Shown: positions 1-64,000 of the stretch, one piece after another | Numbering within the stretch: position 1 is the first letter of the stretch | How the letters are laid out: each line of letters opens with the position of its first letter | Assembly: GCA_002270565.1 (NCBI GenBank) | Contig: NQMI01000134.1 | Span: 65,972 to 129,971, forward strand | Source of the DNA: Stenocarpella maydis | Taxonomy: Eukaryota; Ascomycota; Sordariomycetes; Diaporthales; Diaporthaceae | Reading direction: 5' to 3' | Length of the DNA: 64,000 bases | The notes under the pieces: model-generated | The model's database searches: none | Seen by the model: only the letters and a program-made list of their open reading frames with translations | Told to the model about the DNA's origin: nothing | Made by a program: the position numbers and the translations under genes

Positions 1-793
1 ATACCGAGACTTATGGAAAGCCGCCCAGGTTCACACAGAAGCACGTCGGCTTTTGGCTATAGGAGGATGAAGTCGTCGTCGTTGTCCCTCTGCTCCCGGG
101 CAGCAATTTGATCCCTTATTGGGACTTCAACACCATTGTGGCCAGCACCAAGACCGAAATCAAGAATCACTTCACCGACGAATCCTCGAGCCCCCTGGAC
201 TCCTTCGACAGGATGCAATTCAATTTGAGATCAAGTGCCTACCTATACTAGGTTGCGCACCAGGGTAGAGGTACCGGGGGGTGGGGGGAGTCTGCACAAT
301 GGGCTAAGGCTGGTCAAATATTGGGCGAACAAAGCTCGGACAAGCATGCAAAATCGGTTCTTTTCAAGGTGAGTACATGTCCCAAGGGTGTAAGAAGGAA
401 ACCCTGGCCGGTGGCATGAAGCATAAATATGAAGAATGTCTCCAGGATTGGCCTTTTGAGGTCTCAGAAGATCAAAAGACCATTTCCAAGGATTGCAATG
501 GCCAGGCCTGCCGGATCGCCCATAGAAGGTGCCAAATCATGTGGTCAGAACTTCCCTGAGAACACCAGATAGCAACAAAGCAAGGCTGAGAGGCATGACA
601 AAAAGAGCTGTCATGATGGCATTGACCTGTCTGAAATGCAATGACTCATAATGGCTCTTTTAAGGACAGCTACCTTCAATGATTAAGTACATATAAGGAA
701 GGCCCATTTCATGAGCCCGCCTACCCTACAGAGGTCATATCAATACTCGAACAAACTTGTGGATTTCTGGCTGCGGTCCTCATTCCGCAGTAC
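1..793. other. Left edge, no confident gene
   Basis: No complete gene is visible. On the plus strand an open frame from about 63 to 248 contains the peptide PYWDFNTIV and ends at a TAG. It is reminiscent of the end of a glycoside hydrolase family 88-type enzyme, but the match is only by eye and the upstream frame breaks near position 60. It could be a gene relic cut by the window edge. The rest of the stretch shows nothing recognisable. Confidence 0.2.
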
Positions 794-820
794 TTCACAG
801 CGGTGATCCCACGATGCCAA

Positions 821-2576
821 TTACGACAGCTTGGCTGTAGGCGAGCCCACTTCTCTTTTGGCACGGTCGCGTAGCTCTCGGCGTAGAATCTTTCCCGACT
901 GTTTGGGATCTGTCAGCTCCTGCTGGTTTACACTCGGAAGCTAGCTTGGACGATTTGGGTATACTCACCGGAATTCGAGGAATTGCGCTTACAAAGCAAA
1001 CTCCGCCTCGCAACCTCTTGTATTTGGCCACCCTGCCATCAACCCATCTGATAATCTCGTCTTCAGTGACGTCGGAATTTCTGACAACGTATGCCCTGGG
1101 AACCTCCTCGCCGTTGATAACAACCCCAACGACGCCGGCATCCACCACGTCCTCCCGCTCGAGGAGCAGGGCCTCGAGCTCTGCCGGGGCCACCTGAAAG
1201 CCGCGAACCTTGATCAACTCCTTTGCTCGGTCGACGATGTACAGGTTTGCTCCGGGTTCGTACTTGTCAACGTAGGCAACGTCGCCTGTCTTGAGCCACC
1301 GGGTGCCGTCCGCCTCCTCCACGATGGCCTCGGCCGTCGCTTTGGGGTTCCGCCAGTAGCCTTTCATCAGAGCCGGCCCGGAGAACCACAGGTCACCCGG
1401 GACTCGAGGTTGTGTGATTTCCACGTCTCCATCCATCAATTTGAAAGCTGCGTTGACTGCAATCTCTCCTACCGATGTCGTCCTCTCTGTTGACTCGGGA
1501 GTGTACATCGACCCGATGCATGTAATTTCTGTCATGCCCCAGCCCTGTCGAACACGGTTGTTGCCATTTGGCCACAGAGTATCCTCTACACGCGCGGAGA
1601 CTTCCGGGGGAAGGGGAGCTGTGCCGCAGCTTATTGTTCTCAAGCTGCTAAGGTTATAGCTGGCTACCAGTGGGCTCTTGGAAATCGACAACAGTATCGG
1701 CGGTGCCGCACCTAGGACCGTTATCGAGTAGCGTTGGATGTATTCCAGGAGTTTCTCAAAGTTATAGGCCGACATGATGTACACGGGCGTGCCGATTCTT
1801 GGACTATTTACGGCGAAGGTCGTTTGGGCGGCGGCATGGTATAGCGGCATGAAGCAAAGCTGTCGATCCTCATGATCACTCTGATCTTGGGCACGGCATA
1901 GGCCATGATGTCGAACACTCGCTTCTCCATTAGCCACATAGGCATAGTGAGTCACCTCAACTCCCTTGGGAAGACCAGTCGTCCCAGAGCTGTAGTTCAG
2001 GCAGCACGTTGTCGAACGTGGGTCTGCAGGCTCGACCCAGGTGAATGTGGACGCTTCCGCTGGCGTCGCTAGCAGTGCTGTCCAATGCTCCGGCCCGCCA
2101 GCTGGTCCACGGCTTGGCGATGTTATATCCTCGTCAAAGACGAATAAGCGCCCGGCGGTTGGCCATCCGAGACGAGTGAATGCCGAGAGCGCGTTGTTGA
2201 TGACCGCCCTCTGCGCGAGAGCAAATTTCGCGCCGCAGTCCTTGAGCTGGTAAGCAAGCTCGGCAGGGCCGAAGGCGGGGCTGGCGCCGGTGAAGACCCC
2301 ACCAGCCATGATGATGCCCATGAAGATGCATGGAAACCATAGGCTGTTGGAGCTGTATAGAAGAACGCGGTCTCCCGGCTGCAATCCCGCCTTCTGAAGA
2401 CCTCTGGCTACTCTCTGCGACAATAATTTGAACTCGGCAAAGTTCAGCGTCCTCTCAGGTCGTTCGGCATCGATGAAAATGGTGCGGGTAGGTACTGATG
2501 CGCTGGGTGACGAGAAAATCCACTGTGGAAGTGATACCTCCGGGACGTCGGTGGTCCAGCGTGACTGCACGGGCAT
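821..2576 (-). CDS. 4-coumarate-CoA ligase-like acyl-CoA synthetase
   Basis: Predicted ATP-dependent acyl/aryl-acid CoA ligase of the ANL (AMP-binding) superfamily. Two exons, 969-2576 and 821-898, are joined over a 70-bp intron (899-968) with a GTGAGT donor and CAG acceptor; the product is 561 residues. The P-loop-like AMP signature YSSGTTGLPKGV lies at about 195-206, GWGMTE at about 345-350, the adenylate-binding TGD motif near 446, and the catalytic-lysine loop SGKILRREL is supplied by the second exon near 537. The unspliced frame lacks that last motif, which supports the intron. The protein ends in AKL plus one extra Ser, so the usual peroxisomal PTS1 of this family is extended by one residue. 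It lies next to an enoyl-CoA hydratase gene on the same strand, a pairing also known from polyketide/fatty-acid-derived toxin loci in Alternaria. The substrate is unknown. Confidence 0.92.
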
Positions 2577-2744
2577 TTTGACTGGCAGTGTGTATGAAGC
2601 AGGGTGGAGTAAGAAAAGAGCAAGTTCAAATGTTTGAGCCAGAGAAATGAAGAACGATCAATTGCATCATGAGGACCATCTGGCTTGGATCATTTGGCTT
2701 TATATTCCGTTGACAGACCTCGGCGGTTCAGCTATCTGTGCGCT

Positions 2745-2995
2745 CTAGGGTTTTAATGAAATAAATACTTACTTATATATAAAAATAAAGGGATAGTTAT
2801 AAAGTTATATATATAGTTACATATTATTTAAGCCTAAATTTAATTAATAATTTAAACGAAGTAATAATTAAATTTAATATTGATTTTTATAAATTCTAGA
2901 GTTATAATTATAAGGCTATTATAATTTATTTTTATTTCTCTTGATAGAGACTTTAATTTAATTAGGCATGAAACTGATTAGGGCACTCCGTTGAA
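2745..2995. repeat. AT-rich island (RIP-like)
   Basis: A stretch of about 250 bp made almost entirely of A and T, rich in TpA, with sharp edges against the surrounding DNA. Such blocks are typical of repeat-induced point mutation in ascomycetes. No element can be recognised inside it. The rest of the 1.2-kb gap (2577-3812) shows no gene. Confidence 0.55.
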
Positions 2996-3812
2996 TTTTT
3001 AGGTTGCAAATACCTGATCTTCATGTATTCAACCCCAGTGGACCGGCGCCTAAGGTCTGCTGTCTCAATGATGGGGTGCATGAGCTTCCGTGGGAACTGC
3101 GCTTCTGTTGATAGGCTGCTACCCCTGAGATGATGCACGCTATTGGCTAAGGTCTGTTACGTGGCGTCCGCTGACGCTATTCGCGCGTCTAGCCCCCCCG
3201 TCCAACGGGCTGGACGGTTCATAGTGGAGATGAGGGATAATACACTACCTCGGTAGATGTGGGCCGCCCCCAGACGCTGGTGTATACGATGTATTCGCAG
3301 GTGTAGCCCATCCCTGGGCTGCGAGGATTGAAGATGACGGGGCGTCTACCTCGGTACATACCTAGGTCCTTGGGTACGATCATACCAAGTAGCTGGTGGC
3401 ACCCTCAGCAGATTATTCGACCGAGAGCCCCAGACCCTCAGCTGCACTGGTATATACTCGGAGAGCACGGGTCACCGGGAATTCCGGAATAAGAGATGCC
3501 TGGAGCCAGGGCTTGATCCCTTCTGCATCCTTGTCCGCTAGGCTTGATCGGCACCCTGAGGCTGGATTCTTGCTCCCCAGGCCCTAACATTGTGTAGCGG
3601 GCCAAGTGCTTCACGCGCGTTTGCAACAAAGCTCACCTACTCAACACACATCACCCTGAATGCCGTTAAAATTAAAGAAAGTGATGTTTAAGTTTGTGTT
3701 GAACGGCCACGTCATGCAAATGGCCACATTTATCAGATTACAACACGCGCCGCCACAGGCCCCTGTCGTCAACATATGCCCCTAACATCTCCCAAGACCT
3801 GCTCATAAAGCC

Positions 3813-4885
3813 TCAAAGATGTTCAGCGGTTCCCTTCGCCTTGGACTTCTTTAATGCCTGCTCACGGGCGAAAGTTTGAGCAGCTTTTTTAGCGTCATCC
3901 GTCTTGAGCAGCTCTTGGAAGTACTGTAGCTCCAGCTCATTCGCTTCATGTAGCTGGGCCTTGAAGAAATGTGACAGCAGTTGTTTGTTGATTTTCAGTG
4001 ATTCCGATGGTAGCCGGGCGATGCGGTGGGCGATGGCCAAGACGTCATCAAGAAAGTTATCCTTGGGGATGATTTTGCTGATGAGCCCTGCTGATTCAAG
4101 CTCCTGGGCACTGGCTCGCTCTCCTGACAAGATGAGATGGGACGCTTTTGCTCGTCCCATGGCGCTTGCAAACGTGAAACTCGAGCAGGCCTCGGCACAG
4201 AGACCCCATTTAATAAACGGGGTGAAAAAGTACGCGTCGGGGACCGCGTAGACGAGGTCGAACAGGGCGATACTGCTGGTGCCGTAGCCGACTCCTGGGC
4301 CGTTGACTGCCGCAATTGTTATCTTTGGGCAGTCAATCAACAGCCTATTGACTGTGCTGTCTTCATGTTAGTTGAGAGCATCACGCAGCCAACAACCCCG
4401 GACGAGAGCGGAGGAAAGGTCTTACTAAAGTGTTTGTGGCCCATCATTCTGCTCCTCTTGATTGCGGGTCGACTCTGATGAAAGGTCCATCCCTTCAAGA
4501 AAATGAACAGTTTCATGATTAGGCTCTTATCCATCTATGCAGTTGCATGCCGGGTCATAGAGAGGGCCAAAAGAGATTGTACCCACCGGTAGTAAAGAAC
4601 CTTCCCTCCCCAGTCTGCACGATGACTTTGACTCTCGAATCTGCTGTGGCCCACTGAACGGTTTCCAAGAGTTCCTAAAGTGGACTGAAAGTTACTTGCG
4701 CGTTCCCTAACTCTAGGGTCTGTGACAGAGAGGGAAATGTGGCTCTTAAACCGTTCAGATAATCATACTTTCATCATAGAACTGTTTATTGCATTTGCAG
4801 CTTCGGGCCTGGTATATTTGAGTATCAGAACGCCATCATCAGTCAAGCTGATCCTGATGTGACGGAACTGCTGCAGGCGCTCCAT
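3813..4885 (-). CDS. Enoyl-CoA hydratase/isomerase family protein
   Basis: Crotonase-fold enzyme, probably a hydratase or isomerase acting on an acyl-CoA. Four exons fit the phase: 4769-4885, 4583-4674, 4426-4523 and 3813-4351, giving 281 residues. Exon 1 carries the N-terminal strand ending with RPEAANAINSSMM. Exon 2 has VIVQTGEGRFFTTG, the first oxyanion-hole region. Exon 4 opens with the crotonase signature DCPKITIAAVNGPGVGYG. The donor of intron 2 (4524-4582) is the least certain; a start of exon 3 at 4534 reads MDK directly after FFTTG and fits the family better but lacks a GT donor. The C-terminus (AEHL) is not a canonical PTS1. The start at 4885 faces the Zn2Cys6 gene, and the CoA ligase lies 1.2 kb downstream on the same strand. 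This suggests a common pathway for a CoA-linked acid. Confidence 0.85.
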
Positions 4886-5717
4886 AGTTCAACGACTTGA
4901 GAACAGGAATATAACTCTAGGGTTGTGTGTATGCACAAAGGTTTAACCGAAAAATAAGATACGAGTGGTGACTGCAACTCTTCTTGTGGCGTCTCCTAAA
5001 CCACGTGTATTATCGCCAGGGCTGTTATCATGACGCGCGAACGCCGAGATGTGGCTACTTGCCATCCCAATGGGATCTGGGGAAACCTGGAGTAATTAAT
5101 GTGTGGTCTCGTCGCCGGCCCGAGGTACCCACTGACCCCGCGGGGTATGCTTGCCTGCCAGGACATGCCTCCCTAACTAGTGTGAAATGTCGGCATCGTC
5201 GGAGTCTAAACTGTTCACTAGATTCAGGCGCATTAATTTCCTACCTGTCAGGTTACTGATCCTTCTTCGTTTAAAAACTTATATAATAAGCTAATAAGAG
5301 CTTTATATAGTTATACATTCATTATTAACTTTAAGGGCATTAATAATTCTTAGTGTTTCTAATTATTTATATATTATTTTATATAAATTATAATTAATTA
5401 ATTTAAAAATAATATAATTATATTTTAAAGCTATTATTATTGTTAATTTAATTATCATTAAGAATTACTTTTTAAGCATTTATTATTATAGTTTAGTTCT
5501 GCCATTGTTAGTTCTTTTTATAAGAACATTTAGCATGATTCTAACTAGATATGATCTAATCCCCCTAACTGTGCACTCCCCTACCGTTTCATTTAAGCGG
5601 GGCCATTCCATCCCGACCCAGGGCTTGCTGTCATCTCTTCAACCCTACCGTGTTCTGCCCTTCAACCCGGCAATTTTGGTATTTCTCCCAGCCAGCACAG
5701 CAATCCGAACAGCGAAC
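4886..5717. promoter_or_regulatory. Divergent intergenic region between hydratase and Zn2Cys6 gene
   Basis: 832 bp between two divergent start codons, so it must hold both promoters. It contains a second AT-rich, TpA-rich block at about 5265-5510. No factor-binding site could be assigned with confidence. Confidence 0.5.
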
Positions 5718-8626
5718 ATGAGCGAACGCCCGGTCCGTAGGCGCGCAGTAAAAGCCTGTGTCTCCTGCCGTGAGAGGAAAGTCCGGTGCGATGTCACCGT
5801 GCGCGGACCGCCTTGTGTAAACTGCTATCTTGACGACAAGCGTTGCATTGTTGCTGAGAGAAGATCGAGGCGGTAAGTCGGCAGCATGCAGCATCCATGG
5901 CACCAAACCTTTCACGCAGCTAGGCTTACACCGTGCGGCAGGCGTCTGCCAACCTATAATGATATTGGCGTGGTCTCTGAGGCATGTGGGCTGCCATCGC
6001 GGGTCGCCGGGACGATTTCCAACCATACGGGTCCCGTGTCTAATATAGGCATAATTGCCGAAGACAGTCTTCATCAGCGCCATCTTCAATACGATGAGCT
6101 TCATCTCGTTGAAGACATCCAAAAGGACCTCTCGCCAAGTCAATCTCTCGAGCCCGGGGCTTGCACACTATGGAAAGAAGTAGAGGCAGAGGACGTCGGT
6201 CCTATAGGTGGGCGCCTTCTAGCGGATCGTTTCGTTGGGACAAGACATTCCAACCTGTCACTAGGAAATACGGCAACAGGAGCGGACGACGCTCCAGAAG
6301 CAAACGTACTGAAGAGTCTTTCTCCTCTGACTGTGTCGCGTCAGCGACCGGCTTCCTTGCACTCAAACTTTGTGCCTTTCACCGACTTCACGTTTATTAA
6401 CCCGGAACATGTGGCGAAGCTATCTCAGGAAGATCTTGACTTCCTAGAACGCAAGGGCTGCCTGCATCTACCACCCAAAATTATCCTAGATGAATTCCTT
6501 CGCCTTTACTTCTTCTATGTGAACCCTTTTCTCCCATTTCTTGACGAGGGTGACTTCTGGGATACTTACTGCCCTGTATCACGTCAAGGTACCTCTGATG
6601 CCAGGCTATCTTTACTACTTATCCAAGCAATGCTCTTCGCGGCTAGTGGTGTAAGTATACGAATTCGTGCTCCCGGAGAAGACTAGATTATATGCTGAGA
6701 GACATCCAGTTTGGAGCGCAGCCGACTATTGAAGCCCTCGGTTTCAAAACTATTTCCTCCGCACGGGCGGCATTCTACCACAGGGCCAAGGTAAACGGAC
6801 CCGTGCGATGTCTCCCGAGGTCCCAGTGAGAATGTAGCACTGACCGTGGAATAAGATGCTGTACGACTTTGAAATCGAGCCCTCATCCGTTGTGCTCTCA
6901 CAAACCGCCCTGCTATTCACATCATGGTCCCCGCCGGACATGGTAGGCTTTAACATGCCAGTGCCAAATACCCTTTGGCTGAGCATCGCTATCCACCACG
7001 CTAAATGCAGCGGCGCCGATGACGCCTGCTTAACAACACCTCCCATAACGTCCAAAAACTCTGGCCAGGGCCCCCAAGCAAAGCATACAAGAATGCTGAG
7101 GCGACTGTGGTGGTGCTGCTTGATTCGCGACCGAATCTTGTCCCTTGGGTTACGACGAAGGCTTCAGGTCACAGAATCATACCCGGCACTCAGCTACGAT
7201 GATTTCGAAAGTGAAGTCAATCAATCAGAAGTGATGAATGCCGACAATAAGCGGCGGCTAATCCGTATACTATTGAACGTTATGGATCTCTTGGTGCGCT
7301 TGACTGAGTTCCTACAGCAAGTTTCTCTCCCCGACTGCTACAGGTCCAACCTAGACCAACTGGGAATTACCACCAGACTGGCCAACTGCCGAAGTTCTCT
7401 CCGGACTTGGTTTTTGACGGCACGGTTGGATGTGCCTACTTTACAACAATGCAATGAGTTCCAGAATCATTCTGTCATTGTCCACACAAGCCTCATGTAC
7501 ATGTATTACTAGTAAGAGAACCCCCTTCGTCCTAGGAAAGCCACGGCCAAACACACGGCGCACCCACTCACACATATATTTACAGTTGCGCTCAGTTTGC
7601 TCTTCCGCACCAGGAAGCACTCCTTACCACTTTATCCTCACAGCCGGGTACTGCTATGACTTCCACACCGGAAGGCTTTCTACGCAGCCACGACGTCCAA
7701 GAAGCGGCGTGCGGTATAACAGAGCTTCTCGAACAATTAGCACAGCTCGGTCTCGTGCAGTATTTGCCGCCCAGCGCGTAAGTTTATACGATTCTTACAG
7801 TTTATGCTACCAGGCAGCAGCTGACAACTCGTGGAGTCTGGCATTTACTGCGCTTCCGCTGTTACTTAGTGTCCTCGACTTGAAGAAACCGCTCGCGACG
7901 GATCTGCCAGATAAGTGGGCGGCAAAGAAACATCGGTTCCAAGTCCTTGTCGACGCCATGAGCATCTATGAATCTCGCTATTACGGTGTAGAGTTCATCA
8001 GCGCGACGATAAGGCACGTTGTCGACTCGGCAGACCTGGAGCCTTGCGTGGTATCGAATGGTCTGATCAAAGACTGGACGGATCTTCTCGTCTGGCAGCC
8101 TACCGCCTACCTGCGCAGGACCTTGACTATGGAGTTAACACTGAGCTCAGCAAAGATCCCCTGCGAAAACGACTTTCCTAGCGTCCTGAGAGGAGACCAC
8201 TCTGCATGCACTAGCCCAAACGATTCTCAGTCATCAACTGCCGGTTCCCAGAGGACGGATAGTGCTAATGATGTTGGCTCGTCTGTTTCCATACCAGCGG
8301 GCCAGACCGATACGGAACATACACCTCTCACAGTCAATAGCAGACGTGAGGAGACTCGCGAAACAGAAACTGCACCCGGAGGCGATTCCAATCTACTCCA
8401 CCATGATGACGCGACTGACGACCACGTCATACCCATGGAAGAATACGCGGATTTGATATCATTAGCGCTGATGGTATCATCGCCGTCGCATGATCCAGAG
8501 TCAGCAGATGTTCAGTCTACCGAGCCTACCACGGTTGGTGACTCGATAGTGGAAGTCACGGCTTCCTTGAGCCGCGGGCAGGATGACGAGATTGATTGGA
8601 CAGAATTTGCTATTCGTCCAGAATAG
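5718..8626 (+). CDS. Zn2Cys6 transcription factor with fungal-specific TF domain
   Basis: Nuclear DNA-binding regulator, about 866 residues from six exons: 5718-5872, 5924-6650, 6710-6790, 6856-7511, 7586-7777 and 7837-8626. All phases agree. Exon 1 encodes the binuclear cluster, with spacing CX2CX6CX8CX2CX6C at residues 14-41. The central fungal_trans region starts near FFYVNPFLPFLDEGDFWD in exon 2. It continues through exon 4, which carries a paired-Trp LRRLWWCC motif. Intron 5 (7778-7836) has a perfect GCTGAC branch point; skipping it joins PPSA to LAFTALPLLL, which fits the CTF1-like (cutinase transcription factor 1 beta) family. The C-terminal 180 residues are acidic and Ser/Thr-rich, as in an activation domain. 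Divergent placement next to the ligase/hydratase pair suggests it may regulate them; that is inference. Confidence 0.88.
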
Positions 8627-9602
8627 TTTATGAACAGAATCTCGATATACCACACTACCTAGACGGTTTGCCAAAATCTTCAGCCTCTAAGGGATAATAA
8701 TATTTACAGGTCGATTGGTACGTGAGAGAACCCTAACTTATAGGGCCTAAAAGCCCCCATCCCCCCACTCTGGGCACATATAGGGCCTTCTTGGAAGCCC
8801 CTTACTCTAGGCACGCGGAGGGACCTTCCTTTAGGCACATGGAGGTCTCTCTTGGCGTGTGGAGGGCCTTTCCTCTGCGCATATAGAGGGCCCCACGCCT
8901 ATTTAAGACGTAATACTTGGACGAATAGCTCCCAAGGCTCCGACAGGGGCTTTCCACCTGGTATCCTTTAATTCCAGCTGGATAATCACCTAGGTGCTTG
9001 ATGTACGGAATGCCCTGGTTGGTCTAGCTTCGTCTGTGTCATTCAAGGTTGTAAGCCCAGGGTACCTACCTGTGCCTGTCTAGGTATTATTCGAAATCAC
9101 CCTGACTTGCTGGACAATCTGCGCTACAGTCACCGTAGAAGACCTGTAGTAATGTATTCGAGAGAGATATTGATGAGTTTTGCAAGGAGGTGATTCAATC
9201 TGCGCGAGGGCAGAGGACAAGAGGAGCAGACTGCTGACTCACACAACTGGTGCCTAGATCTACGTTGGTTCTCCAGCCGGCCCATGCAGCCGTCTCGTAT
9301 CTACCTTTGGTAGGTTCAATGCGGCACAGTTCCAGAGCCTTACAAGGTTTAAAAACAGTTCCGGCCGCCCGGCCGGCGTTGTGAGTCCGAATTTCACACC
9401 CCGCTTGTTTGTTCCTCATACATCTTGCTCTTCCTCAAACATTGCCCATCAAGGTCAACCTCGCCGTCTGCCTAACATTGACCATTTTCCCCGGTGCAAA
9501 TATGCAGGATACTTCCAATTTACCCAAGCTCGTTTATATTTGCTGCCTCATATTTCTATGCTGATCAGGAAGCGGTAATTGGTGTTAGAGGACCAGACAG
9601 AT
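8627..9602. other. Intergenic stretch with dispersed repeat copy
   Basis: No gene seen. Positions 8740-8900 are built of loosely repeated blocks of the type GGGCCTTTC / GGCACATGGAGG. They run into a 42-bp segment that recurs at 22886-22926 (annotated separately). Confidence 0.5.
8923..8964 (+). repeat. Dispersed repeat, copy 1
   Basis: The segment beginning GAATAGCTCCCA and ending GGGGCTTTCCACCTGGTAT matches 22886-22926 at roughly 35 of 42 positions by eye. Both copies are preceded by about 130 bp of GGCCCTCC/GGGCCTTC-like blocks, so the true repeat is probably longer. It may be the end of a degenerate transposon. Confidence 0.6.
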
Positions 9603-10693
9603 ATGCCGTACCAGAAAGGCACAAGCCTGCGGCTAGAGTTGCTTCAAGTCTGCCCCAATTCGACTATACCAACATCAGCGACTGTGTGCGAGGCGACAAT
9701 TCTTGAGTCTCTGGGGATTACTATGTCGGTGGTATTGAAAGTTCATGTCAATATTGAGCCGACGTCGCCTGGATTCACCGCAGTCCTGAAACTCCACGAC
9801 CGCCGTTTCGGCACATCTCTACGAAAGGAGTCAGCAGGTCCCGGTCGGAGATATGAGCCGTACCTACACACATCGTCTATCGAGGGCGCATACTGCAATT
9901 TCATACGCAAGGAAGATATCAGTTCTTTCTTCCATGATGTGGAGCAAGAGAATCGTGCCAGCATTTTGCCGATGTTACCACGGCACTTCCTTGATGGCTC
10001 GCCCGAGGGGCTCGCCAAATATGAGGCCGTCACTTGGCAGAGATGTCAGGATTACTTCGATTGGGAAAGACGGGCGTACGCAAAATTATCAGACCTTCAG
10101 GGAAAGGCTATACCTCAGCTCTATGCTCATGTGCGCCTGAGCCTGCCACAGGACAACTTACACCTTGTCCGCGTGACCTTCTAGACCGACCGGAGGTGCG
10201 ACAATATTTCGAGGTGAAGGGTATTCTGATACAACATGTGGATGGCTACGAGCTATCTGCACTGGTCGAATCAAAAACTCCGCCGTCCGATCCAGAGAAG
10301 TGGCAAGACATCATTCAGGGTGCTGTCAATAAAGCGCATGAAATCAACTATCGGGGTGCTCGTATGGAGGACTGCAGTATATATAATGTCATGGTGGACA
10401 AGCGGACACACAAACCATTTATCATTGATCTTGCTCAATGTGGGTTCATAGAAGAGATGTATGAGGACGTTGAGGATGACGATGAGCAAGGGAGCGTGTA
10501 TGCAGGAAGCCTAGCGGCCGATCCGGACCCAGAGATTAGGTACTGGTCCGTTGTTCATACCTATCATAACCCCGGTGCTATTGGAGGAGTCATGCAGCAT
10601 CGGCTGAGAAGGGAGAAGGGAGTCACAATACGGACTCCTCAATACCCGGACTATGGTGCCATCATTGCCGCTATTCGCCAGAAACGAGAATAA
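9603..10693 (+). pseudogene. Fungal protein-kinase-like gene, one frameshift
   Basis: Two overlapping frames together give one protein-kinase-like (aminoglycoside-kinase-like) fungal protein of about 360 residues. The first half (9603 to about 10150) has the typical FTAVLKLHDRRFG strand that carries the ATP-binding lysine, then AYAKLSDLQGKAIPQLYAHV. The second half (from about 10180, +2 frame) has YFEVKGILIQHVDGYEL, a catalytic-loop-like MEDCSIYNVMV and a metal-binding-loop-like FIIDLAQCG. The switch between frames lies at 10135-10185. No GT-AG intron of suitable length and phase could be found there, so I read it as a 1-nt indel. The start is the first ATG in frame. It could still be a working gene if the base call is wrong. 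The function of this large fungal family is unknown. Confidence 0.6.
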
Positions 10694-11793
10694 CGGTCAC
10701 TTGAAGCAGGGTTTCGATACGGGCTGGTAAACATAGTAACTGTTCAAAGAGCTTTTGTTCCTCTCTCCCCCTCTTAAAAACGTTGGTGATGATTTCTGCA
10801 GCCTTACAGTGCGCAATAGAGACATCGAGTTCCAATGGCAAATACCATGGTCTCCGTAATACAGATCTAATTAGATTAATGTCCATAGCGATCTATGCGA
10901 TTGCAATTAAGAGTGAACTCGAAGCTGCAGTCGGAGGTCATGGCTCTCCAGGTGATCTTGTCAGTCGGTATTATGTTGTCACTGAGGGATGCATCCTTTT
11001 ATCTCCCGCCAAAAGCCTCGGGATAGAAACAGCTGTAGTCTAAGCTAAGAGGGCAGGATTTGGGTGCCTGTAACCGGGGTTTGAGGACATCTTCGGCGCT
11101 GACAGGAAACGTGCAGGAAAACAAGTCAGCGGTAGGTCCTTGGCTCGCTGGGGTTTAATCTGAGTGTGGTTAATTTCCTCGTGAAGGCTCTTCATATCAT
11201 AAATCCGTGATTCGGTATTACACTGCATGATACAGAAGCCTTTCTTACTCGCAGCTGGAGTCGAAGTGAGTGTCCTGCGTACGATGAAAGTGGATTCGCC
11301 TTTTGTGAACACTGGAGCACGTAGTCACGAACGGATTGATTTTCCAGTTCTATATGTCTGAACTTGGCTTTATTGACGCAAGGTATTATTTGAAAGCAGC
11401 CCACCATCACTATTTCTCTTCAGTCACTTCCTAGGCGATCATCATGCAACGGCAGACAAAATTTCCTCTGCCATCCAAATGCGTAGGAAGACGAAAGGCA
11501 TGTGGTCTACATTAACATCCCGATGCGCCAGCAACCAGCGCTAGAGTCTGTTGGTTCAGACGTCTTGCATGCCATCTCAGTTATCTAAGTTACTATGGCC
11601 TGACGAAGTCCCCTCTTCCTACTTAGGTATCAAGAGGCCTCACGAGCATCTTATTGGCCCCTGTTGTTCACAAAATCGTGCTGGCAGTTGACATCATCTT
11701 AGAAATCTGCTCTTTGAAGTCTGAACAATCCAAAGAGCCTTATCGCCATGACTTCCCTTTCTTAACAATGTCGCACCAGGAGGGGAGTACCAA
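10694..11793. other. Intergenic, nothing recognised
   Basis: 1.1 kb with only short, unconserved-looking frames on both strands. No repeat or RNA gene was recognised. Confidence 0.5.
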
Positions 11794-14067
11794 TTGAGGG
11801 CCAATCTCCGTAAAGAGGTCTATTGGCCCTTGCCAAAGATCGCTCAGGAGACAGTTGATCCGGCCACCATCACAGGCAATATAGCATCCACACATTTGAA
11901 GGCGAATCTGCTGGCTTTGAACGCAGAACTGGCCAGTGGTGGCTCCGGGAAATTGGTCGATTGCTCCTACCCGGAACAGGCATTCTGGCGCGACATTGTC
12001 GCTCTAGCCAGTCACCTGCGAACCTTGATTCAGCGGAAGGTCATTTCTACTGCTCTACTGCGGCTCAAGCAACTTTGGGGAATCGAGAATGAGATCGAGC
12101 TCAAGGATGATCCACATTTCGCTGTGATCAGCCCAGTCCTGGTGAGTAGTGAAGTTGACGCCCCTGAACCCCCACCTCCCTTTGGGGCATCCATATGGCA
12201 TGCTTTGAAGCTAATAGGGAAGCTACATTTTCAAGATGTTCATCGACTGCGCCCTTTCGTTCCGTACTTACTCGCCAGCGTTGAGCTGCGAAGGAAAATG
12301 GGTTTGTTGCCAATGAAAGTCGATGGACTTGTGACATGGAAAATTTAGGTCCTGTCAACCTGGTTTGGACAAATCCTTCGGCAGCCAGAGGACGCGACTT
12401 TGCTTGCATCTCCCGGCAGAAGTATCGATGACAGCGACTCTATGACAACCCATATTTTCATCATTGGTGCCGGAAGCTTGTGGGTGCATCGTTCAATAGT
12501 AAATATCGTCATTGGTCTAATGATTTACAGTAGGCTCATTACAGCAGCTCGGCTCAAGGGCCTCGGCGTCGAAAGCGTGGTAGCTGACCGGAATGCTAAC
12601 GTAGGTGATAACTGGATGCTTCGATATGATTCCCTGACACTTCACGTGCCAACGTCAAACTGCGAGATGCCTTATCATTGTGAGTCATCACAGAGTATTC
12701 TTGCTAATAATCGAAAAAGTATTGACTGCCAAGGCTATCGGAAGGAACAAAGCCCTCACCGCTTGACCAAATATGAAGCCGCGGAACATATTCGACAATA
12801 CGCCGAAAGGTTCAACATGAACGTTATGTTGTCAGCAACTGTCCAATAGACTACTTACAATGTAGCTAGGAATGAACGGGTATGTAAAGTTGAGACTGCG
12901 GGCCAAGGTGGGACCAAGACGATTAGTTATCTGCAAGCATCTTGTGCAGGCAACTGGTATTGGCTCTGGGACCCCCAACTTGCCGTCGTTCCAAAATAAA
13001 ATTATTTACAGAGGCCTTAGCATTCACTCGACCCAGTACCGTAGTGCACAGCAATTGACTGCAAAGAGTGTCAAGGTATGTGTCAACAGTGGTGTTTCGG
13101 ACGCTGGTCTAGTGACCCCAACGAAACCGATTCTCAGGCCTGTCATCCCTTTTTCTGACCTCGAATGGCTTTCAGTCGGTGGCAGTGATCGACTCGGCAA
13201 ATACGGCATTCAATATCATTCAGGACTGCCATAACGCAGGCCTGGAGACGACGATGGTAGCCAGCTCTCCAACATATGTCTTCCCATACGAATACGTTAT
13301 GGATCCTCACGGCATAAGGGCTTACGATCTGATGCCGGTCGGAGCTGCTGATAAGCTTTTCAACACGTTTTCTCTGGCCCTCGATGGCCAGTTCTCGCAC
13401 GGCTTGTTTGCTCATCTAGCTTCCTTGGAACTGTAGGTGCCACCATTTCTCCGGCCATGACGAGATACCCAGGTATAAAAGGTTTCTAATACGCAAAGCA
13501 GTTACCGGCACCTTGCTCTGTTCAATGCAGGCTTCCCCACCATCAACAGTAGGGACCCGCATGTTGACGTCCAGCACCTTCTAGTTGACCGCGGTGGAGG
13601 GCACTATGTAGACGTCGGGGGCACCAAGCTCATAGCGGATGGTAATGTGACACGTCGCTGTCCGAGGCTATCTCGAACCAGTGGGCTACACCAAGTCAGG
13701 GCTCCGCCTCTCTGATGGAAGCTCCCTCAATGCAGAGGCAGTGATTTGGTGCACAGGATTTGCCAACAAGGATGCTCGTGCAACTGCGGAGCAAGCCCTG
13801 AGGGTGGCCGAGAAGACCGAAAACCCTGACCTGCTTGGCCCAGAGGATATCGCCGCGCGGCTGGACGTGACGTGGGGAGTGGATGCTCAGGGAGAGGTCC
13901 GCGGTATGTGGAAGCGTCACCTGCGCATGGATAATTACTGCGTTATTGGCGGGGTCATCCAGCGCCAGTGCTGGTGGTCACGTCCTCTGGCCCAGCAGAT
14001 CAAGTTGGCGTTGGATGGGAATTCTCCGCCTGCGTATTGGGATACTCCAAACGACGAGGCTGTGTAG
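11794..14067 (+). pseudogene. FAD-dependent (flavin-containing) monooxygenase, multiply disabled
   Basis: The recognisable exons are about 11794-12141, 12236-12479, 12531-12679, 12734-13075, 13176-13432 and 13502-14067, separated by plausible GT-AG introns. Together they cover a whole fungal FMO of about 600 residues. It has an NTF2-like N-terminal half, an FAD-binding start (FIIGAG), VVADRNANVGDNW, LVQATGIGSGTP, the second dinucleotide site, and AVIWCTGFA near the end. Several lesions are visible. One A is missing in the run at 12295-12298. TAG stops lie at 12346-12348 (expected Trp) and 12847-12849. Frame slips occur near 12921-12932 and 13641-13655. The third Gly of the first GxGxxG is Arg, and the Gly of the second site is Asp. 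Several of these changes are G-to-A. The gene ends 98 bp from the convergent MFS gene, its likely former partner. Confidence 0.85.
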
Positions 14068-14165
14068 TTGCCACGGGTGACTGATGAAGATGCGCCTCCC
14101 GTAATGTCCTTTTATTCACAAGAATAACGATGGAGGTCACCCATGGCCCGGACTGTTTCTTGTTA

Positions 14166-15610
14166 TCAAGCTTTGCTCCTCCCATGTACCCAATCTTGGC
14201 TTTGCTCTTCCGAGATACCCTCACTATGGCCGTCTTTATGCTCAACTCCAATTCTCCTTACTACCAACAATGCAGGGAATAAAGCAAGAGCCCAGATACC
14301 AAAGTTGAAGTACGTTCCTCCTACCTTTGCAAATATCGGAAGAGCATTCAGGCCATAACTCAGTGCCTGCCAAGCCGACTCTGTACCACGCAAAAGGGCA
14401 GCGAGACGGATAGTCTCCTGGGGGCTTTTAGAAATTTGGCCAATGAGGTAGAAGGCGAAGTTGTAATTGAGCTGAAACCCGGCGACAAGGAATATGAACG
14501 GGCCAAAAGCCCTTCCGAAGCCTGCATCGGCCCAGTCAAAGATTGGGTCAGTGCGTCGATATTCGGTGACATTGATGGTAAGCCAGATCCACCAAGCACC
14601 CTGGGTGACCATGATGATGGCAAATGCCCACCTGGCTCGCTTCTTGATGGCGATGTGATGCTGGTCCAGCCATGCCCCCAGTAGGTTGGTGGCGATGATC
14701 GCGACGACTCCAGAAAGAAATGACCCCAAAGACCGAGCTCGTACGCTGAACCAAAGAGCGATATACGTGTAGTACACAGCTTCCGAGTACACACCTTGAC
14801 CGATCCAGATTATAAGCAGCAAGAACTTTTTGTTCAGGAATGCACGCGTCGTTGATCTGATTTCTTGCCACGGATTGTCGTAAATCGACAACTCCACAGG
14901 CTTTCCGTCCGACCGCTGGACTTCGGATGGATGGTTGAGAAGCAGGGCCACAAACGGCCCTAGCGCTTGGAGCGCGATGAAAATCAGATAAACCGTGTAC
15001 GACACTTGGCCAGCGGTATTCCGGTCTGTGTTCAATCCCAGGTTTATAGCCCCGCCCAGTATGCGCCCAACGCAGGTCCAAGTGATCCAGTATGCGATCA
15101 TGCGCCCGCGGTTCTTCGGTTCCGGGTACGCAATCGCTATCGCGGCCTCTGAAGCCCAGAATATCCCTGCTGATATGCCACAGAGAGCCGCACCAAGAAT
15201 GACGAGCCAATCCACGCCGTACCGATTATTCAGGTATAACCCGGCGCTGTAAGGGGCGAAACCAATTGTTCCGGTGACGAGGGCTCCCTTAATTCCGACG
15301 TATTTGACGAGAGAGCTGGTGAGCCAGCAGGAGACAATCATGAGACAGAATGTGAGTGCGTTGGCGGTGTTGACGAGGTACGGTGATTGTCCGCCTCCAG
15401 CGCCTAAGCTGTTCATGGCTCCCCAAAGGCCGGGAGCGGCCAGGCTACAGAAACCAAGGATTGTGGCGTTGTAAAAGGGAGTTCGATACCATTTGGCTGG
15501 ATATTCAGCTGACGACTAAAGAATACATGCACGTAGGGCTTCCTACCTGGAGCTCGGGTGCCAGCACTCGTTGTGACATCTTCTGGGGCCTGCTTGTCTG
15601 AGGTTGACAT
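14166..15610 (-). CDS. UNC93-like MFS transporter
   Basis: Major facilitator superfamily membrane protein of the UNC93-like (DUF895) group, 464 residues. Exons are 15547-15610 and 14166-15496; the 50-bp intron (15497-15546) has a GTAGGA donor. Splicing restores the family start AKWYRTPFYNATILGF, followed by PGLWGAMNSLGAGG. Eleven to twelve hydrophobic segments can be counted, with the central cytoplasmic loop around GKPVELSIYDNPW. The start at 15610 is the first ATG in frame; a GTG lies upstream. The substrate is not deducible. It converges on the dead monooxygenase and lies in the same neighbourhood as the CoA ligase and hydratase, so export of a metabolite is possible but unproven. Confidence 0.88.
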
Positions 15611-17108
15611 AGTTGACACAACAGGGACGGATCGGGGCAGTCAGTAACTTGATTTGAGACGTCAGCCACTGCGCTGGTTCAGAATGTCCGCATGGTCATG
15701 CGCCAATGCCACGTGCATTACCAGGGAATACGGCCTTTTGGGGAGGGAGGAAACAAGAGAGCGCCGGGCGGGAATGTCAATATACCATACCACTTCGGAC
15801 GACTCACGCAATCAGGGCCTGCAATTGCATGTCGATCTGGGCATGGCCAAGACAGATAAGAGTTGCGCGTACAATTGGGCTAGCGAATGACGTGCTTCGG
15901 CGGCTCGTTGATATGTAGCAAGGTTCGGACTTGGCGCCCTCAGGCTCGGGGCTATTTTGTGTGCGGTCGTGATGATGGTTGTAGAGGAATTCCACCACAT
16001 CAATTGCCGGAAGTCCTTGGCCACCATCCTGCAAGTAATGCATAAGGTAATCCTGCCCATGTACTCGATCCGAAACCTTTGGTGACATCAGTCGCAATCA
16101 AAATTCAAACAGACGATCAGGTTGTGTATGTAGATATACTAGCCTTGTCTAGGACGCAGAACCTTGAAAGAAAAAAAAACCCTGAAACACTCTAAAGCAA
16201 AGAATGGATGGAGCCAATGTGCCTATTGTATACAAATGCTTGAGACATTCCGACACAAGACTACCTAGTTTCCGGGCGTCCTTTGACCATGTTCGTGGTC
16301 CAAAATGAGGAGCATTTTTTGCTTGAAGGATACGGACACGAAGAGGAATACGGATCTCTGTTGCTGGCCCAAAAATGCTGACTTTCTTTCAGTAGCCTCG
16401 TGGACTCCACTTTGCCTGGGTGACCAGACTTTCAGATTTGTACTACTAGATACTAGTAGCTGGCTGGATTCAATACGGTTGATGGACATGCTTTGTGTCA
16501 AGGACCTCTCAGAATGAAAATTCAACTTATAGATATGTTCCTGATGCATCGCTGGCTCCCGACGTTCCTGATTATGCCTCCGAGGCTATTGTTAACTCTG
16601 GACAAAAACCCGTGCAAGACATGCGTGCCTCTCGTATCGTTTGAGAGTGCTTGCCATGTTCAGTTCCATGGGCTCTCGATGTGAAAAATTTACTCACTCT
16701 GTGATGAATTCAATAAATCCTATATGGTCACGTCCCAATCGAATATATGTTTGTTTCATTATTCTTCTTTTCACCTTGATCAGATGAGAGGCCCAGGGCT
16801 GACAACCTTGGAAGATAAGATTGAAGGTGATTAGATTAGATAAGATTAGATTTTCAGCTTCAGCACAGACCAACTGTGACGCTACCTGAATACACTAGCT
16901 CTGACGACATGGCTCGAGCTGCCGCGCATCTGCGCAGAATCCGAGGCTCTTTTGCCCATTACAATCCGTCCACCACTCCCATTGTTGGCTCTAATTTCCC
17001 ACGACGCCAGTGTGCTCGTCGTCAATCGTTTCATTCTTGGATAGCTTTACTTCCTGCACGCTTATTTTTGATTCCATAACCGTTTCAACACCCCGCCCTG
17101 AATCCGCG
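15611..17108. other. Intergenic, nothing recognised
   Basis: About 1.5 kb between the divergent MFS and SPT8 starts. Only short frames are present. Promoters for both genes must lie here, but no site is assignable. Confidence 0.45.
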
Positions 17109-19229
17109 ATGGACGACTACGAAAATGATCATGACCACGACTCAAACGCGAGCTCCGACGACCAGGAGCAGGATCAGGAGCAGCAGGATGACAACATGAC
17201 TATGGAAGATGCAGATGACATGGATGTCGACGAAGATGATGCATTCAACGAAGAAGACGAGGACCAAGACGAGGGCGACAACGATGGAGATGGGGATCAA
17301 GACGGCGACCAATATCAAGAGCAGGACCAGGATGGCGAGCAAGATGGAGATCAGGATCAAGATCAGGACCAAGAACAAGAGGGCGACGGTGACCAGGAGG
17401 AGGATACGACAACACGAGTCGACAGACCGTCCCATTCGAAATCCAACTCAATAGACACGCCTCTCACACCCAAATTCAGACCGAAGGTCCGACCCGAAGC
17501 AATTACCGCAAGGCTATACGATATCGTGCCGACCATGGCAGCACCTCAAGCGACGTCCATAAACGCCATCGCCATCACCCCCGACCTGCGCTATTGGTTG
17601 ACTGGAGGGTCCGACGGCTACATCCGAAAATACGACGGCCCAGGGACAATCAACGGCAAGCAGCTTTTGACGGTTGCCCAGAGGCACCCGTTCGTAGACA
17701 GCGTCACAAAAGCCGGAATACTCATGTCTTATTGGGAGAATCTTGAGCCAGCCCCGCCGAACCCAAGGGGTGGTGTCAGCGATGCTGACCGCGTTCTGTC
17801 CCCTGTCTACAGTCTGGCAGTCCACCGGGATGCACTGTGGTTGCTGGCTGGCTTGGAGAGCGGCGGGATCAACCTTCACAGCGTGAGACACGACGAGGGT
17901 AAGACCATACACGTACTGCAGGGGCACAAGAATGCCGTATCGGTGTTGCAACTAGCACCGGACGAGAAGAGCGTGCTGAGTGGAAGCTGGGACAAGAACA
18001 TTCTCGACTGGGACCTGAATACTGGTAAGACAATCCGGGACTTCAAGGGCAGCAAAAGTCAAATCTCAGCTATTGAACCGCGGCCCTTGAGTGGTGCACC
18101 GATACCAGCGGAGGCGGCGGAGGAATCGTTCCTGAGCGATACGATGCGTACTAGCACTCGCACAAATGGTTTCTTCAGCAGCGGTCCTGACTCTGGAATA
18201 CCGAACGGCGGGACGCTTCCCAATGGCGATAGCATGGGAGATGGCGAAGGTTCTGATCACGAGTCGCTCTTTGGGAGTCCAGGAGGTTCACTATTTGGCG
18301 ATGGAAACAACAACATGGGCGCTGACAACCCATTCGGTGGCGACAACGACAACGATGGCTACTCACACGCTATGTTGGAACCACTTGATGATGCCCCAAA
18401 CGGGGATGGCGGTGCTACCATGGCAGGAGACTCTATGATGGCCGACGCGACACATGAGACGGCAGAACCCCCACCAGCAGATGCTGCTCCTGCGACCCAA
18501 GACCCAGCACAAGCGCAGTTGGACCAACCACCAGCTTCTGACGCCGGCAGTAACCAACTAAAACCTCAAGACGCCTCACAAGCCGATTCAGCACGACCGT
18601 CAACTGCCCAAACCGACGGTGACTCCAAGCAGCCCTCAATACACTCACCGACACTGGTCTTCAACAACCCGGCCCCAGTACAGTTCGACCCCACGCAGAC
18701 CTCCGACTCGACATTCCTATCCGCATCGATAGACGGCACCATCCAAATCTGGGACCGCCGGGTGCCCGCGCCCCTCGCCCGGATAGGCACCCGCCCTGGC
18801 GTCCCACCGTGGTGCATGGGCGCATGCTGGTCGCCGGACGGCAACACCATCTACGCGGGGCGGCGCAACGGCACGGTCGAGGAGTTCAACATCCACAAGG
18901 CCACGTCCAACTGGCAGCCCGAGCGGACCCTCAAGTTCCCCGCTGGCAGCGGCGCCGTTTCGGCCGTGCGTACCATGGTCAACGGCCGCCACCTCGTCTG
19001 CGCCAGCCACGACATCCTCAGGCTCTACGACTTGCGGGACAACCGGGCCTTTAAGCACGGCGCGGTGCCGTTCCTGATTATCCCCGGGCCCCCTAGGGCG
19101 GGTGTCATCTCGCAGATGTACATCGATCCGACCTCCAGGTTCATGCTTACCGCCGCCGGCACCAGGGGGTGGGAGGGGAGCAGCACCGAAGTTCTCATCG
19201 GGTATGAGATTGGGTGTGTCAACGATTGA
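17109..19229 (+). CDS. SPT8: SAGA complex WD40 subunit Spt8
   Basis: Single-exon gene, 706 residues. Spt8 is the SAGA coactivator subunit that contacts TBP. The first 110 residues are a highly acidic Asp/Glu/Gln low-complexity tract. Then come the Spt8-typical opening AITARLYDIVPTMAAPQATSINAI and a WD40 propeller. Repeats are recognisable at YWLTGGSDGYIRKYD, VLSGSWDKNILDWDLNTGKT, FLSASIDGTIQIWDRR and IYAGRRNGTVEEFNI. The propeller is interrupted, as usual in filamentous fungi, by an acidic/Gln-rich insert (about residues 335-530). The C-terminus has the conserved FLIIPGPPRAGVISQMYIDPTSRFMLTAAGTRGWEG region. I chose the start at 17109 because it is the ATG directly before the acidic tract; the frame is open upstream without Met evidence. 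Confidence 0.95.
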   Translation: MDDYENDHDHDSNASSDDQEQDQEQQDDNMTMEDADDMDVDEDDAFNEEDEDQDEGDNDGDGDQDGDQYQEQDQDGEQDGDQDQDQDQEQEGDGDQEEDTTTRVDRPSHSKSNSIDTPLTPKFRPKVRPEAITARLYDIVPTMAAPQATSINAIAITPDLRYWLTGGSDGYIRKYDGPGTINGKQLLTVAQRHPFVDSVTKAGILMSYWENLEPAPPNPRGGVSDADRVLSPVYSLAVHRDALWLLAGLESGGINLHSVRHDEGKTIHVLQGHKNAVSVLQLAPDEKSVLSGSWDKNILDWDLNTGKTIRDFKGSKSQISAIEPRPLSGAPIPAEAAEESFLSDTMRTSTRTNGFFSSGPDSGIPNGGTLPNGDSMGDGEGSDHESLFGSPGGSLFGDGNNNMGADNPFGGDNDNDGYSHAMLEPLDDAPNGDGGATMAGDSMMADATHETAEPPPADAAPATQDPAQAQLDQPPASDAGSNQLKPQDASQADSARPSTAQTDGDSKQPSIHSPTLVFNNPAPVQFDPTQTSDSTFLSASIDGTIQIWDRRVPAPLARIGTRPGVPPWCMGACWSPDGNTIYAGRRNGTVEEFNIHKATSNWQPERTLKFPAGSGAVSAVRTMVNGRHLVCASHDILRLYDLRDNRAFKHGAVPFLIIPGPPRAGVISQMYIDPTSRFMLTAAGTRGWEGSSTEVLIGYEIGCVND

Positions 19230-21107
19230 TCTGCTCATCTTTTAAACAGTGGTTTTGCATAATTAGCTATCAGCGCGGGCCCTGAGATAACCCTGGTGTT
19301 GGCCTCGTGGACCATCACTTATTCACAAATAGTTGTGGTCTCTTCTGGTCTTTTGGGTTTTGGTTTCAAAAAGGCGTTTGATAACAAAAAGAACGCCGTG
19401 TTGGGTTATTTTAGACTTTCGAAGCGGGGCTTATATGGGCCCGCTACAGCGTCGTGGTCGGGGACGGCGCTACATTGTCTCATTTTCGGCGGCAATACCC
19501 CTTTTATTATTATGCCTACATAGTGTTTCTGTTGGAAAAGACCAACTTTATCAACATATCATTGTCAAGCATGCTCATTTACTGTGACCTAGTTCCTCTT
19601 GAATTGGGGATGGCTTTGCGTCTTTAGCTCCTAGACTGGTTAACAAACAGGTAATTTGGCAATTCAGGTATAGTTCGGCTTTATCATTTTGAACAAGTCC
19701 TCCGACGGTTCGTCATGCTCAGGAGCCCGCCAAGACACTACCACAAGTACAAGACACGGACGCCCTACAGACTCTACCAGACCATGGTCCTCTCAACGAC
19801 GACTCCATCCTGTTCATGAACCAAATAGTTGCCGGCGCTAAGCTATTCGCAGAAGAGACGCAGGCTATCTGGGCAGTGGCCTACTAGGACAAGGCGCTCA
19901 AGCTACCCTCTGTCCCTGAGAGGGAGAGCGACATTGCGCACATGATCGCCTGGAACAGGCGGCGTTATCTTTCAAACGGCAAGCTGGGGCATTTCGCTGC
20001 CTTTGACAGCGTCCCGTACGTAGATAGGCTCCTAGACGAGGTGGGGCTCACGGCACATCGGAAAAAGGGCTGGCTGGGGAACATGTTCTTGCCCATTATT
20101 CCATCTGACCTGGGGAAAGTGTGGGAGGAGTACCTCGCGAAGCGAGCCAAACAGTAGGCTACAACCACTTGGAACCGAAGTTACGACTCCCTCTATTCTG
20201 TAAACGGCAGGATGGCTCGCAATGACTCAAGTACTAGAGTGACAGTATTTCCGGTCCGAAAAGTGGGGGCGGGGAAGATAATTCAGCTTTTGTCCTCAAA
20301 CAACACGCTCCAGTCTCTCATTTGAATGTTGTGAATCGGTGACGATGCAGAGAAATGCCGCAGATAGGAATGCTGCCGACGAGAGGAGTCAGCAGACAGA
20401 GTTCTACACATTTTGGCTGCTGCGCCTTGGACATTTGCCAATCAATTGTTGTCGATCCTGTTGTTGGTTGGTACCTAGGGCAGGGGCATGGGAGAAGGCT
20501 GAATAGATGTGCGAGGAATAGCCAACTGCATACGGCGCAGTTCATTGTGGGGCCCAGAGCCACCTCGCACTTTTCCGGTGCGCATTTTAGCCAGCAATTC
20601 GCGTACTTTTATTTCTTTAGTGAGTCAAGGGATTCGAAATAGCAACCCTTCCCCGTCACAGCGGGCCTGCCGTCGCAAGTTGGGGGTAGGTGGGCGCTTA
20701 CACCAGATCCTTCTCACCGGCTTCGACACCTATCGAAAGGAAAGCACTGTGCCTTAGTGGGAAGTCGAGCACCGGGTACAAGATGCTACTAGACGAGGAG
20801 CCTGAAACTTCCTACCCCTAAAGGAGCTTTGCACCTTCATCTAGCTACAGACGAACGTTCGTGTTGGGGTCTGAAGCGACTGGAACAACACCAGCAATAA
20901 TATTAGAAGCAATGCGATGTGTTGCCACAAGCCTTATTAGTCCATCAACATGATCCCCCACGGTGCCTTGTCTGCTGTCAAGCTTTGCTGCCATCCACAA
21001 CCTCATTCTTGTCTGCATCTGTCTTTCTCTGGCATATAACCCCGTGGTGTCTCTGCGTGGTCATCAACCGCGTTTTCCATACTGAGTTTCCGCCCACAAC
21101 GTCCACC
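19230..21107. other. Intergenic with one gene relic
   Basis: 1.9 kb with no complete gene. It holds the monooxygenase relic annotated at 19725-20157; the remaining parts show nothing recognisable. Confidence 0.5.
19725..20157 (+). pseudogene. C-terminal relic of a flavin monooxygenase
   Basis: An isolated 3' piece of an FAD-dependent monooxygenase. Recognisable parts are RTPYRLYQTM, then after a 1-nt slip DDSILFMNQIVAGAKLF and QAIWAVAY. The last of these runs into an in-frame TAG at 19887-19889 where the family has an aromatic residue. The frame reopens through AWNRRRYL, SVPYVDRLLDEVGL and PSDLGKVWEEYLAKR to a normal-looking stop at 20157. No N-terminal FAD/NADPH domains are present upstream. 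It is not a direct duplicate of the pseudogene at 11.8-14.1 kb. Confidence 0.6.
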
Positions 21108-22610
21108 ATGGCTACCGTAGCATCGAGGAGATCATCGGCCGAGGAAATCATGGAGCTTTCCCAGGCACCGGCAGCTATGCCGCCGCCTGGAGTTACGCCG
21201 GATTTTGACAGCCCAGACAACTACAAGCACGAGAATATTATCATGCATTCTGTTGTGCTTTCATTCACGACGCTGGCTGTTCTAGTTCGCCTATACACTC
21301 GTGCTGTAGTCAAGAAGGCCTTCGGTCTAGATGACTGCAAGTTCCATCCTATTATCCCGTCACATCAAATTCACATCGTTGAAGCCCGCATACTAATCAT
21401 TTGTAGGGTTTGCACTTTTGTCATGGGTATATCTGCTAGTTATCCGGAATAATTCGTGCCTCGCTAATTTGATCAAGGCTCTTGCCCTCGAGTTCTCCAT
21501 CATCATGGCATACGGTACGGTGTCCCATCCTGCCGTGCGTTAACGACTTGGGGCTTCGGCATGCATATCTACGACATCCGGGCATCCCAGATAATCAACA
21601 CCCTCAAGGTATTTCATCCGACCAATTCTGACTGTCAATGTGGTCTGTGTACTTGCGCGTCGTCCATATTGGCTCACCGCCTCCCAGAAGTCCTACTTCC
21701 CTCTGATCTTGTCCATCAAGCTTTGCATCCTCCCCGGCTACCTGAGAATGTTCAAGACAGACCGCGGGACGAAATGGGCCATTTGGTTCGGTCTTGCGGC
21801 CCGGTCCACATTCTACCTTGTTACATTCTTCATGGACGTGTTCCGCTGCAAGCCTGTCGCGGCGGCATGGAACCCGACCATCAAGGGGACGTGCCTGAGC
21901 TACGCTGCATTCCTGTGGGCCACGGGTGTTTTAAACGTGGTTTCTGACTTCTACCTCTTGCTTCTCCCGTTGCCTATTATTTTCAAAATGCACATGCCTA
22001 TAGCTCGACGCCTGAGGATAGCTTCGATCTTCGGTCTCGGCACATTGTAGGTCCCATCCCACCTCCCTTAACATATAGCAAGGTCACTGGCTGGTAATCC
22101 TCTGACGCTCACATGCTCGCAGTACTTGCATTGCCAGTATCATGCGGTTTGTGATGTCGATTGAGTATGCGAAGGACCCTGATCAGACCTACGTGGCTGC
22201 CAGGGTACTCTATTGGACGTAAGTCCATAGTCATATCAGTGGGCTTCACTTACCCTACTAATCCAATATTATCTCCCGTCTGTTCGGTGTGATCTAACTA
22301 CTCTACCTAAAGCATCCTCGAAGCCAACATTGGCCTCATCTGCGGCTGCGCTACCGCCTTTCCTGCCTTTTTTGACGCCTCTGCCCCAAGGTCCTTTGGC
22401 TCCCTGGTCGGAAGTCTTCTGGCTAGAGCCTCGGCATCTCAGGTCAACATTCCCTCACTACCCAGAAGCAACAAGGATTGTGAAGGAAGCCCGCGGTTGA
22501 GCGATGAAGCCAGTCAAACCTGTGGAAAGGCTAGGTGGGGCAATCTGTCGCGACCGAGCAAGCAGAATTTCCACAATCAGAGAGAAGTAGAGCGCAACTT
22601 GGGCGTATGA
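21108..22610 (+). CDS. Rhodopsin-domain (PTH11/SAT4-like) membrane protein
   Basis: Integral membrane protein of the fungal rhodopsin-domain family. Exon 1 (21108-21336) ends in the family DD(W) motif. The next intron (21337-21406) has a GCAAGT donor and TAG acceptor, a GC-AG intron that restores the Trp. Later exons are unambiguous: up to 21608 (FGMHIYDIRASQIINTL), 21688-22046, 22123-22218 and 22313-22610. They give KLCIL, FRCKPVAAAWNP, WATGVLNVVSDFYLLLLPLP and the last helix ILEANIGLICGC. Between 21407 and 21553 two frames must be joined but no AG acceptor exists. Either a 38-bp intron ends in GG, or an indel is present and the gene is damaged. At least six membrane segments are visible. 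The ligand is unknown. Confidence 0.72.
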
Positions 22611-24078
22611 CGTTGCGACTGAGCCGAAGGGCAGGAAATCCAGTGAACGTCCGCCCACCCAGCTTTTTAGGACTGCCCACCCAGCTCGACCCTGTTCGCC
22701 CACCCAGTATGGAAATTATGCGTGCAGCCCGCTATAAAGTCTTGTACGCCTTTCTAAAATATTCCGCGCCAGAGCCTTTTAGAGCCCCTTAACGTGCCAA
22801 CAGGACCTTAACGCGCCTCAAAGCTCCTTTATATACCCAGAGGAACGCCCTCTACGAAGGCCCTCCGCGAGGCCCTCCGTGAAGTGAATAGCTCCCAGGC
22901 CCCGGGAGGGGCTTTCCACCCGGTATGCAGAAACGACGATCTCCTTGCCGATTTGAGCGCTTGCCTCGAAACGCCCAACTGGCATACCTCACTTGAGCTG
23001 GTGTGACCGACTCACTACGCCGACCGTCAACTTCGTCAACCCACCTGATAACCTTCCTCTCGTCAGCCGGCCGGGCCATTCAGTCAGACCTCTTGACGGC
23101 CCGTCGGCCTCCTTCCAGGCAACGACCACCTCTCCCCTACGGCAAATATCGGCCTCCCCGACAACTCCCTTTCAGCGCGATTTGCACGGTTTGCAAAACC
23201 CCCTCAGAGAACTTAAGCCTTGCCGGTCTGCCGGGCGGTAATAGCTTCTTTCAGCACGCGCCACCACCTGCGCGTGAATGGTCTGAGTGCTTGGTCGCCA
23301 GGCTATAAGTGTCAGCGCGGAAACGTCTTCTTCCCACTTCCCCTGCGTCTTCACCACCCGATCACGGAAATCGTCAACGGCGATACGGCAATGCTTGCAC
23401 CCCATCACACGGCCAATTCGACTTCCTATCTCAGAAGCTTCCAGAAGCACAACTCCCATGCACAGGTCAGTAGCAACTACAGGTCTCCCCAAGTCTCCCG
23501 ATAAAGTCAATCGTAGCACTTACGGGCACGCAGTGCGGGAGGGAGGCTGTTTGCTAATGGTGTGACTCAGACTTCAAGTCGAATCAGAAGCTAAAGTCAC
23601 ATATCCAGAGTGCCCATCGCGACAAGCTCCCAGGGAGCAACGCCAAGCCAGAGGACGACCTGCCCGACCATACCGTAAGTCCGAAGCCCGATGATGCTGT
23701 CAAACTATCTGCCAAGCTCGACGACGTCCTCAAGTCTCGCAAGTACATAGATGCGAGGTATCTGTTCGTTGCCCACCTCCTCGCCCAGCTTATCCAAGTC
23801 TCGTAATTTAGGAGCAGCAGATCTTGGCATCAAACATGAGCAAAAGACATAATACATACAGTCTAAAGACTAAGTAAAACAATGAATTTTCATTGCCCCT
23901 TGGGTTGGTTGTCAAGTGAACTTGAACTGCCAAGTTTCCTAACCTAGAAGTACTGTTTACGTCTTTTGGCTTGTAACCCTCCATGTGCTTCAATTTCAAT
24001 AATTCACACTTCGGGACCACTTTCTGTCATCATTATCAAGTTGGAAGCCTCTGTAATCGCCTCTAGCACCATTGCATC
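22611..24078. other. Intergenic with dispersed repeat and GC-rich unrecognised frames
   Basis: Contains the second dispersed-repeat copy. On both strands of 22990-23560 there are GC-rich frames of 60-115 residues (for example a minus-strand frame with MGCKHCRIAVDDFRD at 23172-23519). I could not assign these to a family; they may be transposon debris. Confidence 0.35.
22886..22926 (+). repeat. Dispersed repeat, copy 2
   Basis: Diverged copy of 8923-8964 in the same orientation, 14 kb away. It shares GAATAGCTCCCA, GGGGCTTTCCACC and GGTAT, and is also preceded by GGCCCTCC-type blocks. Confidence 0.6.
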
Positions 24079-27000
24079 TCAGTCAAAACTTATGAGAAGG
24101 TCCTCTTCCTCCTCCGCCTCATCCCTCAATGGCATCGCGGGCTCAGTCGGATCACCAGTACCATCGACGCCGAAAGAGATCAAAGACTCGACATCATCTC
24201 CAATGATCTTTTGCCATCGTTTTGGAACGGTTGGTACATTCAAGGCGGCTACATCAGTCCGGCTTCGTCCTCGCCTAATGCCCAGAACCTCTGCCTCGAA
24301 CCCAAGGTCAGACTCGCCCATCAACGAAACACAGTCTGCGGCGGCTCCAACCCCGGCTGGCTCAACCGGACCGCGAAGGTTGATCAGAGACTGAGAGGTA
24401 TCCATGTTGCTGGTGGCGAGGGTATTCCTAGATAGGGCACGCTGGTACTGGGTTCGCTGGTCGGGCCTATTCTGGGGCAGAGACCGATCTTGGACCTGTT
24501 TGCGCTGGCCTTGGCGTCGAACATTGCTTTTTCCACAGTCAACCCGAGAGCGTTTGCCTCTTGGCGGGTTACGACCTTGGTGTTGAGGCTGTGATCGTTT
24601 CTGATTGTCCACTCCGTGACGGCCAGCAGTTTTCCGGGTGTTGGGCGGCGCGGGATTCTTGGGTTGGAATCCAACCAGAGATTGAGCTTGTTCGCGACGG
24701 TGACCAGTCAATGGGCTGTCAGTCTGCACAAAAGGCTTGGCGCAAGATCCACCCCAGGCGTCAACTTCATCGGGAGATGGGTTCCGGCTATTTGTCGATG
24801 CAGAAATTTCGGGTTGATGTCCACCTGGGTGATCATGGTGCTCGGGATGCCGACCAACTGTTCGGCTGTGAGCTGGTCCAGGAGGGTCAGGGTGAGATCT
24901 ACCTTGAGTTCCAACCTGGCCCTGGCGGACTCGCACTCCGTCAAGGTTTGATATGGGGATGAAGTGCTCATTGATGCTGCTTATCTCGGGAGCTGCGGAA
25001 GGATTCTGCGGTGTGTCAAACTGAATCAACGGCTGCTCGACCATGGTATGTGTTGCCTTGAGTCGAGCCTCACGGATTGCGTCGTCATGCACCTGGGGGT
25101 TCCCACTGAACTCGAGCCATTTTTCCGGACTCCGCTCGCCGCTCTGCGCTGGAATAGTGGGCGGGAGTGAACTAGCGACCTCCATGTGAAGCAGGGCCAA
25201 GCGTTGCTGGGCTTCAAGAGCCCTGGAAAGATCACAATCCTCACAGCATCGGCAGGGGTCAGTGCAAACTCCGGAGCACTTGTGGCAACAGTCAAGAATC
25301 TTTGTGCAGGGCTCAAGACATGGAAGCCTCTCGTGGGGAGTCCTGTGAATCACTGTGAGGAACTAAAACCTAGTAGAGGTAAGGAAAGTGAATAGATTAG
25401 AGAACTTACACGTGACAAGAGAGGACACAGTTGTGTCCGCAAGGAAGTTTGGCCTGGCATTTAATCCAGCATCCGCCAGCATTGCCGATGAAGCTGTCGG
25501 GCGACTTCATCCAGATTTCGTTCGTGCTGTTCTCATCGTTGTGATTTTGGCAGACCAGCGGCAGCCCTTTGCCCATAGCAACGCGGTACTGATCTGCGAA
25601 ACCGTTCCAAACCGGGCCCCAGGTCTTGAAGGACTGCGTGGTTGCCTGGAAGAGGTTCTCCTTGTTGCCGAACATGAAGAATCCACGACGAGCTCTGCTG
25701 ATGGCAACTGTTGCACGGTTCAGGCTTTCAACAAAGCCCACTCGCTTGGCATCGTATTGCGTAGGGGGACTTCGGACAAGGGAAAGGAGGACGATCTCGT
25801 TTTCTTCTCCCTGGTAAGAGTCGACTGTGGCGACGTTGAAACGGCGTGCGCCTACTGCCACAGCCTCTCGTAGAAGTTGGAGAATCAACTTCTTCTGTCC
25901 GCAGTAGTAGGTGAGCACAGTTATCTCTGCAGCCTTCATGCCGTTCTGAACCAGGTACTTTATGAAAGCGACGATCATCAGTGCCTCTTGGCGGTTGAGC
26001 TTGCTATTTTCAGCATCCGTGTCCTCGGGCCACTCATGCGTGAAGAACCAGGTGCGCCGAGAACCCATGCCTGGAATGAGCGGGCGATTGGTATTATCCG
26101 TGACAAGAGGGTGATCTTGCAGCTTGGGATAGTACTGCTGCACGATGTAGCTCAGCTCTGGCGCCATACGGCGTTGGAGGTCGAGCATGGTGTAAGGAAT
26201 ATGATTTCGGACCAAGCGCTGAAACAGCGAGACGTTGAGGTTGAAGGGCTCACCCCCAAGACGGGCGATATCGCAACTAGGCGGAAGCTGCTGGTGATCG
26301 CCGACGAGGATTAACTGGTCGAGACTGGGGAACAGGGCAGCGGTCACATTTGCCTCTCGGGTCTCGGCAGCCTCTTCGATCAGAAGGATTCGTGCGCCAG
26401 TGGCAGCCAGGAAACCCCGATATTTGGTCAATCCGGTTGTAGTGCAGCCAATTATATCGATGCAGTGTTTCTTCAGGATGGTTAGATCGCTGAACCACTT
26501 GTTGAACTTTTGCTCTTTTGCATTACTAACAGCCTGTTGGAGTATCTCGTGAAACTTGTTGACCGATGCCTCTCTCAGCCTGGACTGAAGAAGTTGGTAG
26601 ACCCCACCGCGGAGCTGAATTTGGATCTGGAAGAGGTCTTCATTGCTGGCAAGAGCGGCAGCACATCGGGTCTGCCAGCTGGGGACGCGGGGCGTATTTC
26701 CAGTGTAATGGCTGCCCAGAGGGATCCAAGTCCCATACAGACGATCGTCGTCGTCGTCGGCTGGGCCATTTTCCATGTCTGGATCCAGCTCAACATCACG
26801 CTCGTCAATAGCTTCTTCTTCTTCAAATTCGAGGTCTTCGGGCGGCTGGCGCACGCGTTCGATGCGCTCTTCAGCCAGCCAGGTCTGCATTGCTGGCTCG
26901 TCATCGTTGCCTTCCCAGCCGTCGCTCGACAAGGATTCGAACTGGGCCTCGTTGATGACGGCAGCATCAAGAAGAGTCTGGGGGTCCAGCAATTCCTGGC

Positions 27001-28364
27001 CGCCAAACACGCCGTTGACGAGATCACTGAAGGCTTCGACGTTCTGCAGGCGGGCTTTCTCAAGCGACTTGTGCTTGGCCCTTCCGTCTCCAGCGGCCTT
27101 GCCGAGCGACTTCCGAAGGTGAAAGAATGTGCGTTCCTTGATGACTTCGTTTTCTGTGCGGCCTCCCACGCGCAAGATGTTGGCCCGGGCAGAATGACAG
27201 TAGATCAGTAGCTGATCTAGGGCGTGGTTCGTCTGGGCGGCGACGATCACTGGAGGGTCACCAGGCTGGCGATTTGCAAGGATAGTGTTCAGAGCCTGGA
27301 CTGAGGTAAACGTCTTGCCGGTACCAGGAGGGCCCTGGATGACGGCCAGCTCATTGGTGGCCATGCGTTGGAGGGCCTCGAGCTGGGACGAATCAAGGCT
27401 CGTGTACTGCTGGATACCCTGCTGCGAGAGAGGCCGCCTCATATCACACTTGTCGTACTGCTTTGCTATTTGCTGGAAGAGCAAATTCTCCAGCTCCTTG
27501 CTGCCAGACGCCCGCTTCTGCTGGGCCGGACTGAGCTGGGTGATGAGACATGATAAGTCCATGTGAGGGTTCTGGGTGACGGAGCGCGACAGCCGGTTAT
27601 GGCGGTCGAGGTCAACTAGATACTTCCCAAAAGCCGAAGTCTCGCCGGCGGCGAGCTGGAGCCCAATCATAGCATGGCGAGCGGCCTCGTAGAAGCCATT
27701 GCGGGATTCGATCATGACGAGCTCCAGGTCTGGATCTATGACGGCGCTCTCTGCGCACGCCCAGATGATGTCGATTGTGGGTGGATTCTGGTCAAGTCCA
27801 CCCTGTATGGGGCGCTGTGCCACGATGGCGACGCGGCAGTCGGACTGAAAGTTGTCGGTTGAGAGGGCGACGATGCGGCCAGGTGTAAGCCGCTTTGACT
27901 GCTTCCACAAGATCTTCAGACCGGCGCGGCGGGTCGAAAAACTGATTCGGCACAGGGGGCCAAGCTTCGTCATGAGATAGCCTTTGACGAAGACCTGGAC
28001 ATGTCAGAGGTGGGAATGGCCGAGCGGTAGCAACGGGTCGACGACCTACCTTGGTGTAGACAGATGTGTTCTGGTCATCGGTCATGGCGGGGGTAGACCT
28101 GAACTCATTGACGGAGAATCGAAGCCCCTCGACGGCCTCGAAACGGAGGATCTTGTAAAGAGCCTCGAGGTAGTGGGCCTTTGAGTCGAAGGAGGTGTCG
28201 ATCGGGAAGGACGGGAGGTCATTTGTGGTGGCAGCCGGGTCGAGCAGCTCTGAGGATGCTGGGAACTCTGGGAGCTGCTGCCAGGGCTCCGCACCGTGCG
28301 GCTGGAGAGGGTCGTAGAAGACGTGGTCACGAATAATGGTGGCCGCGTCTGGATTGGTCGCCAT
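24079..28364 (-). CDS. UPF1-like SF1 helicase with NF-X1 zinc fingers (ZNFX1/Hrr1 type)
   Basis: Large RNA/DNA helicase, about 1393 residues. Exons are 28050-28364, 25412-27994 and 24079-25362; the 55-bp first intron is clear. The second (25363-25411) is the phase-consistent choice among several acceptors. Helicase motifs are Walker A GPPGTGKT (326-333), LLIEEAAE (Walker B-like), GDHQQLPPS, DLQRRMAPELS, VDSYQGEE and NRATVAISRARRG. An acidic insert splits the first RecA-like domain. The Cys/His region CGHNCVLSCH is continued after the intron by CLEPCTKILDCCHKC and CRCCEDC, as in NF-X1 fingers. The last 330 residues are low-complexity, Pro/Gln/Arg-rich and unlike the rest. In Schizosaccharomyces, Hrr1 of this family acts in RNAi-directed heterochromatin, and ZNFX1 in animals binds small-RNA targets; a similar nuclear role is inferred. 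The start is the ATG after a polyproline-coding leader. Confidence 0.9.
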
Positions 28365-29330
28365 GTTGGGCGGTGGCGGTGGTGGTAGTGGTGGTGGTGA
28401 TGGCGGCGGTCGTCTGCGTCTACAAACGGTCAGCACGAGAATTGAATACCAAGGTGCAGGAGCAGAAGATACGATGGTAGGCCGTGATGTTGCGTGAGGG
28501 TGAGATTTAGGCACGGTGGTTTTGTGCGAGAAGGTTTAGGCGAGAGGGAGGGCAGCAAGAGGAGAGCAGCGCAGTGGGCGATGGCCAGGTTGCAATGTGG
28601 GAAAACGGCGGAAATGGAGGGCAGAAGGCTGAAAGAAAACACACCAAGTCGAGGCAGTGATGGGGTTGGCTGGTGCTTGAGTGGAAGCAGACGAGGAGGG
28701 AGAAAGAGGAGAAGGAAAAGAAAACAGACCAGACCAGAGGGAAGCAGAAAAGGTCAACCGGATTGGTGTTGACAGATGCACCCAAGCTGTGGGAGGAAGG
28801 TGCTGCTGCTGGTGGTGATGGGGAGGACGCAGCAGGCAGGCAGTCGCATTGGCTGCTTGTTGACTGCTGGCGAATGGTGCAAAATTCACCAGTGACTGTA
28901 GAGATATCAATAATTGACAAGAGGCGAGGTTAAGTAGTAAATAGTAGACCCGTGGGGACTTGATTGAGCTGATTTACTTGCTGGTCAGTTTCCCATTCAT
29001 GGTCAAACCCCGTGCAAACGAAAATGTGCTTGTGTTACTCTAGTGATTACAGTGGTTGGTCCAAAGCTGCACACCTTGGAGTGCATTGTTTGACGCCGAG
29101 CACAATTGAAACCCCACCAAACAGCCCCCTGACCAGTCGGACTCAAGGTTCAGTCGACGTCAACAATACGAAGGCACCGTGTAGTTATTGTCTTCGATGG
29201 ACAGTCTTAGCACAATGGGCCCCGTGAAAATGGAGGCCCACTTCGCGTCCCAATTGTTTGGATGGAAGAGGGGATTTGGAGGGAGCTGCGACCCAGGCAA
29301 CGGGGCAAAACGAGATGCACATAAGCAATC

Positions 29331-29355
29331 GAGGAGGAGGAGGAGGAGGAGGAGG
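29331..29355 (+). repeat. GAG trinucleotide microsatellite
   Basis: Eight perfect GAG/GGA triplets in non-coding DNA. Confidence 0.9.
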
Positions 29356-29984
29356 CTCCAATAAACAGGCACCCGTGAATCTAGATCGATCCTTCACCAC
29401 CAGTGGACATTACAAACCCACCATACTGAGTCAGGTAAAACATTCTCACATCCAGATCCTTCCGTTCTCTCCACCCTTGTGGTCCCTGTCCTTTCCACAG
29501 ACATTTGTTCTGATCCTTGGCAGGTCATCACCCAGGAGCCATGTGGGAGGGTCTTGCTTTGGTTCCAAGGTTTACATTTGTGTCCATTACGATGGTGTCG
29601 CACAACATGTGAATAGTACCTATGTACCTAAGTAGGTTGGTGATGGGAGTACTTGCTGAAGTAGGTATCGAAACAAGACCTGCAAAACACAATTAGATAG
29701 TTTAGATCCCGTGAATAATCCACAATTGTCTTCGCCATGAAAGTCGAATGGTAAATGGGCTTCGCGCTAGGCCACAAAATATTCATCTCCAGCCTTCACT
29801 AGTACTTATTGTGGACAGAATATAAGAAAACATTATCTGCGAGTTGTCAGCCTGTGCTGTTGACACTTGTGCGCTTCTCATGAAGTCTGGCATCACATGC
29901 ACAGAAGACAACCCTTGATAACTGCAGGCCAACTCCTAAAGCACAACCCCACCTGAGTCAGCATTAAAGAATTATAATATTGTG

Positions 29985-30320
29985 AGGGTGAGGGTTAAAG
30001 TTAGAGCTACGTAAAGAAAAAAATATATATACAAATATAATTATTATTATAATAAATAACTTATATAAAATAACTTCTATAATAATTAACTTCAGGATTT
30101 AATCTTATAATTAATTAATATTATAGTTAATTCTTATACTCTCTTAATAAAAACTATCTTAAAAGATTTAAATAATTAAGTGTTATCTTCAAATTACTTT
30201 AGTTATATAATTTTATAAAAGCTTAACATAATTATTTTTTAATTTGTTAAGCGTTCTTTTTCTTATTTTAAGATATTTATAATTATTATATTATTGTAAA
30301 TAACTAGAGTTGGTATTTGA
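29985..30320. repeat. AT-rich island (RIP-like)
   Basis: About 335 bp of almost pure A/T, with many TTA/TAA words and few C or G, bordered by normal-composition DNA. Interpreted as RIP-mutated repeat remains; no element is recognisable. Confidence 0.55.
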
Positions 30321-30551
30321 CTAACTAGTTAGGTATGTGAACATTCTATATGAGTGGACCTGGGGCTGGGAAGGTAACTGATGGGGAGAAAGGCCCTGTC
30401 ACCCCGACATTTGAACAAGGGGGGGGGGGGGCTGGCAATCCTGTGAAACTGCTGCTGGCCCGAGAAAAGGTGTACTCGAGAACTTTAATGCCCTCTCGGG
30501 CTGTCTACAGGTTTTCGAGGTATTTTTGGCCTTCTCGTGTACTTACCTACA

Positions 30552-30570
30552 TAGGTAGGTAGGTAGGTAG
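30552..30570 (+). repeat. TAGG tetranucleotide repeat
   Basis: Four to five consecutive TAGG units directly after CTACA, in non-coding DNA. Confidence 0.85.
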
Positions 30571-31523
30571 TGTCACGGATTCTGAGTAGCTATGGTGGCC
30601 GCCAGAATCTCTCTCTAAGACATCTAGTCTTTTGTTACAACTCACATAATTATACAAATCCGGCCATTCTTCACTTCCCCATTGCCTCGAATTAGGCCAC
30701 TGTATTATAGGAGCTAAGTGGGACGCGACACCTTGCATAAAACCACTAGCATTCAATAATGTTATACTCTGACACCCATCCATATATCTCTACCTCTTTG
30801 CCATCTTGGCTATGTCGCTCCCCTCTTCGCTCCTGATGGCTTAGACTTCTTCCGAGCATTGCATCGTACCTCGCACCACTTCCTTCTCAATGCTTGGAAA
30901 ACTCTAAATAGAGCTAAGTATAATGCATAGTCATTCAGCGGAGCGGGACGTGGATCGAGCTTGCAAGATACACGGCCCGCATAGCGTTCTTACTACATTC
31001 CAATTCACCGAAATTATCTCAACATAGATTAGTCCGTTAACGATTCTCAAACGTAGATTAGTCAATAACAATATACCTCTTAAAGTTTTTAGCCAAGAGG
31101 AAATTATTAAGAAGGCATGTTATTAAAAATCATGGTCGGTTGGGCAGGTATATTAAAGAGGAAGGCATAAGCCGGGGAAGGGGGCGTAAGCCAGGTGAGG
31201 CGCTACAGGCTTAACACTATAGGCAGGGGGTCCTAGGGGGTTCCCCCCTAGAAACAACAAGAGGGAGCCTTCAAAACAGACTGGATATATCACGATAATT
31301 CTTTGTAATATTAAGAACGCTCTAAGGCACGAGGACAAGCAGAACGCTATACCGCCCAAGATGATCGTGAAGAACGGCCCTAAAAATCAACCCTGAGCTT
31401 GCGGAGGGGCTTGATTTAGGCCATCAACCACAATACGATCGCCGCAAGCAGAGTGGGCCAGCGTATCTCGCAGGCTTTGATCCACATCCCGCCCCGCTCA
31501 TCCCTGGGCCATTGGGTGTGCGG

Positions 31524-31587
31524 GTTGACAGGTTGACGGGTTGACGGGTTGACGAGTTGACGGGTTGACGAGTTGACGAGTTGATGA
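31524..31587 (+). repeat. 8-bp minisatellite GTTGACGR, eight units
   Basis: Eight head-to-tail units of GTTGACGG/GTTGACGA with alternating last base; the first and last units are slightly diverged. It lies in non-coding DNA about 700 bp upstream of the P450 gene. Confidence 0.9.
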
Positions 31588-32295
31588 TTGCTTTGGGCTG
31601 GCAATAGAGTGTAGATACTAGGGCTGACAATTGAGCCAGCGGCCCCACGGTCTATCTTGTTAAACAACAAGGCCCCGAACCACACACGGGACGGACCCAG
31701 TATCCACACTTGCAGCCCTCCTGGCAACATTTGACGACCGAAGCGCCCGAAGCTGAGTACCACGCGCAACTCCTGGAGGCTAGATCCAGCACGGCCCTGT
31801 CCACCTCCGCCGCCTGCCTAAAGATGCGCCGTTCTCCACGATTGGGCTGGCCGCAGTGTCGGTGATGAGAAGACAGAAGATGAGCTTCTTGGCGGGAGTA
31901 AGTACATGAAGAGAGGTAGCTGGTGTGGTGCTCTCTCGAGTGAGATGTCACCTTGTCGTAATGCGTAGGATTGGGAACGCAGTGCGACCTGGTAGTTTTG
32001 GGCCTTGGTGGCTTTGAGACCGTGTGTGGTGGGTGTGGTCGTACGAGTGTTGATCGTGCCTACAGGCGTCCTTAGTCCCGCATGGGATCTCGGCAGCTTG
32101 TTATCAAGTTGCATCAAGTGCAGCGGGTGATGTGGACGTGCGGGGCTTTTCTCTCTCTTGTAATCAAGGTCCGGCATATGTCATCACCATTGTGCTCCCA
32201 GGACGTTCCAATGGCTCTCTCGCTTTCCAAATAACTCCTAGATTTATCCTTAGGGTTGTGTGTTCACGATTGTCGCAGCCGTCAACTGTGTCGAG

Positions 32296-34069
32296 ATGTA
32301 CACTTTGGATTCGGAACCTACATTGCCACGCGTGAGGCTCCTCCTCGGTGGGATGCTGTTCGTCACATTATGGGTAGGTCTCTCTCGCATATCACGGTGG
32401 CCAGTTCCCGTGGTGGTGGATGGCCACTCCTGACTTTAAATCACAGATCTGTGGTCTCATTATATACCGGCTCTTCTTCCACCCACTTGCGAGAATCCCC
32501 GGCCCGCTAATGCAACGCATATCGGGTGTGCCCAGGATATGGCAATGCTACGTTGGTAACAGATACTTGTGTGAAGCTGAAGCACACGCCAAATATGGTA
32601 GGCGCTGGTTGTAACGCTTGTCATTTGTGACACCAGCCTGATATTCCTTCTCAGGGCCGGTCGTTCGGACAAGTCCCAACTCAGTAAGTCAACTTCCAGG
32701 TACAACGGTGATAGCTTCTGTCATTGACCAAGTTCAGGTCGTCTTCAACACGTTGTCATCACTACAAGCGCTACACGTCAAGTCTGCAAACGTGTTCAAG
32801 GGGAGCGAGTTCTATGGGCTGTTGGACGGCGGCCCCGCAGGGGGTAAGAGCGTGCAAATGATCGCGGACTACGACGAGCATTCCGCGCGCCGTAGGCTCC
32901 TGGATAAGGCTATTCCCCCGAGGGAGAAGGTATTTCGCGACATCAATGAGCTGTCGCAGCAACTCGTTGGCGTCATAGAGAAGGAATCAGACAACAGCAC
33001 GAGTACCGGCGTCGTGGACATCACAACAGTCACATCTTGGTACAGCTTTGACCTCATCAGCACGATAGCTTTTGGCCAGTCCTTCGACATGCTACACAGC
33101 CGGACATGGAGGTGGCTGCCCCTCTGCCTGCAGCAGATGAGCGTGTTCGTGTACGCTGCCGGCTACGCTTCCGGCCACATTCCGTGTCTTCGCTTCTTCC
33201 AGTGGCTTCTCCGATCCAACTGGCCCGCCCGGCTCGGTCTGACCACCGCCTTTCAGGCCCAGCGATATGCAGACCTCGCGGCCGACCAGGTACGACGGCG
33301 AGGGGATCGCCTCGGATCCGAGGATGACACCGTAGTCCCAGGCCGCAAGGACATTTTCGGGCATCTCATACGGGCCAGGCTCCACAACAGCGCCGACTTG
33401 ACGTCGGAAAGCTCGTTGCTGATCGCTGCCGGGAGTGACGCGGTGCGCTTTGCCACCGCTGCCACCATCTTCTACCTACTACAAAATTCAGACGCAAAAG
33501 AAAAGGTAGTGGCCGAGATGAGAGCTCTCGAGGTGGGACCTGGGGGCCTCAATGAATCAAATGTAGCCTCTCTCAAGTACCTCCGTGCTTGCATCGACGA
33601 GGCAATGCGCCTCGGTCCTCCAAAGGCTGGCAGCATCCCCAGGGAAGCGGGTCCGGGGGGGATAGTGATCGATGGTCTGAACATACCGGAAGGGATGAAT
33701 GCCGGGACAACTACCTACGCTCTACACCGGGATCCTGATATATACAAGCAACCACAGGAGTACAGACCCGAACGCTGGCTCGAGAGGCCGCACGACCCGC
33801 GGCTGTATGCTGCCTTTACCCCGTTCATGAAGGGGCCCCGAGCATGCCCCGGCAAAGCCATCGCTTATGCAGCCATCCAAACGGTTCTCTTCCATATATT
33901 GCGAGAGTACGATATTGAGGGCGTGGCGGTTGCTGACAAAGGCGCAGCAACGCGCGAGGGCGTGACCGTGTCGCAAGGTCAACGGTTGGATTATCCGTTC
34001 AAGGACTGGATCGTTGGGTACACGAAAGGCCCATTCGTCAAGCCAAAGCGTGTGATGTCGGCTAATTAA
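32296..34069 (+). CDS. Cytochrome P450 monooxygenase
   Basis: Heme-thiolate monooxygenase, 529 residues, from exons 32296-32373, 32447-32597, 32655-32683 and 32738-34069. All introns are GT-AG, 54-73 bp, and phases agree. Exon 1 plus the start of exon 2 encode the membrane anchor (LLLGGMLFVTLW, then CGLIIYRLFFHPL), followed by the proline hinge ARIPGPL. Exon 3 is only 29 nt and supplies PVVRTSPNS, a conserved block, which validates the small exon. The I-helix reads LIAAGSDAV, the K-helix ExxR is EAMR, and the heme loop FMKGPRACPG carries Cys456. It is probably bound to the endoplasmic reticulum. It is isolated from other biosynthetic genes, with 1.3 kb of non-coding DNA downstream. The substrate cannot be told. 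Confidence 0.93.
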
Positions 34070-35408
34070 GGCTTCGGTCTGCCCTGCGGGGAATTCTGGT
34101 GATGCAATCGGAGACTCGAGTGATTGGTTTTTCTTGTGTCATGTTTCACCTTGGACAGTCGTCTAGTTAGGACTTTCAAACAGTTGAACATATGGGGACG
34201 CATGTCATATATCCAGTTCGAGGAAACAAATTGAAATTTCTTGGGAGATTCAGTAGAAAGACGTTTTAGGCTTGGCTATCTTTGTAATCGTGAGCAATTG
34301 ATCTGTTGTAATTGGCATGGCATCTCGAGAGTGTGGGATCGGGTCTTTTCACAATTTTGGTGATACATATGTAATGAGATAGTGTGTTGAAGCTCCAAGG
34401 TCCACAGCCTGATGCGTCAGGCTTGTGCGTGTACGTAACACGTGCAAGACACACATTTGACCCAATTGCCTATCGGTTCTGGTGTTAATCCCTGAGCCCC
34501 TCTACATGTCCCCTGCTGCCGAGTACGACGCTTCAAGTGGTGTTGAGGTCTCTGCCGCTGATCGAAACGTGTTGGCGACAGAATGAAAATGAACATGCAA
34601 AAAATGAGGCCATGGAGCTTTGGTAGACTGTAAATTGATTGAAATGCATGTTGTGTGCTGTCCGTCATCTTGTCATGTCGAAGTTAAGTAACAAATATAC
34701 CAAACTATTTTCACAGAATCCAAATTCTTCTCAACTAATATTGATTTATCTCACGGCATAACGTTTCCAGGACGTAGTACAGATTTTTTTTATAAATGGT
34801 TGAGTGCCTATATTTGACTCTGGTAGCCCCCTGTTGGCCTTCAACACACGGTAGGCTTAAGCTAAGTCCAATAACCAAGGCTGTCTGTTTTCAGCAGCTG
34901 AACCGTCATATAAAGTTTTGTAAGTAGGTAATGATGTTTGATGGCCCTGTTGCCGTTGACTGTATTCTGCCCATCACGATCACTCCGAGTGCAAACATCA
35001 TGCCGGACCCATGGCTGCACGCCCACATGGGATATCATTTGCCAGCTATTTTTGCTAAATTGCTAATTATCTCTGAAATCGGGTTGACATCAGATGGCAG
35101 GAGCATAACATACAGTGACTGGTATGCGAACTACACCTCACCGTTTGTAGCCACACAAGCTATTGGGCTGCAGTAAAACCACTTCCGCAGTTAAACATCG
35201 CCGACAGGTGAATATAGATATGCTATACACTATTGCCCCGAAGAGTGAGCCCGTGCTGGAAGAGACTTCACATTCACCACCATTTTGCCCAACTTACAAT
35301 TGCGATCTTGGCCAGCCTGTTGGAATTTTAGTTCTACTCAAGGGCCATCTCAACCGTGTTGTGCAAGGTCTCACCTCAACATCTCCTCCCACCCCTTCCA
35401 ACTAGATC
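34070..35408. other. Intergenic, nothing recognised
   Basis: 1.3 kb with short frames only; no repeat or RNA gene recognised. Confidence 0.5.
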
Positions 35409-36085
35409 ATGGCCACGGAGAAGAACCCCCTCTGGAGAGCATCAACCCATCGCTGCGACGGCAACCACGCACGGCCTCATCGCCTTTGTCATCGGCCCAC
35501 CAGGTAGCGGAGAGGACACGCTGTGTTCTCTCACCTGTCAGCAGGTCCCTGACACCTTTGTACAGCTTCCTGTTGGCAACTACCTCCGTCAGCGAGCTCA
35601 AACCGCTGCTCAGCCCAGCTCCTTGCCGCAGGCCTCTCGCCGGAGGACATAGCGAGGCACGTGGGGAGAGCATGGTCCTCTCGCCCGACGCACCCCATCT
35701 CGCTCATCAAGTCAAAGCTGTTTGACGAGCAGCCTCCGTCTACTCGTGGCTGGCCCATCGAAGGGTTCCCCTGGGACATCGAGGCGGCTCGGGCCTTTGA
35801 GAAGGAGGTTGGGTGGTCGCTCGTCCAATAAGCGCCTGTACTTGCTGATGATGATGCGTTGACACTGGGCACGGTGTATCCCCAGATTGGGACACCCCCG
35901 CATGTCGTCGTCCTCCGCTGAGACCCCATTTTTGCACAAGACCGATTCGTCGGACGCAAGCGCAGCGGGACAGACGACAAGGCGCTTTTCGAAAAGCGAA
36001 CGAGGGAATACAATGAGAAAATCCAAGCAGCTCTCGACCACTACCAGGGCATCATCGTTGAGGTGAGTGCCAAGACACGATATAG
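35409..36085 (+). pseudogene. Adenylate/UMP-CMP kinase-like gene, disabled
   Basis: The region reads, over three frames, as a nucleoside-monophosphate kinase-like P-loop protein. It shows HGLIAFVIGPPGSGEDTLC (P-loop whose essential Lys is Glu), then LPVGNYLRQ, then after a frame slip LSPEDIARHVGRA and LIKSKLFDEQ. Next come GWPIEGFPWDIEAARAFE (lid-side GFPR-like motif with Trp for Arg), FVGRKRSGTDD and YNEKIQAALDHYQGIIVEV. Between the blocks there are a TAA at 35829-35831 and a TGA at 35919-35921. The start-like ATG at 35409 is in yet another frame. No intron model removes all lesions. In working relatives this enzyme phosphorylates nucleoside monophosphates; this copy cannot. Confidence 0.75.
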
Positions 36086-36727
36086 CCCTATCTCGACCTC
36101 GGACCGTATTGGGGACAGGCGATGACTCGTCCGTGGATATTAGGCAGAGACCAATGGCACAAAAGACCGGGAGTCTTTGGGGAACTTGGTACAAGCCCTT
36201 TGTTCACTGCCGGCATTCAGGGGCCTCTGTTTATTTGGATGAATTTTGGCAACTGATAAACACTCCGTTTGGTATCTCGGACCACTCTGGCGGGGATTAA
36301 ACAGATGGAGCGCGATCTTCACGAGGAGGGTGCGGACTATTATAATCAACGCAGGCGATTTGCAGCGTGCTACTACATAAATTCAGGCTGCCATTTTCCC
36401 ATTCCAGATCAGGCCGTTGCAAGTACTGCATCCGCTTTAGACGCGTCGCACTCTGATTCCTACTGCTCTTTCTCGTGGGCAGGAATGAGGGCGTCAATGG
36501 GCGTTAGTGATTAGATTTCAAGTGTCTCATGAAGGGAGCGCTTGAATTCGTCAGCACAAGTCTATCTGTGCACAAGGTACCCTCCGGTTATTGCTTTTTT
36601 ATTAGGAATTCCGAGCTGGATTATCAATTATTATCGTTCCGTGTACCTATCACACGCGATACCCGCCAGTGCTACTCGGACCATCCCCACGCTGTGTAAC
36701 TGTGCCTAGTCCTGGTGCGAGTCTCAC
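36086..36727. other. Intergenic, nothing recognised
   Basis: 640 bp without a recognisable gene or repeat. Confidence 0.45.
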
Positions 36728-37570
36728 TCAGCCGCTCCCGGCCCGCAGCATGACCAAACCCAGGGTGTCGTTCGCGGTGCAAGGCCCGGCGTGCAGGATC
36801 GAGTGGGCCGGGATCTCGCCATCCTCGGTGGGGATCTGGATGGCAATCGTCTCTGTGGTGCCAGGGTAGGACGTGTAATGGCCCCGCGCGCTGACGTCGG
36901 CCGTATCCGCCGCGAAGATGAGCCCGAACTGTCCGCCAGATACATACGCGCTGGTCGTGTTGTCCTCCGGGAGGGTGATGTAGGCCAGGCCGGACATGAA
37001 GATGACCCATCTGGAAGGTGGTCACCTGCATGTTAGCCTGCATGATACAGTACATCGGGTATGAGATGGGGCACCGGGGCTGCTGGGTTGCAGGTCGATC
37101 CCCATGCAGCAGCTGAGGGGGCATCGATGATCGGGCGCCGGGCTCCCTGCGCAGAAACTCGGATAGCCGGAACCAGTCTGCTACACTACATACATCCGAG
37201 CAGGGCGACTGCAACGCGACATCCCGCGACCCCACAAGACGCGGGCAACTACAGGGAGATACTAAATGGGCTGGCGGGGGAGCTGGACTCACTGGTTCGC
37301 GGGCGCGTTGTGTAGCCCAGCATCGAACTGCGCCGGCAGCACGCTGTACGAGATGGTGCTCGTGTTCCCCAGCTGGAGCTGCGCGCTCCCGGCGGTGCCC
37401 TGCTGCGTGGAGATGGCAAAGGGCGTGTCCATCTGCCAGCACTCGAGCGTCGAGGCATTATTGGCCGCTCCCAGGGCCGTGATGTTCAGGTTGAGCGCCT
37501 GCACCGCCGCGGGACGGAGAAGCAGCGAGCCTGCAGCCAGTAGGGCCGCCGCGGTGGGGAATAGTCCCAT
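36728..37570 (-). CDS. Small secreted protein, unknown function
   Basis: 186 residues from exons 37293-37570 and 36728-37010, joined over an unusually long 282-bp intron with a GTGAGT donor and CAG acceptor. Phase is kept: AAC CA joins A TGG GTC. The N-terminus MGLFPTAAALLAAGSLLL is a classic signal peptide, cleaved probably after VQA at 23-25. The mature part is small, with two Cys (in LECW and HAGPC), several N-glycosylation sequons (NIT, NAS, NTS, NTT, NDT), and no lysine. No domain was recognised. Size and secretion fit an apoplastic effector or cell-wall protein, but there is no direct evidence. No GPI signal is seen at the C-terminus. Confidence 0.72.
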
Positions 37571-39047
37571 GGTTTCGAAGCTTATGGAGGAGTGTTGCAC
37601 TGATGGGTGGTACTGCGGTAAGCTGATATGCAGGTGCGGCAGACGGGCAGGTGGTACAGGAGACACGTAATTATGCTGGTGGTGGATGAGGTGACGAGCC
37701 AGAGGGTGATGTGGTAAAATGCAATCGAGCTGTCCGGTAAGATGCAACCGAGAGGCGTCTATTGGGTAACGAGGCAGTGTAGCCCAGGCAGACGTGTGCA
37801 GATCGTGAGAGACAACCGCGGCTGATCGGAAATGATGCGATGATGCGTGTATTAATAAAGGGAGAGGTTACATACATGCTGGTGGGCCCGAAGGATTCGA
37901 CTGGCACGGTTTTTTTCGGTTACTGATAAGAATTTCTTGATCTCAGACTGCATCCTTGACTATAGCACGGCCTGTGCCATTCCACGCCAACGGCAACACT
38001 GAAATGACCCCTACAATTTCGTCGTGTTGACCACGCGAGGTCAGCAACAAGACCCACATGTTCACACAGACTTGCGGGAGGATTGCTGGATGGGATCCAG
38101 GCGAGCCTTGGAACGTTCCGTCCCGCAGCTAATTGCCTTGGGGGGCGGCTGTCGCAGGGAGCGAGTCAAGCCTCCTCCGACTGCATGCAGGAATCGGGCT
38201 GTAGGAGTCGATAGCCAGTGTTTGCATATTGACCGGTGAAGCTCCCACGCTCTCGACAAGGGCCTCTGGGCTGCCTGATAATTACCTGCAGAGGCTAGAG
38301 GCTGGAAAGCGCCGAGCTGCCGAGGTCGAACAGCCCCGTCATCTTACGTGAGCTTTCCTGTCCGGAGCCCAAGTTGGAAAGACATGCGAGTTGACAGGTC
38401 ACATCGGGACCCGGGAGAACATAGGAGGTTGGCCGACATTCTCTCCCCTCTTCGCGCCATCGCCGTTGCACTCTGGGTAACGTAGCTTATAATTATTCTT
38501 CCGAGAGGACCCGGCACAACTGTGCATGTGGGATCACAATGAATCCTTCGTACCCGGCTGGATCCCTCCCATGGCCACTCTTGCGATTGCGAACACTGCA
38601 CCCCGAAGTCTTGCCTGGTCCTCGCATCGCGTGAGAGTTGCAGCTGAGGTTCTGCATTGTCGAACAAAATTACCCCAGACTTGGAGGCGCGGGCGCAGTC
38701 ATTTGAGACTCTATATGTGGGGCCGTGGAGCAAGACCTGCTCTCGGCGCAGCCTTTGAGGGCTATCATTACCTGCTGATATGCAACGTCGGTCCGCAGCA
38801 AAAGTACACTACCGAATCATCAGGGAGGTGTAACCCAGGCAGCACAGAACTCCGGAAGGAAAGCTGCGGGAGACGACACTGGTGCCTATTGTGGGATAGT
38901 GGCTCTGTGTAGTGGGCCAGTGAGGTCGCTGATCGATGACATCTCCCAAGACGACCATCTATCTTATGAATGAGGCCCGCCGGTTCCTGCTTGGCTTTGG
39001 ACCCGAGGGCGCCATAAGGCCCGAGTAGCTCCAAGTTATGCTTAGCC
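37571..39047. other. Intergenic, nothing recognised
   Basis: 1.5 kb between two divergent genes; promoter regions only by position. No repeat or extra gene seen. Confidence 0.45.
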
Positions 39048-40396
39048 ATGGCTGACAGCTTCCCCGGAACCATCACAGACGCGGCGAGGGCGCGCGCCCC
39101 CATCACCAGCGAAACTATCATAGGGGTGAGCATCTTGTTCATCGTCCTATCGACGCTGTTCACCACGACACGGCTCTACACCAGATTCGCTGTCTACCAG
39201 CAATTATGGTGGGATGACTGTAAGTCTCGACAGCATCGGACTCGTCGTTCCTCGCTGACGAGCACCCCTTGTGACTTGACAGGGTCCATGCTTGTGGCCT
39301 GGGCGGGTACAATTGTGCTTTGCACACTGTTGATGCTGATGATGCAGCACGGCGGCGGGAGTAAGCAGTGACGGGATCTCGACCTTGTATATCCGGGTGC
39401 TAATGGCAGGCCAACCCCAGTGCACCGCGAAGACACCCCCCTCGCAGAGTACAAGCGCTACGTCGAGATCTTCCAGGACCTCCAGATGGTCGCCCGCACG
39501 AGCATGTTCTTCGCCAAGCTCTCCATCCTGCTGCTCTACGTCCGGCTCTTCTTCCCCAAGGGCGTCAGCCGCAGCTCATTGTGGTGGATCATCCAGGTCG
39601 TCGGGTGGCTTAATTTCTTCTACACGGTCGGGCTGATCCTCGCCCTTGCGCTGCAATGCGTGCCATATCACAAGCCCTATGGGAGCAGCTGTGTGAACCA
39701 GTATATGGTTCTGATCTCGGCGTCCATCATCAACATCATCAGCGACATGCTGGTGTTGGTCATCCCGATGGCATCCCTGTGGCGGTTGAATATGAGCAAG
39801 AAGCGCAAGTGGGCCGTGTGGGCCCTGTTCGCATTTGGGTCAGTGAACCCCCTTGATCCATCCTGGGCGTCATCACCCACTCCAATGGTCAACGCGCCCG
39901 CTCGTCGCATGGCCGACCACTGACACATCGCCGCCCCCACAGCACCCTCGCGCCGCTCTCCAGCATCGCCCGCCTCGCGTACCAGGTCCCCATGGCCGAC
40001 GGCAAAGACACGACCGTTATCTACATGATTGTGGTCATCCTCGCGCTGGCGGAGCAGGTCATCGGCATCGTGGCGGGCTGCGCGCCCGTGGTGAGCACCT
40101 GGTTCCTCCGCCTCGTGCTGCACAGGGCGTCGAGGGACGCCAGGGTCAGCCCGGGGGCCGCGGCAAACGCCCCGCGCACCATCACCCAGCGGTTCTGGCC
40201 GGACCGGGAGGCGGAGACGCCGCAGGAGAGGCGGATGCGGAAGTGGAAGCGGGCCACGGCGTCGGACCCATATCCCATCACCGTAACCGAGCAGAATACC
40301 GCGAGTGAGGAGGCGCTCGACCCGGGCCTTGCGGCGCGTGGGACAGCCGAGCTGGAGAGGACGTCGGGGGGTGTGGAGCTGGATGATGTTGCCTGA
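39048..40396 (+). CDS. Rhodopsin-domain (PTH11/SAT4-like) membrane protein
   Basis: 373 residues from exons 39048-39219, 39283-39360, 39421-39838 and 39943-40396; all introns are GT-AG and in phase. Exon 1 gives the first helix (IIGVSILFIVLSTLFTTTRLYTR) and WWDD(W), the conserved end of the first cytoplasmic loop. The later exons add SMLVAWAGTIVLC, EYKRYVEIFQ, FFAKLSILLLYVRLFFP, LALQCVPYHKPYG and SASIINIISDMLVLVIPMASLWRL. The last exon has TLAPLSSIARLAYQ and a final helix, then a charged tail with ERRMRKWKRA. Seven helices are expected. The intron 2 acceptor at 39420 was chosen over the earlier CAG at 39409 because only it keeps phase. This family includes Pth11-like surface sensors; the ligand is unknown. 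Confidence 0.88.
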
Positions 40397-40538
40397 CTGT
40401 ATTGGGGGCAAGGAACAAGAACGAGGCACATAGCCCGTGACATCAGCTATTTATGGAACAGCGTCAATGCCAAAGAACGTTGTCAGCTGAACCGCCATGA
40501 TATCCCTACCTACGTAAGACCAGGTCAGCTCCCAACTG

Positions 40539-41405
40539 TCAACCCTCCACCGACTTCAAGTCTTCATGGGCTCCCAGCAGTTCTGCCTTGTTGAAGTCCT
40601 CATCATCCTTCGGCAACTCCAGAGTCATCGTGTACATCTGTGCCAGCCTCACTTCCACCTCACCCTCGCTCTGCAGCGCAAGAACATGGCCACCGCGCTT
40701 CCGGTCGTCGGTGATAAAATGGAGATGGTCGCCGTGGACACCAATCCCTTGCAGAAAATGAGGCTGCCTGAAGCCAATCAGGGTACCACTGACGTTCTCA
40801 AAGCTAAAGGAGACCTGGTTCTTGCCGATCTGGAGCAAGCCCTGGTGCGGTTCTTCTTGCCCTGCAGCTGTCCTCACAGTAATTGACTTGAACACACCAT
40901 CTAACCGCATAGCTAGGAGGTGGTTCTTAGATCCCGGGCTAGACAGACAGATTAGAATACGCCCACATCTACTGGGGGCAACACCATCATTTTGGGAGAA
41001 GATCCCCGGAGGGGGGGTGCCCCACAGGCCTCGAGACCTGCTTTGCGATTGCAAGCAGCAGATGCCCCAAGGAGCTGAAAGAACTTACACCAGACTGCTC
41101 AAAATGCCGTTCAGCTCTTCTTTGCTGGGGATGGCAGCCCGGGTGATGACCTCGGGCTTGAACCGTGTGATTTGCGCAAACGGGTGGATGCAGTCGCCGT
41201 TCGGGTCGAGGTTCACGATGGAGCCGTCCGAGAGCATCTGGTATGCATCGCCATCTACCACGATCATCTCCCCGTTCATGTACTTGAACGTGCCCAAGCC
41301 GTGGTCCCCATGTTTGAGGAACTCGGAAATGGGTAGACCCTTTTCGGCGACGCCGTCCATGAGGCTGAGCGCCAGGGAGTACTGGAACATTTGGTTGTGC
41401 GCCAT
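40539..41405 (-). CDS. Alpha-acetolactate decarboxylase
   Basis: Converts alpha-acetolactate to acetoin. 238 residues from exons 41089-41405 and 40539-40938 over a 150-bp intron (GTAAGT donor, CTAAT branch, TAG acceptor). The N-terminal half has MFQYSLALSLMDG, then GDHGLGTFKYMNGEMIVVDGDAYQM and HPFAQITRF. The C-terminal half has GVFKSITVRT, FENVSGTLIGFRQP and the zinc-binding stretch HGDHLHFITDDRKRGGHV, with the expected HxH...H ligands. No signal peptide is visible, so the protein is probably cytosolic. The family is mainly bacterial and patchy in fungi, but this gene has a normal fungal intron. It diverges from nothing recognisable on its left, and the rhodopsin gene ends 142 bp away. Confidence 0.92.
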
Positions 41406-42068
41406 TGTCAGCTCTTGCGGTGCTGGGACGGAGCGAAGATGGTCGTGAAAAGGACAATTCTGCGTGGTGATTCCAGGAGTGTTGTCAGCCTGTCCTGCCC
41501 AGACGAGGGCGTACTTAAGTAATGCGTGATAGGCGACTTTAAGTTAGCGACCTCGGAGGCGGAAGCCCGGAGGCACGTTGGTCCAACAGCCTGCAGGCGT
41601 ATGGGGCTTACTAAGAGTGGGTATTGCAACCAACCGGTGATAAAATTCTTGCATCATCTGTGGGAGCCCATTCTGACGAAAGTGTTGGGAGATACGTCCG
41701 ATTGATCCCAATCCACGTGCCACGCTGTGTCACCGACCCAGCCAATCGAAATGTGATTTTTTGAAACAGCGCACTGGCTCTGGACATGGTGAGCTTATGT
41801 AATTCTGATGATGCTGCTTCTGCTCTCCCAGTTCGCATCATTTTCGGCCGACTACCCTATTCCGAGTATCGTTGCCAAAATATCAGATACCCGTGAGAGA
41901 TATTAGATATCTCAAATAGCCTCACCATTTCCCTCCAGCTAAAGAGAAAAATGGCCGTCAGTCCAGACAAGACACCGGGCAAGTTTTGGTGTCCCGTCCC
42001 TCTGCGGGTCACGGACAGGCGCATGCTCCCGTGACCGCGGCGAATCCGTCCAAAATTCCGTATTTGCT
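41406..42068. other. Intergenic, nothing recognised
   Basis: 660 bp upstream of the decarboxylase; the promoter is expected here but no motif is assignable. Confidence 0.4.
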
Positions 42069-42538
42069 TCAACCTTTTGCTATCTCATGATGCGTTGAGG
42101 TCTGGATAGGCTCTTTCTCATCAGGATCCCTGAACAGCTCGGTCCACTTCTTGAAGCATTGGAGGGCGTCGTGCCGGACCAAGCCATCGACGGTGAAAGA
42201 CTAGGACGATCGCCATAGGTTAGCATTTTTAAGCGTGGGTAATAATGCGAATGGAATATGAAACTGACCCTGGAGATGACGGGCCATTTGAGGCGCAGAG
42301 CTGCCTGGTCCCTGAGGCTCTCAATCTCAGCATCGGTCCAACACCAGTGGCCTTCGCGGTGCTGCTCAAGTGCAAAGGTCAGTGGGTGTTTCTAACTTTG
42401 AAACATTTGACCAATATGATGAAGTCGGGACGAAGAGAATGTGGTGGTGAGGATGGAAGGGTTGTCCAGGTAACTCACCTTTGCAAAGCAAATATGTTTG
42501 TGCTCTTGAGCACGGCCTCTGTCCTTGTCTCTTGCCAT
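42069..42538 (-). CDS. Small hypothetical protein, three exons
   Basis: A 94-residue protein is obtained from exons 42479-42538, 42269-42361 and 42069-42200. The two introns (117 bp with GTGAGT donor; 68 bp with GTCAGT donor, TAG acceptor) are both phase 0. Reading: MARDKDRGRAQEHKHICFAK, then HREGHWCWTDAEIESLRDQ, then FTVDGLVRHDALQCFKKWTE. The protein is charged and soluble, with no signal peptide or membrane segment. I do not recognise the family. The model is supported only by splice consensus, phase and protein-like composition; extra 5' exons are possible. Confidence 0.5.
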
Positions 42539-43395
42539 TGTTCGTTGATGGTTGCTGCCCTTGGGGCCCTGTTGAAAGTGTGCTTCCGATTGGCGGGCCA
42601 GATGATGGATTGAGATGGAGTACTGGATCCAGTTGATTTGCGTTAACCCTTAACGACATGGTGAAGTGGGATACGAGGCAACGATTGATCATATCTCGCC
42701 TTTTAATGTAGAACGCCAGAGATATCTTTTGCCCTTGGATGCAGTGGCGCTATCATTTTCGATCCGAAGGGGAAGGCGCAAATCACAGTCATCTTTCATT
42801 GTTGAATGGCACTTCCTATTCACTAGGACTTTTGTCCTGTCTTGGTTGTTCCTGCACCTTCTACTTGCCAAATAAATCTTCAGCGATCTTGCCTATCTGT
42901 AATGTGGATACAAGTGAATTTGGATATGAGTGACTTCAAATGTTATGACATCAAAATTGTGGGCTCGCTTCAATGTTACCATTCTTGCTGGTCTTCCCGA
43001 ACTATAGCTGTCCATAACTGCTTGAAGGAAAAGAAAGAAAGAAAAGTGGGGGGGGGGGGATTTACTAGTAGGAGGCAGGTACCAAACTTAAGTGCTTGTA
43101 TGTGAAACTGTGGTTGGTCTGGACGCACATAACTTCACCTGTGGATTACCTATAACTTATGAGGACAGTCGCGTAATTTCGTCTCATGTTTATGGGGCAA
43201 ATGTTCCAGTTATATCAGTAAGTATTAAAAAGAAAAGAATATATAAGTCACGAGATACATTGACCCCAAACCCTCCCCTAGAACTCCGATGGTATCAAAG
43301 CTTTTAACATCATTTGCAATCCCTTCCCAATTCCATGCACAGCATGCTGAACCCTGTGGTGGGTAAGGAGGTGGTTGGGTAATAGGATATTATGT
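42539..43395. other. Intergenic, nothing recognised
   Basis: 860 bp with a poly-G run near 43049-43059 and otherwise moderately AT-rich DNA. No gene seen. Confidence 0.45.
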
Positions 43396-44726
43396 TCACT
43401 CCAAAAGCGCCATGCCCTGGGCGTTCTTATCCAAGCCAAGTGCCGCCATATCCAGATGCTGAACTTGCTTCTTGGCCTTTGCATCCAGCACCGTCACAGC
43501 AGCGTTTGTAGTCCCGTTGCCAGGGCTCAGGGCGTAGACCATGTTGCCAGCTGCCCGGAGATCGATCAGGCCGGGGTCGCCATTGGCACTGAGGTCGGTC
43601 TCGGACTGTATGCTCGCATCCTTCAGAGACATCTCGACCAGGTGGTTGACGCCGACGTCCGTGACGAAGGCCGTGTTGGTGGCAGGGCTGATGGCAACCC
43701 AGCACGTGGCCTTCTGATTGCCGATGGCGCCCTGGCCCACGACCTCGGCGGCGAGCGAGGCCTGGGCAGACTTGCCGGCCGCCTGCTCCTGCGTGCTCAG
43801 GACGGCGCCGCCGAACGAGGCGTCCGTGACGAAGAGGTCGGACGACCCGGGGATGGTCGTCGACCCGAAGAGCACCGCGGTCCCGTTCGGCGAGGTCTGC
43901 GCACCCTCGGCGGCGACGGACGCGGCACCCTGGCACCCGGCCGCGTCGACCGCGAAGGAGGCGAGGAATCCGGTGTTGTTCTTTGCCGGGTCTCCCTTGA
44001 CCGTCGAGAGGAGCTGGGACTGGTCGTCCGAGAAGAACACCTGCGACACGGTGTTGGTCGGGCCGACCGGGGGGTCGCTCTGGCCCAGGTCGAAAGGCCT
44101 GAGGGCGTCCATGGCGCCGAGGCCGTTCGCGGCGTCAAACGACGCACACGAGATGCCCGCGGTGCTCCCGGTCATGCCCACACAGGCAAGGTTGTGCTTC
44201 GCGGAGGCGGCGACGGTAACAGGGAACTCGCCCGGCACCTTGGCGGGCTGGCCGATCATGGTGAGCTTGGTGGGATCCTGCTTGTCGATGGCGAACATGG
44301 AGAGGGTGTTGGATCCGGCGTTGACAGCGAAGAGGTTCTTGTTCGAGTGTCAGCTCACTGCAAAAAGACAACCAGAGCAGCGATGGTGCAACACGCAGGT
44401 GGTCAACTTACATTTCCGGCCACAGTCAAGGATGACTGGCTGAACAGAGGGTCCGGAGCAGCCGGCTCGTTTGTCGAACCGTCGATGCCGTTGGCCCCGG
44501 CGCCGCCGGTGCTCGTCGATGAGGCGCCCGCCTCATTAAGAGTGCCGTCCTTTGCGATTGGCACTGCCACGACCGAGTTGGAAGCCTGGTTGCTCAGCAT
44601 GTAGATGGCCTTGCCGTTGGCAACCTTTGCACCAGCCTTGGCCCCACATGACTTTGCTGGGCGTGCCGAGACTTGAATGGCCTGGGGCCCGAGGGCCATG
44701 AGGAAGATGACGTTTGAGATAAACAT
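43396..44726 (-). CDS. Secreted 3-carboxymuconate cyclase-like beta-propeller
   Basis: 418 residues from exons 44412-44726 and 43396-44337. The 74-bp intron has a GTAAGT donor and GCTGAC branch and ends at CAAG. An alternative TGCAG acceptor would put a TGA in frame, so the downstream AAG was chosen; it joins TVAGN to NLFAVNAGSNTLSMF, the family core. The N-terminus MFISNVIFLMALGPQAIQVSA is a signal peptide. Propeller blades show as repeated AIYMLSNQASNSVVAVPI, LFAVNAGSNTLSMFAI, FVTDVGVNHLVEMSL and MVYALSPGNG. The fold is that of carboxy-cis,cis-muconate cyclases and lactonases. Secreted fungal members are often antigens of unknown activity, so enzymatic function should not be assumed. Confidence 0.85.
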
Positions 44727-45705
44727 TTCAGCGGAGGGTTGTGGGCGGTCTATCCGGTAGATCGCTGAAGGAGTGGCTGGCCGAAGTCTCGAGAACGAAT
44801 GTCAGACTCGAAGAATATATTGAGACGAAGTCAGATGATCAATTGGGATGATTGGAAGCCAGAGTATCGAATTGAGTAGACCATTGGGACCTCTTTATAC
44901 ATTGCGGCCGCAGACATCTTGATGATACTCCGAACCACTGCCTGCTGAACATCTGAGTCTCGCGTTGCATCGTGTCAAAGGTAGGCCACAGAGTAACCCG
45001 CAGGTCAATGATCAGAATTTCCCTTTTAGGATCTGGGAGACCACGAAATGTGGGGCCACCGAGGAAATATCTGAAGACAAAATCGTTGCACACTTGGCTA
45101 AGGGGCAGGCTGATGGTCGACGACCCTCTGCCAAGCATGCACAACACCAAGGCCACACGACGCGGCAGATGTAGGCAGCCCTCGCGTGGGCTATGAGGAT
45201 AATCAGAACTTCCGGATTGGGACAGCGTCTTGGCACTGGGCCGCGGGCGGCGAGTCGAGGCGTGAAGATTCAGGGGGTTTCAGGCTGACCCCAGACGTTC
45301 CACCACCAGTCCATGCCACGGGGAAGCTGATGAGTGATCTTGGAGGGCTGGCCAGCTTCCCTCTGATTGGCGGCAACCTCCGAAACGGGGACATGGAGAT
45401 CATACAGGCTTGGCTGGCAAGCTTGCTAAATCTGATTTGATGCTGTGCGATGACATGCGGCCTCTAGCCTGGGAGGCCCAAACTGAATCCTTCGTGGGCT
45501 TTGCCTCTCAACACACTGGTCTCTATCCCCGGCTTTGCCGAGGCCTGAGCGCACCACTAAACATCCATCTCACCACGTCTTATCCGCGCGTGTGCGCTCT
45601 CCGGATCCGTAATCTTTGTTACCCTCATCACTCCTTGCGCCGAAGCAGACGTCTTGCTTCAACTCCCGAGAAATCCGAATCCCACTCAACATCGGCCGCG
45701 TCGCA
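44727..45705. other. Divergent intergenic region
   Basis: Just under 1 kb between the divergent beta-propeller and bZIP genes. It should hold both promoters; no motif was assigned. Confidence 0.45.
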
Positions 45706-46819
45706 ATGACGAACAACAACATCTTCCGCATTTTCAACCCCCAAGGTTCGTGACTCGCATCACCCCCGCGGGGCCGACGCGTGCATACATAAGCACCGCT
45801 TCACAGAGCCCTCTCGCTGACATGCTGCCGGCTCGCCAGCTCCGAAGCAGGACCGCGTGGAGAAGCGCCGTGCCCAGGTCAGGCAGGCACAGCAGTAAGA
45901 GAGACTCACTCCTGTTGTCCACCTTGTTCAGAATGCTTAGGGGGACTGGCACCAGGACCTATCGCGAGCGAAAAGAGGCGTACACCAAAGCCCTCGAGAA
46001 AGAAGTCGCCAGGAGCAAGGCAAGGGAGGCGGAGCTGCTCCAGGAGAACGAGCGGCTTCAGCGCACCATCCAGGCCTTGGTTGGCAAAGGCGGAGACCTT
46101 GGTGCCGTCGGGTTGGATGAGATAGTTTCGCCCACGCTCAAGACAGAAGTGCGGAGCCCTCAGTCCGTCAACATGTCCAGCCCGGCGCCAGCTTCCGCCC
46201 GGCTGGGCGACGTCGACCCCGTGGCTTTGGGCATGGAATTCGTGCTGGCGTATGTCACTGCCCTCCCCCCCCCCTTCCCCCAGCAGAATACCCGTGCTCG
46301 TCCCGCGTGCTGACTGCGGAATCATCTCCGTCGTTGCAGACTCGAGAGGCCCTGTCTCGCACACCTCCACGGTGACCCCGAGAAGCCGGACGCGCCATCC
46401 GGACACGCACTCACGCTGTCGTCGCAGACGTGCGCGGTGTCGTGCCCGTCCAGCACGACCTCCCCGGTGTCGCCAGAGTCGATAAACCAAAACGACCTCC
46501 CCGAGGCGATGCTGGAGAACCTGCTGGCGCTGTCGGCAGAGGTCTGCGTGTCGGACGACCAGATCACGCCGGTGCAGGCCTGGAACCTCATCCGGTCCCA
46601 GCCGCACTTCGGCGGCTTTCAGCTCAGCGGCCTGCAGAGCCTGGCGGAGACCTTGAGGGACTTGATCAAGTGCCATGGGTATGTGATTTAGTCCAAGGTG
46701 CACTGCTGTCCGACACCATACTTACATGTGCAATGTTTCTTAGATTCGGCGCTGTGATACCTCAGGCCGTCTTTAGGCGGCTGACGTTCGAATTTCTGCT
46801 GAAAGGGAAACCGCTTTGA
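45706..46819 (+). CDS. bZIP transcription factor
   Basis: 267 residues from five exons: 45706-45745, 45840-45894, 45956-46249, 46340-46678 and 46744-46819. All phases agree. The basic region (about residues 20-38) is EKRRAQVRQAQQTYRERKEAY and is split by two introns. A coiled coil with YTKALEKEVARSKAREAELL and ENERLQRTIQALV follows. In place of the invariant Asn of most Yap/AP-1-like basic regions it has Val in RAQVRQAQQ. The C-terminal half has LERPCLAHLHGD, LTLSSQTCA, ITPVQAWNLIRSQPHF and LKCHGFGAV-like residues typical of one fungal bZIP group. The last exon supplies FGAVIPQAVFRRLTFEFLLKG. Nuclear. Targets unknown. The tyrosinase pseudogene 300 bp downstream is convergent. Confidence 0.85.
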
Positions 46820-47129
46820 AGCATCGGTGCGACAGTGTGGTTCCTTGGCCACAGGACTGATCTCTGAAAGGTACAAGGTGTTTGTTGTCGATTCCGTGGA
46901 AAACAAACCTGGACGTGTAATCCGATACGACAAACACTGTCAAGCATAGATGGCGTTCAGACTGCCATACTCATAACAGAGAACACCATTTCCCACACCA
47001 TCGGAGTACATCACATCCCTTACCGTCACATCTGGACGACTTACACCGACGGTCATATCGAAATCAAGCGTCACGTTTCCACCTGGACTTTATTACAACT
47101 CATGGGAAACAATGGACCCGGAGCAGAAG

Positions 47130-48130
47130 GATCATGCGCGTGAAGGGTATTGCTAAAGCGCATTCTGGAGAACAACAAGGTCCGGAAATAGGGAAACGCC
47201 GGGCCGGTTTGCCAGATCATAGCTGTGCCACGACCACCACACCCGGTCGATGCTGCCATGGTGCAGTTGTATGGTCAGTCTTGGTGGCATCGCCCTGGGG
47301 CCTGCATGTCAGACAATAGGAAACGAACTCACAAAAGAGCATAGGGTCTGCCGGCGAACCATACAGATCGCACGTTGGCATGCGAGTATGCCGGGGAAAA
47401 GACGATGATCCCACCACGGCCGACAGATCTCACCTCAGGTCCACCAACGCCACAAATAACCGCCGCTGTATATACCCCGGGCTTCAGGAAGCATCGAAAC
47501 CGGGACCCCGCTTCCACGGTCCTGGCGAACCAGTCGAAATCCTTCTGCCGCAGCCTCGACTCTGTCTGGCCCATGCTCGGACACCGCCTGGCAAAGCTGG
47601 GACTGTTCCCCCCCCCCCACCCTCAAGCGCTGCGGGTTGCAGGATGTGCTTCTTGCCGGACATTCCATGCCTGAGAATGGCCCGTCGGGTGAACACCCGC
47701 CGCCCGTCCGACACCCAGCAGAGCAACCGCGTCCGATGTGCTTCCCCCCCTCCCCCCCGATGTAGGACACATACCCGCTGGCGCCAAACAAGGCATCAAG
47801 TACGGGCGAGCTGATGAATGCTGCTTCTCCGATGGCCATATCTGGCGCCCAGTCCCAATGCGCTCGTCCGTCGCGGCGAGGTATTAGTGCCAGGGGAGGA
47901 AGCTGCCCACACCGTAGAAAGAGAAGGGTCTGCTGGGTGAGGGTATGAAGGGGGGGCTGCCGCAGCGAGACCTGGCGCAAGGGCGGTTGGAGGCAGGCGT
48001 GCAAGGATAATATGCTCTGATGGAGTGGTTCTTGGACATCTGCGGACTGCGCGTACCGGTATGCTGATCGGCGAGGTCAAGGACGCCGACTGCGACGTCA
48101 TGAACAGATGAATGGCCATGTTTATTCTCA
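47130..48130 (-). pseudogene. Tyrosinase-like copper oxidase, disabled
   Basis: Scattered over three minus-strand frames are the landmarks of a fungal tyrosinase central domain, in the right order. GSFLPWH (a CuA helix) lies at about 47884-47915 and HWDW with SSPVLDALFG at about 47805-47860. GVGGP lies near 47460, CDLYGSPADPMLF at about 47340-47375, and HHGSIDRVWWSWHSYDL (CuB, third His) at about 47210-47263. Lesions are a TAA at 47884-47886 right after PWH, a frame slip before HWDW, and lost 3' splice sites: both expected introns before DLYGSPADP and before HHGSID have a good GTGAGA/GTGAGT donor but no AG. The C-terminal part stops at a TAG near 47148. The N-terminal signal and first Cu ligands could not be traced with confidence. 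Confidence 0.75.
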
Positions 48131-48818
48131 GCACAGGTCCGAGGGCAGGCCTTGATGAAACAGCGGGGAGTTCCTCCTCATGAGTGCTCCCCCTCTCCTT
48201 GGCTCATCTTTTTAGGTCTCATTTCATGCATTGACCGCAAGCGTTGCGCTATTCCGCAAGAGTTATATGGTTCTAGGTGTAAAAATTATGTGAGGATTTC
48301 TTAGGGGAGAAGAAGTTGCTCTACTTGCTAAGGCGTGGGGTTTGGCCGATAAGAAATTTCTCTCTGGACTGATTCTGATTATTCCCTTTCATTTTCTTGG
48401 AAGTGGAGGAGCTTTAAATTCAATGTGTTTTAAGTTCTGATTAGAATTATCTCTTCTTCGTGATTGTCTCTTTGTGGCTGCTCTTTGTGACTGCTCTTCG
48501 TGACTGCTTCTTCATAGCTGCCTCTTTATAAGTATATTTTTTTTCGGCCTAAGTTTGTGCTTTTCTCCCCAATTTCTCCTTATATGACTTTTACACCTAT
48601 ATCCTGTAACTCTTGCGGCTACCGGAATTCTTGCGGCTATTGCAACTCTTGTGTTGAGAATATGTCTTGAAAACCACGTAATTAAGGCTTGCAGGCTTAT
48701 AGCGAACCCTGGTATGGTGCCCTTAATTGAAGCGGTCTGACTGAATTGATGTGTCATATATTAAACATTGAAAAGAGAGTTTCTGAATCTGCCAAATAGA
48801 AAGACCTCTTCAAGCGTC
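48131..48818. other. Intergenic, AT-leaning, nothing recognised
   Basis: About 690 bp, AT-leaning from 48200 on, with simple T-rich runs (e.g. around 48535). Short internal echoes such as repeated GACTGCTCTTCGTGACTGCT at 48476-48510 are visible. No gene. Confidence 0.45.
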
Positions 48819-50806
48819 TCAAACCAGGAGCACCGGCTTCTCCTCAGACCCCAGATTCGCGCCCAACAGAGTCGCCACGCCAACACGCTCATAATACTCC
48901 TCCGGCCGATCCGACAACAGGCGAAAAGAGCGATTGGTGACAGGACGGACCAACAAGACATAGTGGTCAACCTCATCCCCATCTCCAACCCACACCTCCT
49001 TGCCCAACACAACACATCTCCACGAGTCGTCGAGAGCCTCAGGAGGCTCTAGAGCATCGAGCACAGCCCTGTCTTTCAGCACGGCAACGTCCAACTGCAA
49101 CTTCCTCGCCCTCAACTCCAGGGCCCAGTACGGAGCGCCTGGAGGCCCACGTTCGTACTCGGTCCACACGATCCCGCCAAAGTCGATGTCCAAGAAGGTT
49201 ATGCCGCCGCTATACGCCATCCAGGACCAAGACGGCGGCGGCCTGGCACTGTCGTCACCATAATCAATACCTCTGAGCGAGCCCGGCCACGCGGCACGCC
49301 AGAGGAGCGTCCTCGCGGGCCAGCGCCAAAACACACCATGGTCGACGTCCGACTTGAAGACGCGGGCGATGCGCCGCTGCAGGCCCGCGATGGCGTGCGG
49401 GCGGTCCGTCTCCCGCGACAGCGCCAGGGCCGAGTAGGCCGAGTAGAAGTGCTGCAGGAGCCGGGTCCGCTCGTCCTTGTAGAACTGCAGGGCAGAGTGG
49501 GGGAAGTTGCTGTCGCCGAGGAAGTGAGACTGCGGGCTGCGTAGTAGCTTCAGTCAGCGGTGTGCATGCCAATCCAGGGGGCTCTGAGGGCTGGGTGGCT
49601 GGGGTTTACTTTCTCAGGTGGGCCAGCGTCTCGCAGACGACGCCGTCGCCGCACTCCCAGTAGACCTGCGTGGAGGTGAAGAACATGGTCCGCCGGGACA
49701 GGGCTCGCTCCTGCAGGACCCACCCGCGCGAGCTGAGGATGCTCTGGTCGACGTCGGTGGCGAAGTCATCGATAGCCTCCGCGAGATAGAGACGCCCTGC
49801 AGACGTTGCGAGACTGACAACATCCCTTGGCTGCCTGGGGCCAAGGAACCCGACGAGGGAAGACGATGCCGAGCTTGCCGCAATGGTGCAGTGTGCGTTG
49901 TTGAACACATCTTCCATTCTTCCGGACTCTCTTAACCAGTCTTCTGCATTTCTCTGGATGATACAGAGAGAGTCGATCCAGAGGTATCGCACGCCAAATG
50001 CGCGCGTGGTCCGGACGGCGTCCCTGAAAGTCGCCGGCATCTGGTCGTACGGAATATCTGCCATCCGCTGGTCGAGGTTGCTTTGGTATGTACAGAACCT
50101 CTGGTCGTTACTCATCTGGCCCCAGCAGTGACTTAGAGCAATGTAGCAGTATTGCTCGTCCTGGTCGGTTTCGATGAGCCGGATGGGTTCCTCGCCGTTC
50201 GTCCCCACGTCGATCAGTCTTGTGGGCGGTTCCGTTGGTGACTTAGAGTCATCTTGAGGTCTCATACAGTCATGCCATTCATTGCAGTGGCGCATGACTG
50301 ATTTCAGCAAGCCGAATTGTTCAGGACTGCCTGGTTCAGGCAGTAGAGGAAGCCCGCATTGGGCGAACGACAGCGAGGGCGGAACGGGCGTGGAGACTAG
50401 GAGACAAGGTTAGGTTCATTGCTGGTCTGAAAAAACTACTTGGGCTGGTCAATGTACCTGGATCATGATAAATTGAGACTATGGGCCGACCACTTGCAAG
50501 TGGATGCACCATGATAGTTGATCCAACTCGAGCGAACGTCAGAGGTTGTGCGGGCTCGATGTTCAAGGCTGAAAGACGGCGGCCAAGGAAGTTGCACAGA
50601 TCGCACTCTGAAGCCGGGTCGCAGAAGTCGGGCAAGCCTTCCTCGATCTCGCAAAGTCGTAGCAAAGCGCCTTTAACCTTACAAGTAGTGCCAACGCGGC
50701 CTGGGCACTCTTCTAGCTGACGGGGTTGAGGCCACTGGGGCTCCAGGTCTCCGAGAAGCTCAGCCGACAAAGAGGAGTCGTTCACAGTCTCCCATTCGTC
50801 AACTAA
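48819..50806 (-). CDS. HET-domain protein (possibly the C-terminal half of a kinase-HET fusion)
   Basis: Exons 50458-50806, 49610-50396 and 48819-49536 (introns 61 and 73 bp, phases agree) encode about 618 residues. The heterokaryon-incompatibility (HET) domain shows its three landmark blocks: YIALSHCWG, RYLWIDSLCIIQ (with the conserved DSLCI) and GWVLQERALSRRTMFF followed by YWEC. In fungi, HET domains trigger growth arrest or cell death after non-self recognition. Ahead of the domain there is a Cys-containing segment (CDLCNFLGRRLSAL). No ATG opens the first exon; in-frame codons run up to an AG at 50807. The gene therefore needs upstream exons. The only ones I can see are three 3-nt microexons that lead into the kinase gene directly upstream, as annotated separately. 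If that chain is wrong, the true start is unknown. Confidence 0.85.
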
Positions 50807-51078
50807 CTTGCTAGTCCTCTGCTTGAGTCAGAGTTGGTATAACGGGCCAACGATAACCATATGGGGACATACCAGCTGCTTGAGGGTCAGCTCAGCTTGG
50901 TCAAGATTTAGTTTCAGGGGGCCCTGGGGTCGGTCTACTTACATTCTATGTATTGAAATAAAACCATGCTTGTCAGTAAGAAGAACTCGCACTCATGTCA
51001 CAAACAGGCAAGAACTCACGTACTACAAATTATTAGTCTTCATGGAATCAAGAAAACATTGCCGCACCGCCACTTACT
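50806..51078 (-). other. Chain of three candidate 3-nt microexons linking kinase and HET genes
   Basis: Read on the minus strand from the kinase: exon end CGA, intron GTAAGT...TTTGTAG (51023-51077, 55 bp), microexon TAC (51020-51022). Next are intron GTGAGT...ACATAG (50946-51019, 74 bp) and microexon AAT (50943-50945), then intron GTAAGT...AAGCAG (50876-50942, 67 bp) and microexon CTG (50873-50875). Last is intron GTATGT...AGCAAG (50807-50872, 66 bp), then the HET exon. Each intron has a branch-like CTAAT, ACTGAC, GCTGAC or CTGACT element. All junctions are phase 0, so kinase and HET frames join without a stop. An alternative last acceptor at AAGCAG (50816-50821) is also in frame. One long intron, or nested (twin) introns, would give almost the same protein. 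Confidence 0.5.
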
Positions 51079-52818
51079 CGTTGGGAGATGGGGAAGATGT
51101 CAGCGTCGGCTACCGCGGCCGTGGGTTCCCTAGGCTCGGTCAGTACCTCCATCTCATCATCCCACAGATAGCAAGGGTTGGTAGAACAATTCTCTGAGAT
51201 TCCCTCCAAGCTCTCCAGGAATCCGGCAATGTATTTTCTTTCCTTCACCGACGGGACGAGCAATTGATTCTTCACCAACACCAACAGGTCTCGTAGAACA
51301 GCGGGAAGCTTGCGGTCTTTAAGGAGCTCGCGGACGAATTGATGGACTGCTGGACGCAGTACCGGATAGTCGTCATCATATTGTTCCCAGTACCGATCGA
51401 CTCCCGGTTTGCAATCTCGGCCGCGTTCCGTGTCGAGCCTCTTCAAGCCGTCGCGGCCATGTCGCAGCCAGGTGATGAACTCGAGTAGTACGCATCCGAG
51501 TGACCACGAGTCGTACCTGCGGGAGATTATGCGTAGCTTTCCGTTCTCGCCCTTCTCCGGCACTTCGATCTCGGGTGGTGTGTACCGCTGGGTTCCGGTC
51601 CTGTTGGTGGTTGGGTCATTGTTGTTCTTGCGGACCTCCGTCTCGAAGGCGTGGTACTTTGCGATACCCACATCCGCGATCACCAAGGTGCCCAATTCGG
51701 AACCCTCGGAGTCGTTGAATCGGAGTATGTTCGCGGGCTTCAAGTCGCCGTGTCGAATACTTTCCCCGCTCACTTTCCCGTGTAGCTTGGCGAGGCCACG
51801 TGTGAGCCCCAGGATTTGATCCCAAGCCCATCGCCGAGTCTCCTCGCTCGCAGGGTTGGTATGGCCACTCCAAAGCTGAAGAAGGTTGCCTTTTGGAGCC
51901 CAAGGGAACACAATACACCGCTCAGACCCTCTTTCGTACACTGCAATAGCCTGAATGAGATGGGCATCTTTGAGGGCCCTCATCCTCTTCAGAGTCGTCA
52001 CCTCCTTCTCGAAGAACTTCTCAAGTTCTTCGTCCGAGGCCCCATTCACTCTTTGTAATTGCTTGACAGCAACCTCAAAAAGACGTGGAGAATCCGGAAC
52101 CTACAACTCGAACAATCAAGATTGATACTCTGGGCATGATATTTCGAAGCTTGGGCTTTCTTACCTCACGCAAGTGGATGTCGGCATGGCTCGATCCCAA
52201 TTTCAAATGCTCCCTGCGGAGCCCAACCCTGAATACCTTGCCAAAGTTACCACTGGCAGGAGCACCTGCCGGTATCTGGACGAATGGTAGCGGGCGTCTG
52301 GGGGAAAGGCCTTGGTGGAGGAATTGCCTCGTGTTAAAGATGACAGCATAGAACCGCCACTGCTCCGTGATGAAGCGTGATAGGTCTGACCCATTCCATT
52401 CTCTCTTGTTGTGTCCTTTAACGAAGGCATGTGGTGACAGCTTCGGTTTGTTTGTGGGATCTGCTAGGGAAGTGGTCTTCCAGCTATTTTTCGTCTTGTT
52501 CTGGTGTTGTTGTATCGGAAGATGACAGTCCTTAACTTCCTCCTTGCACAAGACTTTGATCTTCGCCACAAGCCCGCACCAAGACAGTGTGAGGAAAATA
52601 CGAGGATTCTTGTGCGCGTAATCCAGAAGGTCGGCCTGTTCCTGGGTGTTTAGGGAGCCAATGTGCGGCTTTATCGTCTCCCCCACTCGGTCTTCCGTCA
52701 TCACCATTTTGAACGCATCCTGCGGAAGATAAGCAGGGTTGCGAAGTGAATCTTTATTGTCCTCGACTTCGTCTTCGCAGAGGTCGTTAATAGCGTCCCA
52801 AATCGCGTGCGCCATCAT
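51048..52818 (-). CDS. Protein kinase with fungal N-terminal domain (possibly fused to HET)
   Basis: Exons 52165-52818 and 51078-52100 over a 64-bp intron; without the microexon chain the frame would end at 51048, giving 568 residues. An N-terminal region of about 160 residues (YLPQDAF..., then WNGSDLSRFITEQWRFYAVIF) has no domain I can name but recurs in the kinase at 54.8 kb. The kinase domain has the glycine loop SGNFGKVFRV and Lys231 in EVAVK. Its catalytic loop is RHGDLKPANIL (Asp337; HGD rather than HRD), the metal loop is ADVGIAK (DVG rather than DFG), and TQRYTPPEIE and YDSWSLGCVLLEF follow. The core Lys, Asp and Asn are kept, so activity is possible. The same-strand HET gene starts at once downstream, which suggests a shared signalling role. 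Confidence 0.85.
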
Positions 52819-54840
52819 CCAATCAGATTTGAAGAATACTCCGGAAGTTTACGCAAAGGCAAATAGATTATAGTGTAATATGTATCTGTTCTGTGAAAAT
52901 GTCCGTGGGCCAAGTCTGCTCGAAAGAGAGAGCAGCAAAAGCCTTTATCCACCTTCGACCTGCGCCAACATTCGAAAGTGGTAACCCCTCTGAGACTGGT
53001 TTTGAGCCGCATGGCTGGCAAAACTGAATTAATTTGGGTGAAAGATGACAGTGACCCTGCATGCGCTCCCAAAGCCGTGTGTGATAAAACAGCAAAACTG
53101 TGCTGTTACACCACACACACTATTGCTGGCGGGCATACGAACACCTGGAAAGGCAAGAACGTTCAACCCCATTCGCCGTGCCGTTACACCGCAGGAACTA
53201 TTTGCTGACCGTGAGGCATGCTGGACGCCCGGACGGGGATCGCCGGCGAGTGTCCAGACCCCGGAAACACACTTGTGACGCCTCCTGCCTGGGCAGTGCA
53301 TCGAGCAGAGCCGCAACCGCAGCCGGAGCCTGCATATGTGTCGGGAAGCTGTCGCTTGCGATCGGCATTCTGGTTCTTACGTGAGATGAAGGGAGCCTGG
53401 CACGCCTGGCTATTGATGTGATGGCGCTAGCCAGGGCCAAAGATCGAGCATGACTTCAACGAATCAATCCAATTTCGCACGCCTATTTGCGGGACAGATC
53501 TACCGCTGCACACTGCCCTGGCCGGCAAACTTTGGTGTTGTCCTGAGAAAAGTCGTGGAGAAACTCGACACAAGCCACACATACTATTTCGGTACAAGCA
53601 CATGTTCCGGTCCTGGAATAGCTTGCCGCCTCGTCTAGCTGAGCACCTAATTCATCATAACCATCCTGCTTATACTACCCGTAGCCCTATTTTCCGTCGC
53701 CAGCCTGCTCCCATAACCACTATTTCATGTAGATAGGTACAGCGCTAGCATATTTGTATCGACTTTGTTTCATTCCCTATAAAGTTTTCCTCTGGCTGTG
53801 TCATTGGTGGGAGATGTTCCGGATTGCATCTCAGCCGGATGATGTATTCATCATTTCGCATCTCATAGCTCTCCAGGCCGAAGCCTCTTGATTTGCAAAA
53901 TAGTCTAAGTGTTGTGAGGAGGTCCTGTGGGCTTTTGATGCAAGTGCAGTGAAGACGCTTCTCGATTGCCTCAGGTTGTTCGCATGGCTGACTTGATAGA
54001 CCCATGATGGCTTGGATTCTGTTCGAGACAAGAAAGTGGTGCAAGAACTGCCTGCAGTATCGGGCCTGCGCTGTGAAGAAGACCGAAGTATGAGAGAATG
54101 AGTCAACGGTAGGTCATCTAATGAGGGAGATCTCAACCCTTATGTATGCTCCACGTTCTCTTAGCTGTCATGCCCAGACCCCAAACGCGGCCCACGCGGC
54201 CCAGTCTCGAGACGACCGTATGATTTGGCCAGGACTCATTCACGCTGTCTCATGTCCCACACACAGTCTGACCCCCCAAAGCCACAATCAGTTTTTACAC
54301 ATGTCATCTTTGAAAAGCCATGGTCAAGTGCATATTTGCTGACCACCATCTTTCTGCGACAGCCTTGCCCCAGTGCACCATATGGATCGCAGCAGCCCAG
54401 AATCAGAATCCGGCATAGCATCCTGGCTAGGCGCAGCGGAAAAAGGCGCACAACATGTCAAGGCTCAGCTTCCACTTCTCGGTGAAGAAGGGTGGTGGGG
54501 GCGGTTGGAGCCTCGCGTACCTCAATGCAGTAGTGACATTGGGTTTGGGGGCGGTTGTAACCAACATCAATGATGGTACCCCGTGCCAGGTGCCAGTTTG
54601 AACTACCGTTATATTGACACTCTTGTGCAATATCTCGATCAATACGATTACTTTCCAAGGGCTTATCCACGTACCATCCTAAACTGAGGCCCTCTAATAA
54701 CTACTACTGGACACAACAAGGAAATTACGCCACCGAGTTTCGCCGAGGAGACACAGTTCTTGCTGTCAAGAATTCAGGCTAATCAAGAATACAGCAACAA
54801 ATGCACCGTAGGGTGTCTTGATGGATTATGGATAGATCTC
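52819..54840. other. Intergenic with one small unsupported frame
   Basis: 2 kb between the divergent starts of the two kinase genes. Two imperfect copies of a roughly 45-bp segment (around 53094-53142 and 53175-53224, sharing GTTACACC and ACTATT) are visible. No large gene is present. Confidence 0.4.
53745..54005 (-). CDS. Possible small protein or last exon
   Basis: An 86-residue frame with protein-like composition from an internal ATG (MGLSSQPCEQPEAIEKRLHC..., later FCKSRGFGLESYEMRNDEY). It has no recognised family, no clear splice partner and no neighbour evidence, so it may be spurious or the final exon of an unseen gene. Confidence 0.25.
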   Translation of the reverse strand: MGLSSQPCEQPEAIEKRLHCTCIKSPQDLLTTLRLFCKSRGFGLESYEMRNDEYIIRLRCNPEHLPPMTQPEENFIGNETKSIQIC

Positions 54841-57630
54841 ATGGTTCAAAGATGGCACTTTCCAGACATGTAAGTCAACCTCGGGATCCACAGAAGTCGC
54901 ACAACCATCTGCAGTTTCTTCTGTAACTTATTTGGACAGTCACTAAACCCACAACGATTAATTTCAGGGCCCCAGGCAGTATCCTGTAGGCAAGCTGAAA
55001 CAGCCCACCACCACTGGATCACAAGGAAGAGCCGCTGAATGGGCAGGCCGCAACAATGCAATCTTACCAGCCCACACAGACTTGGACAAGACGGATCTGA
55101 GGGCCATAAAATCAAAGCTGGAAGATGGCCGCAAGGAGAGTGTGTCGTTTTTAGAGAACGAAAGCGACTGGTTCCTCCCCCGGAACCTTATTGAAGAAGT
55201 CCTGGCGGAGCCAACAATCCAATCTCTTCTAGAAAAGGACAAAACCTGCCGCACCCACCTAAACACCATTGTTGGTGACAAGAAACGCATCAAAATCTTC
55301 ACCATCCTGGTCCTAATGAACAGCACCAAATATCTTCCCCGCATTGTTCGGAAAGGAGTCTGGGACAATGACCTTCCCTTGAAAAAAGGATCCTTGGAAA
55401 GTATATTCCGGATTTTGGGAGAAAATTCAGGCGAGTACGTGAGCCGTTTCATCTATCACCAGTCACTGGTGGCTGTGCCCGTTTGGGACTTTACTGCCCC
55501 CGATACGGAAGAGATAGAAGATTACCCTTTGAGGTTGCACAACATGCCATTCCTCAAGAAGCAAAGACTTTCACGTGGCGGGCAAGGTCTGATTTGGAAG
55601 GTACAAATCCACCCAGCCCACTTCACGGGAACACGGACTGGCTCGGTATGTCTGTATCAGGTCTGACAACCTCTTGTCGAAATTTTTGCCTCGGACTAAT
55701 TACCGAGTTCTAGAGTCGCTGGGAACGCTTCCATAGAGGCCCCGAATTCGCTGTGAAGGAGTTCTCAAAGGAAGAAGAGTTCAGACAAGAACTTTCGGCC
55801 CTGAAGTTCTTCCACCAACCGAAGACCAAACACAAGCATCTGATCAGGGTCCTAGCAGCATATTCTCAGGGCAGAAGCCACTTCTTGATCCTCCCGCTGG
55901 CCAAAGGCAACCTCGTCGAGTTCCTCAGCCAGGACAGTCCGTTATCCAAGGATCCCATCTGGCTCCTGAGGCAGTGCTGCGGCCTCACGGACGGCCTGCG
56001 CAGGATACACAGGTGTAAAGCCCCAGAGGCCGTACCGTCGCCGCACGCCCGCGGGCGCAGGTTCATCCGGGGCCGGCACGGCGACATCAAGCCGCCAAAC
56101 ATACTCTGGTTCGCCGACGACGGCCCGGCCGGGGAGAACCGGCTGGTGCTCTCCGACTTCACGCTGATGCGCTTCCACGCGCAGGGGAGCGAGACCGACA
56201 CGCTGGTGGATATGGTCGGGCGGACCAGGACCTACCGCGCGCCCGAGCTCGACTCGTCCGGCGGCCGCCGGCGGGTCAGCCAGAAGTACGACACCTGGAG
56301 CCTGGGGTGCGTGTTCCTCGAGGTCGCCAGCTGCCACCTCGTCGGCTTCAAGGCGACGCTCGGGGAGAGGCACTTTGAGGGTGGTTCCGGCCGGGGGTAC
56401 GAGACCTTTAGCACCACCCGCGTGGTGGAGGATCCCACATATGAAGACAAGTATTTCATCCAAAGGGCGGGGGAGCGGACCGCGGAGGTAAAACAGTCGG
56501 TCAAGGATGTGAGATTGACGCTTCTACCTCCCTAACTAGATGGTTGGCGGGATTGTAACTGACTGTCACCAATACAGTGGTTCTCGTACCTGCAAGGACT
56601 GGGACATTGCTCCGCCGCCCTGTCTGACTTCTTGGATCTCATCCGGGATCACATGCTCGTCATCAACCCGGATGCACGGTGGGGGTCCAAGAAGGTGCTC
56701 CGGCGCCTGAGGGAGATACAGAACCAAAAGTCCAACCCTGAGCAATACTACCGGCCAGCTGGCACGAGGGGCACCTTCCATCCCAGCTCCTTTCTTCGCC
56801 CGTGGGACGAGTCCTCGTATAATCTACGGCTCTTGCATCGCCTTGACTACGACCCGGGCCGGGTGACCTTCTCCGGCTTGAAGCCCAGCCCCATTGATCA
56901 GGACCTTAAGCTCATTGAGGCCACCTTTCTTTCCCAGTCCTTCTCCTCTTCAGGAGATGGTCCAAGCCGCTCTCAGACCACCACGACAACCGGAACTGAC
57001 ACCGCACCAGAAGTTCAAAGCCACACTGGGTCGGAGACCTCGTCAGCTGCTGATGATGCCGGCTCAAGAGAGGCCTCCATAGACCTTGCGCGTGGTTCTT
57101 GTCAGGATGATCGGCCGCAACCGCCGTCCCAAACCGACACGACAGCACGGGCGCCGAGACTCGTCCAAGACACGTCCAGTATGGGCTCCTTGGAGTTATA
57201 CACACTCTTCACCCAACACGGCGCATCCGGGGACGCACAGTTCCTGCGAACCCCCTCCAGATCCCGCGGCCCTCCTTCCTCAGGGGCCACCAGCATCTTC
57301 ACGCACGACATGCGGCGGTCCGCGTCGAGCCGCACCGCGCAGTCCACCTTGGACCCGGACGACATCTCAGAGCAGGGCCAATCAGCCGTGGGGAAGTCCA
57401 TTCCAGCGCCGGGGGTGGATGAGATGGGGGATCGGGCCGCGGGTGAGGATCTGCAGGGGGGAGACGGAGGGGAGCCAGACCACGAGGCTGAGAGGGCGAG
57501 GATGGGCTCCTCACCAGGTGAGAGATTAACCATCAGGGGGGCTTGGGCGTCATTGCGAAGAAGGCTGAAGGCTGTGTGGAAGCGAGGTGGGAAGTTTGCC
57601 CGGCGAAAGACGGAGGATCTGCTGTCATGA
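54841..57630 (+). CDS. Protein kinase with fungal N-terminal domain, paralogue
   Basis: 848 residues from exons 54841-54869, 54976-55645, 55714-56508 and 56578-57630. The 29-nt first exon is joined through the acceptor at 54975, the only one in phase. The N-terminal region (FLPRNLIEEVLAEP..., DLPLKKGSLESIF, YVSRFIYHQSLVAVPVW) follows the same plan as the kinase at 51-52.8 kb. The kinase domain has GGQGLIWKV and Lys248 in EFAVK. Its catalytic loop is RHGDIKPPNIL (Asp357, HGD), the metal loop is SDFTLMR (DFT instead of DFG), and YRAPELD and YDTWSLGCVFLE follow. A C-terminal extension of about 250 residues is rich in Ser, Thr and Pro and ends with a basic segment (RRRLKAVWKRGGKFARRK). Loss of the DFG Gly is unusual and could weaken catalysis. 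It is transcribed away from the kinase/HET pair. Confidence 0.88.
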
Positions 57631-58073
57631 AGGGATCAAGAGGAACAAAGGAAGTGTTTGTCGACGCATATACAAGAGTCTTCCGCAGCTGTAATCGACG
57701 TAGATTTATTCAACGAGGATGAGATACCAGACAACCTAATCCTACCGTAGATAATAGTATCAGGAGGAATATATATAATACCTTTATTATTAAAACACAT
57801 TTTTAATTTACCAGAGGACTTAATCTTATTATGGTATATGAAACTTCTTAGTAGTGAGTAGCCAGAAGTTATTGATGTCTAGTCCCCAGCGTCTACGTTC
57901 TTGCTAGATACTGAAGTAGTTTTTGGGACTGTCAGTATGTGTTCGCCGAGCGATAAGGCCGCGTCATGACGTCTGGCACAAGAAATCGGCGCGCGGACTA
58001 GGCTCACGTGCAAGCAACGGCGTGTATCAGACAGCGATTGATCGCAGCCAATGGCACTGGAGTAACATTACAG

Positions 58074-58120
<47 letters not shown>

Positions 58121-58147
58121 GATTTTCTGCATACTTTCTGGCGTGGT
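57631..58147. other. Convergent 3' region with long poly-T
   Basis: Non-coding stretch between two convergent genes, with an AT-rich patch around 57760-57860 and a 44-nt T run. Confidence 0.5.
58076..58119 (+). repeat. Poly-T tract, 44 nt
   Basis: Uninterrupted T run about 30 bp downstream of the metalloreductase stop. It is an A44 on the coding strand of that gene, as would be left by an inserted poly-A tail, or simply a microsatellite. The length may be affected by assembly. Confidence 0.9.
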
Positions 58148-60184
58148 CTATTCTAAACGATCATCACAGATCAGCCTGACGTCCCCCCGGGCATCGCCCT
58201 TCCAAACCTCCCCCGGGGCGTTACAGCTCGCGACGGCCCTCCTCAGGCCCCCGATCATGCCGCCGGGCCCGCTCGCAAACACGGCCGTCGGCCCGCGGGC
58301 CACGGACCCGACGAACCCCCGCACAATCTCGTCCAGGCGGGGCCGTCTCGCCTCAGGCACCTCGGTGTCGTCCGGGTGGTGGTGCATCACGTCGTTGCAG
58401 CCGCACGCCGCGGACGAGGCGGACGACGACGACCCGGCGGCCTTGTCCTGCGGCCCGGGCCCGGCCTTGCCACCCCCAGCCGAGGGGTGGTGGTGGTTGT
58501 GCCCCTTCTCGCGCGTCACGTAGATGTCGACGTCCACGCCGTGCGAGCAGCCCGCCTCCCTGATGTAGCCGAGCTCCCCGGCCACCCACGCGGCGTCGGC
58601 GCCGCGCCGCACCGCCCACACGAGCGCGATCCTGCGGCCCGCCGCGGGCCTGTCGCGCACGAGCCCCAGCAGCACGGGCAGCACGAAGGTGATGCCCGTG
58701 CCGCCCGCCACGCAGAGGACGTTGGTCTCGGGCGTCACGCCCGACATGATGCCCACGCCGTAGGGGCCCGCCAGCACCACGGGGGTCGTCGGCTGCTGCT
58801 CCGCGCCCGGTGTTGCTGCTGTGGCCTGGGCGGCGAGCTTCCTGGCCGCGATGGCCGCGAGCTTCCTGGTCTCGCCCGACCTGGCGCGGATCACGTACGA
58901 GTGCCTCACGGCGCCGGCGGCGCCGTCAGCCGCGGGCAGGCTGAGCGGCGTCATCGGGTGGGACTGCCAGACCGAGGACTCGGCGAAGCAGAGGTAGAAG
59001 TGCTGGCCGACCTCCCACGGCTGCTGGGCGTGGTCAAAGTCCAGGCGGACCACGTCGCCGCCGCCGCCGCCGCCGCCGTCGGCGTCCTCGAAGAGCGTCA
59101 TGGCCGCCCTGGCCGACTCGAAGCCCCACCTGTTGCGCGCGGGCACCCAGCGGTAGTGGAGGAGCCCGGTGCGGACGGCCCTGCCGACGCGGTCGAGGAA
59201 CCAGAGGAGGATGCCCGGGACCAGGAAGCACTGCAGTTTCTCCCAGTGGGCGATGATGGCGCCAATGTACACCATGGCCAGGACGTAGTGCGCCTTGCGG
59301 AAGAACTCGTAGCCGGTCAGGCGGATCCCCCAGGGCGTGGCGAGGACCCACAGCAGGACGAGCAGGCCCAGCGCGGCGAACCCCCACTGGATGTAGAGCT
59401 CCCCCGTGAGCGAGTTCCACTTGGCCGGCTGCGGCTGGTACAGGGCGGTCTCGATGACGACCCAGCCGATGGTGTGCACGGTGGACTGGATCAGGATGAT
59501 GTAGCCGACCCAGCGGTGCAGGAACATGAAGCTCTGGTAGGGGATCCCGGTGGCGGCGCTGAGCAGCGACTCGCGGCTGGCCAGCAGGACCGAGAGCGGC
59601 GTGAGCGCGTACGCCAGCACGCCGACGCGGTCCGCGAACGGGCCCAGGGAGGTGCGCGTGCTGCTCAGGCCCGGCGAGCCCTTGACGGGCGTGAGCCAGG
59701 TCTGGTAGGTCATGCCCACCAGGGAGAAGACGGCGAGGTACCCCGCGAGGATGAGCAGGACCAGGACCTGCAGGCGCGTGACGTTGCCGAGGACACGGGG
59801 CGCGCACTCGGGAAGGAGGTAGGCCCGGCGGAGGCTCGAGAGGGACCGCCTCAGCTTCTCGACACCGCCGAGCGCCCGTGTGCCCTGCGACTCAGCCTTG
59901 GTGCCCGAGGTGATGGCCCCGTCTGCTGTCGGCGACGGGAAGACGCGCCGCGCGAGGGCCCACAGCAGTAATATCCCGGCGACCGCGGCCCAGAAGATGC
60001 CCGTGTACAGCATGGAGAGGTCGTGCGCGTGGTAGACGAGGTCGAGGTACGCACATGTGCCCGGGTCGTTCTTGCAGGGCAGGATCCGGTCTGCGTAACC
60101 CCAGTGGGGCTCGAGGACCGAGCCGTCGGTGTCGGAGAAGTTCTGGATGTGCCTCGCGGCGACGATGCCTCGTGAGGCGTCCAT
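58148..60184 (-). CDS. Ferric/cupric metalloreductase (FRE family)
   Basis: Single-exon gene, 678 residues, plasma-membrane flavocytochrome that reduces extracellular Fe(III)/Cu(II) before uptake. After a short extracellular N-terminus there is one helix (LYTGIFWAAVAGILLLWALA). The ferric-reductase core of about six helices follows, with heme-binding His in LHRWVGYIILIQSTVHTIGW and KAHYVLAMVYIGAIIAHW. The FAD motif reads SHPMTPLSLP, the NADPH site GGTGITFVLPVLLGL, and the C-terminus FASGPGGMIGGLRRAV. A His/Ser/Ala/Gly-rich insert (HNHHHPSAGGG..., GCNDVMHHHPDD) lies in the NADPH lobe. The start at 60184 is the first ATG in frame. Codon use is very GC-rich, which also creates a spurious 531-codon frame on the other strand. 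It is divergent from a CTR copper transporter, forming a reductive copper-uptake pair. Confidence 0.95.
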   Translation of the reverse strand: MDASRGIVAARHIQNFSDTDGSVLEPHWGYADRILPCKNDPGTCAYLDLVYHAHDLSMLYTGIFWAAVAGILLLWALARRVFPSPTADGAITSGTKAESQGTRALGGVEKLRRSLSSLRRAYLLPECAPRVLGNVTRLQVLVLLILAGYLAVFSLVGMTYQTWLTPVKGSPGLSSTRTSLGPFADRVGVLAYALTPLSVLLASRESLLSAATGIPYQSFMFLHRWVGYIILIQSTVHTIGWVVIETALYQPQPAKWNSLTGELYIQWGFAALGLLVLLWVLATPWGIRLTGYEFFRKAHYVLAMVYIGAIIAHWEKLQCFLVPGILLWFLDRVGRAVRTGLLHYRWVPARNRWGFESARAAMTLFEDADGGGGGGGDVVRLDFDHAQQPWEVGQHFYLCFAESSVWQSHPMTPLSLPAADGAAGAVRHSYVIRARSGETRKLAAIAARKLAAQATAATPGAEQQPTTPVVLAGPYGVGIMSGVTPETNVLCVAGGTGITFVLPVLLGLVRDRPAAGRRIALVWAVRRGADAAWVAGELGYIREAGCSHGVDVDIYVTREKGHNHHHPSAGGGKAGPGPQDKAAGSSSSASSAACGCNDVMHHHPDDTEVPEARRPRLDEIVRGFVGSVARGPTAVFASGPGGMIGGLRRAVASCNAPGEVWKGDARGDVRLICDDRLE

Positions 60185-61188
60185 GCTGGCCGTGAGCGTG
60201 TCGGCCGGTCGGTCCTGGGTGGCTGGTGGGATAGCTCTCCCTCTGTCGCACAGATGCTGCAGCAACGCTTCTGAAGCTGTGATCGGTAGCCCAGGAACAC
60301 TGCTGTGCAGGCAGGATGGATGAGAAAGGGCGACATGGGGCCAGGCATGTTATTGGAAACGGGCCCCCTTCCCGACAGTTCGGAGCCAGATGTGGTCCAC
60401 CGGCTGCCCAGCCGCCGGGGCCACGCCAAGAATGTCAGGATACTAAGTAAAATTCAAACCTGAGCATGTTTCCATATGGATGGTCCCTTCTTACGAGAAG
60501 GAAAGGAGAGCAAATCCGGAGGACGTAGCTGGTGGCGCCGGCAGCCGGCCAAGACCCACCACGGCAACACCTCGGCAGCAACCTTGCAGGTCTCGGCGGT
60601 TGGCCTGAGCAAGTTTCCCGGAGCTCTCGCCCTCACAAGGCGCGTGCGCGACTCGGCACGACGCCGAGACCCGACGAGTCCTCTGAGTCTCTTCTGAGCA
60701 GAGTTGTTTCAACCTGCAAGGGCTTGGCTTCCTGTCTCGTGCTTGACGAGCTGCATGTCGAGCAACCTCATGGGCCAGCCTGGCGTTTCGTTTTCCATGT
60801 TGGCAGGCTTGCCTGCAAGGAAGCAGAGGACAGGACCAGCCGGGGCCAGGTGTGTGTATCCCAGGCGCCACTCCCGAGGCCGGGATGAAGGAGCAAGTAT
60901 GTGTACCAGAGTAGTCAGGTAGTGGGCGCGACTGAGTAGTGTATGTAGTGTAGAGGGCTGGGAGATAATGCCAGGGTTCAACATAAACAAGCCAGATCGG
61001 GAAGGGCACCTGCAGCGGGTGGGTCCAACCTGAGGCTTATAAACTGAGCAAGTTTTGTTTGTCGGTTCTCATTGGTGAGAAGCGTCGTGGCCCCACGCCT
61101 GGCCCCCACCACGACCCTCGCTAGCTCAGGGATGGCCTCGGCCGTGGTCGAGCTTGGGTTGAGCACGTTTATTGCTTGGCATCAGCTC

Positions 61189-61196
61189 TGTGCTCA
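61189..61196 (+). promoter_or_regulatory. Candidate copper-response element TGTGCTCA
   Basis: Exact match to the TGTGCTCA word reported for the Aspergillus MacA copper regulator, about 700 bp upstream of the CTR start codon. An 8-bp word can occur by chance; the copper-related neighbours raise the odds. Confidence 0.35.
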
Positions 61197-61319
61197 CCGG
61201 CTGGGAAGAGGATGGGTGGATGGGGGAGGAACATGTGGTGGTAACCAGCTCTGTACGGATAGTGTACCATGCTGCCAATACTACTCTTGGTATACCACGC
61301 CGTCGCCGGGCCTATGCCT

Positions 61320-61322
<3 letters not shown>

Positions 61323-61359
<37 letters not shown>
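61323..61359 (+). repeat. CTG/TGC trinucleotide microsatellite, 12 units
   Basis: Twelve perfect TGC units in the divergent promoter region, not inside a supported coding frame. Confidence 0.9.
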
Positions 61360-61361
<2 letters not shown>

Positions 61362-61895
61362 CTTGACAAGGCTTCTCAGATAATTAGCCTGCATGTTGCT
61401 TCTCAGTGGCCGTCGTCGCACTGGCTGTAAACTTGCTCAGGAACCCACTCCACCAGCGCTGCAACTCCGAGGTTGTGCATGACATATCGAGGGGCTTCCG
61501 AGAGAGGCGACACAAGAGCAACAGTCAAGACCACGCGGACGGGAGCAGGCACTCGGGACGACGGCACACTCGACACTACACAAGAGGAAGCCCACGCCCT
61601 TATATGGCCTGACCTGACCTCATATCTCACCTGCGATCCGCCCTGCCGGGCCATCATTTAATATATCCAGACCTCAACCGTCTGCCCACCTCCTGCAGGC
61701 CCCGAGTTACTCTCTCCCACCGCAGCCAACAGCGACACACCCGCCCGGACCTTGGTGCTCTCTCACTGCAGCAACAAGCCGCATCCGAACCGCTCGAACC
61801 TCTGCCGCGCGTCTTTGTTTATTTTTTAGCCGTGCCGCACCCGCAGCGATCAATTTACTATCCGCAAGACGAACCGGACCGACCACCCAGCCAAG

Positions 61896-62697
61896 ATGGA
61901 TCACATGAGCATGTCAACAACGATGTGTAACTCGTCGGTAAGGCGGCCCCCCCCCCCCTCTTCCCGGCTCCACCCTGGCAATATGCATCGATTCCACATG
62001 GTCCCGATGCACACACCCACGCATCGCCACGAAACCAGCGAAGCCCCAGTCCCTCCCCCAGTGACTGAAACCAACGGCTGACACAACCAACAAACAGATG
62101 CTGTGGAACTGGTACACGATAGACTCGTGCTTCCTGTCCGAGTCGTGGCACGTCGGCAGCGACGGCGCCTTCGCCGCCTCGTGCATCGGCACCATCCTGC
62201 TGGTCATGATCCTCGAGGCGCTCCGGCGCGCGGCCGGGAGTACGACGACTGGATCCTGCGCGGGTTCCAGGCGCGGGCGGCGCAGGCCAGGCTCGGCGGG
62301 GGGCGCTGCCCGCAGCAGCAGCCACACACTCTCGTCGTCGTCGCACAAGGCCGGCCCCACGGCAAGGGTCACACCCGCCGCCGCCGCCGCCGCCGCCTGG
62401 AAGAGGCTAGGAGGCGGTGGCGGCGGCGGCGGCAGGGCGGTCGTGTTCCGCGTGAGCCCCCTGCAGCAGTTCCTCCGCTCCGTGGTCCACGCCGCCGCCC
62501 TGGGGCTGGCGTACATCATCATGCTGCTGGTCATGTCCTACAACGGGTACATCATCATCTGCGTCATCATCGGCGGCGGGCTGGGCAAGTTCTTCTGCGA
62601 CTGGATGACGCGCCGGTACGTTATCGACGGGGACGGCGCGGGCGAGGAGGAGGGTGGTGCCGCCGGGATCGAGGAGCCCAGCGTGTGCTGCGGCTGA
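61896..62697 (+). CDS. CTR-family high-affinity copper transporter, with an apparent double frameshift
   Basis: Exons 61896-61937 and 62098-62697 over a 160-bp intron (GTAAGG donor, CAG acceptor), about 213 residues. The N-terminus MDHMSMSTTMC is Met-rich, as needed for Cu(I) capture. Exon 2 starts MLWNWYTIDSCF and has TM1 (FAASCIGTILLVMILEAL). TM2 carries the MxxxM copper-selectivity motif (MLLVMSYNGYII), and TM3 has GGGLGKFF. Between TM1 and TM2 the natural family sequence REYDDWILRGFQARAAQARL lies in the +2 frame (about 62238-62300). The frame used before and after is open too but reads as Ser/Arg/Gly-rich nonsense. Two compensating indels, either real or from sequencing in GC-rich DNA, would explain this. 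Divergent from the metalloreductase gene. Confidence 0.88.
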
Positions 62698-62898
62698 GGA
62701 GCTGCAGGAGAAGAGAAGAAGGGGGGGGGGGATATCTCTTTTTGTCACTTGCGGCAAAAACAAAAACAAATTTTTTTTTAAAAAATTTGATCAGCGATTG
62801 TTTCTTGATACCAAGTACGCTAATATCTTAAAAAATAAAAATAAACCATGAGTACCTGACTCTCGACAAGTATCAATCCCATGCCCCATCTTGTTCAT

Positions 62899-64000
62899 TC
62901 ATACCTTGACGTCCCGGCCAACGAGGCCTTCCTTCTCCATCTGGTCGGCAACCGACACGCTGCTGCGGAAGTACCTCACGCCCCCGGGGCCCCCGCCCGC
63001 GCCGGCCCCCGCCCGCGCCGCGTGCTCCTCCTGCTCCCGGTTCCAGTCCACGAGCTCCTGGCACAGGCCCTCGAGCGTCGTCAGCACCCCGCGGTAGCCC
63101 AGCCCGCCGTCCCCCGGGCTCCTCGCGGCGGCGGCGTTGTTGTCGGCGACCAGGTGCGTGCAGATGGTGAACAGGCCCGGCTGCAGGTGCCTGACGTCCC
63201 CGGGCAGCGGGGGCACGCGGCGGGCCAGGCGGGCCGGCAGCCGGAAGGGCAGGAGCGTGTAGAACTCGACCAGGTACGAGAGCAGCACGAGCGGCACCGG
63301 GGGCAGGGCCACCAGCCTGAAGGGCGTGGCCGCCAGCTCGGACAGGACGCCGTACAGGTCGCCGTAGTAGATGGGGGGGTTGGGGTCCGTGACGCAGAAC
63401 GGGCGGCCCGCCTGGGGTGCCGTGTGAGAGCCCTCCTCGGCGAGGATAGCCTCGAGGTGCAGGTGGGCGAGCGCGCAGTTGATGCCGTGCACGAAGCTCT
63501 GCACGATATGGCTGGGCCAGCTGGTGGGAGGGACATTGGTGCTGTCAGCGCGCGCCGGCCCAAGAAGAGCAGGGCACTTACCTCGGCGTGACCTGGCTGT
63601 TCAGCGGGCCGCCGACGGTGTTGTCGGTGGGGTGGCCATACACGCCGTTCGCCGGGCGGATGCACCCCGTCCTCAGCGCGCTGCCGTTGGCGCCGCACAC
63701 GATCCTCTCGGCCCTGGCCTTGGAGGCGGCGTAGTTGCCAAAGAACTCGCCGTGGGGCCGCAGCGGCCTGAAGAAGTCGGCCTCGTCCAGGACCTGGAAG
63801 AAGCCCCGCGGGCTCCCCGTGCCCCACCACGGCCGGCCCCACAGCCCCACAGGCCGGATGCCGATGGAGGCGCTCGAGGTGCTGACGAGCACGTCGGCGC
63901 GGGCGGCGCGGGCGGCCGCCAGCACGTTCTCGGTGCCGCCGACGTTGACGGCGTCGCAGAAGCCGGCGGCCAGCGGCGACCGCGCCGAGGGCACGATGAC
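62899..64000 (-). CDS. 3-beta-HSD/NAD-dependent epimerase family protein, 5' end outside the window
   Basis: Partial gene. Exons 63582 to beyond 64000, and 62899-63520, joined over a 61-bp intron (GTAAGT donor, GCTGAC branch, CAG acceptor). The visible part has NVGGTENVLAAA, LVSTSSASIGI and the catalytic YxxxK as NYAASKARAE. It continues with ALRTGCIRPANGVYGHPTDN and, after the intron, WPSHIVQSFVHGIN and FCVTDPNPPIYYGDLYGVL. This is typical of short-chain dehydrogenases of the 3-beta-hydroxysteroid dehydrogenase/isomerase type that act on sterols or related NAD(P)-dependent substrates. The N-terminal Rossmann glycine motif lies beyond the right edge. GC content is very high. A C-terminal hydrophobic stretch (LPPVPLVLLSYLVEFYTLLPF) may anchor it to a membrane. 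Confidence 0.88.

Follow-up and report, generated by a model that had tools for sequence, protein, structure and literature searches.

A kinase-HET gene with candidate one-codon exons

We analysed a stretch of 64,000 nucleotides from Stenocarpella maydis (the window), whose minus strand carries a gene combining a protein kinase and a HET domain (Table 1). Under a splice model with three one-codon exons, this gene has an open frame of 3552 nt that contains one stop, the terminal one, and encodes 1183 amino acids. Given this model, Pfam places a Pkinase domain (Pfam accession PF00069) at residues 227–428 and a HET domain (Pfam accession PF06985) at residues 767–912, both over cut-off, and finds these two families only. 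Pkinase followed by HET in one protein is the arrangement of kinase-HET (tol-like) proteins. The kinase part holds VAVK, HGDLKPAN and DVG, which we take to be kinase motif residues, so that the kinase may plausibly be active.

Between the kinase and HET parts lie three blocks of the form AG/NNN/GT (slashes mark exon borders), with positions and strand as given in the first-pass annotation of this DNA. The nine bases of the three one-codon exons joined read TACAATCTG and encode Tyr, Asn and Leu. Exon 2 ends in CCAACGA, exon 6 starts with AGGACTAGC, and the context of the last acceptor is CAG/AGGACT. The introns of the gene measure, in order, 64, 55, 74, 67, 54, 61 and 73 nt. The four array introns are thus sized like the gene's other introns (64, 61 and 73 nt), as the annotation had noted, and its branch-like motif per array intron is found as CTRAY in all four. 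It had also described the HET exon as having no ATG of its own. This holds for the exon start, and the first in-frame Met lies far inside, in GSTIMVHP.

One detail of that model was revised. Its lengths of 55, 74 and 67 nt for the first three array introns stand. The fourth had been given as 66 nt, ending in an AAG acceptor, and is better read as 54 nt with an in-frame CAG acceptor 12 nt upstream, which adds the residues RTSK. We dropped AAG for CAG because RTSK begins the exon in homologues (RTSTLVDKW in record P0002; P numbers denote homologue records) and in a related copy in the same genome, C22 (RTRTLVNKW). With the acceptor moved, exon 6 is 361 nt rather than the 349 nt proposed earlier, and the coding sequence stays in frame as claimed. 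Retention of any one of the four array introns brings a stop before HET within 8–14 codons.

Table 1. Features of the kinase-HET gene and two further frames in the window. C14, C22 and C266 are related junctions in the same genome.
Feature	Positions	Strand	Description
Exon 1	52165..52818	minus	First ATG (52818) and start of the kinase region; from open frame and splice model
Exon 2	51078..52100	minus	Bulk of the protein kinase domain and linker to ..FPISQR; 1023 nt, phase 0
Array intron 1	51023..51077	minus	55 nt, GTAAGT..TAG, branch-like CTAAT; stop if retained
Candidate one-codon exon TAC (Tyr)	51020..51022	minus	AG/TAC/GTGAGT; each of the four related junctions has a TAC or TAT block; TAY/GTN in relatives
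Array intron 2	50946..51019	minus	74 nt, GTGAGT..TAG, branch-like CTGAC
Candidate one-codon exon AAT (Asn)	50943..50945	minus	AG/AAT/GTAAGT; AAT block in C14 and C22, absent from C266
Array intron 3	50876..50942	minus	67 nt, GTAAGT..CAG, branch-like CTGAC
Candidate one-codon exon CTG (Leu)	50873..50875	minus	AG/CTG/GTATGT; C22 counterpart is CCA
Array intron 4	50819..50872	minus	54 nt, GTATGT..CAG, branch-like CTGAC; first-pass version ended at 50807
Exon 6	50458..50818	minus	Start of the HET part, RTSKLVDEW..; 361 nt; matches homologues and C22
Exon 7	49610..50396	minus	HET domain, PF06985 residues 767–912
Exon 8	48819..49536	minus	Carries the stop codon
Helicase-type frame	25409-28003	minus	ZNFX1 and AAA_11/AAA_12 helicase domains
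Second Pkinase frame	55714-56532	plus	39% identical to the window-gene kinase over part of its length

Block series in related copies and in the genome

Searches of the same genome with the kinase, the HET N-terminus and the HET family (105 matches) identified three related copies, C14, C266 and C22, each of which carries successive 3-nt blocks at the corresponding junction. In C14 and C266, kinase and HET lie about 3 kb apart or less on the same strand. The C14 array has six units (GAC TAT AAT CAT ACG ACC, or DYNHTT), and its frame is open from the kinase through the array into a HET N-terminal exon of 343 nt, a length that is 1 mod 3, as are the 361 nt in the window. The C22 array has three units (TAC AAT CCA, or YNP). 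C22 was assigned as a copy from its HET part, where its only matches lie and which is interrupted by stops and changes of frame; the fetched stretch shows no kinase.

The C266 array has five units (TAT ACA CAT GTC CCT, or YTHVP), a reading that uses an upstream AAG acceptor, chosen by us partly for its likeness to the homologue P0169 (YRHVP). If the CAG acceptor is used and the kinase frame is left unchanged, the phase would be another and TAT would not encode Tyr. The C266 kinase is broken by a stop, and its frame misses phase 0 at the array. Given the AAG acceptor, an extra GAT block probably lies within the next exon. A TAC or TAT block recurs in all four junctions.

Although decayed, C22 (G000:C22:6500-9500) and C266 (G000:C266:142000-146500) still keep their AG/NNN/GT series. 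Several other matches were recorded alongside these copies. At C271, kinase and HET matches lie about 6 kb apart, with no block series. No HET part or array was seen near the second Pkinase frame of the window. Two kinase matches, G000:C34:83838-84470 and G000:C67:2524-3156, lie on different contigs yet are equal in score, identity and extent; the sequence was perhaps duplicated recently, or else assembled twice.

A chance origin of the block chain is unlikely, and we rejected it on simulations and on the absence of chains elsewhere. With a chain defined as [ACT]AG-NNN-GT(RNGN or AANN) blocks spaced 48–110 nt apart, simulation of this junction region under a first-order Markov model gave a chain of three in one of 20,000 sequences; the other three junctions gave none in 20,000 each. 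Chains of at least three are confined to the four related junctions among 688,718 strand-bases (both strands of 74 sources, comprising the window plus loci from elsewhere in its genome, some of them overlapping and together a small part of its 53.5 Mb). Outside the junctions, the same strand-bases hold seven isolated pairs of blocks.

The blocks are also specific in size. Across the four junctions (1,677 nt), AG-N(k)-GT occurs 18 times with k = 3 and, summed, 0–2 times with each other k from 0 to 18. These 18 include the C266 GAT block later placed inside the next exon, which leaves a final count of 17. In a background of 416,622 strand-bases k = 3 is not raised (157 occurrences; 125–177 for the remaining lengths between 0 and 12). 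This specificity would be hard to account for except by one-codon exons. Recursive splice sites, with an exon of length zero, misfit these signals: the four junctions contain a single AG directly before GT, which lies in C266 and not in the window gene, against 18 occurrences of length 3.

The array introns share signals rather than sequence. A CTRAY motif lies 8–45 nt ahead of the acceptor in 15 of 20 array introns (4 of 4 in the window, 6 of 7 in C14, 3 of 6 in C266 and 2 of 3 in C22). Among 253 pairs of 23 introns, we found no similarity beyond a shuffled null: the best pair scored 20 (null 99%, 19; null 99.9%, 24), and four pairs scored at least 19, with about 2.5 expected. Introners, or recent duplication of one intron, were rejected for this lack of similarity. 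Intron sequences have drifted while the splice signals and the Tyr codon persisted. Stwintrons, in which one intron interrupts a splice signal of another, were likewise rejected, as each of the four array introns of the window gene owns a donor, a branch motif and an acceptor.

The joint in homologues of other genera

We identified 267 proteins that match at E<=1e-3. All 120 of those listed carry both PF00069 and PF06985, and some are named ‘tol-like’. On these records the kinase-HET fusion itself is already known, and the earlier suggestion of a new architecture is rejected. The closest of the listed proteins is P0001 from Diaporthe vaccinii (75% identity, with the best local alignment covering 44% of the query). 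Used as a query against proteins, the reading frame of exon 6 gave no match. Xylaria multiplex P0030 is a kinase-HET record with added trypsin-family domains (Pfam accessions PF13365 and PF00089).

A Tyr stands at the joint in 11 of the 120 listed homologues, directly after the end of exon 2 in ten and after a stretch resembling a run-through intron in P0005. In nine of the 11, Val follows, against a base rate of 9.0% (385 of 4,298); the binomial value of 1.7e-8 is a guide only, since the homologue set was assembled after inspection. The Y-V joints read QYVS (Diaporthe vaccinii and P0005), QYVK (Colletotrichum asianum), EYVK (Xylaria hypoxylon) and, in five other Fusarium-type sequences, NYVT, EYVT, NYVN, NYVN and QYVR. 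The two joints with Tyr and no Val are EYPR (Fusarium falciforme) and DYNS (F. equiseti). The plain reading of Y-V in four genera would be TAY/GTN, a codon and a donor that annotation read through. The F. falciforme model P0004 has an E-Y-P-RTS joint, which resembles two one-codon exons or one 6-nt exon.

Similar read-through is seen in mechanically translated assemblies. In P0124 and P0156, the frame crosses the first array intron into ..Q/Y/VS... Five records (P0124, P0146, P0149, P0155 and P0156) have frames running at least 20 codons past the exon-2 donor, two of them with Q-Y-V; in the other three, which lack it (P0146, P0149 and P0155), an intron length not divisible by three perhaps shifts the frame. 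The loose donor pattern was found in 39 of the 44 records P0121–P0164 (VS 19, VG 14, VC 4, VR 1 and VP 1, the last a mis-hit).

Some contiguous joints have a Tyr at a similar place. Tyr lies 11 residues before a conserved Trp in both the window gene and C22, and 11–12 residues before it in 17 of 94 homologues, with about six expected at a Tyr frequency of 3.15%. The remaining 77 of the 94 have no Tyr there, and 26 of the 120 homologues have no aligned Trp, hence the 94 scored. The P0169 joint reads YRHVPLNQDDW. P0054 is a single frame of 1130 amino acids over kinase and HET on a contig of 3,611 nt, and its joint reads DEYNELHRRNLDDVW. This contig may be a transcript, as it runs across the positions at which the window gene has introns.

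We also predicted the structure of P0054 (40 sequences, mean pLDDT 81.7, pTM 0.57). The model has a low-confidence stretch between the kinase and HET parts (residues 455–519) and better order from about residue 521. A predicted helix (residues 507–518) closes this stretch and covers the YNELH segment. The low-confidence stretch and the helix before ordered residues suggest that the array would encode the last part of a linker, where it borders the HET part.

In many public models the exons are joined directly, with no microexons between them (P0002, P0006 and P0012 are examples), or the joint is a different one. Gene finders rarely allow exons of 3 nt, so these models are weak counter-evidence, and some skipping of microexons in relatives may be real.

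Interpretation and relation to known systems

These observations make it very probable that the window holds an intact kinase-HET gene of a known fungal family, in which single-codon exons for Tyr, Asn and Leu, arranged in tandem, encode the joint. The series of three phase-0 one-codon exons between kinase and HET, as first proposed, finds support in both sequence and comparison, which suggest that this highly unusual way of splicing is real and conserved. The short introns, of ordinary size, would be removed one by one through intron definition, with each 3-nt exon joined in to give the order kinase, linker, YNL, RTSKLVDEW.. and HET. As each unit is 3 nt in phase 0, skipping any of them would keep the frame, and retaining any array intron would put a stop ahead of HET. 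Related copies with three, five and six units suggest that the array is a family trait. Inclusion of the units in the main mRNA and the order of splicing are what we infer from the DNA. The available text of PMC12881547 describes HET domains as triggers of cell death related to TIR domains, and from such literature a HET-driven role in cell death may be expected for the window gene.

Two readings dispense with the array. A single intron of 259 nt (51077-50819) could join the kinase and HET exons and leave the AG/NNN/GT blocks unused. The three codons sum to 9 nt, so this direct join stays in frame, and it is the join that several public models of relatives contain (P0002, P0006 and P0012). It leaves unexplained the 3-nt size specificity and its recurrence in four junctions, as well as TAY/GTN in relatives and the Tyr that contiguous homologues show at the equivalent position, and 259 nt would far exceed this gene's other introns; we regard it as quite improbable. 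Separate kinase and HET genes are more doubtful still, and we give them hardly any weight. Exon 2 read through its donor does meet a stop near 51048, which favours such a division, yet the parts are fused in all 120 listed homologues, P0054 is one frame of 1130 amino acids across both, and no Met lies near the start of the HET exon.

Two further readings concern what the array would do. It could serve choice, with units included or skipped to give in-frame linker variants as in the truffle NACHT-ANK genes. This is compatible with the one-codon exon array preferred here, and we hold it to be a possibility, if an unlikely one. Every subset of units, all of them 3 nt in phase 0, stays in frame, unit number varies among copies, and accounts of the truffle genes offer an alternatively spliced precedent. 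The array donors are strong, however, which fits constant use, and there are 3–6 units only, against the ‘tens’ reported in truffle. Alternatively, hard splicing steps could act as a brake that holds full kinase-HET protein low and yields mostly kinase-only products, shielding the cell from HET. In favour of a brake, a retained array intron ends the frame within 8–14 codons, but retained-intron stops are common in any gene, and we consider this improbable. More speculatively, and with only slightly less weight than we give to choice, ascomycete kinase-HET genes could have long possessed, and still be changing, an array built of units of an intron and one codon, whose choice, gain and loss tune the linker codon by codon and hence the moment at which the kinase can fire HET. 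Splicing would then generate a variable part of a protein of non-self recognition, with an origin separate from that in truffle NACHT-ANK.

The one printed precedent that we found for a series of one-codon exons is in truffle receptor genes, in a search with most subscription journals outside it; the same search found no literature on microexons in kinase-HET genes. The NACHT-ANK (nank) genes of Tuber melanosporum are described as having tens of codon-sized, alternatively spliced microexons (Iotti et al. 2012, as cited in PMC3689799, PMC4986451 and PMC10197012). Going by these citing accounts, both systems are fungal gene families tied to non-self recognition in which 3-nt exons follow one another, and the size counts of the four junctions agree with the Tuber pattern of serial exons of exactly 3 nt. 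The same accounts give the Tuber genes tens of units, proven alternative splicing and a diversified sensor domain, whereas the family of the window gene has 3–6 units, predicted from DNA, at the kinase-HET joint, and its Tyr unit is met again in other genera. The window gene is also not of NACHT-ANK type, as Pfam shows kinase and HET only. No chain of three was found in NACHT loci of this genome (12 loci of 23 NACHT matches).

Other comparisons are more distant. Stwintrons, nested spliceosomal introns, are, in the sources available, likewise adjacent or complex introns of Sordariomycetes; unlike them as so described, each array intron of the window gene has a complete donor and acceptor, and adjacent introns are separated by one codon. 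Trichoderma virens Xlr2, in the available part of PMC11121469, also has a filamentous-ascomycete microexon with alternative inclusion, but this is a single microexon in a transcription factor rather than a series of one-codon exons.

One-codon exons in succession put exon recognition to an extreme test, since they leave the spliceosome hardly any exon sequence to bind. If arrays of codon-sized exons are conserved in a second family of cell-death genes, fungi would seem to employ them repeatedly in non-self recognition. Ascomycete kinase-HET (‘tol-like’, PF00069 and PF06985) proteins share domain order and sequence with the window gene, and the public models compared here differ from it in lacking the microexons or reading through them. 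A conserved array would mean that, in public models of such proteins, residues at the kinase-HET joint are often missing or wrongly placed.
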